DNA of 64,000 bases, taken from contig NZ_JAMZCU010000001.1 in the NCBI RefSeq assembly GCF_024273195.1, forward strand, positions 248,001-312,000, in the 5' to 3' direction. Positions 1 through 64,000 of the stretch are shown piece after piece (positions within the stretch are counted from its first letter, which is position 1; the number at the start of each line of letters is the position of its first letter). Under the pieces are notes generated by a model. It was given only the letters and a program-made list of their open reading frames with translations, made no database searches and had not been told where the DNA came from. Made by a program: the position numbers and the translations under genes. Origin of the DNA: Devosia ureilytica (GTDB lineage: Bacteria > Pseudomonadota > Alphaproteobacteria > Rhizobiales > Devosiaceae).

Positions 1-903
1 GTCTATGAAGGTCGCCTGGAGCCTCCAAAGGGCAAGACGCCCGAGGAATGGGAAGACCGCGAACAGACCTTGTTCCGCGCCACCGATTATGGCGACGACA
101 CGGATCGTGCGCTGATCAAGTCAGACGGCTCCTACACCTACTTTGCCGCCGATATTGCCTATCACCGCAACAAATACCTGCGCGGCTTCAAGCACATGAT
201 CAATGTGCTGGGCGCTGACCACTCTGGTTATGTGAAGCGTCTCCAGGCCGCCGTGAAAGCCGTCTCGCACAAGGAGGCCGATATTGATGTGCGGATCTGC
301 CAGCTCGTTCGGCTGCTCAAGAATGGCGAGCCGTTCAAGATGTCCAAGCGCTCTGGCGACCTGGTCACTCTGGCTGACGTCGTCGACGAAGTCGGCGCCG
401 ATGCGACGCGCTTTATGCTGCTGTTCCGGCGCAATGACGCGTCGATGGATTTTGACTTCGCGCAGGTGAAGGAGCAGACCCGCGACAATCCGGTCTTCTA
501 TGTTCAGTATGCCCATGCCCGCGCCTGCTCCATTTTCCGCACGGCGGAACGCGACATGCCTGACCTCGATCTTTCTCCTGCTTCGCTGGCCGGGGCTGAG
601 GTGGATCTGCTGGTCAGCGATGCCGATCTCGAGTTGATCCGCCTTGTCGGATCTTGGCCGCGGACGGTCTCCGCGGCGACCCTTGCGCATGAGCCGCACC
701 GCATTGCCTTCTATGTCCATGAGCTAGCAGGGGCCTTGCATGGCTTCTGGGCAAAGGGCAAGGATGATCCTGATTTACGATTTGTTAACCTTGCGGACCC
801 GAAGTTGACGCTAGCGCGACTCGCACTCGTTGACGCCGTTCGTCAGGTTATCCGAAACGGCCTGGGGATTTTGGGGGTCTCGGCGCCCGAGGAGCTTTCA
901 TAA
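1..903 (+). CDS. argS: Arginyl-tRNA synthetase, C-terminal part (5' end outside window)
   Basis: Class I arginyl-tRNA synthetase, which charges tRNA-Arg with arginine in the cytosol. The reading frame is open from base 1, so the start codon and HIGH region lie upstream of the window. Visible are the KMSKR signature ([13 protein letters not shown], near bases 338-376), the preceding [13 protein letters not shown] stretch of the catalytic core, and the DALR anticodon-binding domain (HARACSIFR onward) running to the TAA. The next gene encodes a SPOR protein, the usual neighbour of argS in Hyphomicrobiales. About 300 codons are present, roughly half of the enzyme. Confidence 0.97.
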
Positions 904-976
904 TTCGGGCGCATTGGTGTGAACAATCGCGGCCAAGTCCTTGATCGGACTATCCGCATTCTAGGGGCGCTGTCAG

Positions 977-3046
977 ATGACGTCAGCGAAGCCGCAATCA
1001 ATGGCTGCACAGACTGAAGCACCGGACGATCTCATTGCCGAACTGGCACGCCTCATGGCCGACGACGCCAGGGGCAGCCAGCCAGTAGACAGTGAGCAGT
1101 CCAAGCCGGTTAGAATCCCCGGCGAAGCGACAGCAGCACCGACTCCCCGATACGATTTTTCCGTGTCTGCAGATATGGCAGCCGGCAAGGGGCCCAGCTC
1201 CCCCGTGCGAATTCCGGGTGGCCAAGCTGAACCTGCGGCATCGGCTGAGCCCTTCAATTTCAATTTTGATCTGAGTTCGTCCACGCAGAAGGCTGCGCAG
1301 ACCCCCTCGGAGCCAAGCCCATCCGCCACCAAGCCGGCCGCACCGCCGCTGCCGCCTTCGAGCTATGAGATGCCGAGTGCGCCTGAGCAGGCAGCGGCTC
1401 CGCTTGACCAGGATAGCCTTGCCGATCTGATTGCCGCCGAGCTGGCCGCTGATATCGGTGCTGCGCCTGTTGCTTTCGATCCGGCTCCGGTGACCACGCG
1501 GCCGACTGGTCCAGACAATTTCGCCGTGCCACCCGTATTTGGTCTGGGAACTGCACCGCAGAACCCGGCGCCTGCTGCTCCTGTGGCGGCGCGCCAGCCC
1601 GAAGCACCTTCACCGGCGAAGGTCGAGGCGGCACCTGCTCAGGCTGAGGAAAGTCCTGATGGCGACGCCCTGGACCCGCTCGACGAGATCGAGAGGCTTG
1701 TCGGTCCCGCGGTGCGAATGAATGTCGCCCACGCCTCGCCGACGCCGGCGCTGCGCAGTTTGGCAACGCCGACTATCCCCGAGCCGGTCTCGGCAGCGCC
1801 CGAGCTGCCTCAGCCCTCGCCGCAATCGGCGAAGGTGGCGCCAGAGCCCGTAGCCTCAATGAGTTCGGTTGACGAAGCCATCTTGGCCGCTGCCGCAGCC
1901 ACAGGAGCCCATGTTGAATGGGTCAATGCCGGTGATCGTGACGAGACCAGCGCTGATGATGGCGATGAAGCGATGGTCGCCCCCATTCCTGCCCGGAATA
2001 TCCGAGTAAACCGGGCCATTGCTGGCCCTCTGGTTGCCGTTGGATTGCTCGCTGTCGCTGGCTTCGGCCTTTATTGGGCGCTGGGGCAGGGCGGCGATCC
2101 GGCGGGTCCCGCGCCGCTATTGGTTGCCGACACAACCGCGACCAAGGAAATCCCCGAGCCTGACACGGCCGCCGCGACCCAGTCTGTTGTGTTCAACGAG
2201 ATTTCCGGCGCTGAGCCGACTGCCGAAGAACAGATCGTATCGCGCGATCAGGCCGATACTGAAGCCGTGGTTGCCGCCAACAGTCCCGTTGCGAGCTCGG
2301 GCGTGATCGCAGATGAGTCTGGCGACACTGTCGACCCCAACCAGGATGGCCTGGTCAATCGCAAGGTCCGCACAGTAACCGTGCGCCCCGACGGCACCAT
2401 TGTCAGCGGCGAGGACAGCCTGGCCGGTTCCGCCATCCTGCCAGTTGACCGGCCGAACGTGCCTGATGTTCCGGGCGCAGACTTTTCCACCCCGGACCTG
2501 ATCGCCAATGCCAGCGCCGAAGTCGAAGCGGCCGCCGCAGTGGCGCCTGCCGCAACGGTGTCGACGCCAGCAGTGGTGCCGGCCGAGCCCGGCGCCATCA
2601 TCTCGGTTGTCGACGCCACCGGTGCGCCGATCACGGGTCGCAGCGTAACCATGCCCATGCAGCGCCCCGCCGACTTCTCGACTATCGCTGCGTCCGCCAT
2701 TGCCTCGGCAAATGCCGCCCCGGCAACCGCCCTGCCGGCTACGGCACCATCTGCCGTGGCCCCGGCGCCGCAACAGGCCGCCGCCACGGCCAATTCGGCC
2801 GGTTCGGCTTCCGCCTATGTGCAATTGGCCTCGCAACGCAGCGAGGATGCCGCTCGTCAGTCAGCGCAAGCGATTGCCACCCGCTACGGCGTGCTGTTTG
2901 GTGGCGCCTCGCCGGAAATCTCACGCGTCGATCTGGGCGAACGCGGCATCTACTATCGCGTGGTTGTCCCGGCCCCGTCGCGAGAAAACGCCGCGAATAT
3001 CTGCGCCAACGTCAGGGCTGCTGGTGGCGACTGCCTGCTGCTTTAG
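977..3046 (+). CDS. SPOR-domain, single-pass membrane protein
   Basis: A 689-residue bitopic protein. A long Ala/Pro/Glu-rich, low-complexity cytoplasmic part is followed by one membrane segment (about residues 348-370, AGPLVAVGLLAVAGFGLYW), a second disordered linker and a C-terminal SPOR domain (about 612-689, SAYVQLASQRSEDAARQSAQ to the end). SPOR domains bind denuded septal peptidoglycan, so a role in division or cell-wall remodelling is inferred. ATG 977 follows AGGGGCG. The gene sits between argS and scpA. In related genomes a nagZ gene often lies between the SPOR gene and scpA, and none is present here. The linker is too repetitive to predict anything from it. Confidence 0.9.
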   Translation: MTSAKPQSMAAQTEAPDDLIAELARLMADDARGSQPVDSEQSKPVRIPGEATAAPTPRYDFSVSADMAAGKGPSSPVRIPGGQAEPAASAEPFNFNFDLSSSTQKAAQTPSEPSPSATKPAAPPLPPSSYEMPSAPEQAAAPLDQDSLADLIAAELAADIGAAPVAFDPAPVTTRPTGPDNFAVPPVFGLGTAPQNPAPAAPVAARQPEAPSPAKVEAAPAQAEESPDGDALDPLDEIERLVGPAVRMNVAHASPTPALRSLATPTIPEPVSAAPELPQPSPQSAKVAPEPVASMSSVDEAILAAAAATGAHVEWVNAGDRDETSADDGDEAMVAPIPARNIRVNRAIAGPLVAVGLLAVAGFGLYWALGQGGDPAGPAPLLVADTTATKEIPEPDTAAATQSVVFNEISGAEPTAEEQIVSRDQADTEAVVAANSPVASSGVIADESGDTVDPNQDGLVNRKVRTVTVRPDGTIVSGEDSLAGSAILPVDRPNVPDVPGADFSTPDLIANASAEVEAAAAVAPAATVSTPAVVPAEPGAIISVVDATGAPITGRSVTMPMQRPADFSTIAASAIASANAAPATALPATAPSAVAPAPQQAAATANSAGSASAYVQLASQRSEDAARQSAQAIATRYGVLFGGASPEISRVDLGERGIYYRVVVPAPSRENAANICANVRAAGGDCLLL

Positions 3047-3125
3047 CGACGGGCCGGACTGTTCTTGACGCTGGCGTCGCCAGCGGCCAAGGATGGGGCA
3101 TGACGGCCACCCTGACTGTGCACTG

Positions 3126-3914
3126 ATGACAAGCCCGGAATCCAACTGGTTCGACACGCCGGCTCCGCCGCCTGCCGACGAAGTGCTGCATGTCGATGTT
3201 GGTGGCTACGAAGGTCCGCTGGACCTGCTGCTTGATCTCGCCCGACGCCAGAAGGTCGATTTGTCCGGCATATCGGTCCTGGCGCTTGCCGAACAATATC
3301 TGGCCTTCATCGACACCATCCGGGAACGCCGCATCGAGGTGGCCGCCGACTATCTGGTGATGGCCGCCTGGCTGGCCTACCTCAAGAGCCGTCTAATGGT
3401 GCCACAGGCGCCCGGCGATGACGAGCCGAGCGGCGAGATGCTGGCGGCCATGCTGCAGTTCCGCCTGAAGCGCCTCGAAGCCATGCGCCAGTCAGCCAGC
3501 CGGCTGATGAACCGGCCACGCCTGGGCTTCCAGATTTATGCGCGCGGCGCTCCCGAGCCGATGGAGATCGCCCGCCGGTCAGTCTGGGAGGCCAGCCTCT
3601 ATGATCTGCTGAATGCTTATTCCATCCAGCGCGAACGCGGCGCGTCTACGGACTACGCGCCGCGCCTGCGCACAGTCTGGTCCTTGCAGGATGCCCGCGA
3701 CATTCTTCAGCGCTTGATCGGAGAAAGCCGCGAATGGGTCGCGCTCGACGCCTACCTCATTGACTACCTGGCCAAACCGTCCGAACGCGCTACCGTCCGC
3801 GCCTCCACCTTCGCATCGAGCCTTGAGCTGGTGCGCCAGGGGCAGATCGACATTCGCCAGACAGAAACCTTCGGGCCGCTGTTCATGCGCCGCCGCCGGG
3901 AGGATAGCCGGTGA
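3126..3914 (+). CDS. scpA: Segregation and condensation protein A
   Basis: Kleisin subunit of the bacterial SMC-ScpAB condensin, acting in chromosome compaction and segregation. The N-terminal signature (GGYEGPLDLLLDLARRQKVDL) and the C-terminal winged-helix region (FASSLELVRQGQIDIRQTETFGPLF) are characteristic. The stop overlaps the GTG start of scpB by 4 bases, which suggests translational coupling. The start is uncertain. ATG 3126 gives 262 residues but has no clear ribosome site. In-frame ATG 3093 adds 11 residues and has AAGG immediately in front, too close to be ideal. Confidence 0.93.
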   Translation: MTSPESNWFDTPAPPPADEVLHVDVGGYEGPLDLLLDLARRQKVDLSGISVLALAEQYLAFIDTIRERRIEVAADYLVMAAWLAYLKSRLMVPQAPGDDEPSGEMLAAMLQFRLKRLEAMRQSASRLMNRPRLGFQIYARGAPEPMEIARRSVWEASLYDLLNAYSIQRERGASTDYAPRLRTVWSLQDARDILQRLIGESREWVALDAYLIDYLAKPSERATVRASTFASSLELVRQGQIDIRQTETFGPLFMRRRREDSR

Positions 3915-4579
3915 GCCCGGATGAAGATGACGAGATCGGAGACGTTCTGCGCCGCCACCTGCGCATCCTTGAAGCCCTGCTCTTTGCCTCGGCTGAACCC
4001 CTCCGCGCCAGTGATATGGCATCCTATCTCGGTGAAGGCGTGGATGTCGCAGGCCTGCTTCTGACCCTCCAAACCCAATACGAGGGCAGGGGTGTTAATC
4101 TTGTGCGCCGCGGCGATGCTTGGGCCTTTCGGACTGCCGAGGATCTGGGTTTCCTGCTGCGCCGCGAAGAACACGAGACTCGCCCGTTGTCGCGTGCCGC
4201 GCTCGAAACTCTGTCGATCATCGCCTACCACCAGCCGGCCACCCGTGCCGAAATCGAGGAAGTGCGCGGTGTCGCCACCGGCAAGGGGACACTAGACCTG
4301 CTGATGGAAGCGGGATGGGTCCGCATGCGGGGGCGTCGCCGCACCCCCGGGCGTCCGGTGACCTATGGCACGACAGACGCCTTCCTCGACCATTTTGGGT
4401 TGGAAACCCTGCTGGATTTGCCGGGACTCGATGAATTGAAGGGCGCGGGATTGCTCTCGGGACGATTGCCGCCTGACCTGCAGATCCCTCTGCCATTTGA
4501 CGGCAGCCTCCGGGACGATGAGGACCCGCTGGACCCCGCCGATCTTGGCGATCCGGAGCCCGAGGACGAAGAAACTTGA
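3911..4579 (+). CDS. scpB: Segregation and condensation protein B
   Basis: Winged-helix dimer that binds ScpA in the condensin complex. A recognisable ScpB core (RILEALLFASAEPLR, then LSRAALETLSIIAYHQPATRAEIEEVRGV, then GRPVTYGTTDAFLDHFGLETL) is followed by an acidic tail. The start is GTG 3911, overlapping the scpA stop by GTGA. Translation from this codon reads MSPDEDDEIGDVLRRHL. At 222 residues the length is normal for the family. Confidence 0.94.
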   Translation: MSPDEDDEIGDVLRRHLRILEALLFASAEPLRASDMASYLGEGVDVAGLLLTLQTQYEGRGVNLVRRGDAWAFRTAEDLGFLLRREEHETRPLSRAALETLSIIAYHQPATRAEIEEVRGVATGKGTLDLLMEAGWVRMRGRRRTPGRPVTYGTTDAFLDHFGLETLLDLPGLDELKGAGLLSGRLPPDLQIPLPFDGSLRDDEDPLDPADLGDPEPEDEET

Positions 4580-4700
4580 TCACTGCCGCCCATTTCTGGC
4601 GCGCTGGCAGGAACACGTTCTTGTGTTTGGTCGCGATTAAACCTATCTCTCGGTCTATCTATCGCGTGTAACGCGTATCTGGAGTTCTAGGGAGACCATT

Positions 4701-4913
4701 ATGCACGCGCCGTCTATTTGGGGCATTCTCGTTGTTGCCGTCGTCGTTATCCTGCTGTTCGGACGCGGGAAAATTTCCGGCATGATGGGCGAAGTCGCCT
4801 CCGGCATCAAAGCCTTCCAGAAGGGCATGAAGGACGACGACAAGCCAGCTGAGCGCATTCAGACCGCATCTGAAGTCGAAGCCCGCGAAGTGGACAAGAG
4901 CAAGGACGCCTGA
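4701..4913 (+). CDS. tatA: Sec-independent protein translocase subunit TatA
   Basis: Pore-forming subunit of the twin-arginine translocase, which exports folded proteins. The 70-residue protein has one N-terminal membrane helix ([19 protein letters not shown]) followed by the FGxxK hinge and an amphipathic helix ([17 protein letters not shown]), then a short charged tail. ATG 4701 is preceded by AGGGAG. It heads tatA-tatB-tatC. A likely substrate is encoded in this window: the binding protein at 17866-19158 carries an SRRNFLK signal. Confidence 0.96.
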
Positions 4914-4971
4914 GCGCGTTCTTCCTCTCTAACCACTGCAGGCGGTTTGCCGCCATTCGGAGAATAAATCC

Positions 4972-5655
4972 ATGCTCGGCCTAGGCTGGACAGAGATGCT
5001 GGTGATTGGCGTTGTCGCGCTGATCTTTATCGGCCCCAAAGACCTGCCCGTTGTCATGGGCAGGATCGGCAAGGTCATTGGCCAAGTGCAGCGCATGGGA
5101 CGCGAGTTCCAGCGCGAAATCAACAAGACAACCGGGCTTGATGAGGTTCGCAACCTGCGCACCTCCATCACCTCGCCACTGAAAAAGACCGCTGACGAAA
5201 TCCGCAAGGAATTCAATGCCATCGGTGCCGATGGCCAGCCCAAGCCGAGCGGGGCGCTCAAGCCGACCGACCCCAATACCGAAAGCGTCGTAGACGCAAT
5301 TCAGCAGCAGGCCGGCATGGCGGCTGCCAAGAAGACCAGCACCGAACTGGCCGCTGACTATGGCTTCACCTCCAAAAAAGATGAGCCGGTCAAGGCCGCG
5401 CGCAGCCCCGCTGCGGAAAAACCTGCCGCGGCAACTGTGGCAAAGTCCAAAAAGGCCGCTGCCAAACCGTCGGAAACTGCTGCTAAGGCCGCCGCTACGC
5501 CAGCCTCCAAAGCTGTGCAGAAGCCTGCCGCCAAGACCGCATCCGCGCCCAAGTCGGCAGCAGCGGCCGATGCACCCAAGGCAGTTGCCAAAGCGGCACC
5601 CAAGCCGCGCGCCCCCCGCAAGAAGCCCGCTGAAACGGCCGGAAAGAGCGAATAA
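4972..5655 (+). CDS. tatB: Sec-independent protein translocase subunit TatB
   Basis: Substrate-receptor subunit of the Tat translocase, which works with TatC. The N-terminus MLGLGWTEMLVIGVVALIFI is the TatB membrane helix, followed by GPKDLP and an amphipathic helix. The last 100 or so residues are a Lys/Ala/Pro-rich repeat-like tail, longer than in E. coli TatB (171 aa) but common in alphaproteobacteria. The TAA shares one base with the tatC ATG. Confidence 0.95.
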   Translation: MLGLGWTEMLVIGVVALIFIGPKDLPVVMGRIGKVIGQVQRMGREFQREINKTTGLDEVRNLRTSITSPLKKTADEIRKEFNAIGADGQPKPSGALKPTDPNTESVVDAIQQQAGMAAAKKTSTELAADYGFTSKKDEPVKAARSPAAEKPAAATVAKSKKAAAKPSETAAKAAATPASKAVQKPAAKTASAPKSAAAADAPKAVAKAAPKPRAPRKKPAETAGKSE

Positions 5656-6488
5656 TGGCCGATACCAAGCCCCAGTTGCTCGAAGACAAGAACAAGCCCG
5701 AGGTTGAGGACGAACTGGCCGGCAGCGAGGCGCCGCTGCTCGAGCACCTTACCGAATTGCGCAAGCGGCTGATCCGCAGCGCCATTGTCATCGTCGTTCT
5801 GCTCGTGGTCTGCTTCATCTTCGCCGGCCAGATTTTTGATATCCTTCTCAATCCCTATCGCTCGCTTTATTCCGATCCGGGCGAGATGGAACTGATCTAT
5901 ACGGCTCCACAGGAATTCTTCTTCACCCAGCTCAACCTGGCCTTTTTCGGCTCGATTTTCATCGGCTTCCCCTACCTCGCCACCCAGGTGTACGGCTTTG
6001 TTGCGCCCGGTCTCTACAAGCACGAGCGCAGGGCGCTGGTGCCTTATCTGATTGCCACGCCGGTCTTTTTCATGCTGGGCGCCGCCATGGTCTATTTCCT
6101 GGTTCTGCCCATGGCGCTCAATTTCTTCGCCGGCATGCAGACTGACGAGATCAAACTCCTGGCCAAGGTGTCCGAATATCTCGGCCTGGCCATGACCCTG
6201 ATCCTGGCCTTCGGCGTCTGTTTCCAACTGCCGGTGGTGCTCACGCTTTTGGCCCAGATCGAACTGGTCAATGTCGAGATGCTCAAGAAGGGGCGGCGCT
6301 ATGCCATCGTTGGCATCATTGCCGCCGCCGCCTTCATCACGCCACCCGATCCGATCTCGCAGATCGGTCTGGCCTTGCCGATGTATGGTCTTTACGAACT
6401 GGCCATTCTCTCGGTTCGCCTGATCGAGCGCCGCCGCGCCCAGGCCCGATCAGACGAAGACGGCGCTGAATCATCCGTCGAATCCTGA
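5655..6488 (+). CDS. tatC: Sec-independent protein translocase subunit TatC
   Basis: Polytopic core of the Tat receptor, which recognises the twin-arginine signal. The family signature PLLEHLTELRKRLIRS lies near residue 30. Further hallmarks are ALVPYLIATPVFFMLGAAMVYF and the PPDPISQ segment before the last helices. Six membrane segments are visible in 277 residues. It overlaps tatB by one base. serS follows after 133 bases, in which a short perfect hairpin lies. Confidence 0.97.
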   Translation: MADTKPQLLEDKNKPEVEDELAGSEAPLLEHLTELRKRLIRSAIVIVVLLVVCFIFAGQIFDILLNPYRSLYSDPGEMELIYTAPQEFFFTQLNLAFFGSIFIGFPYLATQVYGFVAPGLYKHERRALVPYLIATPVFFMLGAAMVYFLVLPMALNFFAGMQTDEIKLLAKVSEYLGLAMTLILAFGVCFQLPVVLTLLAQIELVNVEMLKKGRRYAIVGIIAAAAFITPPDPISQIGLALPMYGLYELAILSVRLIERRRAQARSDEDGAESSVES

Positions 6489-6511
6489 TATTTCGAGCCG
6501 GCCAGCGGAAC

Positions 6512-6530
6512 GTCACTCCAGCGGAGTGAC
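6512..6530. repeat. Short perfect palindrome between tatC and serS
   Basis: GTCACTCCAGCGGAGTGAC forms an 8-bp stem with a 3-base loop. No T-run follows on either strand, so a classical intrinsic terminator is doubtful. A related core, CGCTCC-ACT-GGAGCG, occurs at 39050-39064, and a half copy (GTCACTCCAGCG) lies at about 17838. It may be a small interspersed palindromic repeat. Confidence 0.55.
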
Positions 6531-6621
6531 CGGTGGCGAGAAGGACATGAGCGCTGCGCTCCAATGGCGGGCGCTCAAACAATTATACAAAAGAGAGGCG
6601 GGCTGCGGTCCGTAATCAGCG

Positions 6622-7950
6622 ATGTTCGATATCAAGTGGATCAGAGAAAACCCTGACGCCTTCGACGCGGCCATGAGCCAGCGCAAGAATGTGTCCGTGC
6701 GTTCGTCCGATCTCATTGCCATCGATGAGCGCCGCCGACAGGTCATCGTCCGCCTCAACGAAGCGCAGGAAAAGCGCAATGCCTTCTCCAAGCAGATTGG
6801 TCAGGCCAAGGCTCAGAAGGATGATGCGAAGGCGGCCGAATTGATGGCCGAGGTTGCGCGCCTCAAAGAATTCATTCCTGCCGGCGAAGCCGAAGAGCGC
6901 GCCGTCGAAAAGGAATTGCGCGACGCCCTTTCCGCCATCCCCAATATGGCACTCGATGACGTGCCTTTTGGCGAAGACGAAGCCGATAATGTCGAATATT
7001 TCGGCCTCAATGGGTCGGCCGAAACGGCCGCAAAGGCCCGTGCTCCGAAGCCCAGCTTTGCTTTCGCGCCCAAGGAACATTTCGACATCGGCGTCGCTGA
7101 AAAGGACATGGATTTCGAGATTGCCGCAAAACTCTCGGGCAGCCGCTTCGTTGTCCTCAAGGGCCAGATCGCTCGCCTCGAACGCGCCCTTGGCCAGTTC
7201 ATGCTCGACCTGCACACCACCGAGCATGGATATCTGGAAGCCCAGCCACCCGTGCTGGTGCGTGACGATGCCCTGTTCGGCACCGGGCAGCTTCCCAAGT
7301 TCGAGGAAGATCTGTTCTTCACGCCGCACGGCGAGAGCCGACTGGCGCTGATTCCTACGGCCGAAGTGCCGATGACCAATTTTGTCCGCGAATCCATTCT
7401 CACCGAAGAAGAACTCCCCCTGCGTTTCACCGCGCTGACCTCCTGCTTTCGCTCGGAAGCTGGTTCGTCGGGTCGCGACACGCGGGGCATGTTGCGCCAA
7501 CACCAGTTCAACAAGGTGGAACTGGTCTCCATCACCACACCCGAAGAGTCGGAAAACGAGCACGAGCGCATGCTTGCTGCCGCCGAAACAGTGCTGCAGC
7601 GCCTGGGTCTCCACTATCGTGTCATGAAGCTGTGCACAGGCGACATGGGTTTCGGTGCGCGGCGTACCTATGATCTTGAGGTCTGGCTGCCGGGCCAGGA
7701 CACCTACCGTGAAATTTCCTCGGTTTCGGTGTGTGGTGACTTCCAGGCCCGTCGCATGGAAGCCCGCTATCGTCCCGCCGGCGAAAAGCAGTCGCCGCGG
7801 TATGTTCATACGCTCAACGGCTCGGGCACTGCGGTAGGTCGCTGCCTCATCGCCGTGCTGGAGAACTACCAGCAGGAAGATGGCTCGGTGCTGATCCCCG
7901 AGGCGCTGCAGCCCTACATGGGCGGGTTGACGTCCATCGGCACCCGCTGA
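6622..7950 (+). CDS. serS: Seryl-tRNA synthetase
   Basis: Class II aminoacyl-tRNA synthetase charging tRNA-Ser and tRNA-Sec. The first 110 or so residues are the coiled-coil tRNA-binding arm ([18 protein letters not shown] and onward). The catalytic core shows motif 2 ([21 protein letters not shown]) and motif 3 ([19 protein letters not shown]). At 442 residues it is full length. The TGA shares one base with the ATG of surE, so the two are probably co-translated. Confidence 0.98.
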
Positions 7951-8732
7951 TGGCCTTGCGAATCCTCATCACCAATGACGACGGCGTCGATGCGCCGGGC
8001 ATTGCTGTCATGGCCGAGATCGCGCGCGCGATCTCGGATGATGTCTGGATCGTGGCGCCCGATGGAAATCAATCCGGGGCAGGGCACCGCTTCACCTTCG
8101 GTCGCGAGCTTTCATACAAGGAACTCGGCGCACGCCGCTTTTCGGTGAAGGGCGGCTCGCCAGCTGATTGTGTTGTCGCCGGCATGACCCATATCCTGGG
8201 CGACAGACCCGCTGACCTGGTGCTTTCGGGCGTCAACGCCGGCCAGAACCTGGGCGATATCGTCAATTGCTCCGGCACGGCTGCGGGCGCCCGTGAAGGG
8301 GTGTTGCAGGGCGCGGTTGGCATCGCCATGAGCCAGTCGATGGACTACGAAGTCAGCCACACCCCTGATTGGTCCAACGCGAGCCGCTTTGGCGCCGAAG
8401 TGGTTTCGGCCATCATGGTGGCCCATGGCGGCGACGATGTATTTTACAATGTCAACTTTCCCTTTTGTGGCACCACAGAGGTCACGGGCATTTCCGCCGT
8501 GCCCCATCAGCGCTTTTCGCGCTCCCCCATTCGCTACTATCCCAGCGACAACGAAGGCCAGTTCTTCATGGCCATCCCCGAAACGCCGCTGCCGCTCGAT
8601 CCCAAGGCTGACTTTGAAGTGCTGCGGCGGGGCAATGCCATTACGGTCACTCCCTTTGCGCTTCAGCAAACCCATGACGGCGCCCTGGCAAGGCTGGGCA
8701 ATATCGTGCTCAAGGGGCTTGAGGAAAAATAG
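7950..8732 (+). CDS. surE: 5'/3'-nucleotidase SurE
   Basis: Metal-dependent phosphatase acting on nucleoside monophosphates and short polyphosphates. The N-terminal ILITNDDGVDAPGI holds the metal-binding Asp pair. SGVNAGQNLG and the CSGTAAGAREG loop complete the site. At 260 residues the length is typical. It overlaps serS by one base. In many relatives pcm (protein-L-isoaspartate methyltransferase) follows surE. Here the next gene is the LytM lipoprotein, so pcm is absent from this position. Confidence 0.96.
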   Translation: MALRILITNDDGVDAPGIAVMAEIARAISDDVWIVAPDGNQSGAGHRFTFGRELSYKELGARRFSVKGGSPADCVVAGMTHILGDRPADLVLSGVNAGQNLGDIVNCSGTAAGAREGVLQGAVGIAMSQSMDYEVSHTPDWSNASRFGAEVVSAIMVAHGGDDVFYNVNFPFCGTTEVTGISAVPHQRFSRSPIRYYPSDNEGQFFMAIPETPLPLDPKADFEVLRRGNAITVTPFALQQTHDGALARLGNIVLKGLEEK

Positions 8733-8912
8733 TATTGGCAGAGCGGCCTCCGGATCGAGCGGAGGGCGGCGTCGAAGCCCACTCCTTAACCTTACTCACC
8801 CCTGAATCGCCCCCATACGAATTCTTTCAAATCGCATCGGCTTTAAACTCGTCTTTACCTTACCGGCGTAGCGTCAAGCTTAGTTGTTGAGTACCTGCGT
8901 ACGAGTAAGCCG

Positions 8913-10178
8913 ATGAGTATTCGCGTTTTCCCGCGGACCCATAAAAGTGCGGTCGCCGTTGCCGGTGTCATGATCGCCGCCGTTGGATTGTCCGGTTGTT
9001 CCAGTCTCGGAGGGCGCGCCTTTAGCGACTCTACGGTGACCGGTTCCACGGCACAGTCCAGCCCGACATCTCTCAATCAGCCCATGCCGCCGACGCTTGG
9101 TGCACCGCAGGGTGTGCAACTCGCGAGCATGGAATTCCTGCCGCCGGCCAATGTCGGCACGTCCTGGACAGGTGGCAATACGCTGCCGCCTGCGCCGGTC
9201 GGCAATGGGTTTATGCAGCCATCCGGCGTGACCTCGCCAATTGGCACGGTTCAGACCCAGGCCCTTCCTGCTTTGAGTTCGTCGTCATCTATGGGAGCCA
9301 CGCAAGCCATGCCTGCTCAGCAAAACCTCGCCCCGCTGCCGGCCGTTCCTGCTGCCGTCGCCATGGGCAATCCCTCGACCGCCGCATTGCCAGTCAATTC
9401 GAGTGTTCCTGTACAGGCTACGGCCAGCGCCAACGCCTATACCCACACGATTGCAGGCGGCGAATCGCTCTACACAATCGCCCGAAAGTACGATGTGACC
9501 ACCCAGGCCATCGTTCATGCCAATGGTTTGAGTTCACCTGACAAGATCATTGTGGGCCAGAAGATCATCATTCCGGGCCGTTCCGATCTGGTGAACACGG
9601 CCAGTGTGCAGGTTGCCAGCGCGTCTCCGCAGGCGGCCGCGCCGTCCCTGCCGGCTGCCCGTCCGACTAATCTGGCCAGCACCAATGTCCTGCAGTCTGC
9701 AACAGCACCGGCTCCAGTCGCGACGCCTGTCGTGGCGCCGGCTCAGGCCACTCCTGCCGCTGCGCCCACGCAAATGGCCGCTGTGCCAGCAGCGCAGCCT
9801 GAAGTCACCGCCAGTGACAAATTCCGTTGGCCGGTCTCGGGTCGTGTCATCACCGATTTTGCAGCTTCGCGCGGCACCGGCATCAATATCGACGTTCCGG
9901 AAGGCTCGACCGTCAAGGCCGCCGATGGCGGCACGGTGATCTACGTGGGCTCGGGTGTCGAGGGCTATGGCAATCTCGTGCTGATCCGCCATCCCAATGG
10001 CTACGTGTCGGCCTATGCCCACCTTGCCTCTATGAGCGTGGCCAAGGGTGCCGTGGTCAACGGCGGCGACGCCATCGGTGCTGTCGGCCAGACTGGCTCG
10101 GTCTCCCGCCCTCAGCTCCACTTCGAGCTGCGCAAAGGCGCGACCCCGGTCGATCCCGTGCCGTTGCTCGCAAGCTGA
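8913..10178 (+). CDS. LysM/LytM (M23-fold) lipoprotein, NlpD-like
   Basis: Predicted lipoprotein: signal peptide with lipobox LSGC (Cys near residue 29), a disordered Pro/Ala/Gln region, one LysM domain (YTHTIAGGESLYTIARKYDV to IIIPG) and a C-terminal M23 fold (FRWPVSGRVITDF to the end). The M23 metal site looks lost. The usual H-x-G-I-D motif reads TGINID, and the usual HLHFE reads QLHFE. That is the pattern of NlpD/EnvC-type factors, which activate N-acetylmuramoyl amidases rather than cut peptidoglycan, and an amidase is encoded at 47801-49030. Assignment as an activator is inference. A strong terminator follows. Confidence 0.88.
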   Translation: MSIRVFPRTHKSAVAVAGVMIAAVGLSGCSSLGGRAFSDSTVTGSTAQSSPTSLNQPMPPTLGAPQGVQLASMEFLPPANVGTSWTGGNTLPPAPVGNGFMQPSGVTSPIGTVQTQALPALSSSSSMGATQAMPAQQNLAPLPAVPAAVAMGNPSTAALPVNSSVPVQATASANAYTHTIAGGESLYTIARKYDVTTQAIVHANGLSSPDKIIVGQKIIIPGRSDLVNTASVQVASASPQAAAPSLPAARPTNLASTNVLQSATAPAPVATPVVAPAQATPAAAPTQMAAVPAAQPEVTASDKFRWPVSGRVITDFAASRGTGINIDVPEGSTVKAADGGTVIYVGSGVEGYGNLVLIRHPNGYVSAYAHLASMSVAKGAVVNGGDAIGAVGQTGSVSRPQLHFELRKGATPVDPVPLLAS

Positions 10179-10204
10179 CTGCAGACTAACCTCCAGTATC
10201 GGGA

Positions 10205-10235
10205 AAAGGCCGGGCGTGGTGCTCCGGCCTTTTTC
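10205..10235 (+). terminator. Rho-independent terminator after the LytM lipoprotein gene
   Basis: AAAGGCCGG pairs perfectly with CCGGCCTTT across a 10-base loop, followed by TTTTTC. On the minus strand the hairpin is also followed by TTTTCCC, so it may act in both directions for the convergent ATPase gene. Confidence 0.85.
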
Positions 10236-10242
10236 TTTTGTC

Positions 10243-11109
10243 TTACGAAACCGCCTTGCCTTCTTCGCCTGCCAGCGTGCGCACCAGCTGGATCGCGACA
10301 CGGCCTGATCGCGCTCCGCGCGTCGCCGACCATTCTATGGCCCGCGCCCGCAGCGTCTCGGCATCGATCTCCAGCCCATAATATTCGGCATAGCCTGAGA
10401 CCATCGCCAAATAGTTGTCCTGATCCGAGTTGTGGAAACCCAGCCACAGCCCGAATCGATCCGAGAGCGACACCTTCTCCTCGACTGCCTCCCCCGGATT
10501 GATCGCTGTCGAACGCTCGTTCTCGATCATCTCGCGTGGCATAAGGTGGCGGCGGTTCGAGGTAGCGTAGAACAACACATTGTCCGGTCGGCCTTCCAAC
10601 CCGCCATCAAGAATGGTCTTGAGCGACTTGTAGCTGGTCTCGCCACTGTCAAAACTGAGATCGTCGCAAAAGACTATGAACCGTGCCTCTTGCCCCGAGA
10701 TCGCGCGCATTAAAAGCGGCAGAGTTTCCAGGTCCTCTCGTGCAATCTCAATCAAAACCAGCCGAGCGAACCCGTCGCGGGCCTCGATTTCGGCGTGGAT
10801 GGCCTTGACCAGCGAGCTCTTGCCCATGCCGCGTGCGCCCCACAGCAGGGCATTGTTCGCCCCGTGGCCCCTGGCAAACTGCTCGGTATTGGTCACAAGG
10901 ATGTTACGGACTTGGTCGATGCCCTTGAGCATGGCCAGGGGCACACGGCTGACTTTTGGCACGGGCAACAGCGTGCCGCTATCGCCCTGCCAGTGGTAGG
11001 CATTTTCCGGCCCGAGCACGAAACCCTTGTCTGCGCTATCAGCGCTCATCGCCTGCGCTATGGTTTCAAGCGCATCGGCAATCCTGCCCAGAAAATCCTT
11101 GGTCTTCAC
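10243..11109 (-). CDS. DUF815-family AAA+ ATPase
   Basis: A 288-residue P-loop ATPase of the DUF815 family, which is widespread in alphaproteobacteria and of unknown cellular function. Walker A is WGARGMGKSSLVKA (near residue 90). Walker B is FIVFCDDLSFD. A sensor-like YATSNRRHLMP and an arginine-rich C-terminal helix (RSGRVAIQLVRTL) follow. It is transcribed towards the LytM gene, sharing the terminator region. The yajC gene starts 199 bases away in the opposite direction. Confidence 0.9.
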   Translation of the reverse strand: MKTKDFLGRIADALETIAQAMSADSADKGFVLGPENAYHWQGDSGTLLPVPKVSRVPLAMLKGIDQVRNILVTNTEQFARGHGANNALLWGARGMGKSSLVKAIHAEIEARDGFARLVLIEIAREDLETLPLLMRAISGQEARFIVFCDDLSFDSGETSYKSLKTILDGGLEGRPDNVLFYATSNRRHLMPREMIENERSTAINPGEAVEEKVSLSDRFGLWLGFHNSDQDNYLAMVSGYAEYYGLEIDAETLRARAIEWSATRGARSGRVAIQLVRTLAGEEGKAVS

Positions 11110-11308
11110 CCGTTCCGTCCTTCAGCTTTAGCGCGGCAATCTGCGCGTCCTTATTGGCTTTGCAATCATGCAACCCCAAATGTATAGTCCGCGCGATTTT
11201 GGCCGGGGCGCAAGTGCATGACTGCGCGATAGCGTCCACCGCCTGAACTGCCAGGTGCGGGCGGCCCCATCCTCCAACACAAAAAAGAATCGATTAGGAG
11301 TACGCTTG

Positions 11309-11656
11309 ATGTTTGTAACGCCCGCCTATGCACAGGATGCGGTTGGGGCCACCGGTGGCATGGCTGACATTTTCATCCAGCTGATGCCGATCGCCCTGCT
11401 GGTGGTTATCTTCTGGTTGCTGATCTTCCGTCCGCAGCAGAAGCGTCTCAAGGCCCAGCAGGCCATGCTCTCATCCATCCGTCGCGGCGACACCGTCGTC
11501 ACCACCGGCGGCATCGTGGGCAAGGTGACCAAGGCTGTCGACGGCGAAGACCTCGAAGTCGAGGTTGCGACTGGCGTCAAGGTCAAGGTCGTGCGTGGCA
11601 TGGTTGCCGACGTGCGCTCCAAGTCCGAGCCGGTCAACGACAACAAGCCAGCCTAA
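11309..11656 (+). CDS. yajC: Preprotein translocase subunit YajC
   Basis: Small single-pass partner of SecDF in the Sec holotranslocon. The short N-terminus (MFVTPAYAQD) is followed by the membrane helix LMPIALLVVIFWLLIFRPQQKR and the cytosolic YajC domain (MLSSIRRGDTVVTTGGIVGKV). The start at ATG 11309 is supported by AGGAG 9-13 bases upstream. It is 115 residues long. It precedes secDF, with a terminator-like hairpin between them. Confidence 0.96.
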   Translation: MFVTPAYAQDAVGATGGMADIFIQLMPIALLVVIFWLLIFRPQQKRLKAQQAMLSSIRRGDTVVTTGGIVGKVTKAVDGEDLEVEVATGVKVKVVRGMVADVRSKSEPVNDNKPA

Positions 11657-11675
11657 GACGTTCATTGCGTGCCCG

Positions 11676-11704
11676 CCGGAGCCCACGGGCTCCGGTTTCG
11701 TTTT
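11676..11704 (+). terminator. Terminator or attenuator between yajC and secDF
   Basis: CCGGAGCCC and GGGCTCCGG form a near-continuous palindrome (effective 8-bp stem with a CACG loop) followed by TTTCGTTTT. Its position 20 bases after yajC and 17 before secDF suggests partial termination that would set yajC expression above secDF. Confidence 0.65.
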
Positions 11705-11720
11705 CAGGACCTTCTTCCCC

Positions 11721-14270
11721 ATGCAGTCTTCGCCGATCCGTACAGTCGTTATCCTGTTTGCAGCGGTCATTGGGCTGCTGTTCGCGGTGCCCAATTTCCT
11801 CTCCAAGGACGTTGTTGACGCCCTTCCGGGTTGGCTTCCCAAGCAATCCATGGTGCTTGGCCTGGATCTGCAAGGTGGCTCGCACCTGTTGCTTGAAGTC
11901 AACCGCGACAGCATCGTCACCGAGCGGCTATCCGATTTGCGCCGCGACGCGCGAAACGTGCTGGCGAACGAAAATGGCATTGGCAACATCATCACCACGG
12001 ATGTCGCCTCCAACACCATCACTATCGAGCTGACCGATCCCACGCAGAAGGACGCAGCACAAACGGCGGTAGAAGGTCTGCAGAATACGCTGAGCAACGC
12101 GCTTTTTGCCGGGACGGGCACCAATGAGCTGTCCTTCGGTGAAACCGCCGATGGCAAACTGACCATTGGCCTGACGCCCGATGGTATTTCCCAGCGGATG
12201 AGCGCGCTGGTGGCGCAGTCCGTGGAAGTGATCCGCAGCCGTATCGACGAGTTGGGCACCACCGAGCCAACCATTCAGCGCCAGGGTGACACCCGCCTTC
12301 TGGTGCAGGTTCCCGGTTTTGGCGACAGCGAGCGTCTCAAGAACATCATCTCGCAGACAGCGCGCCTCACCTTTCATATGGTGTATCCTGGCCTGACGCC
12401 CGACCAGGCAGAGGCACAGGGCCTGCCGCCTGGGACCATGATCCTGCCCAGCCAGGACGGCACGCGCGAACTTCTCTACGAGGACATCGCCATTGGCGGC
12501 GAGTCGCTCAGCGATGCTCAGCCCAGCTTTGACCAGCAGCGCGGCATTCCCGTGGTCACCTTCCGCTTCGATACGCGCGGCGCCATCACCTTCGGCGAAA
12601 TCACCTCGCAGAGCGTCGGACAGCGATTTGCCATTGTTCTGGACAATACGGTCATCACTGCGCCGGTCATCCAGCAGCCGATCACCGGTGGCTCCGGCCA
12701 GATCAGCGGCAGCTTCACCACTGCTTCGGCAAATGACCTTGCTGTGTTGTTGAGGGCTGGTGCATTGCCGGCCAGCCTCGATGTGGTCGAAGAACGCTCG
12801 GTTGGTCCGAGCCTGGGTGCCGACTCCGTGCGCGGCGGCGTTATTGCCGGCATTATCGGCGGCGTCTCAACCGTTCTGTTCATGCTGATCGCCTATGGCA
12901 CCTTCGGCGCCTTCGCCAACCTGGCGCTGATTCTCAATATCGGCCTGGTCATTGGGGCGCTGTCGGCTCTGGGCGCCACCCTGACCCTGCCGGGTATTGC
13001 CGGCATCGTGCTGACCATGGGCATGGCCGTGGATGCCAACGTGCTGATCTTTGAGCGCATGCGCGAGGAACAAGCCGCGGGCAGGGGTGCTGTTCAATCC
13101 ATTCAGGCCGGTTTCCAGAACGCCATGAGCGCCATCCTGGACTCCAATGTCACCACATTCATTGCAGCCGTGGTTCTGTTCTTCCTTGGCTCCGGTCCGG
13201 TCCAGGGCTTCGCCGTGACGCTGGCCATCGGTATTTTGACCACGCTGTTCACGGCCTACTTCATCACCATGCTGATCATTGGCCGCTGGTACACCTGGCG
13301 CCGGCCCAAGAAACTCAAGATCCAGCTGTTGCGCCTGATACCGGACGATACCACGGTGCCGTTCATGAGCTGGCGGCGCATCGCCATCATCGCTTCCATG
13401 GTGCTGACCCTGGGATCAGTGGGCCTTTTCTTCATCCACGGCATGAACCTGGGCATCGACTTCAAGGGTGGCACCTCCGTCGAAGTTCAGCATCAGGATG
13501 GACCGGCCGATGTCGGCCATATCCGCGAACTGCTTAGCGCACTCGATCTGGGTGACGTTCAGGTGCAGGGCTTCGGGACGCCTGAAGATGTGTTGATCCG
13601 CATCGAACTACAGGATGGCGGTCCCGAGGCGCAGCAGGCTGCCGTCGACTCGGTGGTGACGACTTTGGCTACCGAAAACTACGAACTGCGACGGACCGAG
13701 GCCGTCAGTGGTACGGTTTCCAGCGAATTGGCATTGTCCAGCACCATCGGCCTTTCCGTCGCGGTGCTCGGCATCCTGATTTATCTCTGGTTCCGCTTTG
13801 AGTGGCAGTTTGCGGTCGGTGCCGTGGTCTCGACCCTGCACGACGTTGTCCTCACTCTGGGCTTTTTCTCGCTTACCGGGATCGAGTTCAACCAGTCCAG
13901 CATCGCGGCCATACTCACCATTGTGGGCTATTCGCTCAACGATACGGTGGTGGTCTATGACCGCGTCCGCGAATTCCAGCGAAAGTATCGCAAGATCCCG
14001 CTGGTCGACCTGCTTGATCGTGCCATCAACTCAACCCTGTCTCGCACCGTGCTGACCGGTCCCACGACCCTGTTTGCCCTCCTGGCTCTGGCAGTGTTCG
14101 GCGGTGAGGTGATCCAGAGCTTTGTGCTCTCAATGATCTTTGGCGTGCTGATCGGCACCTATTCGTCAATTTTCATTGCCGCGCCGATCCTGGTCAATCT
14201 CGGCCTCAAAGACCGGCCGGAACCGGAAACCGAAGCCAAGGAAAAGTCTGTCGATGGCGCTGCCGTCTGA
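11721..14270 (+). CDS. secDF: Fused protein translocase subunits SecD-SecF
   Basis: An 849-residue SecD-SecF fusion that uses proton motive force to complete Sec-dependent export. The SecD half has a first membrane helix at the N-terminus (VVILFAAVIGLLFAVPNF), the GLDLQGGSHLLLEV motif, the periplasmic P1 domain and the five-helix block ending near NVTTFIAAVVLFFLGSGP. The SecF half begins at about FMSWRRIAIIASMV, with GIDFKGGTSVEV and SLNDTVVVYDRVRE. ATG 11721 gives the canonical SecD N-terminus. The 3' end overlaps the Mth938 gene by 17 bases. Confidence 0.96.
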   Translation: MQSSPIRTVVILFAAVIGLLFAVPNFLSKDVVDALPGWLPKQSMVLGLDLQGGSHLLLEVNRDSIVTERLSDLRRDARNVLANENGIGNIITTDVASNTITIELTDPTQKDAAQTAVEGLQNTLSNALFAGTGTNELSFGETADGKLTIGLTPDGISQRMSALVAQSVEVIRSRIDELGTTEPTIQRQGDTRLLVQVPGFGDSERLKNIISQTARLTFHMVYPGLTPDQAEAQGLPPGTMILPSQDGTRELLYEDIAIGGESLSDAQPSFDQQRGIPVVTFRFDTRGAITFGEITSQSVGQRFAIVLDNTVITAPVIQQPITGGSGQISGSFTTASANDLAVLLRAGALPASLDVVEERSVGPSLGADSVRGGVIAGIIGGVSTVLFMLIAYGTFGAFANLALILNIGLVIGALSALGATLTLPGIAGIVLTMGMAVDANVLIFERMREEQAAGRGAVQSIQAGFQNAMSAILDSNVTTFIAAVVLFFLGSGPVQGFAVTLAIGILTTLFTAYFITMLIIGRWYTWRRPKKLKIQLLRLIPDDTTVPFMSWRRIAIIASMVLTLGSVGLFFIHGMNLGIDFKGGTSVEVQHQDGPADVGHIRELLSALDLGDVQVQGFGTPEDVLIRIELQDGGPEAQQAAVDSVVTTLATENYELRRTEAVSGTVSSELALSSTIGLSVAVLGILIYLWFRFEWQFAVGAVVSTLHDVVLTLGFFSLTGIEFNQSSIAAILTIVGYSLNDTVVVYDRVREFQRKYRKIPLVDLLDRAINSTLSRTVLTGPTTLFALLALAVFGGEVIQSFVLSMIFGVLIGTYSSIFIAAPILVNLGLKDRPEPETEAKEKSVDGAAV

Positions 14271-14661
14271 AACCGCGTCCGGCGCGGGAGGACGCTTCCC
14301 GCGACAGGTTGGCATAGATGCTTATGGCAATGGTGGCTTCCGCTTTGCCGAGATGTCGCACAAGGGCTCCTTGCTTTGCCTGCCTGATGGCATGTCCGGC
14401 TGGGACATGCCATCGGCGGCCGAGCTGACACTTGAAAGCCTCGCGCCTGTGTTGGAACAGGCGCAAGGCCTCGACGTGCTGTTGATCGGCTTGGGCAGCG
14501 ACATTGTCGCCATCGACCCGGCCATCCGCCATGCGTTCAGGGATCGTAAGGTCATTATCGAGGCCACCCAAACGGGCGGTGCCGTGCGCACATACAATGT
14601 TCTTTTGGCCGAGCAGCGGGCCGTTGGTGCGGCGCTGATCGCCGTCGAGAACGCCCGCTGA
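14254..14661 (+). CDS. Mth938-like domain protein (DUF498)
   Basis: A 135-residue protein of the Mth938/NDUFAF3-like family. Recognisable are IDAYGNGGFRFAEMSHKGSLL, the LLIGLGSDI strand and the C-terminal GAVRTYNVLLAEQRAVGAALI. The human homologue assists assembly of respiratory complex I. The bacterial role is unproven. ATG 14254 lies inside secDF (17-base overlap) with an AAGGA site, and the TGA shares one base with the following gene. Its pairing with an NDUFAF6-like gene downstream supports a complex I link. Confidence 0.88.
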   Translation: MALPSETASGAGGRFPRQVGIDAYGNGGFRFAEMSHKGSLLCLPDGMSGWDMPSAAELTLESLAPVLEQAQGLDVLLIGLGSDIVAIDPAIRHAFRDRKVIIEATQTGGAVRTYNVLLAEQRAVGAALIAVENAR

Positions 14662-15503
14662 TGGCAGGTGAGAGTTTAGACTTTGCCGCCAAGGCGCTGC
14701 GCGAGAACGATCGCGACCGCTATCTGGCGACACTGGTGCTGCCCGCCGCAGCGCGTCCCGGCATTGCAGCGCTCTATGCCTTCAATGCCGACATTGCCGC
14801 CATTCGGGAGCGTGTCTCAGGTCCGCAGCCCGGCGAGATCCGCTTGCAATGGTGGAACGATGCGCTCACCGGCAATGGCCATGGTGCGGTGCGTCAGAAC
14901 CCGCTGGCCGATGCGCTGCTGGACACGGTAGAGCGCTACGGCCTGCCCATTGGCACCTTGCAGCGGCTGATCGGCGCCCGTCGCTTCGATCTCTATGACG
15001 ACCCCATGCCCGACCTCGGGACCTTCGAGGGCTACGCGGGCGAAACGGCCTCCACCCTGTTCCAGCTCTCGGCCATGATTCTCAACGATGGTGCTCCGGT
15101 CGAGCCGGGCGATGCTGCTGGCCATCTGGGTGTCGCGCAGGCGATGATCGGTCATCTGCGCGCCTTTGGCCGCATATCCGCCCAAGGCCGCATCATGTTG
15201 CCCTGGTCCATATTGGAAGCAAATGGGGTAACAGAAGGCGAAATTTTCGCTGGGCAGCAAAGCGAAGGCCTCCATGCGGCATTGAGTCAGGTCGCCGAAC
15301 TCGCAGTCGGTCACTTGAGCAAGGCTCGGGCGGCAATTGCGCAGCTGCCAGCCACTCTACGCCCCGCTTTCGCGGCGATTGTCCTGCTCGAAACGCAACT
15401 GAAGTCGTGGCAAAACAACAGCAATGTTTTTGCTGTCCCGGCCGACGATGCCGATTGGCGCAAGATCGCGCGCCTTGCCTGGTGGAGCCTGAAGAACAGG
15501 TAG
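14661..15503 (+). CDS. Squalene/phytoene synthase-family protein (NDUFAF6-like)
   Basis: A 280-residue member of the trans-isoprenyl diphosphate synthase fold. DRDRYLATLVLPAAARPGIAALYAFNADIAAIRE holds the region of the first Asp-rich motif, but the motif is weak (NADIAAIRE), and FEGYAGETASTLFQLSA is a typical core helix. No other carotenoid or hopanoid genes are nearby. The upstream Mth938/NDUFAF3-type gene makes a complex I assembly role (NDUFAF6 group) more likely than terpenoid synthesis. That is inference from context. The start overlaps the upstream stop by one base. Confidence 0.82.
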   Translation: MAGESLDFAAKALRENDRDRYLATLVLPAAARPGIAALYAFNADIAAIRERVSGPQPGEIRLQWWNDALTGNGHGAVRQNPLADALLDTVERYGLPIGTLQRLIGARRFDLYDDPMPDLGTFEGYAGETASTLFQLSAMILNDGAPVEPGDAAGHLGVAQAMIGHLRAFGRISAQGRIMLPWSILEANGVTEGEIFAGQQSEGLHAALSQVAELAVGHLSKARAAIAQLPATLRPAFAAIVLLETQLKSWQNNSNVFAVPADDADWRKIARLAWWSLKNR

Positions 15504-15774
15504 ACCGCGCCCAGGCCGCTCACCTACAAGTCTGCGGTAATTGTCGCGCTGTGTGGATTCGAACCGAGGCCAGCAATCAGCGGCCCGCCATCGAGACAAT
15601 TCACGAGGGAGAATTCTTAAACCAGTCACACGGTTTGGGATTCCAGCATTGGACTATTGGGTCCCCGAGCGGATAACTCGACCCGCGTTGGCAAACTCAA
15701 ATCTCCAGCAATGACTCGCGCATGTGTCGGAAGGTTCAAAGTGTGATTGGCTCCCACCCCGGAACGGTTCGGGC

Positions 15775-16488
15775 TTATTCCACCGACAGAAGAGCCTCCC
15801 TGAGGGGGCGCTCCGCATAGGAGCGCAGGTCGAGGTCGGTTTCGATATGGTCGATATGGGTGAGGACGAGGCGGCTGGCGCCCTCGGCGTCACGGTCGCG
15901 GAGCGCCGCGACAATATCGCCATGCTCATTGTGGCCGCAGCTCGACGCGCCGGTGCGCCCGTAGAGCGCAATGACCAGGGAGGACCGCGCGATCAGCTCT
16001 TCCATGAAACGCCGCATGATGGGGTTGCCAGCAACATCGGCCAGAAGAATGTGAAACTCTCCCGATGCCCGAATGGCAGCACGGCGCGAGGCGGGACCGC
16101 GCTCCTGCAGGAGCCGGGTCTCTTCTTCGAGGCAAGCGTCAAAGCGCGCGAAAGCTTCGGCCGTGGCCTGGTTGGCCGCTATACGGGCAATGCCGGCCTC
16201 AATCTGACGACGGGCTTCAAACAGCTGCCTTGCTTCTTCCGGACTCGGGCTGGCGACAAAGGCGCCACGATTGCGCTCAGCGCGCACTAGGCCTTCAAAG
16301 GTCAGTGACTGCAAAGCGGCGCGCACCACGGTGCGGCTCACATCAAACAGCTTTCCCACTTCTGCTTCCGACAGCTTGGTGCCCGGCACCAGTCGGTGCT
16401 CGATAATGGCGTCGCGCAACTGATCGCGAATGACCATTGCCCGGTCATCGGACTGTACTGCGGTTTCAGAGAAAGAAGTTTGGGTCAT
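15775..16488 (-). CDS. GntR-family transcriptional regulator (FCD subfamily)
   Basis: A 237-residue regulator with an N-terminal winged helix (LRDAIIEHRLVPGTKLSEAEVGKLFDVSRTVVRAAL) and a C-terminal all-helical FCD ligand domain (ARQLFEARRQIEAGIARIAA, then FHILLADVAGNPIMRRFMEEL). FCD regulators bind organic acids, amino acids and related metabolites. It is divergent from the ABC transporter operon that starts at 16746, which it most probably controls. An 18-base palindrome of GntR type lies in the divergent region at 16561-16578. In Klebsiella a GntR gene sits with an allantoin racemase gene (hpx locus), a similar combination. Confidence 0.92.
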   Translation of the reverse strand: MTQTSFSETAVQSDDRAMVIRDQLRDAIIEHRLVPGTKLSEAEVGKLFDVSRTVVRAALQSLTFEGLVRAERNRGAFVASPSPEEARQLFEARRQIEAGIARIAANQATAEAFARFDACLEEETRLLQERGPASRRAAIRASGEFHILLADVAGNPIMRRFMEELIARSSLVIALYGRTGASSCGHNEHGDIVAALRDRDAEGASRLVLTHIDHIETDLDLRSYAERPLREALLSVE

Positions 16489-16560
16489 GATTCACCTGAC
16501 CATTCTCATAGGAGCATTTAGCGCGCAGTGAAAGCAAAAGATCGCCGCCAAAGCACATCA

Positions 16561-16578
16561 CAGATTGCATACAATCTG
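16561..16578. promoter_or_regulatory. Candidate operator of the GntR regulator
   Basis: CAGATTGCATACAATCTG is a perfect 7-4-7 palindrome. Its core, ATTG-CATA-CAAT, is close to the ATTGTATACAAT type of site bound by FCD-subfamily GntR proteins. It lies 73 bases before the gntR start and about 150 bases upstream of the expected sigma-54 transcription start, a place where it could control both genes. Confidence 0.6.
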
Positions 16579-16654
16579 ACCGCCGTAGTGTCGACATGTG
16601 ATCAATGATTAGGCATTCAGTGCAATAGGTGTTTTCCTGAGCACATAGATCGTT

Positions 16655-16668
16655 CAACTAAATAGTTG
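16655..16668. promoter_or_regulatory. Palindrome upstream of the sigma-54 promoter of operon 1
   Basis: CAACTAAATAGTTG is a perfect 6-2-6 palindrome centred about 41 bases upstream of the -24 element. Its ACTAAAT core also appears at 23631-23637, at about the same distance (39 bases) from the second sigma-54 promoter. It could be an activator or bending-protein site. No family is assigned. Confidence 0.35.
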
Positions 16669-16702
16669 TGTTTTCAGTCACTTAAGCCTCGGTAGGGGCA
16701 AT

Positions 16703-16717
16703 TGGCACGCTGGTTGC
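16703..16717 (+). promoter_or_regulatory. Sigma-54 (-24/-12) promoter of operon 1
   Basis: TGGCACGCTGGTTGC matches the sigma-54 consensus TGGCACG-N4-TTGC at every conserved base, with an A after the GC. Transcription would start near 16729, giving a leader of about 17 bases that holds the AAGGGGG ribosome site before ATG 16746. Confidence 0.85.
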
Positions 16718-16745
16718 AAAAACAGTCCCGTCAAAGGGGGTGTGG

Positions 16746-17834
16746 ATGACCAAGGCAGCGTCGATCGATATCGCATCGGTTTCCAAGATTTACGGCAAGA
16801 CCACTGCCGTGGACTCGATCAGCCTCAAGATCCCCGCCGGAAGCTACTGCTGCCTGCTCGGGCCTTCGGGCTGCGGCAAGACCTCCACCCTGCGCATGAT
16901 TGCGGGGCACGAGAGCATTTCGGTGGGCGATATTCGGCTTGGGCCCACTGTCGTCAATGATCTGCCGCCCGCCAAGCGCGGCACGGCAATGATGTTCCAG
17001 TCCTACGCTCTGTTCCCGCATCTCGATCTGATCGACAATGTTGCTTTCAGCCTCACCATGGCTGGCATGACCAAGAACGAGCGCCGGGCCAAGGCGCTGG
17101 ACATGCTCACGCTCATGCAGATGGAGGCCTATGCCGACCGCCGGCCGGCCCAGCTCTCCGGTGGCCAGCAACAGCGCGTGGCCCTGGCCCGCGCGCTGAT
17201 CACTGACCCAGAGGCACTGCTGCTCGATGAGCCGCTCTCGGCGCTCGACCCCTTCCTCAAGGTGCGCATGCGCGCCGAACTCAAGAAGCTGCAGAAAAGC
17301 CTCGGCATCACCTTCGTCCACGTGACCCATAGCCAAGAAGAGGCCATGGCGCTGGCTGACCTCATCGTTGTTATGAGCGACGGGCGCATCGAACAGGCCG
17401 CGCCACCACGCGAGATTTTCGAGCGTCCGGCTACGGCTTTTGTTGCCCGCTTCATGGGTGACCACAACGTCATTTCGGGCCGCTCAGCGGGGGGCGCCGA
17501 TGGCCTGGCGCAATTGTCCATTCCGGGGGCATCGACCTTTGCCGCCATGGGCACCGCGTCCGCGGACAACCAACCCCTCGATATCGCCGTCCGCACCGAC
17601 CGGGTCCGGCTTGGTGGCCCAGTGACCAAGGGTCTCGGCTTCACCGGGATAGTTTCCAACATCGAATATCGCGGCGCCACGGTGAAGATCACCTGCGATG
17701 GCGCCGGCATTTCCGACTTCACCGCCATCATTTCCGACAAGGCGTTCTTTGCTACGACAGTCAGCGTCGGGGATGCGGTGCCCCTCAATTGGGACGCCGG
17801 GGACGCGATCGTCCTTGGTCGTCTTGATGCCTAA
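16746..17834 (+). CDS. PotA-type ABC transporter ATP-binding protein
   Basis: A 362-residue ATPase of the spermidine/putrescine-type importer group. Walker A is GPSGCGKTS, signature LSGGQQQRVALARAL, Walker B ALLLDEPLSALD and switch His HVTHSQEEAMALAD. The C-terminal 120 residues are the TOBE-like regulatory domain (LGFTGIVSNIEYRGATVKI). ATG 16746 follows AAGGGGG. A GTG six bases earlier is possible. It is the first gene of the sigma-54 operon running to about 22508. Confidence 0.93.
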   Translation: MTKAASIDIASVSKIYGKTTAVDSISLKIPAGSYCCLLGPSGCGKTSTLRMIAGHESISVGDIRLGPTVVNDLPPAKRGTAMMFQSYALFPHLDLIDNVAFSLTMAGMTKNERRAKALDMLTLMQMEAYADRRPAQLSGGQQQRVALARALITDPEALLLDEPLSALDPFLKVRMRAELKKLQKSLGITFVHVTHSQEEAMALADLIVVMSDGRIEQAAPPREIFERPATAFVARFMGDHNVISGRSAGGADGLAQLSIPGASTFAAMGTASADNQPLDIAVRTDRVRLGGPVTKGLGFTGIVSNIEYRGATVKITCDGAGISDFTAIISDKAFFATTVSVGDAVPLNWDAGDAIVLGRLDA

Positions 17835-17865
17835 ATCGTCACTCCAGCGAACAGGGACAACAGCT

Positions 17866-19158
17866 ATGACGAAGACCACAGAGAAAAAGGCGGGGATCAG
17901 CCGCCGCAACTTCCTCAAGACCGGCACTGCCGCAGTGGCGGGTGCAGCCGTCGGTTCTGGCGCCATCACCGGCTTCCCCACCATCTGGGCGCAGAACCCG
18001 ATCACGCTGCGCCAGTTTGGCACGGGCGTATCGAACCTCAATGCCATTGCCGAAAAGTGCAAGGAAGACCTCGGCATCACGCTCGAAATGACCGCCACCG
18101 ACTCCGACGCCGCCGCGCAGCGCGCCGTCACCCAGCCGGACAGCTATGACATTGCTGACATCGAATACTGGATCTTGAAGAAAGTCTTCCCCACCGGTGT
18201 CATCCAGCCCATGGATACCTCGCGCCTGACCTATTACGATCAGATCGTGCCATTGTTCAAATCGGGCAAATTGCTGCCCGACAGCGTCATTGCGCAGGGC
18301 ACCGCGCCGCACACGGTCGGCTTTGTCGAAAGCATGGACAGCAAGACTTTCGCAGCTGGCGAAACCGGCTATTTCACCATGGTCCCGACCATCTACAACG
18401 CCGACACGCTGGGCATTCGTCCTGACCTGGTCGGACGCGAAATCACGTCCTGGGCCGACATCATGGACCCGGCCTTCAAGGGCAAGACCTCGATCCTCAA
18501 CATCCCCTCGATCGGCATCATGGACGCGGCCATGATCATGGAAGCCATGGGTGAAATCACCTATGCCGACAAGGGCAACATGACCACCGAAGAAATCGAC
18601 AAGACCATCGACTTTCTGATCAAAGCCAAACAGGACGGTCAGTTCCGTGCCTTCTGGAAGAGCTTTGACGAGAGCGTCAACCTGATGGCGTCGGGCGAAG
18701 TGGTCATCCAGTCCATGTGGTCGCCAGCCGTTGCGGCCGTCCGCTCTCGCGGCATAGCCTGCAAGTATCAGCCGCTTAAGGAAGGTTACCGCTCATGGGG
18801 TGGTGGTCTGGGCCTGGCCGCCCACCTCTCCGGTGCACAGCTCGATGCCGCCTACGAATATATCAACTGGTACACGTCCGGTTGGGTCGGCGGCTACCTC
18901 AATCGCCAAGGCTATTACTCGGCCAATATGGAAACGGCCAAGCAGTACATGTCCGAGGACGAGTGGGGCTACTGGATCGAAGGCAAGGCTGCCCAGGGCG
19001 ACATCCTCGCTCCCGATGGCACAGTCATGGAAAAGGCCGGCGCCGTGCGTGATGGTGGCTCGTTCGAAGAGCGCATGGGTAAGGTTGCCTGCTGGAATTC
19101 GGTCATGGACGAAGACCGCTACATGGTTCGTCGCTGGAACGAGTTCATCGCAGCTTGA
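17866..19158 (+). CDS. PotD-type extracellular substrate-binding protein with Tat signal
   Basis: A 430-residue periplasmic binding protein of the polyamine/opine-type ABC family. The N-terminus carries a full twin-arginine signal (SRRNFLKTG, near residues 13-21) with a hydrophobic stretch ending at IWAQ, so it should leave the cell folded through TatABC, encoded at 4.7-6.5 kb. The body shows EYWILKKVFPTGVIQPMD and SWADIMDPAFKGKTSI, typical of this family. Substrate cannot be read from sequence. The downstream racemase gene suggests an amino acid, hydantoin or ureide rather than a polyamine. ATG 17866 gives an intact signal peptide. Confidence 0.92.
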   Translation: MTKTTEKKAGISRRNFLKTGTAAVAGAAVGSGAITGFPTIWAQNPITLRQFGTGVSNLNAIAEKCKEDLGITLEMTATDSDAAAQRAVTQPDSYDIADIEYWILKKVFPTGVIQPMDTSRLTYYDQIVPLFKSGKLLPDSVIAQGTAPHTVGFVESMDSKTFAAGETGYFTMVPTIYNADTLGIRPDLVGREITSWADIMDPAFKGKTSILNIPSIGIMDAAMIMEAMGEITYADKGNMTTEEIDKTIDFLIKAKQDGQFRAFWKSFDESVNLMASGEVVIQSMWSPAVAAVRSRGIACKYQPLKEGYRSWGGGLGLAAHLSGAQLDAAYEYINWYTSGWVGGYLNRQGYYSANMETAKQYMSEDEWGYWIEGKAAQGDILAPDGTVMEKAGAVRDGGSFEERMGKVACWNSVMDEDRYMVRRWNEFIAA

Positions 19159-19193
19159 TGAGACGGGGAGGTAAACCCGCCTGACACTGATCC

Positions 19194-19268
19194 GCCCTCG
19201 GGCTTGACCCGAGGGCCAATGCCAAGCTGGCACGGGTCGCGAGTGGCCCTCGGGTCAAGTCCGGGGGC
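19194..19268. repeat. Long inverted repeat between binding-protein and permease genes
   Basis: Two 25-base arms (19194-19218 and 19244-19268) are reverse complements at 23 of 25 positions. The two exceptions become G-U pairs in RNA, so the transcript can form a 25-bp stem with a 25-base loop. Each arm contains the CGGGTCAAG core, itself partly palindromic, of a repeat type often seen in rhizobial intergenic DNA. The position, 35 bases after the binding-protein stop, recalls the REP hairpins of E. coli malE-malF that raise binding-protein levels. Confidence 0.8.
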
Positions 19269-19293
19269 CGCACCGTGGAACTGGAGAGCACTG

Positions 19294-20151
19294 TTGAACA
19301 ACCTTCTGACCCGCGCGACGCCTTATCTGCAGGCAACGCCACTGACCTTGATCTTGGGCTTCTTCCTGGCTTTGCCGATCCTGCTACTCGTGCTCGTCAG
19401 CTTCTGGGACTATGATTTCGCCGGCATGTATCCGGGCTTTTTCACCTTCAACTATGCCGAAACGCTGGGCTCCTGGGTAACCTGGCGCACCTATGGCAAT
19501 ACGCTGAAATTTGCTTTCTTGGTTTGGGCAATCACGGCGTTTCTTGGGTTCTGGGTAGCCTATTTCCTGGCCTTCCACATTCGGACCACCGCCATGCAAA
19601 TGGTGCTGTTTCTTGTCTGCACTGTGCCCTTCCTGACATCCAACATCATCCGCATGATTTCCTGGATCCCGGTGCTGGGACGCAACGGATTGGTCAACTC
19701 AACTTTGGTCAGCGCAGGGGTCATTGATCAGCCAATAGAGTGGCTGCTTTATTCAGACTTCGCCGTGGTGCTCGCCATGGTGCATCTCTACACCCTCTTC
19801 ATGGTCACCCCGATCTTCAACACCATGATGCGCATTGACCGCGCCCTGGTGGAAGCGGCCCGCGATGCGGGCGCCAAGAATTGGCAGATCATCTGGCATG
19901 TCATCCTGCCGCTGGCCAAGCCGGGCATTGCCATCGGCACCATTTTCGTCGTGACCCTGGTCATGGCTGATTTCTCCACCGTGCAGGTGATGAGTGGTGG
20001 GCAATCCGCTTCGGTGGCTCTGATGATGCGCAACCAGATGAGTTTGCTGCAATATCCGGCGGCAGCCGCCAATGCAGTCGTATTGCTGGTGGTGGTCCTT
20101 GTGATGGTCGCGGGCATCCTCCGCATTGTCGATATTCGCAAGGAGCTGTGA
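19294..20151 (+). CDS. ABC transporter permease (PotB-type)
   Basis: Inner-membrane permease of the operon 1 importer. About six membrane segments are visible (TLILGFFLALPILLLVLVSF, FAFLVWAITAFLGFWVAYF and later ones), with the cytoplasmic EAA loop EAARDAGAKNWQIIWHVILPLAKPG that contacts the ATPase. The start is not ATG. TTG 19294 with GGAGAG just upstream gives MNNLLTRATPYLQATPL and 285 residues. Earlier in-frame ATG codons would run the protein through the inverted repeat and are unlikely. Confidence 0.9.
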   Translation: MNNLLTRATPYLQATPLTLILGFFLALPILLLVLVSFWDYDFAGMYPGFFTFNYAETLGSWVTWRTYGNTLKFAFLVWAITAFLGFWVAYFLAFHIRTTAMQMVLFLVCTVPFLTSNIIRMISWIPVLGRNGLVNSTLVSAGVIDQPIEWLLYSDFAVVLAMVHLYTLFMVTPIFNTMMRIDRALVEAARDAGAKNWQIIWHVILPLAKPGIAIGTIFVVTLVMADFSTVQVMSGGQSASVALMMRNQMSLLQYPAAAANAVVLLVVVLVMVAGILRIVDIRKEL

Positions 20152-20152
20152 G

Positions 20153-20968
20153 ATGAGCGAAAAACGCAGCCTCGGCTTCTATGTCCTCGCCGTCTTCTTC
20201 ATCCTTTTCGTGCTGTTCCTTTATGGCCCCCTGTCAGCGGTGTTCATTCTGAGCTTCCAGGGCCCCTCCGGGGGGCTGACCTTCCCGCTCAACGGGGTGT
20301 CATTGCACTGGTTCTTCAACCTCTTCGAGCGTCAGGCCGTGGGTGATTTCGGCGCCAGTTTTGGCCGATCCTTCGCGCTCGGACTTATGGTCATGGCGGT
20401 GACGGTGCTCGTATCACTGCTAGCAGGTTTGGCCTTTAGACGGCGCTTTTTTGGTGCAACGCCATTGTTTTACCTAACCGTGGCCAGCCTGGTGGTTCCC
20501 TCCATCATCGTCAGTCTGGGGATTGGCGTCCTCTACCAGCAGATCGGTATCCGGCCCGCCTGGTTCAGCTCCGCTTTTGGCGCCCATTTGACCTGGACGC
20601 TGCCCTTCGGCGTCCTCATCATGTTCGCGGTCTTCAACCGTTTCTCCCCCACATATGAAGAGGCGGCCCGTGACCTTGGTGCCTCCTCCTGGCAGACCTT
20701 TGCGCATGTGGTCCTGCCCATGATCGCGCCAAGCCTGATCGGTGTCGGGCTGTTCGGGTTCACCCTGTCCTATGACGAGTTCGCACGCAGTCTCATGACT
20801 TCTGGCAGCGCCAATACCTTGCCGCTCGAGATCTATGGCATGACCACCAATGTCACGACGCCGGTTCTCTACGCACTGGGGACGGTGACGACACTGTTTT
20901 CCTTCCTGGTCATTCTGGGGACCATCGGCTTGATTCAGCTTCTGCAGCGCCGGCGGGTGCGGTCATGA
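20153..20968 (+). CDS. ABC transporter permease (PotC-type)
   Basis: Second permease subunit of the importer, 271 residues with about six membrane segments and the EAA loop EEAARDLGASSWQTFAHVVLPMIAPS. ATG 20153 follows AAGGAG and lies 1 base after the upstream stop. The TGA overlaps the ATG of the racemase gene by 4 bases, so the enzyme and transporter genes are tightly coupled. Confidence 0.93.
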   Translation: MSEKRSLGFYVLAVFFILFVLFLYGPLSAVFILSFQGPSGGLTFPLNGVSLHWFFNLFERQAVGDFGASFGRSFALGLMVMAVTVLVSLLAGLAFRRRFFGATPLFYLTVASLVVPSIIVSLGIGVLYQQIGIRPAWFSSAFGAHLTWTLPFGVLIMFAVFNRFSPTYEEAARDLGASSWQTFAHVVLPMIAPSLIGVGLFGFTLSYDEFARSLMTSGSANTLPLEIYGMTTNVTTPVLYALGTVTTLFSFLVILGTIGLIQLLQRRRVRS

Positions 20969-21696
20969 CCAGGCTGCTCGTGGTCAATCCCAACACCACC
21001 GCGACCATGACCGAAACCATTGCTGCTGCCGCGCGCCAGGCGGCAGGTGGGGAAACCGCGATTGAGGCGGTGACCAGCGCCATGGGGCCCGCCTCGATTG
21101 AGGGCTTTTACGACGAAGCTTTTGCGGTGCCGGGCCTGCTGGCCACGATAGCGGCTGGCGAATCGGGTGGAGCGCAGGCAGCCATCATCGCCTGTTTCGA
21201 CGATACCGGCCTAGACGCTGCGCGCGCGATGGCGGCAATTCCGGTTCTCGGCATTTGCGAAAGCGCTCTCACTCTCGCTGCCATGATCGCCAAGCGCTTC
21301 ACCGTGGTGACCACGATGGAGCGTTCTCGCGTGCCCATTGAGGAACTCGTCGACCGCTACGGCATGGCCCGAAAGGCCCATGTTCGCGCCGCCAATATTT
21401 CGGTCCTGTCCCTGGAAGATCCCAATTCAGGCGCGCGTGATAAGCTGAGAAGCGAGATCACCCGTGCTATTGCCGAGGACAATGCAGAAGCCATCGTTCT
21501 CGGATGCGCTGGCATGGCGGATCTGGCGCGCACCCTTCAAGTCGAATTCGGCATGCCAGTGATCGACGGGGTGGGCGCGGCCGTCAAACAGGCGGAGGCT
21601 TTGGTAGCACTGGGGCTGTCCACCAGCAAACGCGGCGCCTATGCTGCGCCTGTCCCCAAACCCTATACAGGCATGTTGGCCCAATTCGCTCCATGA
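20965..21696 (+). CDS. Asp/Glu/hydantoin-type racemase
   Basis: A 243-residue member of the cofactor-independent Asp/Glu/hydantoin racemase superfamily. The N-terminus LLVVNPNTTATMTETI is typical of hydantoin and allantoin racemases (HyuE/HpxA type). The two catalytic cysteines are visible in IIACFDDTGLDAAR and VLGCAGMADL. The likely reaction is interconversion of D and L forms of a 5-substituted hydantoin or allantoin, which would let both enantiomers enter a stereospecific hydrolase pathway. No hydantoinase or allantoinase gene lies in the window, so the rest of the pathway must be elsewhere. It overlaps both neighbours by ATGA. Confidence 0.88.
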   Translation: MTRLLVVNPNTTATMTETIAAAARQAAGGETAIEAVTSAMGPASIEGFYDEAFAVPGLLATIAAGESGGAQAAIIACFDDTGLDAARAMAAIPVLGICESALTLAAMIAKRFTVVTTMERSRVPIEELVDRYGMARKAHVRAANISVLSLEDPNSGARDKLRSEITRAIAEDNAEAIVLGCAGMADLARTLQVEFGMPVIDGVGAAVKQAEALVALGLSTSKRGAYAAPVPKPYTGMLAQFAP

Positions 21697-22508
21697 CCGC
21701 TGACATTCGCATCCTCAACATCGATCAGATCGAAACACTGATCGACTGGGCTGCCGCCGAAGGCTGGAATCCGGGTCTCGACGATGCCCGACGGTTTCAA
21801 CTGGCCGATCCAAACGGTTTTCTTGGCGCCTTTGTCGATGGCCGCATGGTCGCGGGAATTTCGGTTGTCGCCTACAGCAACCAGTTCGGCTTTCTGGGGC
21901 TCTATATCTGTCATCCCGATTTTCGTGGGCAAGGCTATGGCCGCGCCGTCTGGAATGCTGGCATGGCCTATCTTGGCGACCGTACAATCGGCCTTGATGG
22001 TGTACCTCAGCAGCAGGCCAGTTACCGCAAGATGGGCTTCGTCACCGAGTACGAAACCGTCCGGATGGTGGGGGCGCTCGATCTTGTCTCGGCACGGCAT
22101 GTCAGTGTTGCGCCGATTTTGGCCGCTTCGGTCGTACGGGATGTCGACCTCGCCTGTTTTCCCAGCGAGCGACAGTCATTTTTGGAGGCTTGGATCGCGC
22201 CCCCGCACCAGGCGTGGTTCAGCACGCGCGACGGAGCGGTTACCGGCTATGTTGTTGTCCGCGAGTGCCGGACTGCGCGAAAGGTCGGTCCGCTCTTCGC
22301 CCATGACCTTGAGACAGCGATGACGCTGCTTGGCACTGTCGAGGGTGAGGTTCAGATTGATGTGCCCATGCACCAAGTTGCTTTGCTGGCCAAGCTGAAA
22401 GAGCGCGGTTTTGACGGGCAATTCAACACGGCCAGAATGTATCGAGGCGCCGCACCTGACGTTCGTCTCGATCGTGTCTTTGCGGTGTCGACGCTCGAAC
22501 TAGGGTAG
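21693..22508 (+). CDS. GNAT N-acetyltransferase with C-terminal extension
   Basis: A 271-residue protein. The first 130 residues are a GNAT fold (the acetyl-CoA loop is seen in HPDFRGQGYGRAVWNAG), and the second half (APILAASVVRDVDLACFPSERQSFLEAW onward) resembles the Acetyltransf_18-type domain often joined to it. ATG 21693 overlaps the racemase stop by 4 bases, so it is the last gene of the sigma-54 operon. The substrate is unknown. It could acetylate the imported compound or a product of it. Confidence 0.85.
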   Translation: MTADIRILNIDQIETLIDWAAAEGWNPGLDDARRFQLADPNGFLGAFVDGRMVAGISVVAYSNQFGFLGLYICHPDFRGQGYGRAVWNAGMAYLGDRTIGLDGVPQQQASYRKMGFVTEYETVRMVGALDLVSARHVSVAPILAASVVRDVDLACFPSERQSFLEAWIAPPHQAWFSTRDGAVTGYVVVRECRTARKVGPLFAHDLETAMTLLGTVEGEVQIDVPMHQVALLAKLKERGFDGQFNTARMYRGAAPDVRLDRVFAVSTLELG

Positions 22509-22813
22509 TTCGTCAACCTCGTTACGCACGCCTCAGAATGGCCAGCTGCGTCTCCCCAAAACCTCCAGTAACCAAGATCCGTCGATGGCTCAAATCTTCG
22601 GTGGCCGCGGAATATCCGCCTTTCTGCTTTGTGCCTCAAATCGAACGATCGCGGCCGACATTCAGGCGCAAACAAGGAGTTGCCAAGCGCGAAATCAGCG
22701 ATGTTTCCGCTGCGACCGTGCTGAGGTGCATGCCTGTTTGTGCCTCGACGATTGCATGCAACTTGCAGTCTTTTTGCCGCGGGGTTAGTCAGATGCCCTG
22801 AATGGAGGCGCAC
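22509..22813. other. Intergenic gap between operon 1 and the TetR gene
   Basis: A 305-base stretch with no convincing coding potential on either strand and no intrinsic terminator after the GNAT gene. The only notable element is the perfect palindrome TTGCATGCAA at 22752-22761, about 50 bases before the TetR start, which could be a regulator site. Confidence 0.5.
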
Positions 22814-23497
22814 ATGCGGGCAGCGAAAAAGCGGATCGGACCGCCCTCTGGTCCGCGGCAGCTCAATATTGCCGAAACCCGCGACAAGATTCTAAGGGCC
22901 GCTATCGTCCAATTCGCCAAAAATGGCTTTTCGGGCGCGCGCATCGAGAGCATCTGTAAAGACGCAGACGTCAATGCGCGCATGGTCTATCATTACTATG
23001 TCGACAAGGCCGGCCTTTACGTGGCCGTGCTTGAGCACGTCCTGGGTGAATTGCGGACCGAGGAGCTCAAGCTCGATGTCTCTGCCGCAGAGCCGATTGA
23101 TGGCCTTTTGACCATGTTCGACTTCATTTTCGGTCACTTTGCCAAGCACCCCGAACTCATCCGCTTGCTCTCGGCGGAGAACCTGCTGGAAGGGAGCTAT
23201 CTCAAGACCTCGATGGCGACCCCGGCAGTTGCATCACCGGTGGTCGAGCATATCGATACGCTTTTACGGCGTGGTGAAGAGCAGGGTGCGGTGCGGGTCG
23301 GGATCGATGCTCTGCACCTCTATGTGGTCATGGTCGCGCTTTCCTATTTCCACAAGTCCAACGCCTATACCTTGGCCACCATCTGGAACGACGCGCTTCT
23401 CACCCGAGATTGGCAGAACGATCATCGTGCCTTTGCGCGAAGCATGCTCGCTACCTTCTTGGCGCCTGTCCCTGCTTCCCAAACTGCCTGCCCATAA
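22814..23497 (+). CDS. TetR-family transcriptional regulator
   Basis: A 227-residue regulator with an N-terminal TetR helix-turn-helix (AIVQFAKNGFSGARIESICKDADVNARMVYHYYVDKAGLY). The C-terminal ligand domain (MFDFIFGHFAKHPELIRLLSAENLLEG) is of the TetR_C_29-like type. ATG 22814 has GGAGG 5 bases upstream, which favours it over ATG 22802. It precedes and reads in the same direction as the BMP transporter operon. A TetR next to RutB- and RutC-like genes recalls RutR, although the sequence is not closely RutR-like. The inverted repeat at 23685-23708 is its best candidate operator. Confidence 0.9.
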   Translation: MRAAKKRIGPPSGPRQLNIAETRDKILRAAIVQFAKNGFSGARIESICKDADVNARMVYHYYVDKAGLYVAVLEHVLGELRTEELKLDVSAAEPIDGLLTMFDFIFGHFAKHPELIRLLSAENLLEGSYLKTSMATPAVASPVVEHIDTLLRRGEEQGAVRVGIDALHLYVVMVALSYFHKSNAYTLATIWNDALLTRDWQNDHRAFARSMLATFLAPVPASQTACP

Positions 23498-23669
23498 TTT
23501 AAGCAACCTCCGCCTCTTGCCTGGGCATTGATCTAGGGGCGTGCCCCGATTGGTCGGCTCAGCACATTGCTGCCTCGATATTCGAGCTTAAGTTGTTCAT
23601 CCCGCAAGTCTTTTAAGTATATAGTTTTTTACTAAATGGCGGTGGCCGAAGGAGCGTCCCGGACGGGTT

Positions 23670-23685
23670 TGGCACGCCGATTGCA
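23670..23685 (+). promoter_or_regulatory. Sigma-54 (-24/-12) promoter of operon 2
   Basis: TGGCACGCCGATTGCA is a full match to TGGCACG-N4-TTGC(A). Predicted start of transcription is near 23696, 32 bases before the ATG. It is the second perfect sigma-54 site within 7 kb, upstream of the same kind of gene set. Confidence 0.87.
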
Positions 23686-23708
23686 TTAGTAAGTGGGTGA
23701 TTACTAAT
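23685..23708. promoter_or_regulatory. Inverted repeat overlapping the operon 2 start site
   Basis: ATTAGTAA and TTACTAAT form a perfect 8-8-8 inverted repeat covering about -11 to +13 relative to the expected sigma-54 start. That position suits a repressor that blocks open-complex formation. The adjacent TetR is the obvious candidate. A further half-site, TTACTAAA, lies at 23629-23636. Confidence 0.6.
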
Positions 23709-23727
23709 TCGGTGCAAGGACTCCACC

Positions 23728-24795
23728 ATGACGCTTAAACATTTGCTCAGTGCAGCGCTGGCCGCTTCAGCGCTCGTTGCTCTCCCCGTTTCGGCCGACG
23801 ATAACAAAATCGGCTTCATCTATGTCGGTCCGGCCGCCGACTATGGCTACAACATGTCCATGGACCTCGGCCGCCTCTACCTGGAGGAGAAGATTGAGGG
23901 CATCGAGACCACTGCGATCGAGAACATTCCTGAATCGGCCGAAGTCGAGCAGGTCATGGAGCGCCTGATCAATTCTGGTCACTCCATCATCTTTGCCACG
24001 AGCTATGGCTATCTCGACTACGCAATTGCCCTTGGTGAAAAATACCCTGACGTAAAATTCCTCCATGCTGGCGGTCTCAAGACGTCAGACAATGTCGGCA
24101 CCTATTGGGCTGATAGCGACGATGGCATGTATCTGGCCGGTATCGCAGCCGGCGAGAAATCGGAAACCGGCAAGCTGGGCTTTATCGGCGCGTTCCAGAT
24201 CCCGCAGCTCTTCCGCTCCATCAACGCCTTCACGCTGGGTGCGCAATCCGTCAATCCGGACGCAACCGTGACGGTGGTCTGGACCGGCGGATGGTGGGAG
24301 CCGCAGAAGGAAGCCGATGCGGTCAACGCATTTGCCGATGAAGGCATTGACGTCATTGCCGAGCAGGTGGACAGCCCCATCACCATTGCGCAGACTGCCG
24401 AGAAGCGCGGTGTTCATATCATCGGCAAGGACGTCAATGTGATGGATCGGGCTCCGGCTGCGTGGTTGACCGGCGTTTCCTGGAACTGGGGACCGATGAT
24501 GGAGCAACTGGTTTCCGAAATCCACGCTGGGACCTGGACGCCTTCACATTTGCGCAGCGACCTGGCTGGCGGTGCTGCCGTGCTTGATCCGTTTGGCGAT
24601 GCGGTTCCTGCGGAAGTGCAGTCGGCCGTGGTCGCCAAGAAGGACGAGATCGTGGGCGGCAGCTTCGACATCTGGAGCGGCCCTATTCTCAAACAGGACG
24701 GTTCGGAAGCCGTCGGTGCTGGCTCTGCACTCGACATGACGGCCATCGAAAGCATGGACTTTCTGGTTCAGGGCGTGATCGGTTCGACCAACTGA
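23728..24795 (+). CDS. BMP-family ABC transporter substrate-binding protein
   Basis: A 355-residue periplasmic protein of the basic membrane protein (BMP/Med) family, whose characterised members bind nucleosides, purines and related heterocycles. The Sec signal peptide is HLLSAALAASALVALPVSAD. The mature part begins NKIGFIYVGPAADYGYNM. Other family features are FLHAGG, GFIGAFQIPQLFRSINAFTLGAQ and VSWNWGPMMEQLV. AAGGA precedes the ATG. It is the first gene of the sigma-54 operon. The substrate is probably a nucleobase-like or ureide compound, given the hydrolase genes downstream. Confidence 0.93.
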   Translation: MTLKHLLSAALAASALVALPVSADDNKIGFIYVGPAADYGYNMSMDLGRLYLEEKIEGIETTAIENIPESAEVEQVMERLINSGHSIIFATSYGYLDYAIALGEKYPDVKFLHAGGLKTSDNVGTYWADSDDGMYLAGIAAGEKSETGKLGFIGAFQIPQLFRSINAFTLGAQSVNPDATVTVVWTGGWWEPQKEADAVNAFADEGIDVIAEQVDSPITIAQTAEKRGVHIIGKDVNVMDRAPAAWLTGVSWNWGPMMEQLVSEIHAGTWTPSHLRSDLAGGAAVLDPFGDAVPAEVQSAVVAKKDEIVGGSFDIWSGPILKQDGSEAVGAGSALDMTAIESMDFLVQGVIGSTN

Positions 24796-24844
24796 CCTGC
24801 CGGGGCGGTGCCTCGGCTCCGCCCCTATTTGCAAGGAGATACTA

Positions 24845-25657
24845 ATGAGTGTGGCACCCAAGCCCGGCGAGCAATCAACAATCCTGATGGGGCAGGATGC
24901 CAGCCGTGGCTGGCAGGTCAGTCATGATCATGTCGATATGAGCCGACCGGCCCGACCGTTGCGTCCACTCTTTCTGGATGCTGAACCACAGACCGTAACT
25001 GTCGATGCCAACAAGTCGGCGCTGCTGATTGTCGACATGCAGAATGATTTCTGCACCCAAGGCGGCTGGCTGCATTCCCGCGGCATCGACATCACCCCCA
25101 ACCGCAAGCCCATCGAGCCTTTGCGCAAGGCCATCGCGGCGAGCCGCGAGGCCGATATTCCGGTTGTCTGGGTCAATTGGGGGGTGCGCAAGGATCTGCT
25201 CAACATCGCGCCTTCTCTCCAACATGCCCACAATCCGCACGGCAATGAGACTAATCTGGCTCAACCTGTTCCCGGCACGCGGTCCGAGGTGATTGCGGCG
25301 GGCAGCTGGGGCGCGCGGGTGGTTGATGAGATCAATCCCGGCACCGGTGATTACCAGATCACCAAGCATCGCTTCAGCGCCTTCTGGGACTGCGAAACTG
25401 ATGCGGTTCTGCGCAATCTTGGAGTGACCACACTCCTGGTCTGCGGGGTCAATCTCGACCAATGCGTCATGACCACCCTCGAGGACGCAACCTTCCTCGG
25501 CTACGACGTCATTCTCCTCGAGGACTGCGCGGCCACCACTTCCCCCGATTATTGCGTGCAGAGCGTGCTCTACAACGTCAAGCTACTGTTTGGCTTTGTC
25601 GCGCGCTCCACCACCTATTTGCAGGCGCTCGACGCCGAAGGATATGCCGGCAAATGA
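24845..25657 (+). CDS. Isochorismatase-family cysteine hydrolase, RutB-like
   Basis: A 270-residue amidohydrolase of the isochorismatase superfamily. The catalytic triad is intact: Asp64 (LLIVDMQNDF), Lys174 (ITKHRFSAFW) and Cys207 (GVNLDQCVMTT). The KHRFSAF, FLGYDVILLEDCAA and LFGFVA segments are close to RutB, the ureidoacrylate amidohydrolase of pyrimidine catabolism. N-carbamoylsarcosine amidase and biuret hydrolase are other members. The reaction is thus probably hydrolysis of a ureido or carbamoyl amide, releasing ammonia and CO2. Its stop overlaps the RidA ATG by 4 bases. No RutA-type monooxygenase is present. Confidence 0.9.
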   Translation: MSVAPKPGEQSTILMGQDASRGWQVSHDHVDMSRPARPLRPLFLDAEPQTVTVDANKSALLIVDMQNDFCTQGGWLHSRGIDITPNRKPIEPLRKAIAASREADIPVVWVNWGVRKDLLNIAPSLQHAHNPHGNETNLAQPVPGTRSEVIAAGSWGARVVDEINPGTGDYQITKHRFSAFWDCETDAVLRNLGVTTLLVCGVNLDQCVMTTLEDATFLGYDVILLEDCAATTSPDYCVQSVLYNVKLLFGFVARSTTYLQALDAEGYAGK

Positions 25658-26136
25658 CCAGCGTCGTTTCCAACACAGCCGAAAATCAGTTGCGTGAACT
25701 CGGTATCGAATTGCCCAATGTTCCCCGTCCCATTGCCAATTTCGTGCCCTGGCAGCGGCATGGCGACGTTATCTATCTGGCGGGCCAAGTCTGCGAATGG
25801 AATGGCAGTGTAGTCTATAAGGGCAAGGTGGGCGATGCCGTCGATTTCGATACTGCGCGGGACGGCGCGCGCATTTGCGGCCTCAACTTGCTGGCAGCTC
25901 TGCGGGAGGCGCTGGACAACGATCTGAACCGCGTCCGGTCTTGTCTTCGCGTAGGCGGTTTCGTGCATTGCGCGCCCGACTTTCTGCAGGTTCCGCAGGT
26001 AATCAACGGCGCGTCGGACCTGTTTCATTCGATCTTCGGGCCCGAAATTGGCGCCCATGCCCGTACAGCCGTCGGGGTGGCACAATTGCCCCAGGGGGCG
26101 TCGGTTGAGGTCGATGCCATCTTCGTGGTCGACTGA
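25654..26136 (+). CDS. RidA/YjgF-family protein (RutC-like position)
   Basis: A 160-residue RidA-superfamily protein (GDVIYLAGQVCEW near residue 35, then LLAALREALDNDLNRVRSCLRV and GAHARTAVGVAQLPQGASVEVDAIF). The Arg of the ARTAVGVAQLP segment aligns with the key active-site Arg of RidA deaminases, so imine or aminoacrylate hydrolysis is plausible. Together with the RutB-like hydrolase it mirrors the rutB-rutC pair. ATG 25654 overlaps the upstream stop. The next ATG follows after 2 bases. Confidence 0.9.
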   Translation: MTSVVSNTAENQLRELGIELPNVPRPIANFVPWQRHGDVIYLAGQVCEWNGSVVYKGKVGDAVDFDTARDGARICGLNLLAALREALDNDLNRVRSCLRVGGFVHCAPDFLQVPQVINGASDLFHSIFGPEIGAHARTAVGVAQLPQGASVEVDAIFVVD

Positions 26137-26138
26137 AC

Positions 26139-27635
26139 ATGCCCGAAAGCCTTGTTCAGTTCGCTGGCGTGACGCGCAGGTTTGGTGACCTGATAGCTGT
26201 CAACAATGCCAGCCTCGACATCCGCGCCGGAGAAGTTCTCGCCATATTGGGCGAGAATGGCGCGGGCAAATCCACACTGATGAAAATGCTCTATGGTCTC
26301 TATCCGGCCAGCGAAGGGCAGATCCTGCTCGACGGCGCTCCCGCCAAGATCTCCGGGCCGGCCGATGCCATGCGCAATGGCATCGGCATGGTGTTCCAGC
26401 ATTTCTCCTTGCTGCCTGCCCTGTCCGTGCGGGACAATCTGCTTCTGTCGTGGCCCAAAACCCCGTTCTGGAAAAGCCACCGCAATGCCAGAACGGACGA
26501 CGTTCTGACGTCCTTGGCCGAGCTGGCGCCGCAGATTGATCCCGAGCGTATCGTGAGCTCCCTCTCGGTCGGCGAACAACAGTTAGTCGAACTGTGCAAG
26601 GTGCTCAATATCAATGCGCGCCTCGTTATTCTCGATGAACCAACCTCGGTCCTAACTCCTGCCGAGGCGACGCGTCTGCATGGTTTTATCAAGCAACTGG
26701 CGGGACGCGGTGTGGCCGTGGCGCTGATCACTCACAAGCTTGCAGACGTTGAGGCCTGCGCCGACCGGATCGTCGTCATGAGGCGTGGCAGCGTTGTCGA
26801 CATCGCCGAGCGCGGCGCACGCAGTATGGCCGAAACAGTCGCGCTGATGATGGGCCAAAGCGTTGATCGCACGCTGCGGCCGCCACCAGCATTCGGAAGA
26901 ACGGTTCCCCGGCTGGTGCTTGAAAATGTTTCCGCACAACGTCCTGACATGAGCTTGCAGGGTATTTCACTCAGCATTGCCGCTGGCGAAATCGTCGGTG
27001 TCGCCGGTGTTGCGGGGAATGGACAGGCGTTGCTGGCGGAGGCTGTGGCCGGAGTTGAACCTCTTACCGCTGGAGACATCCTGCTAGATGGTGTGTCCAT
27101 TGCGCGTCACACCCCCTTCGAGGCTGTCTCGACGCCATTGGGCTATATTCCTGAACAGCCGCGCGACAATGGCGTTGTCGCAACCATGTCTCTGGCGCGC
27201 AACCTGGCTCTACGCGATCTGGCCCAGGGCAAGCGCGCCACGGGCAGGCACGCTAATCTCCTGGAGCGCTTCAACGTCAATCCGCCCGATCCAGCCAAAC
27301 TGGCGGGGACACTGTCGGGCGGCAATGTGCAAAAGCTTGTCATCGCCCGCGAGCTGGGCATTCAGCGTGACGCCATTCTGGCCTGCTATCCGACAATGGG
27401 TCTCGATCTGGCGGCCATCGAAATGGTGTACGCGGCCATGTTTGCCCAGGCGGCATCTGGAGCAGCGGTGCTCTGGATTTCCGAGGACCTTGATGACCTG
27501 CTGGCGGGCTCGCACCGCATCGCGGTAATGCGCGAGGGGCGATTGGTCGCGCTGCTCGACAATGACGGCACGCTCAGCCGCGAGGCCGTCGGCGCGCTCA
27601 TGACTGGCATGACCGAGACGGAGGCCGCAGCGTGA
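26139..27635 (+). CDS. BMP-type ABC transporter ATP-binding protein, two ABC domains
   Basis: A 498-residue ATPase with two tandem ABC cassettes. The first is complete: Walker A GENGAGKST, signature LSVGEQQLVELCKVL, Walker B LVILDEPTSVL. The second has a degenerate Walker A (GVAGNGQAL, with Gln in place of the Lys) but keeps the LSGGNVQKLVIARE signature, the usual pattern in NupA/YufO-like importers. It overlaps the next gene by 4 bases. Confidence 0.94.
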   Translation: MPESLVQFAGVTRRFGDLIAVNNASLDIRAGEVLAILGENGAGKSTLMKMLYGLYPASEGQILLDGAPAKISGPADAMRNGIGMVFQHFSLLPALSVRDNLLLSWPKTPFWKSHRNARTDDVLTSLAELAPQIDPERIVSSLSVGEQQLVELCKVLNINARLVILDEPTSVLTPAEATRLHGFIKQLAGRGVAVALITHKLADVEACADRIVVMRRGSVVDIAERGARSMAETVALMMGQSVDRTLRPPPAFGRTVPRLVLENVSAQRPDMSLQGISLSIAAGEIVGVAGVAGNGQALLAEAVAGVEPLTAGDILLDGVSIARHTPFEAVSTPLGYIPEQPRDNGVVATMSLARNLALRDLAQGKRATGRHANLLERFNVNPPDPAKLAGTLSGGNVQKLVIARELGIQRDAILACYPTMGLDLAAIEMVYAAMFAQAASGAAVLWISEDLDDLLAGSHRIAVMREGRLVALLDNDGTLSREAVGALMTGMTETEAAA

Positions 27636-28660
27636 GCCCGCGTATTCTGGGCGCTGCGTCGCCCTTCATCCTAACAATTTTCGTCTTCCTGTTTCTTGCA
27701 GTCGCATTGTTTATCGGTCTGGGCCAACCGCCCTTTCAGACGCTGGCCGTGCTGGTGCAGTTTGCCGTGGGTGACAGCTACTCACTGTCTCAGACGATGG
27801 CGAAAACCACACCAATTCTGCTCTGCGCTCTGGCCGCTGCGGTGCCCGGACGCCTCGGATTGATCTCGGTGGGTGCCGAGGGGCAATTGCATGCCGGCGC
27901 TATCGCTGGAACTGCTCTTGTGCTTCTGGCCCCGGTCTGGCCCGCGCCAGTTCTGATCCCGCTCATGTTGATCTTTGCTGCAATTGGCGGGGCAATCTAC
28001 GGCTATATTCCCGGCCTGCTGCGCGCGCGTCTCGACGTCAACGAAACGATCGTGACGCTGCTCATGAACTATGTGACCGTCTTGCTGGTGGCCGCTCTGG
28101 TCTTCGGCCCCTGGCGTGATCCGGCGAGCCAGGGCTGGCCTGCGACCATGCAGTTCCCGCCCAATGCCGTGCTGCCCGCCCTTCCGGGCAGTCGTATCCA
28201 TCTCGGCCTGCTGCTCGGGCTCGTCGCCGCCTTGGCGCTCCACATCTACTTCAATCACAGCCGTTGGGCCGACAAGGTTCGCATCCTTGCAGGCAACCGC
28301 AAGGTCGGCGAGACTTTCGGGCTCAGCTTCGGCTTTTGGGTCATGGTGTTGATGAGTGTGGGCGGCGCTCTGGCCGGCCTTGCAGGCATTTCTGAAGTCT
28401 CCGCCATTCAAGGGCGCCTGCAACAATCGATCTCGTTGGGCTACGGCCTGACCGGTTTCCTCGTAAGTTGGCTCTCTCGGCACCAACCCCTGATCATCCT
28501 GCCGGTATCGCTCTGCGTCGGCGGATTGGTTGCCGGTAGCGATGCCTTGCAGATGTTTGCAAAGGTCCCCGCGGCCAGCGCGGTCATTTTGCAGGGTCTG
28601 TTGTTCGCGGCAGCCCTGGCCGTTCCCGGGCTGCTGGCTCGCTGGAGGAAAGCACAATGA
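27632..28660 (+). CDS. BMP-type ABC transporter permease 1
   Basis: A 342-residue membrane protein of the BPD_transp_2 (nucleoside/branched-chain-type) permease family with 8-10 hydrophobic segments. Characteristic are GAEGQLHAGAIAGTAL near residue 80, LRARLDVNETIVTLLMNYV and GYGLTGFLVSWLSRHQP. It uses the GTG 27632 start overlapping the ATPase stop and is coupled to the next permease by a 4-base overlap. Confidence 0.92.
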   Translation: MSPRILGAASPFILTIFVFLFLAVALFIGLGQPPFQTLAVLVQFAVGDSYSLSQTMAKTTPILLCALAAAVPGRLGLISVGAEGQLHAGAIAGTALVLLAPVWPAPVLIPLMLIFAAIGGAIYGYIPGLLRARLDVNETIVTLLMNYVTVLLVAALVFGPWRDPASQGWPATMQFPPNAVLPALPGSRIHLGLLLGLVAALALHIYFNHSRWADKVRILAGNRKVGETFGLSFGFWVMVLMSVGGALAGLAGISEVSAIQGRLQQSISLGYGLTGFLVSWLSRHQPLIILPVSLCVGGLVAGSDALQMFAKVPAASAVILQGLLFAAALAVPGLLARWRKAQ

Positions 28661-29580
28661 GCGTCGAAATGATCGCCATTCTGGCGAGCTGGGGCATTGC
28701 CACCTTGCGTAGCGCCACGCCACTGATCTTTGCCACCTTGGGCGAGACACTGGTGCAACGGGTGGGCATTATCAATCTGGGCACGGAGGGCGAAATGCTG
28801 CTCGGCGCCTGTGTCGGCTTTGCCGTCGGTGTCGCCACCGGCAATCCATGGCTCGGCCTCATGGCTGGCGCACTGGCGGGAGCCGTGCTTTCGCTGCTTC
28901 ATGCGGGACTGGTTCTGGGTGCGGGCGCAAACCAGATCGGGTCGGGCCTTGCCGTCTGGATGATCGCGCTTGGTGCCACGTCCTATTTCGGTCGGGCGCT
29001 GGTCGGGCAGCAGGTCACGCCGCTCCCCTCACTCGGATCGGACTGGTCAGATGGCATTCCACTTGTCGGAACGATCCTGTCGCAAATGACGATGGCCGCG
29101 CCCATGGCGCTTGCAGCGGTCGTTTTTGCGGCCTGGTGGCTGAACCAGACTCGCCCTGGCCTACACTGGAAGGCCGTGGGCGAATCCGCCCTGATCGCTG
29201 CCGAAAACGGCATCAGACCCATTCGTGTGCGGGTGACTGCGATCATGGTGGGTGGTCTTCTCGCCGGGCTTGGTGGTGCAATTCTTTCGGTCGACTACAC
29301 GCAGACCTGGGCGCAGGAAATGACCAAGGGGCGTGGGCTGGTGGCCGTGGGGCTGGTAATCGTCGCCCGCTGGAAGCCGGCTCTGGTCCTGCCTGTCTGC
29401 CTGCTATTCGGGCTGACAGAGGTGGCCACGCTGCGGCTGCAATCGGCGGGCTTCGAGCTCTCGCCGCACTTGTTGGGCACCGCACCCTATCTTGTCGTGC
29501 TCCTGGTCCTGGTCGGCAGCCATGTTGTGGCCCGGCGCGCTTCCGCCATGCCCGCAGACCTCAAAGCCGTATTCCAGTAA
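28657..29580 (+). CDS. BMP-type ABC transporter permease 2
   Basis: A 307-residue partner permease. Seen are the family motif INLGTEGEMLLGACVGFAVG, GANQIGSGLAVWMIALG and GESALIAAENGIRPIRVRVTAIMVGGLLAGLGGAIL. It is the last gene of operon 2. No clear terminator follows in the 84 bases before the convergent small gene, where a 12-base palindrome (TGGTCATGACCA, 29617-29628) lies. Confidence 0.92.
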   Translation: MSVEMIAILASWGIATLRSATPLIFATLGETLVQRVGIINLGTEGEMLLGACVGFAVGVATGNPWLGLMAGALAGAVLSLLHAGLVLGAGANQIGSGLAVWMIALGATSYFGRALVGQQVTPLPSLGSDWSDGIPLVGTILSQMTMAAPMALAAVVFAAWWLNQTRPGLHWKAVGESALIAAENGIRPIRVRVTAIMVGGLLAGLGGAILSVDYTQTWAQEMTKGRGLVAVGLVIVARWKPALVLPVCLLFGLTEVATLRLQSAGFELSPHLLGTAPYLVVLLVLVGSHVVARRASAMPADLKAVFQ

Positions 29581-29664
29581 GCTTGGGTGCTCGGAATGTG
29601 CAGATTGCAAGGGGAATGGTCATGACCAGGCAAGAGCGTGGCATATGCGTTGCCTTCGGGGCGA

Positions 29665-29883
29665 TCACCGCGAAGCGATGACCCGTCCCGCAGCCCAACC
29701 AATCAGCAAGCCGGCGGCCATAATCAAGCCCCGAGTGAGGGTTGGGGAGTCGAAGGCAAAGATGATCGCGATCGGCGCGGCGATCGCCATGCCCACGAAG
29801 GCGCCGATGATCCCATAACGGTCTGTCTTCGGTCGGTCGCGCCAGGCCATCCGTCTTGCCTCACTATTGTTTTTTAGCGACAC
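29665..29883 (-). CDS. Small membrane protein of unknown function
   Basis: A 72-residue protein starting with GTG. GGAGG lies 7 bases upstream (CCTCC on the plus strand at 29890-29894), which supports it as a real gene. A basic N-terminus is followed by two hydrophobic helices (GIIGAFVGMAIAAPIAIIFA and LIMAAGLLIGWAAGRVI). No family is recognised. It is convergent to the BMP operon and stands next to the IS remnant. Confidence 0.6.
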   Translation of the reverse strand: MSLKNNSEARRMAWRDRPKTDRYGIIGAFVGMAIAAPIAIIFAFDSPTLTRGLIMAAGLLIGWAAGRVIASR

Positions 29884-30016
29884 AGGAAACCTCCAAGGGT
29901 TCGGTGGGAGCGGAGAAATCAGAACTGCACGGCAGGCATCCTTCGAACACGGTTACACTCGATGAGGTGTTTTTCCGGCGCGATCGTGAGCTGCTGCCGG
30001 TTCGATGGACACGAAG

Positions 30017-30250
30017 TCAGGCTAGCTTAACTTGCTCTTCGTATTCAACTGGGCTGAGAAAGCCCAGTGTTGAGGGTCGGCGCCTCGGGTTGTAGAAGCG
30101 CTCGACATTGTCGAACACATCAGCCTTGGCTTCGTCTCTGGTGCGATAGACCTTGGCTCCGGTGTGTTCGCTCTTGAGCGAGGAGAAGAAGAGCTCCGTC
30201 GCCGCGTTGTCCCAGACATGGCCGGACCGCCGCATCGAGAAGGTGAGAAA
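30017..30250 (-). pseudogene. IS3-family transposase (OrfB), C-terminal remnant
   Basis: The minus-strand frame reads MRRSGHVWDNAATELFFSSL and continues with a YRTRDEAKADVFDNVERFYN segment and LGFLSPVEYEE, the end of an IS3-group integrase with its last catalytic Glu region. Homology stops abruptly at about 30250, and the DDE Asp residues and the rest of the transposase are missing. No flanking inverted repeats or orfA were found. It is a dead fragment of a larger element. Confidence 0.85.
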
Positions 30251-30846
30251 TGCGGTGCCTTGGACCGCCGGCAGGTCGGCTGGGGCAGGGGCTTTGCTAT
30301 CGACCATGGGCGCCTCGACTTCCGGACGATGCCTCTTGGGCTCACACGGGCGCGTTGCAGCGCCGTCCGGCCACAGGGCTTCACGGTTGCAGGTATTGGG
30401 CGTGGCTCCGAGACGGCTTCGTCCCTGAGTTAGTTTTTAGTGGGACGAAGACCGCCTCGGAACGCCGGGTTTCTCCTGCCCGGCAAGGCCCCTTTTGATC
30501 GCTCGTCGCAAGGTGACCCACCAAGCAGGCAAGCCCTGGAGCGACCCGGGGCTCAACCGGCACCTTCCGCATCTGGTCGCTGCAGACCGCCCGTCGCAGA
30601 AGAGATGAGGCGATTCTGCCGGAGGTTTTGGGGGCGGGGATAAGTTGGGGGCGATTGGTTGTCTGGGGGGGGCAACGCGGTGTTGTTCTTGAGTTTGGCC
30701 GACCGGCAGTTTGCGCGGAAGCCCCTCCCGCACGTTTAACCAAGACTGTTCTTCGAAATTTTGCCCGGCTTGGACGTTCACGAGTGGTACGGTTTTGTAA
30801 GGGCCGAGGTCGCTCCCTCAGCCTTCTTTGTTTCTGAAATTAAGTT
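30251..30846. other. Gene-free, hairpin-rich region downstream of nrdJ
   Basis: About 600 bases with no convincing gene on either strand but many strong inverted repeats. One is an 18/19-base imperfect stem at 30408-30425 and 30442-30460, with a 16-base T-rich loop. Another is a GCCGGG/CCCGGC stem near 30464-30485. A third is an AGCGACC/GGTCGCT stem near 30540-30590. This pattern fits a structured non-coding RNA, or remains of the element that brought the IS fragment. Strand and ends cannot be fixed by eye. Confidence 0.4.
30408..30460. repeat. Imperfect 18-bp inverted repeat
   Basis: CCGAGACGGCTTCGTCCC (30408-30425) pairs with the 19 bases at 30442-30460 with one mismatch and one bulge. The loop holds GTTAGTTTTTAGT. 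It is the strongest stem of the gene-free region. No T-run follows the stem on either strand. Confidence 0.65.
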
Positions 30847-30871
30847 AGGCCCAACCAAGATGGTCGGGCCT
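30847..30871 (-). terminator. Terminator downstream of nrdJ
   Basis: AGGCCC and GGGCCT enclose a second paired part (ACCA/TGGT) with an AGA loop. The hairpin begins 16 bases after the nrdJ stop. T-rich sequence follows on both strands (TAACTTAATTT on the minus strand, ATTTTTG on the plus strand), so it may work in both directions. Confidence 0.75.
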
Positions 30872-30886
30872 ATTTTTGACTATACT

Positions 30887-33800
30887 TCAGCTACAGCCAG
30901 TCGTCGTCCCGCAGGTGTCGCACTTCAAACAGGTGCCGTTGCGGACCATGGTGAAGTTGTTGCACTCGGTGCATTGGTCGCCGGTATAGCCCTTCATCTG
31001 GGCCTCGGCGCGGAGGAGGCCGGTGTCTTTGCTCGGTGGCGGGGCAGGGATTGGGCTGAGCTCGGCGGTGTTGAGGGCTGTCGGGCTTGGGTCGATTTTG
31101 AGGGCCGTGGCGGATTTGAGGGCCGTCACGGTGGAGGTCTGCATCGAGCCGACGGGGTTGTAGGCTTCAGCCTGAGCACGGGGAACCAGCATCAGAGATG
31201 AGTTCTGGACCTTGCCGCGGGTCATGCCGCGAGAGACAAAGCGCTCAGCCGGCACCGGAGCGGCGGGGGGCGCAGTGCGCGTACCCTGCTCTTCGGCAAC
31301 GCCCTTGCCGAGCGAAGTCGGGCTGTCCGGATTGACGTGGGCGAGGTCATTCCGGTCGAGATAGGAAACGGCCAGTTCGCGGAACACATAGTCGAGGATC
31401 GACGTGGCATTCTTGATGCGGTCATTGCCCATGACCATGCCGGCAGGCTCGAAGCGGGTGAAGGTGAAGGCCTCCACATATTCGTCCAGCGGCACGCCAT
31501 ATTGCAGGCCGAGCGAGATGGCGATGGCGAAGTTGTTCATCATGGCGCGGAAGGCGGCGCCTTCCTTGTGCATGTCGATGAAGATTTCGCCGATGCGCCC
31601 GTCATCATATTCGCCGGTGCGGACATAGACCTTGTGGCCGCCAACAACGGCTTTCTGGGTGTAGCCCTTGCGACGATCCGGCATCTTTTCGCGTTCGCGG
31701 AACACCTTCTCGACGATCTTTTCGACGATGACTTCAGTGCGGGCGGCAGCGGGCAGGGCGGCGATGGCTTCGACCTGGTCCTCGTCATCCTCGTCGTCAG
31801 CGGCGGCGAGCACGGAGGAGTTGAGCGGCTGGCTCAGCTTGGAGCCGTCGCGATAGAGGGCGTTTGCCTTCAGCGCCAGGCGCCAGGACAGCATATAAGC
31901 GGACTTGGCATCCTCGACGGTGGCGTCGTTGGGCATGTTGATGGTCTTGGAGATTGCGCCCGAGATGAAGGGCTGCGCGGCAGCCATCATCAGGATGTGG
32001 GATTCCACAGACAGGTAGCGCTTGCCGATCTTGCCGCAGGGGGTGGCGCAATCGAAGACGGGCAGATGCTCGTCCTTGAGGAAGGGCGCGCCTTCGAGCG
32101 TCATGGCGCCGCAAACGTGGATATTGGCGGCCTCGATGTCCTTTTTGGAGAAGCCCAGGAAGGGCAGCAGCTCGAAGGAGAAATCATTGAGCTGCTCGTC
32201 GGTGACGCCCAGGCTCTTGAGGAAATCGGCGCCGAGCGTCCACTGGTTAAAGACGAACTTGATGTCAAAGGCCGACTTCATCGCGGCGTTGAGCGCTTCG
32301 ATCTTGTCGTCGGTGAAGCCCTTGGCCTTGAGGGTCGTCGGATTGATGGCCGGAGCCTGGTTCATATTGCCATGGCCGACCGCATAGGCCTCCATTTCGG
32401 CAATCTGGTCCTCGGCATAGCCCAGGGTGCGCAGGGCCGGGGGCACGGCGCGGTTGATGATCTTGAAGTATCCGCCACCGGCGAGCTTTTTGAATTTCAC
32501 CAGGGCGAAATCGGGTTCGATGCCGGTGGTGTCACAATCCATGACCAGGCCAATGGTGCCGGTCGGAGCGATAACGGACACCTGGGCGTTGCGGTAGCCG
32601 TGCTTTTCGCCCAGGGCGAGAGCATTGTCCCAGGCCAGCTTGGCGCGCTCGGACAGGGCCGCGTCGATAAGGCTGGCATGGTCGAGCGGCACCGGATTGA
32701 TGGAGAGCTCTTCATAGCCGGTCGCATTGCCGTGCGCGGCATTGCGATGGTTGCGAATGACGCGCAGCATGGCTTTGGCGTTGCGCTTGTAATCCTTGAA
32801 GGGGCCGAGTTCCTTGGCCATTTCGGCCGAGGTGGCATAGGAAACGCCGGTCATGATGGCCGTGATGGCACCGGCAATGGCGCGGCCTTCGGCCGAGTCA
32901 TAGGGAATGCCGGAGGTCATCAGGAAGCCGCCGATATTGGCATAGCCAATGCCCAGGGTGCGGTATTCGAACGAGCGTTCGGCAATGGCGCGCGAGGGGA
33001 ACTGGGCCATCATCACCGAGATTTCGAGCACAATGGTCCAGAGGCGGACGGTGTGTTCGTAAGCGGCGGTGTCGAAGGAGCCGTCCTTGTTGCGGTAGGG
33101 GAGCAGGTTGACCGAGCACAGGTTGCAGGCCGTGTCATCAAGGAACATGTATTCCGAGCACGGATTGGACGCGACGATAGGGCCGGCGGCGGGGCTGGTG
33201 TGCCACTCGTTGATGGTGGTGTGATACTGGATGCCGGGATCGGCGGAGGCCCAGGCGGCGTAACCGATCTGTTCCCAAAGGTCATTGGCCTTGAGGGTCT
33301 TGATGGTCTTGCCGTTGCTGCGGGCGGTCAGGTTCCAGTCGCCATCGTTCTCGACGGCGTTGAGGAAGTCGTCGGTGACGCGGACGGAATTGTTCGAGTT
33401 CTGGCCGGACACGGTCAGATAGGCTTCGCTATCCCAATCGGTATCGTAGATGGGGAATTCGAGATCGGTATAGCCTTGGCGGGCGAACTGGATGACGCGG
33501 TAGATATAGTTTTCCGGCACCAGCGCCTTTTTGGCGGCGCGGACTTCGCGCTTGAGTGCAGGGTTCCGGGCCACATCAAAGCAGTCATCGCCCGAACCGC
33601 CTTCGCAGTTCACGGCGGCCTTCATGATGGCCTTCAAATGCTTGGAAACAATCTTGGAGCCGGTGACGAGGGCCGCAACCTTCTGCTCTTCCTTCACCTT
33701 CCAATTGATATAGGCCTCGATATCGGGGTGATCGATGTCGATGACGACCATTTTGGCGGCGCGGCGGGTGGTGCCCCCCGACTTGATGGCGCCCGCAGCG

Positions 33801-34588
33801 CGATCACCGATCTTCAGGAAGCTCATCAGGCCCGAGGACTTGCCGCCGCCCGAGAGGCGTTCGCCTTCGCCGCGCAGCTTGGAGAAATTGGTGCCGGTGC
33901 CGGAGCCGTATTTGAACAGGCGGGCTTCGCGAACCCAAAGGTCCATGATGCCGTTCTCGTTGACGAGGTCATCGTCGACCGACTGGATGAAACAGGCGTG
34001 CGGCTGGGGATGCTCGTAGGCCGATTTGGACTGAACGAGCTTGTGGGTGAAGGGGTCGACGTAGAAATGGCCCTGACCGGGGCCGTCGATGCCATAGGCC
34101 CAGTGCAGGCCCGTGTTGAACCACTGCGGGGAATTGGGAGCTACGCGTTGCGACGCAAGCATGAACGCCAGTTCGTCAAAGAAGGTGCGCGCGTCTTCTT
34201 CGCTGTCGAAATAGCCACCCTTCCAGCCCCAGTAGGTCCAGGTGCCGGCGAGGCGGTCAAAAACCTGGCGCGAATCCATTTCGGGGCCAAAGCGCTCGTC
34301 CTCGGGGAGCTTGGCGAGCGCTGCTTCGTCGGGGACGGAGCGCCATAGCCAGGAGGGGACGGAGTTCTCTTCGACCTTCTTGAGGACCTTTGCGACGCCG
34401 GCCTTGCGGAAATACTTCTGCGCAATGATGTCGGTGGCGACCTGCGACCAGGTGGCAGGCACGGCAATATTGTCGAGCTTGAAAACCACCGAGCCATCGG
34501 GGTTTTTGATCTCGCTGGTCGCCGAACGGAACTCGAGCGAGCCGTAGCGATCCGCGTTGGCAGTGGTAAAGCGGCGTTCAATGCGCAT
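30887..34588 (-). CDS. nrdJ: Adenosylcobalamin-dependent (class II) ribonucleotide reductase
   Basis: Class II ribonucleotide reductase, which makes deoxynucleotides using coenzyme B12 and needs neither oxygen nor a small subunit. Seen in order are an N-terminal region ([16 protein letters not shown]), the [13 protein letters not shown] substrate-site loop, the active-site [20 protein letters not shown], the [17 protein letters not shown] motif and a C-terminal zinc-ribbon-like tail (QCTECNNF and [13 protein letters not shown]) with redox cysteines. At 1233 residues it is the long alphaproteobacterial type, without an intein. ATG 34588 with GGGGA upstream is chosen. Longer in-frame starts lack family similarity. 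No nrdA or nrdB is in the window. Confidence 0.97.
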
Positions 34589-34611
34589 TGTCGTCGTAAT
34601 CCCCAAGTGTC

Positions 34612-34627
34612 GGGCACAACAGTGCCC
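34612..34627 (-). promoter_or_regulatory. Leader hairpin next to the nrdJ ribosome site
   Basis: GGGCACAACAGTGCCC is a perfect 6-bp stem with a 4-base loop, ending 7 bases upstream of the GGGGA ribosome site in the nrdJ mRNA. It could tune translation. No known riboswitch consensus (including the B12 element) is recognised in the leader. Confidence 0.35.
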
Positions 34628-34803
34628 ACCAGCCGAAACCCGGCTTCTCATCCAAATCTGTGTTGACGCTAAACCAACCAAAGCCCGCGGGAGGCGCGGA
34701 CCCCAGAAAATTGCCCCGTGCCCTGGGTTTACGGCGATCGTCCTGCCGCCGCTTTTTACCCAAGGACCTGTCCGGTATTTCCCAAGGCCCCGAACGATGT
34801 TCA

Positions 34804-34831
34804 GAGTTAGTCGATTCAGGGGGCGCGTCAA
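34804..34831 (-). promoter_or_regulatory. Candidate sigma-70-type promoter of nrdJ
   Basis: On the minus strand TTGACG (34831-34826) and TAACTC (34809-34804) are separated by 16 bases. The pair lies just downstream of the NrdR-like boxes. It would give a leader of more than 200 bases. Confidence 0.4.
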
Positions 34832-34840
34832 CGTCAGAAA

Positions 34841-34887
34841 TCACAAGACCTAGTGTTGCAGCCATGTGCAGGAACAAGGGCTAGTAT
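34841..34887. promoter_or_regulatory. Pair of NrdR-box-like sites
   Basis: On the minus strand ACACTAGGTCTTGTGA (34856-34841) agrees with the NrdR consensus ACACWATATATWGTGT at 12 of 16 positions, and ATACTAGCCCTTGTTC (34887-34872) at 9 of 16. Their starts are exactly 31 bp apart, the three-turn spacing known for tandem NrdR boxes. NrdR is the ATP/dATP-sensing repressor of ribonucleotide reductase genes, which fits the downstream nrdJ. Confidence 0.7.
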
Positions 34888-34888
34888 G

Positions 34889-35335
34889 GGTAATATGTGG
34901 ATTACGGGGACAAATAGCAAGCAAATCAGGTGACTTGGTGGGCGTTCTGGAGGCCGGTTCGAGGCCATTGAAGGTGTCCATGAGCGACGCGAATTTCCAC
35001 CGCTAAGAGGCCGGAATTCCTCGCTGATCGGGATCGCACCAAGGTCGTTTACCGGGCGTTATCCATAAGGAAAATGTCTAGAATCGGATCGGGCAGACAG
35101 GTGTCAAGCGCAGAATTTTTGTCAATCGCATGACAGTTGGGGACACAATATCTAGTCGATCACGCACAGCCCGCGCCGCTGCACATGGAAGACTCAGTGC
35201 GTCAGCGCACTGCGTCCGGCCCAGCTCAGCCAGCGCTGCTTCTATGTCGAGACAGGCGGCAATTCGGTCTAGGCTCCTGTCGCGGCCCATGTTACACCCG
35301 GCCAAACGCGCATATCTCGACGGCGGAATCGAAAA
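34889..35335. other. Intergenic region between nrdJ and the NDUFA12 gene
   Basis: Nearly 450 bases without a supported gene. Open frames here have no recognisable family and no ribosome sites. A single NrdR-box-like sequence lies at 35143-35158. The stretch must also hold the promoter of the NDUFA12-DUF2155 genes. Confidence 0.5.
35143..35158. promoter_or_regulatory. Solitary NrdR-box-like sequence
   Basis: ACACAATATCTAGTCG matches the NrdR consensus at 13 of 16 positions but has no partner at 31 bp. It lies about 190 bases before the NDUFA12 gene and about 290 bases from the nrdJ boxes. It may be chance or a distal site. Confidence 0.3.
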
Positions 35336-35737
35336 TTGGCCAAATCCGGTATCAAGCAGTTCCTCACTGAAATCTTCTCGTGGTGGGGTGGAAACACATG
35401 GGGCACGCGCCTGTGGATCCGTCGCTTTGGCGACTATGTCGGCTCCGACGAGTTCGGAAATCGCTATTATCAGGATCGCAGGGCCAATCGGCGCTATGTG
35501 ACCTATGCCGGCGGCTTTGCTGACGCCTCTGCCATTCCGCCCGGCTGGCATGGATGGATGCATCATCGTTCCGACGCTGTTCCCGCAGAGGCCAAGTATG
35601 AGCCGCATGCCTGGGAAAAGCCCCATCAGCCGAACCTGACTGGCACGGCCGCTGCCTACCGCCCTGATGGCAGCCTGCTCAACAAGGGTGAGCGTCCGCG
35701 CGTCACTGGCGACTACCAGGCCTGGTCGCCCGAATAA
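35336..35737 (+). CDS. NDUFA12-family NADH:ubiquinone oxidoreductase subunit
   Basis: A 133-residue homologue of the complex I accessory subunit NDUFA12 (B17.2), found in alphaproteobacterial and mitochondrial complex I. Diagnostic are IFSWWGGNTWGTRLWIRRFGDYVGSDEFGNRYY and WHGWMHH. There is no ATG in frame upstream of the conserved part, so translation probably starts at TTG 35336. A DUF2155 gene follows after 13 bases, the usual partner. Confidence 0.93.
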   Translation: MAKSGIKQFLTEIFSWWGGNTWGTRLWIRRFGDYVGSDEFGNRYYQDRRANRRYVTYAGGFADASAIPPGWHGWMHHRSDAVPAEAKYEPHAWEKPHQPNLTGTAAAYRPDGSLLNKGERPRVTGDYQAWSPE

Positions 35738-35750
35738 GGGCAGACCGGAT

Positions 35751-36173
35751 TTGCGGACGACCTTTCAACAATTGCGCCGGCCGCTGCTGACAGCGGCCGT
35801 TTTGACCTTTGCGGGTCTCTTTCCCGCGCAGGCGCAGCCGGTGGCCAATCCGGTTGCGACCTTTGCCGGGCTCGACAAGATTACCGGCCGGATTACCCGG
35901 TTTGACGTTTATATCGACGAGACGGTGCTGTTCGGGGCCCTCGAATTGACGCCGCGCGCCTGCTACGACCGGCCGAGCAGCGACACGCTGCAACGCACCT
36001 CGGCATTTCTCGAAGTGGACCAGCGCAGCCTTGATGGCTCGGCCGAACGCATCTTTACCGGGTGGATGTTCGCCGACAGCCCGGCGCTCAATGCCGTCGA
36101 CCACGCCGTTTATGACGTGTGGCTGATCGAGTGCAAAACATCCACCAATGTGCCGCCGCCGAGCGAGCGCTAG
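35751..36173 (+). CDS. DUF2155-family secreted protein
   Basis: A 140-residue protein with an N-terminal signal peptide (LLTAAVLTFAGLFPAQA) and the DUF2155 domain (FAGLDKITGRITRFDVYIDETVLFGALELTPRACYDRP to AVYDVWLIECK). The two cysteines (ACYDRP and LIECK) may form a disulfide. Function unknown. A TTG start at 35751 with AAGGG upstream gives a clean signal peptide. No in-frame ATG fits. In relatives this gene lies next to aat on the same strand. Here it is separated from aat and convergent to it. Confidence 0.88.
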   Translation: MRTTFQQLRRPLLTAAVLTFAGLFPAQAQPVANPVATFAGLDKITGRITRFDVYIDETVLFGALELTPRACYDRPSSDTLQRTSAFLEVDQRSLDGSAERIFTGWMFADSPALNAVDHAVYDVWLIECKTSTNVPPPSER

Positions 36174-36255
36174 TTTTTTCCTGACCCATGTTCAAGCCAG
36201 GGCCCTTCCTTCGTCGTGAAGGCGGGGTGCATCGGTGCGACCAGGAGGGAAAGGC

Positions 36256-37041
36256 ATGTTGCTCAAGGACAAGGTGGCGGTGGTTTATGGCGGTAGCGGT
36301 GCTGTTGGTGGCGCCGTGGCGAGAGCATTTGCGCGCGATGGCGCGATTGTGCATCTGGTGGCACGCAGGCTGGCGCCGCTGGAAGCCATTGCCGACGACA
36401 TTCGCCAGGCAGGTGGCAGGGTTCAGGTCGGGCAGGCCGACGCACTCAAGCCCGATGATGTCGCCGCGCATCTCGAGGCCGTTCTGGCCGCCAGCGGGCC
36501 CGTCAAAATAGTCTTCAGCGCTGTGGACTGGGGGGATTCGCAGGGTCAGAACCTGACTGAGATGAGTTATCAGCGCTTCATCTTGCCAGTCGAGCGCGGG
36601 CTCAAATCCTGGTTCAACGTGGGCGGGCTGATGGCCCGGCACATGGGAGAGAATGGCGGCGGTGTCATTCTCGGAATTACCGCCAATGCGGCGCGCGAGG
36701 CCTATACCGAAATGGGTGGCTTTGGCGTTGCCTGCGCCGCAGTGGAGCATTTCCTGCGGCATCTGGCGGCGGAGAACGGGCCGAACGGTGTTCGCTGCTG
36801 CTGGGTGCGGTCGCCAGGATCGCCTGACGCACCGGGCGTGCGCGATGCCTGGATGATCCATGCGCGTGAGCGCGGAATATCATTTGAGGAAATGCATCGG
36901 GAGGCAGCCAGGGACACGCCGCTGCGGCGCATTGCGTCGTTAGGGCAGGTGGCCGATGCGGCAGTCTTGCTCGCGAGCGATCTGGCGTCGAGCATGACGG
37001 CTACGCTGGCCAATACCACCGGCGGCGCTCAGGTCGATTGA
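36256..37041 (+). CDS. Short-chain dehydrogenase-like protein with a degenerate active site
   Basis: A 261-residue SDR fold protein. The dinucleotide-binding motif GGSGAVG (residues 12-18) is intact. The catalytic part is not: the usual Tyr-x3-Lys reads Phe156 and Cys160 (FGVAC), the NAG motif reads SAVDWG, and the expected Ser lies in ITANAA without a Ser. It may bind NAD(P)H without classical oxidoreductase activity, or use other chemistry. AGGAGG precedes ATG 36256. The GyrI-like gene follows after 22 bases and is probably co-transcribed. Confidence 0.85.
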   Translation: MLLKDKVAVVYGGSGAVGGAVARAFARDGAIVHLVARRLAPLEAIADDIRQAGGRVQVGQADALKPDDVAAHLEAVLAASGPVKIVFSAVDWGDSQGQNLTEMSYQRFILPVERGLKSWFNVGGLMARHMGENGGGVILGITANAAREAYTEMGGFGVACAAVEHFLRHLAAENGPNGVRCCWVRSPGSPDAPGVRDAWMIHARERGISFEEMHREAARDTPLRRIASLGQVADAAVLLASDLASSMTATLANTTGGAQVD

Positions 37042-37063
37042 AGCAGAACAGGAGGATAGAGCC

Positions 37064-37561
37064 ATGATGACATTGCCACACAACGAAAAGCGCGTCGCGC
37101 AGCCTTATGTCTATGTGCCGTTCGAGGTGACGATGCAGCAGATGCAAAAACCGGCGAACGAGGGGTTTCCGCAGGTGTTTGCCTATCTGGAGAAGCATGG
37201 GCTGAAGCCGGTGGGTGCGGCCTTCTATAATTATCGGCGGATCAACATGAGGGCGACACTGGATGTCGAGGCGGGCATTGCCGTCGAGACCGCAGGGCCG
37301 GACGAGGGCAATGTGCGCAATGGCGTGCTGCCAGCAGGAAATTTCATGGGCCTGGAATGGCACGGACATCCAGACAAGCTCGAGCAGGTCACCGGCATGC
37401 TGGTGGGCTGGTCGCGCTTGACCGGGCAGGATTTCGACGTAGAGGAAAGGGCCGACGGCGACCACTTCGCTTGCCGGCTGGAGATCTACGAAAGCGATCC
37501 GGCGGAAGTGCCCAATATGGATGATTGGGTGACCACGCTGGCGTTCAAGCTACGGGACTAG
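37064..37561 (+). CDS. GyrI-like small-molecule-binding domain protein
   Basis: A 165-residue stand-alone GyrI-like (SHS2/effector-binding) domain protein (AQPYVYVPFEVTMQQM, then MRATLDVEAGIAVE, then VLPAGNFMGLEWHGHPDKL). Such domains bind drug-like or hydrophobic compounds, and some hydrolyse them. AGGAGG precedes ATG 37064. The stop overlaps the stop of the convergent kinase gene by four bases. Together with the APH-like kinase gene it suggests a detoxification locus, but that is inference. Confidence 0.87.
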   Translation: MMTLPHNEKRVAQPYVYVPFEVTMQQMQKPANEGFPQVFAYLEKHGLKPVGAAFYNYRRINMRATLDVEAGIAVETAGPDEGNVRNGVLPAGNFMGLEWHGHPDKLEQVTGMLVGWSRLTGQDFDVEERADGDHFACRLEIYESDPAEVPNMDDWVTTLAFKLRD

Positions 37562-38334
37562 AACATCTCGTCGAGCGTGCAATAGTAACGGTACTTAACC
37601 TCGTCCCATTCGGCGCCATAGGCGGCGAGGAAGGCGGGGATATGCGCTTCGCCGATGTTAAAAGCCACGCTGCGGCAGGCAAGGGCGAGGTCTTGCCAGA
37701 CATCGGCGAGGCCGACGCGGCCACAATCGACCATGCCAGAAAAGCGGCCATCAAGCGCCAGCACATTGGGGGTCGAGGCGTCGCCATGAGTAACGATCTG
37801 CTGACCGATTGGTGGGCGATTGGCTTTCAGCCAGTCGAGGACCTGTTGGGCGGTCTGGCCTAGGCGTTGGGTGTCAAAGTCGCTCTCATCGACGAGACCG
37901 GCAACTAATCGTGCCTCGGCGTCGGCCAGGCGGGCGTCCAGGCCGTGATCGAAGTGGCAGGTAGTTGTGTCGAGTGCGTGCATGCGCTTGAGGCCCTGCG
38001 CATAGGCTCGGACGAAGACCTCGGGCCGGTCGATGTAATGGGTGAGGTCTTCGCCGGGGACGGCGCTCATAAGGAGCCAGAGACGGTTGCTGCCCTGTTC
38101 GGCGTCCACGACGCGCGGCGCCTTGAAGCCCATGCGGGTCAGCCAATTGAGGCGCTCAATTTCCCCGGGGAGTTCGGCTAAGGGATGAAGCGGCTCGGTC
38201 TTGAGAAAAACCGCATTGTCGTCGTTGAGGGCAATGCGCCAGACGCTGGCGCCAGACTTGCCAATGGTGATGGGCGTCCAGGCGAGGTCGCGCAGGGGCG
38301 ACATGCTTTCGGGCAGGTCAGAGTGAAGTGTCAT
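37558..38334 (-). CDS. APH(3')-family aminoglycoside phosphotransferase-like kinase
   Basis: A 258-residue kinase of the APH(3') group. The Brenner motif HGDASTPNVL holds the catalytic Asp and metal Asn, and VDCGRVGLADVWQDLALA is the metal-binding DxG-type motif shared with APH(3')-I/II. The final CTLDEMF resembles the LLDEFF end of these enzymes. The reaction would be ATP-dependent phosphorylation of an aminoglycoside 3'-OH, but activity against drugs cannot be inferred and the natural substrate may differ. Its ATG overlaps the aat stop by 4 bases. Confidence 0.88.
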   Translation of the reverse strand: MTLHSDLPESMSPLRDLAWTPITIGKSGASVWRIALNDDNAVFLKTEPLHPLAELPGEIERLNWLTRMGFKAPRVVDAEQGSNRLWLLMSAVPGEDLTHYIDRPEVFVRAYAQGLKRMHALDTTTCHFDHGLDARLADAEARLVAGLVDESDFDTQRLGQTAQQVLDWLKANRPPIGQQIVTHGDASTPNVLALDGRFSGMVDCGRVGLADVWQDLALACRSVAFNIGEAHIPAFLAAYGAEWDEVKYRYYCTLDEMF

Positions 38335-38963
38335 TTTATGTCCCAGGCGTGCCAGTTGGCTTCACCCGCAGTGGCGACTCCGAGGCGGTCTTCATATTCG
38401 GCGCGGGTGATCTCGATCCCGCCCAGCGATTCGAGATGATCGGTGAGGAATTGGGTATCGAGCAGCTGAAAACCGCCGGCGTTCAGGCGTTCGACCAGAT
38501 GCGCCATGGCCATCTTGGAGGCGTCGGTGCGACGGTGGAACATGGATTCGCCGAAGAAGGCGGCGCCGATGGCGAGGCCATAGAGGCCGCCAATCAGCTC
38601 CTGGTCGTCCCAGACCTCGACGGTGTGGGCGATGCCGCGCCGGAAGAGCTCGCCGTAGACGGCGCGAATCGTGGTGTTGATCCAGGTGGTGTCGCGGTCT
38701 GCGCCGACAGTGGCGCAGCCTTCGATGATGCCGTCCCAATCGCTGTCGACGCGAATGGTCCAGCCGGAGTGGCGCATGGTTTTGCGCAGGCTCTTTGAGG
38801 CATGGAAACCGTCGAGCGGCAGAATGCCGCGCAGGTCGGGGCTGACCCAAAATACGTCGTTGTCCGCGGCGTCCTCGGCCATGGGAAAGATCCCGGCGCG
38901 ATAGGCGCGGACGATGAGTTCGGGGGTCAGTTCAACGCTGAAGGGGTCTGTCTGGCGGGCCAT
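38331..38963 (-). CDS. aat: Leucyl/phenylalanyl-tRNA-protein transferase
   Basis: N-end-rule enzyme that adds Leu or Phe to proteins with N-terminal Arg or Lys, marking them for ClpS-ClpAP, whose genes lie at 57.4-60.1 kb. Family blocks are LIVRAYRAGIFPMAE, FHASKSLRKTMR, YGLAIGAAFFGESMFHR and LLDTQFLTDHLESLGG. ATG 38963 (MARQTDPFSVEL) gives 210 residues. A TTG 24 bases upstream is less likely. Confidence 0.96.
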   Translation of the reverse strand: MARQTDPFSVELTPELIVRAYRAGIFPMAEDAADNDVFWVSPDLRGILPLDGFHASKSLRKTMRHSGWTIRVDSDWDGIIEGCATVGADRDTTWINTTIRAVYGELFRRGIAHTVEVWDDQELIGGLYGLAIGAAFFGESMFHRRTDASKMAMAHLVERLNAGGFQLLDTQFLTDHLESLGGIEITRAEYEDRLGVATAGEANWHAWDIK

Positions 38964-39043
38964 GGCAAGAGACTTAAGGAGGTTCAAGGCTTGGTCAAGT
39001 TACCAGGCGGCCATTCGAGCATCGCTCTCATGACCTTCGGATC

Positions 39044-39070
39044 GCATACCGCTCCACTGGAGCGATATGC
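39044..39070. repeat. Palindrome between accC and aat
   Basis: GCATA and TATGC flank CGCTCC-ACT-GGAGCG with one mismatched pair between them. No T-run follows. The core resembles the palindrome at 6512-6530 (CTCC-N3-GGAG), so both may belong to one family of small intergenic repeats. It could also stabilise the 3' end of the accBC mRNA. Confidence 0.5.
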
Positions 39071-39100
39071 CTTTCAGGACCGGCCCGAAGCCCTCAGTGC

Positions 39101-40447
39101 TTAAGCCTTGTTATTGGCGAGGAAGTTTTCCAGCCAATGGATGTCATAATTGCCGGTGAGGATGTCCTGCTCCTTGAGGAGGCGCTGGAACAGCGGCAGC
39201 GTGGTCTTGACGCCATCGATGACGAACTCATCGACCGCGCGGCTGAGGCGCTTCAAACATTCCTCGCGGGTACGGCCATAGACGATCAGCTTGCCGATGA
39301 GCGAGTCGTAATAGGGCGGGATCTTGTAGCCCTGATAGACCGCCGAATCGACGCGGATGCCGACGCCGCCGGCGGGGTGGTAGAAAGTGATCGTGCCCGG
39401 CGAGGGCGCAAAGGTCTGCGGGTCCTCGGCGTTTATGCGCACTTCGATGGCGTGGCCATAGAACTGCACCTGATCCTGGGTCATCGAGAGCTTTTCGCCC
39501 GAGGCAACCTTGATCTGCTCGTAGACAATGTCGATGCCGGTGATGCGCTCGGTAACCGGGTGCTCCACCTGCAGGCGGGTGTTCATTTCAATGAAATAGA
39601 ACTCGCCGTTCTCGTAAAGGAACTCAATGGTGCCGGCGCCGGAATATTTCAGCTTGCGCATGGCGGCGGCGCAGATTTCGCCGATTTCATCGCGCTCGGA
39701 AGGCGAAATGGTCGGGCCGCCGGCCTCTTCCCAGACCTTTTGGTGGCGGCGCTGCAAGGAGCAGTCGCGCACGCCAAGGTGAACGGCATTGCCCTGGCCG
39801 TCGCCAAGCACCTGCACCTCGATGTGGCGCGGCTTGCCGAGGTATTTTTCCATGTAGACTGAGTCATTGCCGAAAGCGGCCTTGGCTTCGGTGCGGGCGG
39901 TGGACCAGGCTTCGAGCAGGTCCTTTTCCGTCTTGGCGACCTTCATGCCGCGACCACCGCCACCTGCAGTTGCCTTGATCAGCACCGGGTAGCCGATTTC
40001 CTTGGCGGTCTTCTTGGCGTCAGCTTCAGTTTCGACGGCGCCTGCAGAACCGGGAACCACGGGAATGCCCAGCTCAACGGCGGTTTTCTTGGCCGTGATT
40101 TTGTCGCCCATGATCTCGATATGGTGCGCCGAAGGGCCGATGAAGGTGACGTTGTGCTCGGTCAGGATCTTGGCGAAGCGGGCGTTTTCCGAGAGGAAAC
40201 CATAGCCCGGATGCACGGCATCGGCGCCGGTGATCTCACAGGCGGCCATGATGGACGGAATGTTGAGATAGCTGTCGCGGGCCTGGTTGGGACCGATACA
40301 GACGCTTTCGTCGGCCAGACGCACATGCATGGCGTTAGCGTCAGCAGTGGAATGGACGGCAACGGTGGCGATGCCCATTTCTTTACAGGCACGCAGGATG
40401 CGCAGGGCGATTTCGCCGCGATTGGCGATCAGGACTTTCTGAAACAC
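39101..40447 (-). CDS. accC: Acetyl-CoA carboxylase, biotin carboxylase subunit
   Basis: ATP-grasp enzyme that carboxylates biotin on AccB, the first step of fatty acid synthesis. The N-terminus is FQKVLIANRGEIALRILRACKEMG. KATAGGGGRGMK is the ATP-binding glycine loop, followed by MNTRLQVEHPVTE and ALEVRINAEDP-like (HAIEVRINAEDP). At 448 residues the length is normal. It starts 11 bases after accB. Confidence 0.98.
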   Translation of the reverse strand: MFQKVLIANRGEIALRILRACKEMGIATVAVHSTADANAMHVRLADESVCIGPNQARDSYLNIPSIMAACEITGADAVHPGYGFLSENARFAKILTEHNVTFIGPSAHHIEIMGDKITAKKTAVELGIPVVPGSAGAVETEADAKKTAKEIGYPVLIKATAGGGGRGMKVAKTEKDLLEAWSTARTEAKAAFGNDSVYMEKYLGKPRHIEVQVLGDGQGNAVHLGVRDCSLQRRHQKVWEEAGGPTISPSERDEIGEICAAAMRKLKYSGAGTIEFLYENGEFYFIEMNTRLQVEHPVTERITGIDIVYEQIKVASGEKLSMTQDQVQFYGHAIEVRINAEDPQTFAPSPGTITFYHPAGGVGIRVDSAVYQGYKIPPYYDSLIGKLIVYGRTREECLKRLSRAVDEFVIDGVKTTLPLFQRLLKEQDILTGNYDIHWLENFLANNKA

Positions 40448-40458
40448 TGGAAGTCCCC

Positions 40459-40959
40459 TTATTCGATGACGACGAGCGGCTCGCCATATTCGACCGGCTG
40501 GGCATCTTCAACGAGCACGCGGGTGACAGTGCCCGAGCGATGGGCCGGAATCTGGTTCATGGTTTTCATGGCCTCGATAATGAGGACCGTCTGACCTTCC
40601 GTGACCTTGGTGCCGACATCGACGAACACAGCCTTGCCGGGTTCAGGTGAGCGGTAGGCGGTGCCGACCATGGGCGATGTCAGGGTGCCGGGGTTGGATG
40701 CAAGGTCTTCGGCCTTGGCTGGCGCAGCGGCTGGAACCGAACCCGCGGGGGCGCTAGGCGCCGGAGCGGCGGGTGCGGCCGCCGGGGCCTGCATGTACTG
40801 CATGGGCGCCGGGGCATAGGCCGGCGCCTCGTGGGGGTAGGAGCGCGTGACGCGGACCCGCAAATCTTCCTGCTCGATCTCGATCTCGGCAAGGTTTTCC
40901 TTGTTGAGCAATTCGGCAATGGCGCGGATCAGTTCCTGATCCACTGATGACTTGGTCAT
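40459..40959 (-). CDS. accB: Acetyl-CoA carboxylase, biotin carboxyl carrier protein
   Basis: A 166-residue carrier. An N-terminal helical part ([28 protein letters not shown]) is followed by an Ala/Pro linker and the C-terminal biotinyl domain. The biotinylated Lys lies in [13 protein letters not shown], with Thr in place of the more common Leu after AMK. It is co-transcribed with accC and preceded by aroQ. Confidence 0.97.
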
Positions 40960-40992
40960 TCTGTCGGTCTCCCGGCTTCTCGCGTCGAAGCG

Positions 40993-41430
40993 TTATTTGA
41001 GTTTTTCGGCCAAGGCCATGAGGGCCAGTTTATATCCAAGCGAGCCAAAGCCGCAAATAACACCGAAAGCAACCGACGACACATAAGAATGATGCCGGAA
41101 TGTTTCGCGCTGATGGATATTGGTGAGATGCACTTCGGCAACCGGCAGGCTCACGGCCCTGAGGGCGTCGTGAATGGCAACCGAAGTGTGAGAATAGGCG
41201 GCTGGATTGATCAGGATGCCGTCCGCGGTCTTGCGGGCGTCCTGAATCCAGGTGACCAGCTCGCCCTCGTGGTTGGATTGCCGAAAATCGAGGCTTAGCC
41301 CCAGTTCGTCGGCCGCGGCTTTGCACAGTGCCTCGACATCCTTGAGCGTTTCCGCACCATAGGTTCCCGGCTCGCGGGTGCCGAGCAGGTTGAGGTTCGG
41401 GCCATTGAGGACGAGAACGCGCTTTGTCAT
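40993..41430 (-). CDS. aroQ: 3-dehydroquinate dehydratase, type II
   Basis: Third enzyme of the shikimate pathway. The type II signature [21 protein letters not shown] holds the catalytic Tyr, and [18 protein letters not shown] and [20 protein letters not shown] hold the active-site Asn and His. At 145 residues it is dodecamer-type in size. ATG 41430 gives [11 protein letters not shown] 9-base-arm hairpin (41443-41469) in the 92-base gap after dsbA may dampen readthrough. Confidence 0.97.
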
Positions 41431-41522
41431 GATCCAAGCCTTTTGCACCGGCCCTTTTGACCGGCGCAAGGGCGGTTACACGAAATGCACCGAAAAGGCT
41501 AGATGAGCTGGCTCAAGAGCGC

Positions 41523-42401
41523 TCAACTGCACTGGGTCTTGCCGCAGGCGCGCATGTCGGCAATACGGGCACGCAATTCATCCGCGCCGATGGCGCCGGG
41601 AATGATCTCGTTACCAATGATGTAAGTTGGGGTGCCGGTAATGCCCAGTGCCTGGGCGATTTCGTAAGACGCCTGGATTGTGTTGGCGACGGTCTGGTCG
41701 CCCATCTGCAGTTCCAGATCGACCGGCGACAGACCCAAATCCTGGGCCGCGGCCAGGGCCACCGACTTGTCGACCTTCCCACGGCTGGTGAACAGGGTCT
41801 GGTGGAAATCCCAGTAACTTGCTTCGGATTGTCCGACGAGGACGGCAACGCGCGCGGCATCGATAGATTCGTTGGAAAGGATTGGAAATTCCTTGAGGAT
41901 AACCTTGAGATTGGGGTCCTCCGCCAGCAGCGCAGCCATATCCGGCAGGGCGGCGCGGCAATAACCGCAGTTGTAGTCGAAGAATTCGACCAAGGTGACG
42001 TCGCCATCAGGATTGCCGAGGACAATCTGGTCGGGGGCGTTGAATATCTTGTCGTGGAAGGCCGCAAGGGCGGTTTCGGAACGAGCGGATTCTTCGGCGC
42101 GCAGGGTATTTTCCAGCGCTGTCGAAACCCGCTGCAACACCTTGGGATCGCTGAGAAGATATTGCTCGATCAGTGGATTGAGTTCAGCCGGGTCAATGGC
42201 GGCGGTTTCGGGCGCGACGGGCTCTGGGGCGGCGGGAGCCGCTGAGGCCGCGAGGGCGGCCTGCTCGTTGAGCACGTGTTCGACAATTGCGCGAACGGCC
42301 ACGGCGTCGGTTTCCGACTTTGGCTGGTTGATGACGGAATATCCCAAAGCGCCCGCGAGAATTCCGGCGATGGCGACCAAGGCAATAGAAAGGCGGTTCA
42401 T
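41523..42401 (-). CDS. DsbA-family thiol oxidoreductase, membrane-anchored
   Basis: A 292-residue extracytoplasmic thioredoxin-fold protein of the DsbA/BdbD (Com1-like) type. An N-terminal signal anchor (LSIALVAIAGILAGALGYSV) is followed by an Ala/Pro-rich linker, a helical dimerisation-like segment (NPLIEQYLLSDPKVLQRV) and the thioredoxin domain with active site Cys145-Gly-Tyr-Cys148 (DYNCGYC) and cis-Pro loop GITGTPTYIIGNEIIPG. It probably oxidises or isomerises periplasmic disulfides. It is first of the minus-strand dsbA-aroQ-accB-accC run. Confidence 0.93.
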   Translation of the reverse strand: MNRLSIALVAIAGILAGALGYSVINQPKSETDAVAVRAIVEHVLNEQAALAASAAPAAPEPVAPETAAIDPAELNPLIEQYLLSDPKVLQRVSTALENTLRAEESARSETALAAFHDKIFNAPDQIVLGNPDGDVTLVEFFDYNCGYCRAALPDMAALLAEDPNLKVILKEFPILSNESIDAARVAVLVGQSEASYWDFHQTLFTSRGKVDKSVALAAAQDLGLSPVDLELQMGDQTVANTIQASYEIAQALGITGTPTYIIGNEIIPGAIGADELRARIADMRACGKTQCS

Positions 42402-42551
42402 TCAGGCGCTCCAGGCGAGTCTTGCGGCTTCTCTTTAGCAGACGGAAGCGCGGAGGAGGACCTGTATCGGGGCGGGCGGTTGGCGGGCAGTTCAATTATT
42501 GTTGAGAAGGCCGCAACTTCGGGCTACGCCCGAGGAAACAGCGGAGTTTTC

Positions 42552-43703
42552 ATGACCATTTCTGCCGATGGGCTGATGCCTTTTCTCGCCATGGATATTC
42601 TCAAGCGCGCCAAGGCGTTGGAGGCGCGGGGGCGGGTTGTGTGTCATCTGGAGGTCGGGGAACCGGGGGCGCCGCCTGCGCCGCGGGTGATTGAGGCCGT
42701 GGCCAGGGCCTTGCCGGAGCCGCAGGGCTACACAAATGCCAAGGGCCTGACGGGCCTGAGGGACGGCCTGGCTGGTTATTATGAACGGCAGCACGGGGTC
42801 AAAATCGATCCTGAACTGGTACTGGCGACCATGGGGTCGTCGGCCGGGTTCATCCTGGCGTTTCATACCGCGTTCAAGCCGGGGGCGCGCATCGCAATCA
42901 CCCGCCCTGGCTACCCCGCCTATGTGAACACGCTACTCGGCCTTGGTTTTAGCGTTGCCGAAATTCCGGTGAGCGCGGCCAATGGCTGGCGGCTGACCGG
43001 AGAGCAGATCGCGGCGGCCCATGCGCGGCAGCCATTCGAGGGATTGTTGTTTGCAAGCCCTGCCAATCCGACTGGCGCTGCGGTGGATCGGGCGCAATTG
43101 GCCGAAATCGTTGCGACCTGCGCGCGACTGGGGGTGCAGTTCATTTCCGACGAGATTTATCACGGGCTGGACTATTCAGGGCCGTCTGTGAGTGCGCTGG
43201 AGCTGACGCGCGACGCCATCGTGATCAACAGCTTTTCAAAATACTACTGCATGACCGGCTGGCGGATCGGCTGGATGGTGATGCCGGAAAACCTCGTGCG
43301 ACGGGCCGAGATATTGCAGCAGAACCTGTTTATCTCGGCGCCAACGCTGAGCCAGATCGGGGCGACGGTAGCGCTCGAAGAACGGGATTATGCCGAAGAA
43401 CAGAAAGCGGCCTATGCAAAGAACCGGCTGTTGCTGGGGCAGGGGCTGCGGGAGCTGGGCTTTGAGCTGCCGAGCATGGGCGACGGGGCGTTCTACGCTT
43501 ATGCGGGGATCGGCAGGTTCTCCAATGACGCCATGGATTTCTGCCTGAGGTTGCTCGATGTGGCCGGGGTCGCGGCGACGCCGGGTGTCGACTTTGACCG
43601 CACCGATGGCAATGGCTATGTGCGGTTCAGCTATGCCGGCACACAGACCAGCATCGAGATGGCGCTAGAGCGGATGCGCGACTTCACCAGGGCAGGCGGC
43701 TAG
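42552..43703 (+). CDS. PLP-dependent class I/II aminotransferase
   Basis: A 383-residue fold-type I aminotransferase of the AspC-like group. HLEVGEPGAPPAPRVIEA is the N-terminal substrate segment, FASPANPTGAAVDRAQL holds the PLP-binding Asn, FISDEIYHGLDY the Asp and Tyr, and INSFSKYYCMTGWRIGW the PLP lysine. The amino-acid preference cannot be told. ATG 42552 (MTISADGLMPFLAMDIL) is chosen. Longer in-frame starts run into the divergent dsbA. A short TCGGGC-TAC-GCCCGA hairpin lies in its leader. Confidence 0.92.
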   Translation: MTISADGLMPFLAMDILKRAKALEARGRVVCHLEVGEPGAPPAPRVIEAVARALPEPQGYTNAKGLTGLRDGLAGYYERQHGVKIDPELVLATMGSSAGFILAFHTAFKPGARIAITRPGYPAYVNTLLGLGFSVAEIPVSAANGWRLTGEQIAAAHARQPFEGLLFASPANPTGAAVDRAQLAEIVATCARLGVQFISDEIYHGLDYSGPSVSALELTRDAIVINSFSKYYCMTGWRIGWMVMPENLVRRAEILQQNLFISAPTLSQIGATVALEERDYAEEQKAAYAKNRLLLGQGLRELGFELPSMGDGAFYAYAGIGRFSNDAMDFCLRLLDVAGVAATPGVDFDRTDGNGYVRFSYAGTQTSIEMALERMRDFTRAGG

Positions 43704-44210
43704 ATGACGTCTATCCCGACACTTGAGACTGAAAGACTGATCCTGCGGGCTCCGACGGTGGACGATTATCCGGCCTATGCGGCCTTCATGGCGTCGGACC
43801 GTTCTCGGATGATGGGTGGGCCGCATGTCCGCTGGGCGGCGTGGGGCATGTTTTCGAGCGATGTCGCGATGTGGGCGTTGTATGGCCACGGCGCGCTGAT
43901 GATCGATCTCAAGGGCGAGCGAACTTGTGTCGGCCAGGTGGGCATCAATCACGGGCCCATGTTCCCCGAAAAGGAACTGGGCTGGATGCTCTATGACGGT
44001 TTTGAGGGATTTGGCTATGCCACCGAAGCTGGTGCAGCGCTGAAGGCCTGGGCGTTCGTAACGCTGGGGCTGGAAACGCTGGTGAGCTATTTCGACCCGG
44101 ACAATGTCAGGTCGATGGCGGTTTCAGCGCGCCTGGGTGGCGTGCGGGATGATACGGCGCAGCCCCAGGATGAGGGCGACGTGGTGTTTCGGTATAACAG
44201 GCCGTACTAA
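43704..44210 (+). CDS. GNAT-family N-acetyltransferase (RimJ/RimL-like)
   Basis: A 168-residue GNAT protein. The N-terminal LETERLILRAPTVDDYPAYAAFM is the RimJ/RimL-type motif, with FEGFGYATEAGAALKAWAF as the acetyl-CoA loop and DPDNVRSMAVSARLGG typical of the C-terminal part. The ATG follows the aminotransferase stop without any gap, so the two are co-transcribed. The substrate is unknown. Confidence 0.92.
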   Translation: MTSIPTLETERLILRAPTVDDYPAYAAFMASDRSRMMGGPHVRWAAWGMFSSDVAMWALYGHGALMIDLKGERTCVGQVGINHGPMFPEKELGWMLYDGFEGFGYATEAGAALKAWAFVTLGLETLVSYFDPDNVRSMAVSARLGGVRDDTAQPQDEGDVVFRYNRPY

Positions 44211-44301
44211 CTCCCAGTGTGTCGAGACCCCACCCGGCCTCCGCCTGGCAGGAGGGCCGTTCATGCAGCGCGCGTGACATGGGCGAGACAATCGGCCCTT
44301 T

Positions 44302-44488
44302 TCACCCTCTCCCTTGAGGGGAGATTTGTGAAGCTGGCTGCCGAGCAGCCCAGCGCAACCAGGGTGGCGGTGTCGGATTGTGTTGCAAATGTCGATGTTT
44401 ACTGGAGGCGCTGACACCCCCACCCGAGCGTCGCTAAAGTCCTGACGGACCTAAGCTCTACTTGCCCTCCCCTCAAGGGGGAGGGTGA
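44302..44488. mobile_element. MITE-like element with 23-base terminal inverted repeats
   Basis: The 23-base ends (44302-44324 and 44466-44488) are reverse complements at 21 of 23 positions and each is itself a partial palindrome around CCCTTGAGGGG. They enclose 141 bases without coding potential. This arrangement, 187 bases overall, resembles non-autonomous intergenic repeats of rhizobial genomes. No clear target-site duplication is visible, so mobility is unproven. Confidence 0.55.
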
Positions 44489-44516
44489 CCCAGGAGCTGG
44501 GCTCAAAGTCCAAACA

Positions 44517-44545
44517 ACTAAAAGGGCGGCCCGGAGGCCGCCCTT
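44517..44545 (-). terminator. Rho-independent terminator after rne
   Basis: AAGGGCGGCC and GGCCGCCCTT (44522-44531 and 44536-44545) form a perfect 10-bp stem with a CGGA loop. On the minus strand TTTTAG follows. It starts 7 bases after the rne TAA. Confidence 0.88.
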
Positions 44546-44551
44546 GTTGTT

Positions 44552-47239
44552 TTAGCCGAGGCCGAGGCGGCGCTGCCACCAGCCGACTTTCTTCTTCTTG
44601 TCGCCGTCGCCTTCTGCCTGATCGGCTTCGGGCTCCGCGGGGGCAGCGCTCGAGGAAACGACCACGCCTTCAGGCGGCAGTTCCTTTTTCACGCGACGGG
44701 CGCGGGCGGGCTTTTCCTCGGCAGCCGGTGCGGCAGCAGCAGGCACTTCGGCGGCGGGCGCCTCGGCCTTGGCCGTCTTGGGTGCGCGGGCCGGTTTGGC
44801 GGGGGCCGCTTCTGCCACGTTCGCTTCAGGAGCGGCCTCGGCGGCCTCTGCCTTGGGCTTGCGGGCGCGCGGCTTGCGCTTGGGCTTTTCCTCGGCGGCA
44901 GCTTCGACCGGCGCGTCGGTGGTTGCTTCAGCTTCAACCGGCGTGGTTTCGGCAGGTGCCGATTCCTCGGTTTCGCTTACCTTCTTGCGGCGGCTGCGGC
45001 GCGGCTTTTCAGCCGGTGCGGCGTCGGCCTCGGGAGCGGCCTCAACAGTGCCGTCAGCGGTGATCTCGACGTGATCGACCACGGCATCTTCCGGTGCCGA
45101 CACGGCAGCTTCGCGGCTCTCCGAGCCGGTTTCGCCGTTCTGGTCACGACGATTGCGACGGCCACCACGGCGGCCACGACGGCGGCGGCGGCGGTTTTCA
45201 CCATCGGTGTCGCTTTCAGCAGCAGTGGCTTCCTCATTGCCTTCGGACTCGTCGTCCTCGCCTTCGGATTCGGTGTCAGCGGCGGCAGCGCCTTCGGAGG
45301 CCTGTTGGGCCTGAGCATCGCCATTGCGACCACCGCGACGGCGGCGACGGCGGCGACGGCGGCCACTACCATCGCCTTCACCCGCTTCGGCTGCGGCGGC
45401 GGCGGGGGCTTCGGCCTCCTCGGTCTCTTCGACCTCGACTTCATCCTCGTCTTCGTCGGCATCTTCGATGATGGCGCTGTCGACACGGACATGGGCTGCG
45501 GCGCGCTGATCGGCATAGGCCGAAACGCGGGTCTCGCCCTTTTCGATGGCGAACTGGTGGCCCGTCATCTTGCTGTCAGCGGTGATGGTGATCGAGAGAT
45601 TGTTGCGCATTTCAAGCTGCGAAAGGGTCTCGCGCTTGAAGTTGAGGATGTAGAGCGCGACCTCGACCGGCACGCGCACATTGATCGACTGGCCCTGGCG
45701 GCGCAGCACGTGATCCTCGATGTGGCGCATGATCATCAGCGCCAGGCTTTCGGTGGAGCGAACCAGACCGGTGCCATCGCAGATCGGGCACTTGTGGGTC
45801 GAGCTTTCCACAACGCCGAAGCGGATACGCTGGCGGCTCATTTCCATGAGGCCGAAATGGGAGATGCGGCCGACCTGGATGCGGGCGCGGTCGTCCTTGA
45901 GGCAATCCTTGAGCTTGCGCTCGACGGCCCGGTTGGAACGGTTCTCCATCATGTCGATGAAGTCGATGACGATGAGACCGGCCAGATCGCGCAGGCGCAG
46001 TTGGCGGGCGACTTCATCGGCCGCTTCCAGATTGGTCTGGAGGGCGGTGTCCTCGATATTGTGCTCCTTGGTGGAGCGGCCCGAGTTCACGTCAATGGAA
46101 ACAAGGGCTTCGGTCGGGTTGATGACGATATAGCCGCCGGAGGGCAGGGTGACCGTGGGCGAGAACATGGAGTCGAGCTGAGCTTCGACGCCATATTTCG
46201 AGAACAGCGGCTGGTCCTCGGCATAGGGTTTCACGTTCTTGGCGTGGGACGGCATGATCATCTTCATGAAGTCCTTCGCCTCGCGATAGGCGTTGTCGCC
46301 GGCGACCAGAACTTCTTCGATGTCCTTGTTGTAGAGATCGCGGATGGTGCGCTTGATCAGCGAACCTTCCTCATACACGAGGCACGGCGCCGAGCTTTCC
46401 AGCGTCAGCGTGCGCACGCTTTCCCACAGCCGCATCAGGTATTCGAAGTCGCGCTTGACCTCGGCCTTGGTGCGCGAGGCGCCAGCGGTACGCAGAATGA
46501 CGCCCATGCCCTGCGGCACCTCGAGATCGGAAGTGATTTCCTTGAGGCGCTTGCGGTCAGCAGCGTTGGTGATCTTGCGCGAAATGCCACCGCCACGGGC
46601 GGTATTGGGCATCAGCACCGAATAGCGGCCAGCGAGCGAGAGATAGGTGGTCAGAGCCGCGCCCTTGTTGCCGCGTTCTTCCTTGACCACCTGCACCAGC
46701 ATGACCTGGCGGCGCTTGATGACTTCCTGGATCTTGTACTGGTGGCGGCGCTGCTGGCTGGAGCGGCGACGTTCCGGCACTTCCTCGAGCGCGTCAGCGC
46801 CACCGATGGATTCCACCGGTTCGGAATTGGCCGGAGCCTGTTCGATATGGCTGGCGTCGCCGGGTTCCTGGGGATCGGCATCGGCGTCCGGCTCGGTCAC
46901 GCCCTCGGGCAGCGAGATGGATTCGTCGGCCTCGTCGTGGTGATCATCCTCGTGCTCTTCGTCGCGCAGCAGGGCTTCGCGGTCGGCAACGGGGATCTGG
47001 TAGTAGTCAGGATGGATTTCGCTAAAAGCGAGGAAGCCGTGGCGATTGCCGCCATATTCGACAAAGGCAGCCTGCAGGCTGGGCTCAACCCGCGTGACTT
47101 TCGCTAGGTAGATATTGCCCCGCAACTGGCGGCGGGTCGCCGATTCGAAATCGAATTCCTCGAGCCGGTTACCGGCGGTAACGACAATCCGTGTTTCTTC
47201 CGGGTGGATGGCATCCACCAGCATTCTCTTGGTCGCCAT
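44552..47239 (-). CDS. rne: Ribonuclease E
   Basis: Endoribonuclease that initiates mRNA decay and scaffolds the degradosome. The N-terminal S1 region (NIYLAKVTRVEPSLQAAFVEYGGNRHGFL) is interrupted by an acidic insert, as is common in alphaproteobacteria. The 5' sensor and DNase-like catalytic part carry SIDVNSGR and VIDFIDMMENRSNR with the catalytic Asp residues, then the zinc-link CPICDGTG. The C-terminal 300 residues are a disordered, Glu/Ala/Arg-rich scaffold with arginine-rich patches. ATG 47239 with GGAG upstream gives MATKRMLVDAIHPEE, 895 residues. Confidence 0.96.
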   Translation of the reverse strand: MATKRMLVDAIHPEETRIVVTAGNRLEEFDFESATRRQLRGNIYLAKVTRVEPSLQAAFVEYGGNRHGFLAFSEIHPDYYQIPVADREALLRDEEHEDDHHDEADESISLPEGVTEPDADADPQEPGDASHIEQAPANSEPVESIGGADALEEVPERRRSSQQRRHQYKIQEVIKRRQVMLVQVVKEERGNKGAALTTYLSLAGRYSVLMPNTARGGGISRKITNAADRKRLKEITSDLEVPQGMGVILRTAGASRTKAEVKRDFEYLMRLWESVRTLTLESSAPCLVYEEGSLIKRTIRDLYNKDIEEVLVAGDNAYREAKDFMKMIMPSHAKNVKPYAEDQPLFSKYGVEAQLDSMFSPTVTLPSGGYIVINPTEALVSIDVNSGRSTKEHNIEDTALQTNLEAADEVARQLRLRDLAGLIVIDFIDMMENRSNRAVERKLKDCLKDDRARIQVGRISHFGLMEMSRQRIRFGVVESSTHKCPICDGTGLVRSTESLALMIMRHIEDHVLRRQGQSINVRVPVEVALYILNFKRETLSQLEMRNNLSITITADSKMTGHQFAIEKGETRVSAYADQRAAAHVRVDSAIIEDADEDEDEVEVEETEEAEAPAAAAAEAGEGDGSGRRRRRRRRRGGRNGDAQAQQASEGAAAADTESEGEDDESEGNEEATAAESDTDGENRRRRRRGRRGGRRNRRDQNGETGSESREAAVSAPEDAVVDHVEITADGTVEAAPEADAAPAEKPRRSRRKKVSETEESAPAETTPVEAEATTDAPVEAAAEEKPKRKPRARKPKAEAAEAAPEANVAEAAPAKPARAPKTAKAEAPAAEVPAAAAPAAEEKPARARRVKKELPPEGVVVSSSAAPAEPEADQAEGDGDKKKKVGWWQRRLGLG

Positions 47240-47800
47240 AATGAACTCCGCGCACCCGCGCGCCGACAAGGGGACGCCGGAAGGCCGGCATCCTGGTTGT
47301 GGCGCATTGCGGGGCGAATAGGTTTGATGTTGGGAGGCGCGAACCTCTCACGTTCAGCGCCAAGGTGTTTGCGGTCATGGCCGGCAATGAAGGCGAAGCA
47401 AAGCGGCAATCGGTCTTTTCGATCGCGTCGCGCTCAGTTCGCCAGCGGGCCATATGACCTCTTCCTATTGGGTGTCAGGCCGAGAGCCTGGCACCGTCCG
47501 GCCCGGTTGGGCCGAAATTCGTCATCGCAGGGCGTTGAAACCGCAACTTCCGCTCCGGGCCATAGGGGGCAAATTGAAAACCCCGAAAACGGCCACGAAA
47601 CACACGCACCTGCATTACTAGCGTGTAGGAAAGTTGCGCCGGATTGGCAACAGGAAAGTCAAAACAGCCACGGCACGCGGGTTTTACCGCGACCTTCCTT
47701 GGCCGGTGACGCAAATCATCGCATAAGGCCAGACCTGCCGAAGAATCGCCGCATCCCGGCGCCATCCAGCAGTCCAGATTTTTGGGAGCCGGTCGACGTC
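47240..47800. other. Long divergent region between rne and the amidase gene
   Basis: A 561-base stretch without a supported gene. Open frames lack family similarity. It must contain the rne promoter and leader (minus strand) and the amidase promoter. E. coli rne has a leader of about 360 bases used for autoregulation, so a long regulatory leader here is plausible. Confidence 0.5.
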
Positions 47801-49030
47801 TTGACCAAACACGTTCTGATACGCCTTTTGACGGGCCTGCTTGCGCTCATGGCCCTGTCCGCGACACTGCACGCGCAGGACGCTGCGCCATTGCCTCCAC
47901 TGCCCAATGTGATCGACGCGCGGGTGACCGGGACCGCCGAACGGGCGCGGCTGGTCATTGATCTGGCCGAGCGCACCGAATTCTCCTTTGTGTCGCTCGA
48001 TGAGCCGCAGCGGCTGGCGGTGGACGTGCGGGCTGGAACGTTCTCGGTGCCGGAGCCGGAAGGCGCGCCGGGCGACGCTGGGCTGGTCTCGGCCTATGCC
48101 ATAGAACAGGCCGCCGCCGACCGGGTGCGCACAACATTGACGCTGGCCGGCCCAGCGCAGGTGCAGCAGGCCTATGTGCTCGACGCCTTCGAGGACCAGC
48201 CGGCGCGGCTGGTGGTGGATATCATTGCGGCGACTGCCGAGGAATTTGCCGCCAATGTCGAGCGCGACAAGTTGGCCTCGGAAACCGTGGCGCCGGCTGT
48301 TTCAACGCCCGCCGGTGGATCGGAGCTGCCAATCGCAAGTCGGCCGCTGGTGGTGATCGACCCAGGGCATGGTGGTATCGACAGTGGCGCCGAGGCGCTG
48401 GGTGGGATCAAGGAAAAGGACATCGTGCTGGCTTTTGCCTTGCGCCTGCAGGAATTGCTGGTCGCTGCTGGGCGGTTCGATGTGGCGCTGACGCGCGAGG
48501 ATGATTCCTATCTCAAGCTCGAAGAGCGAGTGGAATTGGCACGGTCCAACAAGGCGGACCTGTTCATTTCGCTACACGCTGACAGTTTCCAGCAGCCTGA
48601 AATCCGTGGCGCCAGTGTTTATACGCGTGACGAAAACGCGACCGATGTGCTCGACAAGGTGCTGGCCGACAGCGAGAACGCCAGCGATGTCATTGCGGGC
48701 TTCGCCATGCCGCAGACAATGGCGCCGGAGGTGGTGGACATATTGCTCGACTTGATGCGGCGCGAAATGCGGGTTCAGTCCTTCATGGCCGCGCAATCGA
48801 TTGTGCACCAGCTGGAGCCCAGCGTGGCGCTGCGGCGCTTTCCAGTGCGACAGGCCGATTTCTTCGTTTTGCAGGCCCCAGACGTGCCATCGGTGCTGGT
48901 GGAACTGGGGTTCCTGTCCAACGCCAGCGACATGGCCAATCTGATGCAGTCAGACTGGCAGGATCGCACTGCCGAGGCGATTGCGCGCGGCATTTCCACC
49001 TATTTTGACAGTCTTGAGGAAGAGCCATGA
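47801..49030 (+). CDS. N-acetylmuramoyl-L-alanine amidase (AMIN plus Amidase_3)
   Basis: Zinc amidase that removes stem peptides from peptidoglycan during cell separation (AmiC type). A signal peptide (LIRLLTGLLALMALSATLHAQ) is followed by an AMIN targeting domain (RLVIDLAERTEFSFVSLDEPQRLAVDV) and an Amidase_3 catalytic domain: VVIDPGHGGIDSGAEALGG with zinc His and Glu, FISLHADS with the second zinc His, and VLVELGFLSN with the catalytic Glu. No ATG fits the signal peptide. TTG 47801 is the best start, giving 409 residues. It precedes mrcA, as in related genomes, and the LytM lipoprotein at 8913-10178 is a candidate activator. Confidence 0.92.
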   Translation: MTKHVLIRLLTGLLALMALSATLHAQDAAPLPPLPNVIDARVTGTAERARLVIDLAERTEFSFVSLDEPQRLAVDVRAGTFSVPEPEGAPGDAGLVSAYAIEQAAADRVRTTLTLAGPAQVQQAYVLDAFEDQPARLVVDIIAATAEEFAANVERDKLASETVAPAVSTPAGGSELPIASRPLVVIDPGHGGIDSGAEALGGIKEKDIVLAFALRLQELLVAAGRFDVALTREDDSYLKLEERVELARSNKADLFISLHADSFQQPEIRGASVYTRDENATDVLDKVLADSENASDVIAGFAMPQTMAPEVVDILLDLMRREMRVQSFMAAQSIVHQLEPSVALRRFPVRQADFFVLQAPDVPSVLVELGFLSNASDMANLMQSDWQDRTAEAIARGISTYFDSLEEEP

Positions 49031-49114
49031 GTGGGGGTGTTGTGATCACAATCGCGGCGCTGTTCTGCTATGGTTCGACTCTGACTGCGCTTGCCGCCCG
49101 GAGATACTGACCAC

Positions 49115-51595
49115 ATGTTCCGTCTGCTTGGCTGGTTGTTCGGTTTCGGCATGTTTCTCGCCCTGGGCGGGGTGGCGGCGGCGGCTGTCTATCTCGTCGC
49201 GGTGACCTCCCAACTGCCCGACTACACCGTGTTGCAGGACTACCAGCCGCCGGTGACGACGCGCGTGCACGCCGCCGATGGTACGCTGCTGGCCGAATAT
49301 GCGCGTGAGCGGCGGCTGTTCCAGCCCATCGAAACGGTGCCGCCGCTGGTGGTCGAGGCGTTCCTTTCGGCCGAGGACAAGGATTTTTACAGCCATAGCG
49401 GCATTGCGGTGGACGGTGTGATCCGCGCGTTGCGCGACAATCTGGTTGCGCGGATGGATGGCAATAATTCCATCCAGGGTGGCGGGTCCTCGATTACCCA
49501 ACAGGTGGCCAAGAACTTCCTGCTGACATCCGAGCAGACCTGGGACCGCAAGATCCAGGAAGCCGTGCTGGCGCTGCGGATCGAATCGACCTTTTCCAAG
49601 AACAAGATTCTCGAGCTTTATCTCAACGAGATTTTCCTGGGGCTGAACTCCTATGGGGTTGCCGCGGCGGCGCTCAATTATTTCGACAAGGCGCTTTATC
49701 AGCTGACGCTGCCCGAGGCGGCCTATATCGCGGCATTGCCCAAGGGGCCTAACAATTACCACCCGTTCCGGCGCGCCGAGGCGGCCATCGAGCGCCGCAA
49801 CTGGGTGATCGATCGCATGGTCGAGAATGGCTATGTCACCTATGAGGAAGCGGAAAGCGCCAAGCAGGCGCCGCTCAATGTCATTCCGCGCGCGGCAGGC
49901 AGCCAGCTCTATTCGGCAGAATATTTCACCGAGGAAGTGCGGCGCGAACTGGCCAAGCTTTATGGCGAGGACCAGCTCTATGGCGGCGGGCTGTCGGTGC
50001 GCACGACGCTCGAGCCGCGTCTGCAGGAATATGCGCGGCGCGCCTTGATGGACGGGCTGATCGCATTCGACCATGGCAAGGGGTTTCGCGGGCCGGTGGC
50101 GAGCATCGAGCTGGGCGAGGACTGGGGCCTTGCGGTTTCGGCCATTGTGCCCCTGAGCGACGTGCCGGAATGGCAGCTCGCCGTGGTGCTGGAGGTGGGC
50201 GGTAACCAGGCGCGGATCGGGCTGCGGCCGGAAGACGATGTCGATGGCGCGGTGGCCACAAGCCGGGTCGAGGGCACATTGTCGGGGCCCGATATCAAGT
50301 GGGTTTCAAAGCCTGTCGAAGATCTCCTCAAGGTCGGAGACGTGGTCTATGTGTCGCCGGTGGCGGGCAAGGATGGCGCCTATACGCTCGAGCAGGTGCC
50401 CGAGATCGAGGGCGCGCTGGTGGCGATGGACCCGCGCACCGGGCGCGTGCTGGCCATGGTTGGCGGTTTCTCCTTTGCCGAAAGCGAGTTCAACCGGGCG
50501 ACGCAGGCGCTGCGCCAGCCGGGGTCCTCGTTCAAGCCCATCGTGTATGCGGCAGCGCTCGACAATGGCTATACGCCGGCTTCGGTGGTGCTCGACGCGC
50601 CAGTGGAAGTGCGGATGAGCGATGGATCGGTCTGGCGGCCGGAGAACTATTCTCAGGAGTTTTATGGCCCGCAGACGCTGCGGCGCGGGATCGAGCGGAG
50701 CCGCAACGTGATGACCGTGCGGTTGGCGCGCGACATCGGCATGCCGCTGATTGCCGATTATGCGCAGCTGTTCGGCATCTATGACAACATGCAGCCGGTG
50801 CTGGCCATGGCCCTGGGCGCTGGTGAAACCACGGCCATGCGCATGACCGCGGCCTATGCGACCATTGCCAATGGCGGGCGCAAGATTGTGCCGACGCTGA
50901 TCGACCGGATACAGGATCGTTACGGAAGTACGGTGTTCCGGCACGACCAGCGGGTATGCGATGGCTGCCAGGCAGAGGACTGGCACGGGCAGGGGGAGCC
51001 GCGCATTCTCGACAATCGTCCGCAAGTGCTCGATCCGATGACGGCCTATCAAATCACCTCGATGATGGAAGGCGTCGTGCAGCGTGGCACCGGGACGGCC
51101 GCGCGGTCGCTCAATCGCCCGGTCGCGGGCAAGACCGGCACAACCAATGACTACAAGGATGCCTGGTTTGTCGGCTTCACGCCCGAAATGGCCGTGGGGA
51201 TCTATGTGGGCTATGACCAGCCGCGCTCGATGGGGTCGGCGTCGACCGGCGGCGGCATGGCCGTGCCGATCTTTACCGAATTCATGAGCCGGGCCATGCA
51301 GGGCAGGCCGGCGACGCCGTTCAACGTGCCCACTGGCATGACGACGGCCTGGATCAACCCGAGCACCGGCGTGAAGGCCTTCGAGGGCGAGGCGGCAATT
51401 GCCGAGGCGTTCAAGCCGGGGACCGGTCCGAATCTGATGACGTCAGTGATCGGGCTCGACGTTCAGGCGTTCGATGCCATCCAGCGCGAGCAGATGATGC
51501 AGCAGAACTACGGCAGCGGGTTCACGACCACGCAGCCCAGTGGCAATGGCACTTTCCTTGACCCGAGCCTAAGTCAACCCGAGAGCCTGCTGTAG
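49115..51595 (+). CDS. mrcA: Penicillin-binding protein 1A
   Basis: Bifunctional class A peptidoglycan synthase of 826 residues. It has one N-terminal membrane anchor (LLGWLFGFGMFLALGGVAAA), a GT51 glycosyltransferase domain (VEAFLSAEDKDFYSHSGIAVDG with the catalytic Glu, then QGGGSSITQQVAKNFLL), an OB-like insert and a transpeptidase domain with SSFK (active-site Ser), SRN and KTGTTNDYKDAW. ATG 49115 with GGAG upstream places the anchor correctly. tRNA-Leu follows. Confidence 0.96.
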   Translation: MFRLLGWLFGFGMFLALGGVAAAAVYLVAVTSQLPDYTVLQDYQPPVTTRVHAADGTLLAEYARERRLFQPIETVPPLVVEAFLSAEDKDFYSHSGIAVDGVIRALRDNLVARMDGNNSIQGGGSSITQQVAKNFLLTSEQTWDRKIQEAVLALRIESTFSKNKILELYLNEIFLGLNSYGVAAAALNYFDKALYQLTLPEAAYIAALPKGPNNYHPFRRAEAAIERRNWVIDRMVENGYVTYEEAESAKQAPLNVIPRAAGSQLYSAEYFTEEVRRELAKLYGEDQLYGGGLSVRTTLEPRLQEYARRALMDGLIAFDHGKGFRGPVASIELGEDWGLAVSAIVPLSDVPEWQLAVVLEVGGNQARIGLRPEDDVDGAVATSRVEGTLSGPDIKWVSKPVEDLLKVGDVVYVSPVAGKDGAYTLEQVPEIEGALVAMDPRTGRVLAMVGGFSFAESEFNRATQALRQPGSSFKPIVYAAALDNGYTPASVVLDAPVEVRMSDGSVWRPENYSQEFYGPQTLRRGIERSRNVMTVRLARDIGMPLIADYAQLFGIYDNMQPVLAMALGAGETTAMRMTAAYATIANGGRKIVPTLIDRIQDRYGSTVFRHDQRVCDGCQAEDWHGQGEPRILDNRPQVLDPMTAYQITSMMEGVVQRGTGTAARSLNRPVAGKTGTTNDYKDAWFVGFTPEMAVGIYVGYDQPRSMGSASTGGGMAVPIFTEFMSRAMQGRPATPFNVPTGMTTAWINPSTGVKAFEGEAAIAEAFKPGTGPNLMTSVIGLDVQAFDAIQREQMMQQNYGSGFTTTQPSGNGTFLDPSLSQPESLL

Positions 51596-51658
51596 CTGGT
51601 GAGATTGCGCTGCGCCCAGTTGCGCGGCGCGGACTTCTCGGTTAGGAACCGAGCCCGT

Positions 51659-51742
51659 GCCCCTCTGGCGGAATGGTAGACGCAGAGGACTCAAAATCCT
51701 CCGCTGCGAGGCGTGCCGGTTCGAGTCCGGCGGGGGGCACCA
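51659..51742 (+). tRNA. tRNA-Leu (anticodon CAA)
   Basis: A complete 84-base cloverleaf: acceptor stem GCCCCTC/GGGGGGC, anticodon stem GAGGA/TCCTC with loop CTCAAAA giving anticodon CAA at 51692-51694, a short variable arm, T arm GCCGG-TTCGAGT-CCGGC, discriminator A and a genome-encoded CCA. It reads UUG. Such tRNAs are frequent integration sites, but the downstream azlCD genes look ordinary. Confidence 0.97.
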
Positions 51743-51769
51743 TTTTCCTCACATCGCTATGCAGGCATT

Positions 51770-52078
51770 CTATGCGCCCAATAGCAGGCGCATGAGATAG
51801 ACCGTGAGAACGCCGCTGGCCATGGCAGCGAAGAGGTTTCGCGTCAGGATGTAGACGGTGCCTGTGGCGAGGGCCGCGATGACTTCGGCAAGGCTGCCCT
51901 TGACCAGCGCAGGGGCGACCAGGGCGGCGAGTACGGCGCCGGGGATGTGACGCAGCCAGGCGGCAGCGAAACCTTCGCGCGGCAGGCGATCGGCCAAAAG
52001 CAGTCCGCCGGCCTTGACGGCGATGGTGACCATTGCCATGCCAAAAATGGCGATAACGGCCTCAGGAGACGTGAACAC
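51770..52078 (-). CDS. AzlD-family branched-chain amino acid exporter small subunit
   Basis: A 102-residue membrane protein with four hydrophobic segments (AVIAIFGMAMVTIAVKAGGLLLAD, HIPGAVLAALVAPALV and two more), typical of the small AzlD partner of the AzlC/AzlD exporter. The start is GTG 52078, supported by AAGGAGG 9 bases upstream. It overlaps the 3' end of azlC by 17 bases. Confidence 0.9.
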   Translation of the reverse strand: MFTSPEAVIAIFGMAMVTIAVKAGGLLLADRLPREGFAAAWLRHIPGAVLAALVAPALVKGSLAEVIAALATGTVYILTRNLFAAMASGVLTVYLMRLLLGA

Positions 52079-52802
52079 GGGCCGTTGCCTCCTTGCGGGT
52101 GTCGAGAATGGCGCCAGCGAGGCTGCCGGCGATGCCACCAACCAGGATATGCCAGCTGCCATCGACATGTTGGGCGGTCAGGATGGCGGCGAGGGCTGCC
52201 ACCAGCCAGGGCAGGATATCGCCACGGCCCTTCCACATGCCCAGCAGAAGAGCGAGGAAGGTGGCAGTGAAGGCAAAATCGAGGCCCCAGCGGGCTGGGT
52301 CGTCGATGGTTGAGCCGAGGCCGTAGCCGATGAGATTGGTGCTCATCCAGGATATCCAGGCGAGGACACCACCGCCCATGAGAAAGGCCACACTGCCCCC
52401 GCCGCGCGCCATAGCGGCCACGGTCATGACCCAGTTCTCGTCGGTGACCAGATACATGCTCAATGCGCCGCGTCCGAGTTTGCCAGGCGGGTAGAGCGGG
52501 CGGAGAGTTGCGGTGAGCAGCAGGTAGCGCAGGTTGACGATCAGGGCGGCCAGCACCAGCGGGCCGATTGGCAGGGTGGCGGGCGTCGCCGTCCACAGGT
52601 CAAGGGCAACGAATTGGGCGGAACCGGCGAAGACCAGGCCGCTCATCATCATGACCTCGATCAGGCTCAGACCGGCGCTGCGCGCCAACATGCCCCAGAC
52701 CATGCCATAGGCCGCCACCGATATGGCGACGGGGATGCAGGCGCGGGCGCCGGCGAGAAACTGTTCCATGGAAGGCTGGGGTGGTGGGGTGGTGTGCGAC
52801 AT
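52062..52802 (-). CDS. AzlC-family branched-chain amino acid exporter
   Basis: A 246-residue membrane protein of the AzlC/LIV-E family (FLAGARACIPVAISVAAYGMVWGMLARSAGLS at the N-terminus, then ALIVNLRYLLLTATLRP and ENWVMTVAAMARGGG). With AzlD it would export branched-chain amino acids or analogues. ATG 52802 is used. The ribosome site is weak. Confidence 0.9.
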   Translation of the reverse strand: MSHTTPPPQPSMEQFLAGARACIPVAISVAAYGMVWGMLARSAGLSLIEVMMMSGLVFAGSAQFVALDLWTATPATLPIGPLVLAALIVNLRYLLLTATLRPLYPPGKLGRGALSMYLVTDENWVMTVAAMARGGGSVAFLMGGGVLAWISWMSTNLIGYGLGSTIDDPARWGLDFAFTATFLALLLGMWKGRGDILPWLVAALAAILTAQHVDGSWHILVGGIAGSLAGAILDTRKEATARVHVS

Positions 52803-53077
52803 GGGCCCTGTCTAGCACACTGGGAGGTGGCCGGTGATGACAAGCATTGATGCCATCCATCGCGCCTGGGAATGGCAGAAAGGGCTGCATTGACGGTCTC
52901 TGAACGGAGGCGTAGAGAGGCGCCGTCATTGCCCAGCCTCCAGCGCCCGTCCAGCCGGCACCGCATTTTGCGCGGTGTGAATAGGTCCCCCCGGCAGCCT
53001 GAACATTTTTCAGCCTCCAGCCGGATTTGGGGTCCAGAGCCGTGACGTAAAGACTTGATCAAATTTGGAGCGCTCTG

Positions 53078-54439
53078 ATGAACGCCGCATCTCCTCGTCC
53101 GCTGTGGCAGCGGTTTGCCTTTTTCCTCATCCCGCTGATGGCCTCGAATATCCTGCAGGCGCTGTCGGGAACTGTGAATTCAATCTATGTCGGCCAGATG
53201 ATTGGCGTCGAAGCCCTGGCAGCGACCGCCACGTTCTTCCCGATCATGTTTTTCCTGATGAGTTTCCTCATTGGGCTTTCAGCGGGTTCGACCATCCTGA
53301 TCGGACAGGCATGGGGCGCGCGTAATCTCGACAAGGTCAAGCAGGTGACCGGCACTACGCTGGCTGCGGCAATTGTGCTGGGCCTGGTCGTGGCCGTGGT
53401 TGGGGGCATCTGGACCGAGCAGATCATGACCGTGCTGGGCGCGCCCGACAATATCCGGCAACTGGCGGTTGGCTATGCGCGCATCGTTCTCATCGGCATG
53501 CCAAGCTTTTTCATGTTCCTCGTCGTGACCTCAGTGCTGCGCGGCGTGGGCGACACGATCACGCCGCTGTTTTCGCTGATTCTTTCGATGGTGGTGAGCC
53601 TTGTGGTCACGCCAGCATTGATCCAGGGCTGGTTCGGCTTGCCGCAACTGGGCGTCAACGCTGCGGCCGTTGCCATGATTGCCGGGTTCACGACGGTGCT
53701 GGTGTTCCTGTTTGTCTATATGCGCGTGCGCAACATGCCGCTGGCGCCAGACGGGGTGTTGCTGGGGGCGATGCTGCGCCCGGACTTCAAACTGCTTGGG
53801 CTGATCCTCAAGCTGGGCGTGCCGGCTGGCATGCAGATGGTCATCTCGTCCATCGCCGGCATTGTCGTGGTCGGCCTCGTCAACCGCTTCGGCTCAGATG
53901 CTACCGCAGCCTATGGAGCGCTGGGGCAGGTGATGAGCTATGTGCAGTTTCCGGCCATGTCCATTGGCATCGCTGCGTCGATCTTTGCGGCGCAGGCGAT
54001 TGGTGCGCGGCAGAACGGGCAGTTAGCGGCGATAACCCGTACGGCACTGGTGCTGAACCTTATCATCACCGGCGGGCTGATCGTGCTGGCCTACCTGTTC
54101 AGCCAGCATCTGGTGGCGCTGTTCATTACCGATCCGGCTGTGGTGGCGTTGACGGAGACGCTGCTGCACGTGGTGCTGTGGAGTATTTTGTGCTTCGGAT
54201 GGAGCGTCATTTTCTCGGGCATCATGCGTGCCAGCGGCACGGTTTATGCGCCGATGGTGCTCTCGCTCGCCTGTATCCTCTTGATCGAACTGCCTGGCGC
54301 GGTGTGGCTCAGCCAGACCAGCCTGGGGCTGACGGGAATCTGGGTTGCCTATGCGGCGAGCTTCACGATGATGCTGGTGCTACAGGCGAGCTGGTATCAG
54401 TTCGTGTGGAAGCGCAAGGATATCGTGGCGCTCGTCTAG
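53078..54439 (+). CDS. MATE-family multidrug/cation exporter
   Basis: A 453-residue protein with twelve predicted membrane segments in two MatE halves (PLMASNILQALSGTVNSIYVGQMIG at the start of the first, GVPAGMQMVISSIAGIVVVGLVNRFG at the start of the second). Members export cationic drugs or metabolites in exchange for sodium ions or protons. GGAG is just upstream of the ATG. It ends 10 bases before the convergent hydrolase gene. The 275 bases in front show no gene. Confidence 0.93.
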   Translation: MNAASPRPLWQRFAFFLIPLMASNILQALSGTVNSIYVGQMIGVEALAATATFFPIMFFLMSFLIGLSAGSTILIGQAWGARNLDKVKQVTGTTLAAAIVLGLVVAVVGGIWTEQIMTVLGAPDNIRQLAVGYARIVLIGMPSFFMFLVVTSVLRGVGDTITPLFSLILSMVVSLVVTPALIQGWFGLPQLGVNAAAVAMIAGFTTVLVFLFVYMRVRNMPLAPDGVLLGAMLRPDFKLLGLILKLGVPAGMQMVISSIAGIVVVGLVNRFGSDATAAYGALGQVMSYVQFPAMSIGIAASIFAAQAIGARQNGQLAAITRTALVLNLIITGGLIVLAYLFSQHLVALFITDPAVVALTETLLHVVLWSILCFGWSVIFSGIMRASGTVYAPMVLSLACILLIELPGAVWLSQTSLGLTGIWVAYAASFTMMLVLQASWYQFVWKRKDIVALV

Positions 54440-54449
54440 GGCGCCGCGA

Positions 54450-55043
54450 CTAACCCAGGTGTGCGGCGATAAGCGCGGCGACGGTGTGGGGGTGGGTCTG
54501 CGCCAGGTCGTGGCCGCCACCCGGGATGACATGCATGCTGGCATCGGGTAGCAGCTCCATGAGCCGCTGCCCGACGGCCACCGGGCTGATGGGATCGGCA
54601 TCACCCCAAAGCAGCAGGGTCGGCACGTCCAGTGTGCTGATTTCTCCCGAGAGGTCCCGTGTCGGCTCGGCAATCCATGGTGCTGCTGTGAGGTAACTGG
54701 CGAAATAGTCGCCGCGCCAGTCGGCGCCACCCAGATCCAGCATCGGCACCCCGCCTGAAGTCACCGCCAGAACCAGGCGGCGCACCATGCCGGGCGCGGC
54801 GAGCGCTGTCCTGAGGGTTACGTAGCCGCCCATGGACTGCGCCACGAGATCGACCGGCGCGTCGATGCGCGCGAGCGTACGCGTGACCAGATCTTGGATG
54901 GAGGAAATATCGGGATCGGCTGGTTCCTGCCCGAGACCGGGCCAGGAGAGAAGTTCAAAGCGGCCGCCGACCTGGTCCGCGACTGGCTTCCAGAAGCCGG
55001 CGCTGCCGCCGGCTCCGGGCAGATAGAGTATCGGTGTGGGCAA
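54450..55043 (-). CDS. Alpha/beta hydrolase
   Basis: A 197-residue alpha/beta hydrolase. ILYLPGAGGSAGFW forms the oxyanion region, VAQSMGGYV the nucleophile elbow with its Ser, LWGDADPISP the Asp and GGGHDLAQ the His, so the catalytic triad is complete. The substrate is unknown. Translation probably starts at TTG 55043, immediately after the TGA of the upstream gene (TGATTG), a coupled arrangement. Confidence 0.87.
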   Translation of the reverse strand: MPTPILYLPGAGGSAGFWKPVADQVGGRFELLSWPGLGQEPADPDISSIQDLVTRTLARIDAPVDLVAQSMGGYVTLRTALAAPGMVRRLVLAVTSGGVPMLDLGGADWRGDYFASYLTAAPWIAEPTRDLSGEISTLDVPTLLLWGDADPISPVAVGQRLMELLPDASMHVIPGGGHDLAQTHPHTVAALIAAHLG

Positions 55044-55316
55044 TCAACTTTCGCCGAGAATCATGCGCAGGGCGCGCTTGCCACCGGGAGCGAAGACGTC
55101 CACCTCGACATGAACAGGGTCCTGCGCCATGCGCCGGGTTCGGGCCGAGAGGGCCATGACTACGCCGAGCAGATCGCCCACCGAGCGCTTCTGACGCGGC
55201 AGAATACGTTCCGTCACGCCCTTGAGGGCCTTGTTGCGGACCCGCATGTCCGGTGAGGCGAGTGGCGAGCGACCAACAAAATTGGCCAGTTCGACAAGAG
55301 CATTGCGGTCACTCAT
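55044..55316 (-). CDS. Conserved-looking small protein, function unknown
   Basis: A 90-residue soluble, basic protein (SDRNALVELANFVGRSPLASP at the start, DVFAPGGKRALRMILGES at the end). ATG 55316 has GGAG 8 bases upstream, and its stop abuts the start of the hydrolase gene, which supports both as real. No domain is recognised. Confidence 0.7.
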   Translation of the reverse strand: MSDRNALVELANFVGRSPLASPDMRVRNKALKGVTERILPRQKRSVGDLLGVVMALSARTRRMAQDPVHVEVDVFAPGGKRALRMILGES

Positions 55317-55425
55317 TGGGCTACTCCATACACAAGCACCAACTGCATTCCCCAAGGCGGCAATACGCGCCGCCCCATTCGTTTCAGCCAGCGGTTGATC
55401 CGCCGTGCTGTACTTGTTCAGTCAC

Positions 55426-55466
55426 GCATCGGACCGAAAACCGCTGAGCACTTTTCGGTCCGATGC
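55426..55466. repeat. Perfect 15-bp inverted repeat after the carboxypeptidase gene
   Basis: GCATCGGACCGAAAA and TTTTCGGTCCGATGC are exact reverse complements around an 11-base loop that ends in GAGCAC. No T-run follows on the minus strand, so it is not a standard terminator, although it starts 5 bases after the gene. The CCGAAAA...TTTTCGG design recalls a palindromic repeat very common between rhizobial genes. Confidence 0.75.
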
Positions 55467-55471
55467 TTATG

Positions 55472-57040
55472 TCAGCCCTGCATCGCCAGGCAGGCCAGAT
55501 CCTGGTCCTTGAGGCGATTGCACATATTGGTCGCGGCATCGCGGTCACCGAAGCCGACGAAGCGTGCCCGGTAGAAAACCTGACCGTTCTTCTCGAAGCG
55601 CTCGACATAGGAGCGGAAGTCACCGAGTGAGCCGACCTTGCTGGCGGCGTCGGAAAGCAGGGAGCGGGCGCTGTCCTCGGACGGGCCGGCGCCGATCTGC
55701 ACCATCCAGCCAGTGACTGGGGCGGCATCGGCGACCGAGCCGGAGTGCATCAGGTCGACGGGCTGTGCCGCGCCACCACCATCGGTACCAACCGCACCGG
55801 GTGGCAACAGGGGCGAGGAGGGGGCGGTCTGGCCGAGGGCAGCCGGCGGCGCGCCCAGGTTATAGGTTTCGCTTAGCCAAGCACCGATAACGTCCTGGCT
55901 GGGGTAAAGCGGCTCGGCCTGGGACGGGGCGGCCAGCACGTTGGCGGCCTGAACAGCGGGCGACAGGCCGAGGTCGGCAGGGGCGGGCACCGGCAAGGTC
56001 ACCGGGGCGGCCGAAGCAACGGCAATCTGTGCCTGCGGCTGGGCGCCATTGCCGGAGACCAGTGCAGCAAGCCGGAAGTCGGGCATGGGCGTGGGCATGG
56101 CGAAGGTGGGTTTGCGCGGCTGGGCCAGCGCGAACTGCGTGCCGCCCTGGCGGCCGGGCAGTGGCACCATGGCCGTCTGCAGGTAGTCGCCGCGACGGCC
56201 CTTGGAAAGGTAGTTATTGACCAGCTGACGGACCTTTTCGTCGCGCGAGGCGGCGGAGTTGAAGCCGAAGGCAACGACGACAATGTGACGATTGTCCTTG
56301 CGGGCGGCAGTCAGCAAGTTGGAGCCGGCGGCATTGATGTAGCCGGTCTTGATGCCATCGACGGCGCCCATATAGCCAAGCACGCGGTTGTGGTTGCCAT
56401 AGGTCTTGCCGCCAAAGCGGAAGGCCGTGGTCTGGAAATAATCGTAATAGGTCGGGAAGTGCTGGTAGATGGCGATACCCAGGATGGCCTGGTCGCGCAC
56501 CGTGGTCACCTGGCCACCGTCGGGCAGGCCCGAGGCGTTGCGATAGGTGGTGTTGCGCATGCCCATGGCGCGGGCCGTGGTTGTCATGCGTTCGGCGAAT
56601 TTGGTTTCGGTGCCCGAGATGTGCTCGGCGATGACGCGGGCCATGTCATTGGCGGAAAGGGTCACCAGCGATTTGATGGCGTCTTCCACCGAAATGGTGG
56701 AGCCGGCGCGCAGGCCCAGCTTGGTGGGAACGGCGGCCGCCGCATGGCGCGAGACCGTCATTTTGGTCGAGAGGCTGAGATTGCCGGCTTGTAATTCCTG
56801 GAACAGGACGTAAAGCGTCATCACCTTGGCGACGGACGCGGGATAGCGCCTGGAATCTGCCTGGTCTTCGTAGAGGACCTTGCCGGATTTTGCGTCGACG
56901 ACGATGCCCGCATATTTGCGCAGGTTTTCGATGGCCTGAACCGGTGCCGCAGCAGAAAGGCTGAGGGCAAAAGTCACAAGGACAGCAGCGGCGGCGCGCA
57001 AAAACGCAACGCGCCAGGGGGTCTTTGCCAGGGAAATCAC
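55472..57040 (-). CDS. D-alanyl-D-alanine carboxypeptidase with C-terminal SPOR domain
   Basis: A 522-residue low-molecular-mass penicillin-binding protein (DacA/S11 type). The order is: signal peptide (AAAAVLVTFALSLSAAAPVQA); catalytic domain with SVAK (YPASVAKVMT), SAN (TLSANDMARV) and KTG (DGIKTGYINAAG); a long Pro/Ala linker; and a SPOR domain (about the last 80 residues, GWMVQIGAGPSEDSARSLL) that would target it to septal peptidoglycan. It trims pentapeptides. GTG 57040 with GGAG 6 bases upstream is preferred over TTG 57052. Confidence 0.93.
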   Translation of the reverse strand: MISLAKTPWRVAFLRAAAAVLVTFALSLSAAAPVQAIENLRKYAGIVVDAKSGKVLYEDQADSRRYPASVAKVMTLYVLFQELQAGNLSLSTKMTVSRHAAAAVPTKLGLRAGSTISVEDAIKSLVTLSANDMARVIAEHISGTETKFAERMTTTARAMGMRNTTYRNASGLPDGGQVTTVRDQAILGIAIYQHFPTYYDYFQTTAFRFGGKTYGNHNRVLGYMGAVDGIKTGYINAAGSNLLTAARKDNRHIVVVAFGFNSAASRDEKVRQLVNNYLSKGRRGDYLQTAMVPLPGRQGGTQFALAQPRKPTFAMPTPMPDFRLAALVSGNGAQPQAQIAVASAAPVTLPVPAPADLGLSPAVQAANVLAAPSQAEPLYPSQDVIGAWLSETYNLGAPPAALGQTAPSSPLLPPGAVGTDGGGAAQPVDLMHSGSVADAAPVTGWMVQIGAGPSEDSARSLLSDAASKVGSLGDFRSYVERFEKNGQVFYRARFVGFGDRDAATNMCNRLKDQDLACLAMQG

Positions 57041-57376
57041 CCGGTACTCCAATTACTCAATCGGGCAACAGGCCCGTACGCAACTCGTTTGACGCTGCCG
57101 GATTTCGAGTGTCCCCAAACCCCGAAAGTCCAGCCTTTCAGGAGGTTAGCCTGACGCCGTTACGAATCCGTAAAATGCCGTCGATTTTCGGATGGTTGTG
57201 TCGGGAGCGCCTCTAACCCCACATTTCAGTGGGTCACGCGGCATAAAATCGTCCGCAGTAGGAGCAGGTTAGGGCCACTCACATTTTCGGGATGGGTTGG
57301 CCCTTAACACCGGCCCGATTTTGCCTACATAATGGGACCAACCTGCTGCTTCGTTTTCTCCAGGCGGCCGAAAGCC
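57041..57376. other. Divergent promoter region between the carboxypeptidase gene and clpS
   Basis: A 336-base region without a gene. It contains small inverted repeats (CCCAC/GTGGG near 57214-57229 and GGGCCA/TGGCCC near 57271-57302). The clpS promoter probably lies near TACATAAT at 57324-57331. Nothing else is recognised. Confidence 0.45.
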
Positions 57377-57793
57377 ATGACCATGTCTACCTCACTATCC
57401 GCTCCCCGCCAGACGTCCTTGCACCTGCCTGCGCCCTTGCGCGTGACCGGCGGGCCAAAGGACGACGATGGCGGCCGCCGGGGCGGAAACGACGCTGATT
57501 TCGAAACCGGGACGGTGACCAAGACGCGTCCCAAAACCAAGCGCCCGAACCTTTATCGGGTGCTGCTGCTCAACGACGACTACACGCCGATGGAATTCGT
57601 CGTTCTGGTCCTGCAGGACGTCTTCAACAAGTCACGCGAAGACGCCATGCAGATCATGCTGCACGTGCACCAAAAGGGGGTGGGTGAGTGCGGCGTATAT
57701 CCTTACGAGGTGGCCGAGACCAAGGTCACCCGCGTGATGGATACGGCACGCAAGAACCAGCATCCGCTGCAATGCGTGATGGAAAAACAGTAG
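57377..57793 (+). CDS. clpS: ATP-dependent Clp protease adaptor ClpS
   Basis: N-recognin that delivers N-end-rule substrates to ClpAP. The conserved core is [24 protein letters not shown] with the substrate-pocket NDDYTPMEF, followed by [17 protein letters not shown] and a final HPLQC. ATG 57377 gives 138 residues, with about 55 poorly conserved residues ahead of the core (Thr/Ser- and Lys/Arg-rich). The true start could be ATG 57383. It lies directly before clpA and belongs with aat at 38331-38963. Confidence 0.94.
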
Positions 57794-57802
57794 GAACATC
57801 AT

Positions 57803-60142
<2,340 letters not shown>

Positions 60143-60167
60143 GAACCAGTTCGAGCGAGAATGACAG

Positions 60168-60192
60168 AGGCCGGGAGCGATCCCGGCCTTTT
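60168..60192 (+). terminator. Rho-independent terminator of clpS-clpA
   Basis: GGCCGGGA and TCCCGGCC form an 8-bp stem (9 with the flanking A-T pair) around GCGA, followed by TTTTCGTTT. Confidence 0.88.
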
Positions 60193-60362
60193 CGTTTGTG
60201 GCTGCAGTTGCCCGATAGGGCGGCGACACCTATAAGCGTTGCATTCGTCGGACTCGGGATTTCTTCCCGGGTGGCTTCTCCGGGCGCCGATCCCCCGGTC
60301 ACAAGTATCATCGCGCTTTAAACATCGGCACGCCCGTGCCCACCGCGCCCTAGGTCTTGTTC

Positions 60363-61844
60363 ATGTTCAATTTCGATAACTACCGCGCCGAATGGGTGCG
60401 GAACGTGCGGGGAGACCTGCTCTCCGGTCTCGTCGTGGCTCTGGCGTTGGTGCCGGAGGCCATTGCCTTCTCGATTATTGCGGGAGTGGACCCCAAGGTG
60501 GGTCTTTATGCCTCCGTGGTGATCGCCATCGTCATTTCGATCTTTGGCGGGCGACCGGCGATGATTTCGGCGGCGACCGCGGCGACAGCAGTGCTGATGG
60601 GTTCCTTGGTGCGTGAGCATGGGCTGGATTACTTGCTTGCGGCCACCATTCTGGCGGGGTTGCTGCAAGTGGCCGCGGGCTATCTGAAGCTTCATACGGT
60701 GATGCGGTTTGTGTCGCGTTCGGTGATGACCGGCTTCGTCAATGCACTCGCCATCCTGATTTTCATGGCGCAGTTGCCCGAGTTGATCGGGGTTCCTTGG
60801 ATGACGTATCCCATGCTGGCCCTGGCATTGGCGATCATCTACCTGTTTCCGCGCCTGACGACCTTGGTGCCTTCGCCTTTGGTGGCGATCATCGTGGTCG
60901 GCCTCATTGTGTTCTTTGGGGGGCTGGATGTGCATCTGGTTGGTGACATGGGCGAATTGCCCACGACCTTGCCGTTCTTCTTCATTCCCAATGTGCCGCT
61001 GACGCTGGACATGCTCTGGATCATCCTGCCCTACTCAGTGGGCGTGGCCGCCGTGGGGCTGCTGGAATCGCTGATGACGGCACAGATCATCGACGAGTTC
61101 ACCGACACGGGCAGCGACAAGCAGCAGGAAAGCGTGGGGCAGGGCATCGCCAATATTGTCTCGGGCTTCTTCGGTGGCATGGCGGGTTGCGCCATGATTG
61201 GCCAGTCTGGGATCAATGTCCGCTCCGGCGGGCGCGGGCGGCTGTCGACCTTCCTGGCGGGGGCTTATCTGCTGGTGCTGCTGGTGGTGCTGGGCGACCT
61301 GCTGCGCAATATTCCCATGCCAGCGCTGGTGGCGATCATGATCATGGTTTCCATCGGCACGTTCGACTGGCGTTCGCTACGCAATCTGCGCGATCACCCG
61401 CGATCGTCCTCGATGGTGATGCTGTCCACTGTCGCCTTTGTGGTGTTCACCCACAATCTGGCGATTGGCGTTCTGGTGGGCGTGTTGCTGTCCGGCGTGT
61501 TCTTTGCCTGGAAGATTTCGCAGATATTTGAAGTGCGCAAGGAAATGAGCGAGGACGGCAAGACCCGGGTCTATCACGTGCAGGGGCAGTTGTTCTTTGC
61601 CTCGGCGGAGCAGTTCATGGCGGCGTTCGACTTTGACGAAAAAGTCGAACGGGTGGTGATCGACCTCACCCATGCGCATATCTGGGATATTTCCAGCGTT
61701 GCCGGGGTCGACAAGGCCGTCATCAAGTTCAGAAAGGCCGGGGTCGATGTCTCGCTCTCAGGTCTGAACAAGGCCAGCGCCACTATCGTCGATAATCTGG
61801 GCGTCCATCACAAAGCCAATGGGGACCTGCTGGTCGGGCATTGA
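60363..61844 (+). CDS. SulP-family anion transporter with STAS domain
   Basis: A 493-residue SLC26/SulP protein. The membrane part begins [36 protein letters not shown] and has 10 or more segments. The C-terminal STAS domain ([23 protein letters not shown] to [20 protein letters not shown]) is cytosolic. Substrates of the family include sulfate, bicarbonate and dicarboxylates, and this one cannot be specified. ATG 60363 is chosen over TTG 60357. Confidence 0.93.
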
Positions 61845-61855
61845 TCGTGCGGCGG

Positions 61856-61875
61856 GGCCCGGCCATGGCCGGGCC
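61856..61875. terminator. Perfect 20-base palindrome between convergent genes
   Basis: GGCCCGGCCATGGCCGGGCC is a perfect palindrome in the 33-base gap between the sulP-type gene and the DUF1275 gene, where a shared terminator is expected. No T-run follows on either strand, so its activity is uncertain. Confidence 0.5.
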
Positions 61876-61877
61876 TG

Positions 61878-62525
61878 TCAAATGGCCGAACGACGGCCGG
61901 CCCAGAGGTGGCCAAAGGTAAAAGCCACATAGACCGCCGCTGGCAGACAAAGTGTGTAGATGCCGACGAACCGGTAGAGCAGGGCGCCTATGGCGGCCCC
62001 GGCGTATAGGCCTGACCACACCGCGAGATGCTGGAGCCAGCGCTGCGGTGGCGCGGCTCCGCGCAGTGCCAGTGCCAGATCCTGGCCAGCGGTGTACAGC
62101 GTGCCGGTGACAAATGTAGCGCCCAGGCGCACGGCGCCGCGCATGGGCAGGATGGCGTTTTGTGCACCGGCGCTCGCCGCCAAGACCAGCATGGTCTTGT
62201 TGGGCGGGAAGCCGTTCATCGTCAGGGCAAGGGTGAGTGCCACGCCGGCTGATACGGCGGCGCTTACGGCGGCGGGGCCCCAGCGGGTGCTGGAAAAGGC
62301 AGCGAGAGCGCCCAACACGCTGCCGATGAAGAAGAGCACGATGAGCGATGCTGTCAGCAGCACCACCGGCCAGGCACCATCGACAAGGGCGGCGCCACCC
62401 TGAGTGGTATTGCCACTCATGAACGAGGTGAAATAGCCGCCCAGTTCGATAAAGCCGACCGCGTCGATCAGACCGGCCGAGGCCGTCAGGACCGTACCAA
62501 GTGCGAGATGGCGAGTTGGGGTCAT
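61878..62525 (-). CDS. DUF1275 (YoaK-like) membrane protein
   Basis: A 215-residue membrane protein with about six hydrophobic segments. The family motif is ASAGLIDAVGFIELGGYFTSFMSGNTTQ near the N-terminus, followed by AGAQNAILPMRGAVRLGATFVTGTL. The function of the family is unknown. ATG 62525 gives MTPTRHLALGTVL. It lies 7 bases downstream of the HIT gene and is likely in the same transcript. Confidence 0.9.
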   Translation of the reverse strand: MTPTRHLALGTVLTASAGLIDAVGFIELGGYFTSFMSGNTTQGGAALVDGAWPVVLLTASLIVLFFIGSVLGALAAFSSTRWGPAAVSAAVSAGVALTLALTMNGFPPNKTMLVLAASAGAQNAILPMRGAVRLGATFVTGTLYTAGQDLALALRGAAPPQRWLQHLAVWSGLYAGAAIGALLYRFVGIYTLCLPAAVYVAFTFGHLWAGRRSAI

Positions 62526-62532
62526 GGCGCGC

Positions 62533-62949
62533 CTATAGTTCGGAGGCGATATCGCGAGCCAATGCCGCCAATTCGGCATCGTCGGCCTTGCCGCCCGAAT
62601 GGGCGCCCAGTGCGACCCCTTCATAAATGGGGATGATGTGGAAATGGAGGTGGAACACCGTCTGTCCCGCCGGCGCTTCGTTGAACTGCATGACCCGTAA
62701 GCCATCGGCCCTTGTGGCAGCCTTGACCGCCTGCGCCACCCGCTGCACCAGCGGCATCACCGCTGACAGGTCGGCAGGATTGGCATCCAGAAGGTTGCGG
62801 GACGCAGCCTTGGGCACGACGAGCGTATGGCCTTTTGATTGGGGGAAGATGTCCATCATCACCAATGCAATGTCATCCTCGTGCACCTTGTGGCAGGGCA
62901 GGTCGCCGTTGAGGATTTTCGCGAAGATATTGGTGGGATCGTAGGTCAT
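62533..62949 (-). CDS. HIT-family protein
   Basis: A 138-residue histidine-triad nucleotide-binding protein (Hint type). NIFAKILNGDLPCHKVHEDDIALVMMDIFPQSKGHTLV is the family start, and the catalytic triad HLHFHIIP is intact. Members hydrolyse nucleotidyl-amide or related bonds, with substrates such as AMP-lysine or adenosine phosphoramidates. ATG 62949 (MTYDPTN) is the chosen start. It follows the acetyltransferase gene on the same strand. Confidence 0.94.
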   Translation of the reverse strand: MTYDPTNIFAKILNGDLPCHKVHEDDIALVMMDIFPQSKGHTLVVPKAASRNLLDANPADLSAVMPLVQRVAQAVKAATRADGLRVMQFNEAPAGQTVFHLHFHIIPIYEGVALGAHSGGKADDAELAALARDIASEL

Positions 62950-63104
62950 GCGGGCCTCGTGCATTTTCGGCCACCGTAGCCGAGCAATTTCAGGCCCGGA
63001 AGTCCCGCCGGGCGTTGTGCGCCAGATTGTGCCGTTGGGAGGCACGCCGGTGGACGGTCGCTGCCCTCCCCGTTGCGGGAAAGGGTAATTGCCGGGGTGT
63101 TGGT

Positions 63105-64000
63105 CTAGCGCTCCTGCCGTTCGCCCTTGCGAAACGGGGTGAAACTTTCCAGCATCTCCTGCTGCTGTTCGACGGCAGGACGTTCGTCTTCGAGGTAATC
63201 GGCGACGGCGCGGCGAAGGCCGGGGTGCGCTATCCAGTGGACGGAGTGCGTCAGGACCGGCTCGTAGCCGCGTGCCAGCTTGTGTTCGCCCTGGGCGCCG
63301 GCTTCGACCACCGTCAGCTTGTGGGCAATGGCGTAGTCGATGGCCTGGTAGTAGCAGACTTCAAAGTGAAGGAAGGGCACATCGCGGGTGGCGCCCCAGT
63401 TGCGGCCGAAAAGGCGGTCTTTGCCGCGGAAATTGATGGCGCCCGCGATGGGCGTGTCGCCCTCATAGGCCAGCATCAGCACGACGCGGTCGGCCATATA
63501 TTGCCCGAGCAGGGAAAAGAACGTGCGATTGAGATAGGGGCGGCCCCATTTGCGGGCGCCGGTATCCTCGTAGAAATCGTAAAAGGCATCCCAGTGCTGT
63601 TCTTCGATTTCGGCGCCGGTGAGCCAGCGGATGGTGATGCCATCAGCCAGGGCGTCGCGACGTTCGCGGCGGATGGTCTTGCGCTTGCGCGAGGAGAGCG
63701 TGTCGAGAAATTCCTCAAAGCTGGAATAATCGTGGTTGTGCCAGTGAAACTGGGTATCGACCCGGCGGAGCCAGTCGAGTGAGCCGGCGAGGCTGGCTTC
63801 CGCCTCGGGCACAAAGGTCAGGTGGACGGATGAGGCGTCGTGCCGGCCAGCCAGTTGCTGCGCCGTGGAGAGCAGGGCGGACTGTGCTTCGAGGTTGCCT
63901 GATGGCACCAAAAGCTTTGGCGCGGTGGCTGGCGTGAAGGGCACGGAGCCCTGGAGCTTCGGATAGTAGTGGCCGCCGGCTCGTTCCAGCGCATTGGCCC
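63105..64000 (-). CDS. FemAB/GNAT-like (DUF482) protein, 5' end outside window
   Basis: A GNAT-fold protein of the DUF482 (peptidogalycan biosynthesis-like) family. The frame stays open to the window edge and reads ERAGGHYYPKLQGSVPFTPA, so the beginning lies beyond base 64000. Family features are TLSSRKRKTIRRERRDALADGITIRWLTG, GRPYLNRTFFSLLGQYM and the C-terminal GAQGEHKLARGYEPVLTHSVHWI. About 298 residues are present. The biochemical role is unknown. It is adjacent to the HIT gene, as in many relatives. Confidence 0.92.
   Translation of the reverse strand, partial: ANALERAGGHYYPKLQGSVPFTPATAPKLLVPSGNLEAQSALLSTAQQLAGRHDASSVHLTFVPEAEASLAGSLDWLRRVDTQFHWHNHDYSSFEEFLDTLSSRKRKTIRRERRDALADGITIRWLTGAEIEEQHWDAFYDFYEDTGARKWGRPYLNRTFFSLLGQYMADRVVLMLAYEGDTPIAGAINFRGKDRLFGRNWGATRDVPFLHFEVCYYQAIDYAIAHKLTVVEAGAQGEHKLARGYEPVLTHSVHWIAHPGLRRAVADYLEDERPAVEQQQEMLESFTPFRKGERQER

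Follow-up and report, generated by a model that had tools for sequence, protein, structure and literature searches.

A seven-gene operon of Devosia ureilytica joins a BMP-type ABC transporter to an isochorismatase-like cysteine hydrolase and a Rid1-like protein

Organization of the operon

The window analyzed here is a stretch of 64,000 nucleotides from the Devosia ureilytica genome (contig NZ_JAMZCU010000001.1, positions 248,001 to 312,000). Seven genes on the plus strand of the window, at 22802-29580, run in the same direction and encode a TetR-family regulator, a BMP-type substrate-binding protein (SBP), a cysteine hydrolase, a Rid protein, a double ATPase and two permeases. The regulator (TetR_C_29; 22802..23497, +) matches PF17938 with 110.3 bits, and the BMP/PnrA-type SBP (23728..24795, +) matches PF02608 with 148.5 bits (cut-off 24.1). 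The isochorismatase-like hydrolase, 270 aa in length (24845..25657, +), scores 129.3 bits against PF00857 (gathering cut-off 27), and the Rid1-like protein of 160 aa, a predicted imine/enamine deaminase (25654..26136, +), exceeds the gathering scores of both PF14588 (53.8 bits) and PF01042 (40.1 bits); these three matches are far above chance. The remaining genes encode the double ATPase of the ABC transporter (26139..27635, +; ABC_ATP_B6, 395.7 bits, below the cut-off of 670) and two BMP-type permeases, permease 1 (27632..28660, +; NF047929, 118.2 bits) and permease 2, the final gene of the block (28657..29580, +; NF047928, 128.1 bits), each scoring below the cut-off of its model. The BMP-type transporter genes (23728-24795 and 26139-29580) accordingly flank the hydrolase/Rid pair, in which the hydrolase stop codon and the Rid start codon overlap by 4 bp, as ATGA; the ATG at 25654 is the most likely start of the Rid gene, rather than the mechanical ORF start at 25462. 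An earlier note on this DNA had described the two overlapping reading frames and tied them to a BMP transporter; both frames are present as described, and the link to the transporter is kept in all six intact loci that we found, the window included.

An operator-like palindrome, TTAGTAA-N8-TTACTAA, lies 5' of the BMP gene (23686..23707) and is the only exact match in the 3.81 Mb genome. Every one of the six loci that hold both a TetR and an SBP gene, including a decayed one, has the core of this palindrome, GTAA-N8-TTAC, in the space separating the two. In the window, the core occurs twice against an expectation of 0.05, the other copy, at 34890, having no obvious link to the operon. A second site in the same intergenic gap (23614..23635) differs from the palindrome by 2 mismatches and is suggestive only: the genome holds two sites within 2 mismatches of the full palindrome, both in this operon, and the reversed control pattern yields 3 per strand, so that by count the weaker site does not exceed chance. 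Given this distribution of sites, the idea that the TetR regulon extends to a ring-opening enzyme was discarded. The TetR protein probably controls the operon, and control of the RutR type is not indicated by the score against the RutR model (47.7 bits, cut-off 368).

Conservation and mobility

Six intact operons were identified (the window, G029, G217, G332, L014 and L015), and all six encode the SBP, the hydrolase, the Rid protein, the ATPase and both permeases; the TetR gene is present in five and missing in L015, whose gene order differs. One further copy, in G120 (L164:8086-12319), is decayed, with a stop codon in the hydrolase gene, a broken SBP gene and no match to the Rid, ATPase or permease genes. 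Orthologues of the window hydrolase, hereafter type-1, are rare: 3 of 136 genomes of the family carry one, counting the present genome and the decayed copy, and an even sample of 385 genomes from the class added two more. One of the six, L014, comes from a record titled Frankia sp. RB7 that holds a TonB-receptor-like ORF (210-2720) and may be a mislabelled proteobacterial assembly.

Comparison of the window with the congener G029 revealed 81% DNA identity over 6.8 kb (22758-29579), which corresponds to the seven genes, and no other DNA homology in the 24 kb compared. Because the homology is confined to the seven-gene block, the operon seems to move as a single unit. The genes for a polyamine-type transporter, an Asp/Glu/hydantoin racemase and a GNAT protein that precede the block (16740-22508) were considered as parts of the system and set aside, given that the DNA shared with G029 begins at 22758 and that relatives of the hydrolase show no excess of polyamine-type permease genes nearby. 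A transposase-like fragment may be present just 3' of the operon (30017-30307, minus strand).

The cysteine hydrolase

The catalytic triad of the hydrolase, located where the earlier note had claimed it, consists of D64, K174 and C207 (DMQNDF from residue 64, KHRFSAFW from 174 and NLDQC from 203) and, along with the PF00857 score, identifies the protein as a member of the isochorismatase-like family. The curated cut-offs for RutB and BiuH are both beyond its reach: the best NCBIfam model, that of RutB (TIGR03614), gives 147.9 bits, less than half of the cut-off of 377.95, and the BiuH model (NF050097) gives 113.1 bits against a cut-off of 370. The best sequence matches in the PDB are RutB (135.7 bits), the biuret hydrolase 6xjm (98.4 bits) and BiuH 6azo (92.9 bits). 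When an AlphaFold2 model of the hydrolase (mean pLDDT 81.4) was compared with known structures using VIA-align, RutB, TrtA and BiuH produced Z scores of 25.8-27.5 (TrtA on top with 27.5), isochorismatase domains about 20-21 and nicotinamidases 18.4-19.3, and a Foldseek search with the same model ranked RutB first. The structure alignment (A2) covers 24 rows, leaving out L015, L094, L018 and RutB and with two rows one codon shorter. Structure was dropped as an arbiter between RutB and BiuH/TrtA, since the VIA-align result is a tie and Foldseek puts RutB first, and the placement relative to these families is left to the phylogeny.

In a 54-row tree, for which EntB was chosen as the root, the window hydrolase and its five orthologues form the type-1 clade (support 100/99), which lies inside a larger clade (98/96) together with relatives that we denote type-2, and this larger clade is sister to the BiuH and TrtA rows, with support of 97/87 for both together. 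RutB, PncA, YcaC, YecD and EntB fall outside, the single PncA and the single EntB row being on very long branches. Removal of five long-branch rows (PncA, YcaC, EntB, YecD and L013) left the grouping with BiuH/TrtA in place (96/89), again with RutB outside; a clade of the hydrolase and RutB was not rejected in an AU test (difference of 4.02 log units, p-AU 0.093). Taken together, the trees lean toward the hydrolase representing a third clade beside BiuH and TrtA, with kinship toward the biuret and triuret systems. PDB matches, trees and fold Z scores thus bear out the expectation of an amidohydrolase from the RutB/BiuH/TrtA neighbourhood, distinct from PncA and from isochorismatase proper. The phylogeny against RutB and biuret hydrolase that had been proposed as a check separates the protein from PncA and isochorismatase proper and, in the best trees, places RutB outside, at a p-AU of 0.093 for the alternative. 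The label of a RutB/RutC-like pair survives in part: the neighbourhood is right and a RutB clade is not rejected, but the scores are far under the RutB cut-off, the sister group is BiuH/TrtA and, as detailed below, the Rid protein is nearest to Rid1.

The clade of type-1 and type-2 hydrolases has the signature WVNWG plus GxNxD[QRH]C, where BiuH and TrtA have GxTTDVC or GxTTEVC instead. All 34 type-1 and type-2 rows share K-x-R (174-176) and Asn203, and 32 of them also have NWG at 111-113. The column of BiuH Lys145 is occupied by F177 in the window hydrolase, and the site of Gln215 is a deletion (VKL-LFG); neither a Lys in that column nor the Gln215 insert occurs in any of the 34 rows. Equivalents of both residues are found in 10/10 BiuH-over-cut-off and TrtA-like rows and are missing in 2/2 RutB rows and in L124, which lies on the BiuH side with a score under the cut-off. 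In BiuH, Lys145 variants are effectively inactive, and Gln215Ala and Gln215Glu raise KM more than 25-fold (PMC5806882). The TrtA residues Lys132 and Gln202, whose roles are described in PMC7948467, occupy the same alignment columns and likewise have no equivalents in the hydrolase. With these residues missing, the hydrolase is, by the known determinants, not a biuret or triuret hydrolase, and biuret hydrolysis, which the earlier note had listed as an alternative activity, is disfavoured.

Among the best 80 of 266 confirmed relatives, the clade spans records titled Proteobacteria, Cyanobacteria, Bacillota and Actinomycetota, and the type-2 proteins are 41-52% identical to the window hydrolase. 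A search of the open-licence literature found no clade member with a known activity, and the substrate class is for this reason deduced from relatives and neighbouring genes.

The Rid protein

The key Arg of the Rid protein, which had been expected to be kept, is R137 (HARTAVGV), the equivalent of Arg105 of the active subgroup (RidA, Rid1-3 and RutC), and is retained in all six type-1 Rid proteins. According to PMC8113886, Rid4-7 are without this Arg, and the RutC variant R104A is inactive. The best PDB match, 3d01 (126.9 bits), has no name on its entry; the nearest named PDB relatives are PA0814 (97.2 bits) and ACIAD3089 (72.6 bits), both classed as Rid1 in Table 3 of PMC5619798, where imine deaminase activity in vitro, with none on iminoarginine, is reported for the two proteins. 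The window protein thus appears to be Rid1-like, and with these relatives the label RutC was dropped; the comparison with RutC was made by alignment to the E. coli protein. The substrate range of Rid1 proteins is broad, taking in 2-aminoacrylate and imino acids (PMC5619798), and the authors of that paper knew, as of 2017, of no phenotype from the loss of any Rid1-7 member; DadY is one of the other Rid proteins treated in later work (PMC9714295).

The Rid gene directly follows the hydrolase gene in all six intact operons, and only 2 of the 80 named hydrolase relatives (best 80 of 266), both of type-1, have a Rid homologue in the surrounding 5 kb. The Rid protein probably clears unstable imines; from gene coupling alone, we infer that it acts on the product of the hydrolase.

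The substrate-binding protein

The closest PDB matches of the SBP are 3s99 and 6pi5 (AtzT), at about 247 bits each and 36-38% identity. The SBP phylogeny (29 rows) recovers the SBPs of BiuH/TrtA clusters as the sister group of the six type-1 proteins (97/96), with AtzT and 3s99 next, and sets the type-2 SBPs apart as a distant lineage. The hydrolase and SBP trees agree but are not independent because both genes travel together. AtzT has a KD of about 110 nM for guanine, which it holds between Tyr45 and Trp194, with Ser97, Glu165, Asn218 and Asn220 (PMC6834077). In AtzT numbering, all six type-1 SBPs have Tyr45, Ser97, Tyr98, Gln165, Ser169, Trp194, Gln218 and Asp220. In the 11 SBP rows labelled biuret, among them L080 as a putative BiuH-cluster member, Ser97, Phe98, Asn169, Trp194, His218 and Asp220 are constant and position 165 is Gln or Ser.

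Neighbourhoods of relatives

Genes near the hydrolase were counted with tblastn (at least 55 bits) for the best 80 of 266 confirmed relatives, up to 5 kb from the gene (746 kb) vs 5-10 kb away (638 kb); the queries for AMD and AtzE overlap in what they match, and the one for TrtA simply finds the hydrolase again. Enrichment near vs far in these 80 was found for cupin (49 vs 1), BMP SBP (16 vs 1), HpxZ-family (12 vs 1), TRZ/ATZ amidohydrolase (25 vs 7), GGT (8 vs 3), creatininase-family (11 vs 5) and amidase genes (17 vs 9), and none for polyamine-type permease (4 vs 7), TetR (2 vs 3) or Rid genes (2 vs 1); two of the 16 loci with a BMP SBP within 5 kb are type-1. Named relatives with ureide-type neighbours include those of Pantoea pSOD02, Rhizobium leguminosarum pRL9b4, Roseomonas mucosa, Variovorax and Paraburkholderia (AtzE and HpxZ); a Streptomyces type-2 relative is without them. 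A small cupin gene lies beside the type-2 hydrolases of L110, L112 and L026; in L110 and L112, its product weakly resembles ureidoglycine aminohydrolase (about 20-28 bits). In G029, a GGT-family gene located 3' of the type-1 operon is 84% identical to the GGT gene at the type-2 locus of the D. ureilytica genome, and the GGT beside the decayed hydrolase in G120 scores best, both chains summed, with 5hft, which we take to be the Klebsiella oxamate amidohydrolase HpxW. Collectively, the neighbours of the hydrolase clade point to ureide metabolism and to no particular substrate, and this context may not apply to type-1, given the distant SBP lineage of the type-2 loci and the lack of a Rid gene within 5 kb of them.

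A BMP-type transporter is also the regular companion of BiuH. Genes homologous to permease 2 and the ATPase of the operon flank BiuH in 13 of the 14 loci with an over-cut-off gene (15 genomes are over the cut-off), and the longer BiuH stretches, 9/9, include the SBP as well. No such permease or ATPase genes were found up to 1.5 kb from four other family loci (L120, which is RutB, L123, L125 and L133); L124, which the tree places close to BiuH, is accompanied by them. Co-occurrence of biuH and trtA with bmpA-nupABC is reported in PMC12625717, and operons holding TrtA, BiuH and AtzF in PMC7948467.

The rest of the genome

No RutA was detected over the cut-off of 498.3 bits anywhere in the D. ureilytica genome (3.81 Mb, completeness 99.21), the two matches scoring 32.3 and 28.5 bits; the same search was over cut-off in 2 of 14 control genomes. 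The absence of RutA that the earlier note had reported therefore extends genome-wide at this cut-off, and its suggestion of a ring-opening enzyme encoded elsewhere has gained a candidate, a D-hydantoinase/dihydropyrimidinase (598.4 bits, over cut-off). An allophanate hydrolase is also encoded (762.3 bits, over cut-off), and no AtzE over cut-off was found in this genome.

The genome has three BMP-linked loci, namely the type-1 operon, a type-2 locus on C16 with an amidase and a GGT gene, and a TrtA/BiuH locus on C1. The type-2 locus (L005:7271-17173) comprises genes for TetR, an amidase, a hydrolase (46% identity), a divergent BMP transporter, GGT and a TauE-like protein. On the same stretch (L005:2376-3943), a small isochorismatase-like gene overlaps that of an LLM oxidoreductase (TIGR03885, 464 bits, over cut-off), which matches RutA only weakly. 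The TrtA of the genome scores 325.7 bits to 6xix, and directly behind it lies an HpxZ-family gene (146.7 bits, over cut-off). This is the position where, we infer, TrtB is to be expected; with an HpxZ match there, carboxybiuret and oxalurate contexts are indistinguishable, and HpxZ-family neighbours were discarded as proof of oxalurate metabolism. In the TrtA/BiuH cluster (L006:7923-9275; G000:C1:572922-574274), the reading frame of a permease continues without a break into that of BiuH, of which the C-terminal portion is present (model positions 56-221, 305.5 bits); this permease-BiuH fusion, without the part holding the catalytic Asp, reflects a deletion or an assembly error.

Proposed pathway and alternatives

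With moderate confidence, we propose that the operon imports a planar ureide or nucleobase-like compound, hydrolyzes a carbamoyl or amide group and then hydrolyzes the resulting enamine or imine by Rid1-type chemistry. In the SBP, a Tyr and a Trp would clamp a flat ligand in the way AtzT clamps guanine, with a different polar ring around it (Gln165, Gln218 and Asp220). Cys207, activated by Asp64 and Lys174, would attack the carbamoyl or amide carbonyl, with release of ammonia or carbamate, and the product would be an enamine or imine that the coupled Rid1-like protein would convert to a carbonyl compound and ammonia. As a best guess for the chemistry, the order envisaged in the earlier note, an amidohydrolase followed by imine/enamine hydrolysis, is retained; the reading of the two proteins as a RutB/RutC pair is borne out in part, given the kinship leaning to biuret/triuret systems and the Rid1-like nature of the Rid protein.

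A Rut-like branch, in which a divergent ureidoacrylate amidohydrolase would act on a ureido acid that is imported or derived from ring opening elsewhere and the Rid protein would take the role of RutC on 3-aminoacrylate, appears unlikely. RutB as the best match among both PDB entries (135.7 bits) and NCBIfam models (147.9 bits), the K-x-R-x-S motif and missing Gln215 insert common to the hydrolase and RutB, and the p-AU of 0.093 speak for this branch, but the RutB score is under half of the cut-off, the best tree has RutB outside (96/89), no RutA is over cut-off, the nearest named Rid relatives are Rid1 proteins, and the SBP is kin to those of biuret/triuret clusters.

There is a rather small chance that the hydrolase itself opens an imported cyclic amide or imide and that the Rid protein clears the resulting enamine. 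If the ring were cut directly by the hydrolase, no oxygenase or separate cyclic amidohydrolase would be needed, and the seven conserved genes include no known ring-opening enzyme; the PDB structures closest to the SBP, 3s99 and AtzT, bind purines, and the SBP retains the aromatic sandwich; and two members of the same family, RutB and Mhpg, are reported to open a bicyclic gamma-lactam (PMC12553813, PMC5353710). However, no ring-opening member nearer to the hydrolase clade was found, and the hydantoinase of the genome could perform this step.

That the Rid protein is a general damage-control protein, not acting on the hydrolase product, we consider very improbable. The broad action of Rid1 proteins on 2-aminoacrylate and imino acids (PMC5619798) and the 78 of 80 named hydrolase relatives (best 80 of 266) without a Rid homologue within 5 kb are compatible with such a role, but the gene stands directly after that of the hydrolase, with the Arg kept, in 6/6 intact operons.

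Least of all do we expect the hydrolase to cut biuret or triuret in place of the truncated BiuH of the genome, for which the sister hydrolase clade and sister SBP of the BiuH/TrtA systems and the presence of TrtA, allophanate hydrolase and a short BiuH fused to a permease could be cited, but against which stand F177 in the Lys145 column, the Lys and Gln215 insert found in 0/34 clade rows, and the lack of an obvious role for the Rid protein, because hydrolysis to allophanate yields no enamine.

Beyond the proposed sequence of import, carbamoyl or amide hydrolysis and Rid1-type hydrolysis, the operon could be an oxygenase-free counterpart of the Rut pathway, in which a nucleobase-like ring is imported by the BMP transporter and cut by the third BiuH-like clade, with a dedicated Rid1-type deaminase taking over the enamine. 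We regard this extension as doubtful; if true, it would place Rid1 proteins in a physiological pathway. Hydrolases for biuret and triuret have been described before, as have the BMP transporters that go with them (PMC7948467, PMC12625717); to these, the present analysis adds the third, separate hydrolase clade and the compact type-1 operon, with its own regulator and importer, in which the hydrolase is coupled to a Rid1-like protein. A natural Rid1 substrate could be reached directly through the type-1 operon, via the SBP ligand and then the hydrolase product.

Comparison with known systems

Like the biuret/triuret clusters, to which its hydrolase and SBP clades are sister, the type-1 operon has an isochorismatase-like cysteine hydrolase in a BMP-type ABC transporter operon; unlike them, it includes a Rid gene, and none of its seven genes is of the AtzF or TrtB type. 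With the E. coli rut operon, it shares an amidohydrolase beside a Rid protein and the K-x-R-[YF]-S motif, RutB being the best PDB sequence match of the hydrolase, but it has an ABC importer, not RutG, and no RutD, RutE or RutF-type gene among the seven. Hydrolases of the same clade, with GxNxD[QRH]C, are encoded at the type-2 loci alongside amidase, cupin, GGT and HpxZ/AtzE-family genes; these loci differ in their distant SBP lineage and in having no Rid gene within 5 kb (best 80 of 266). From the purine-binding BMP proteins AtzT and 3s99, the type-1 SBP keeps Tyr45 (Trp in 3s99), Ser97 and Trp194, whereas Glu165, Asn169, Asn218 and Asn220 of AtzT are replaced by Gln, Ser, Gln and Asp, respectively, in all six type-1 SBPs.
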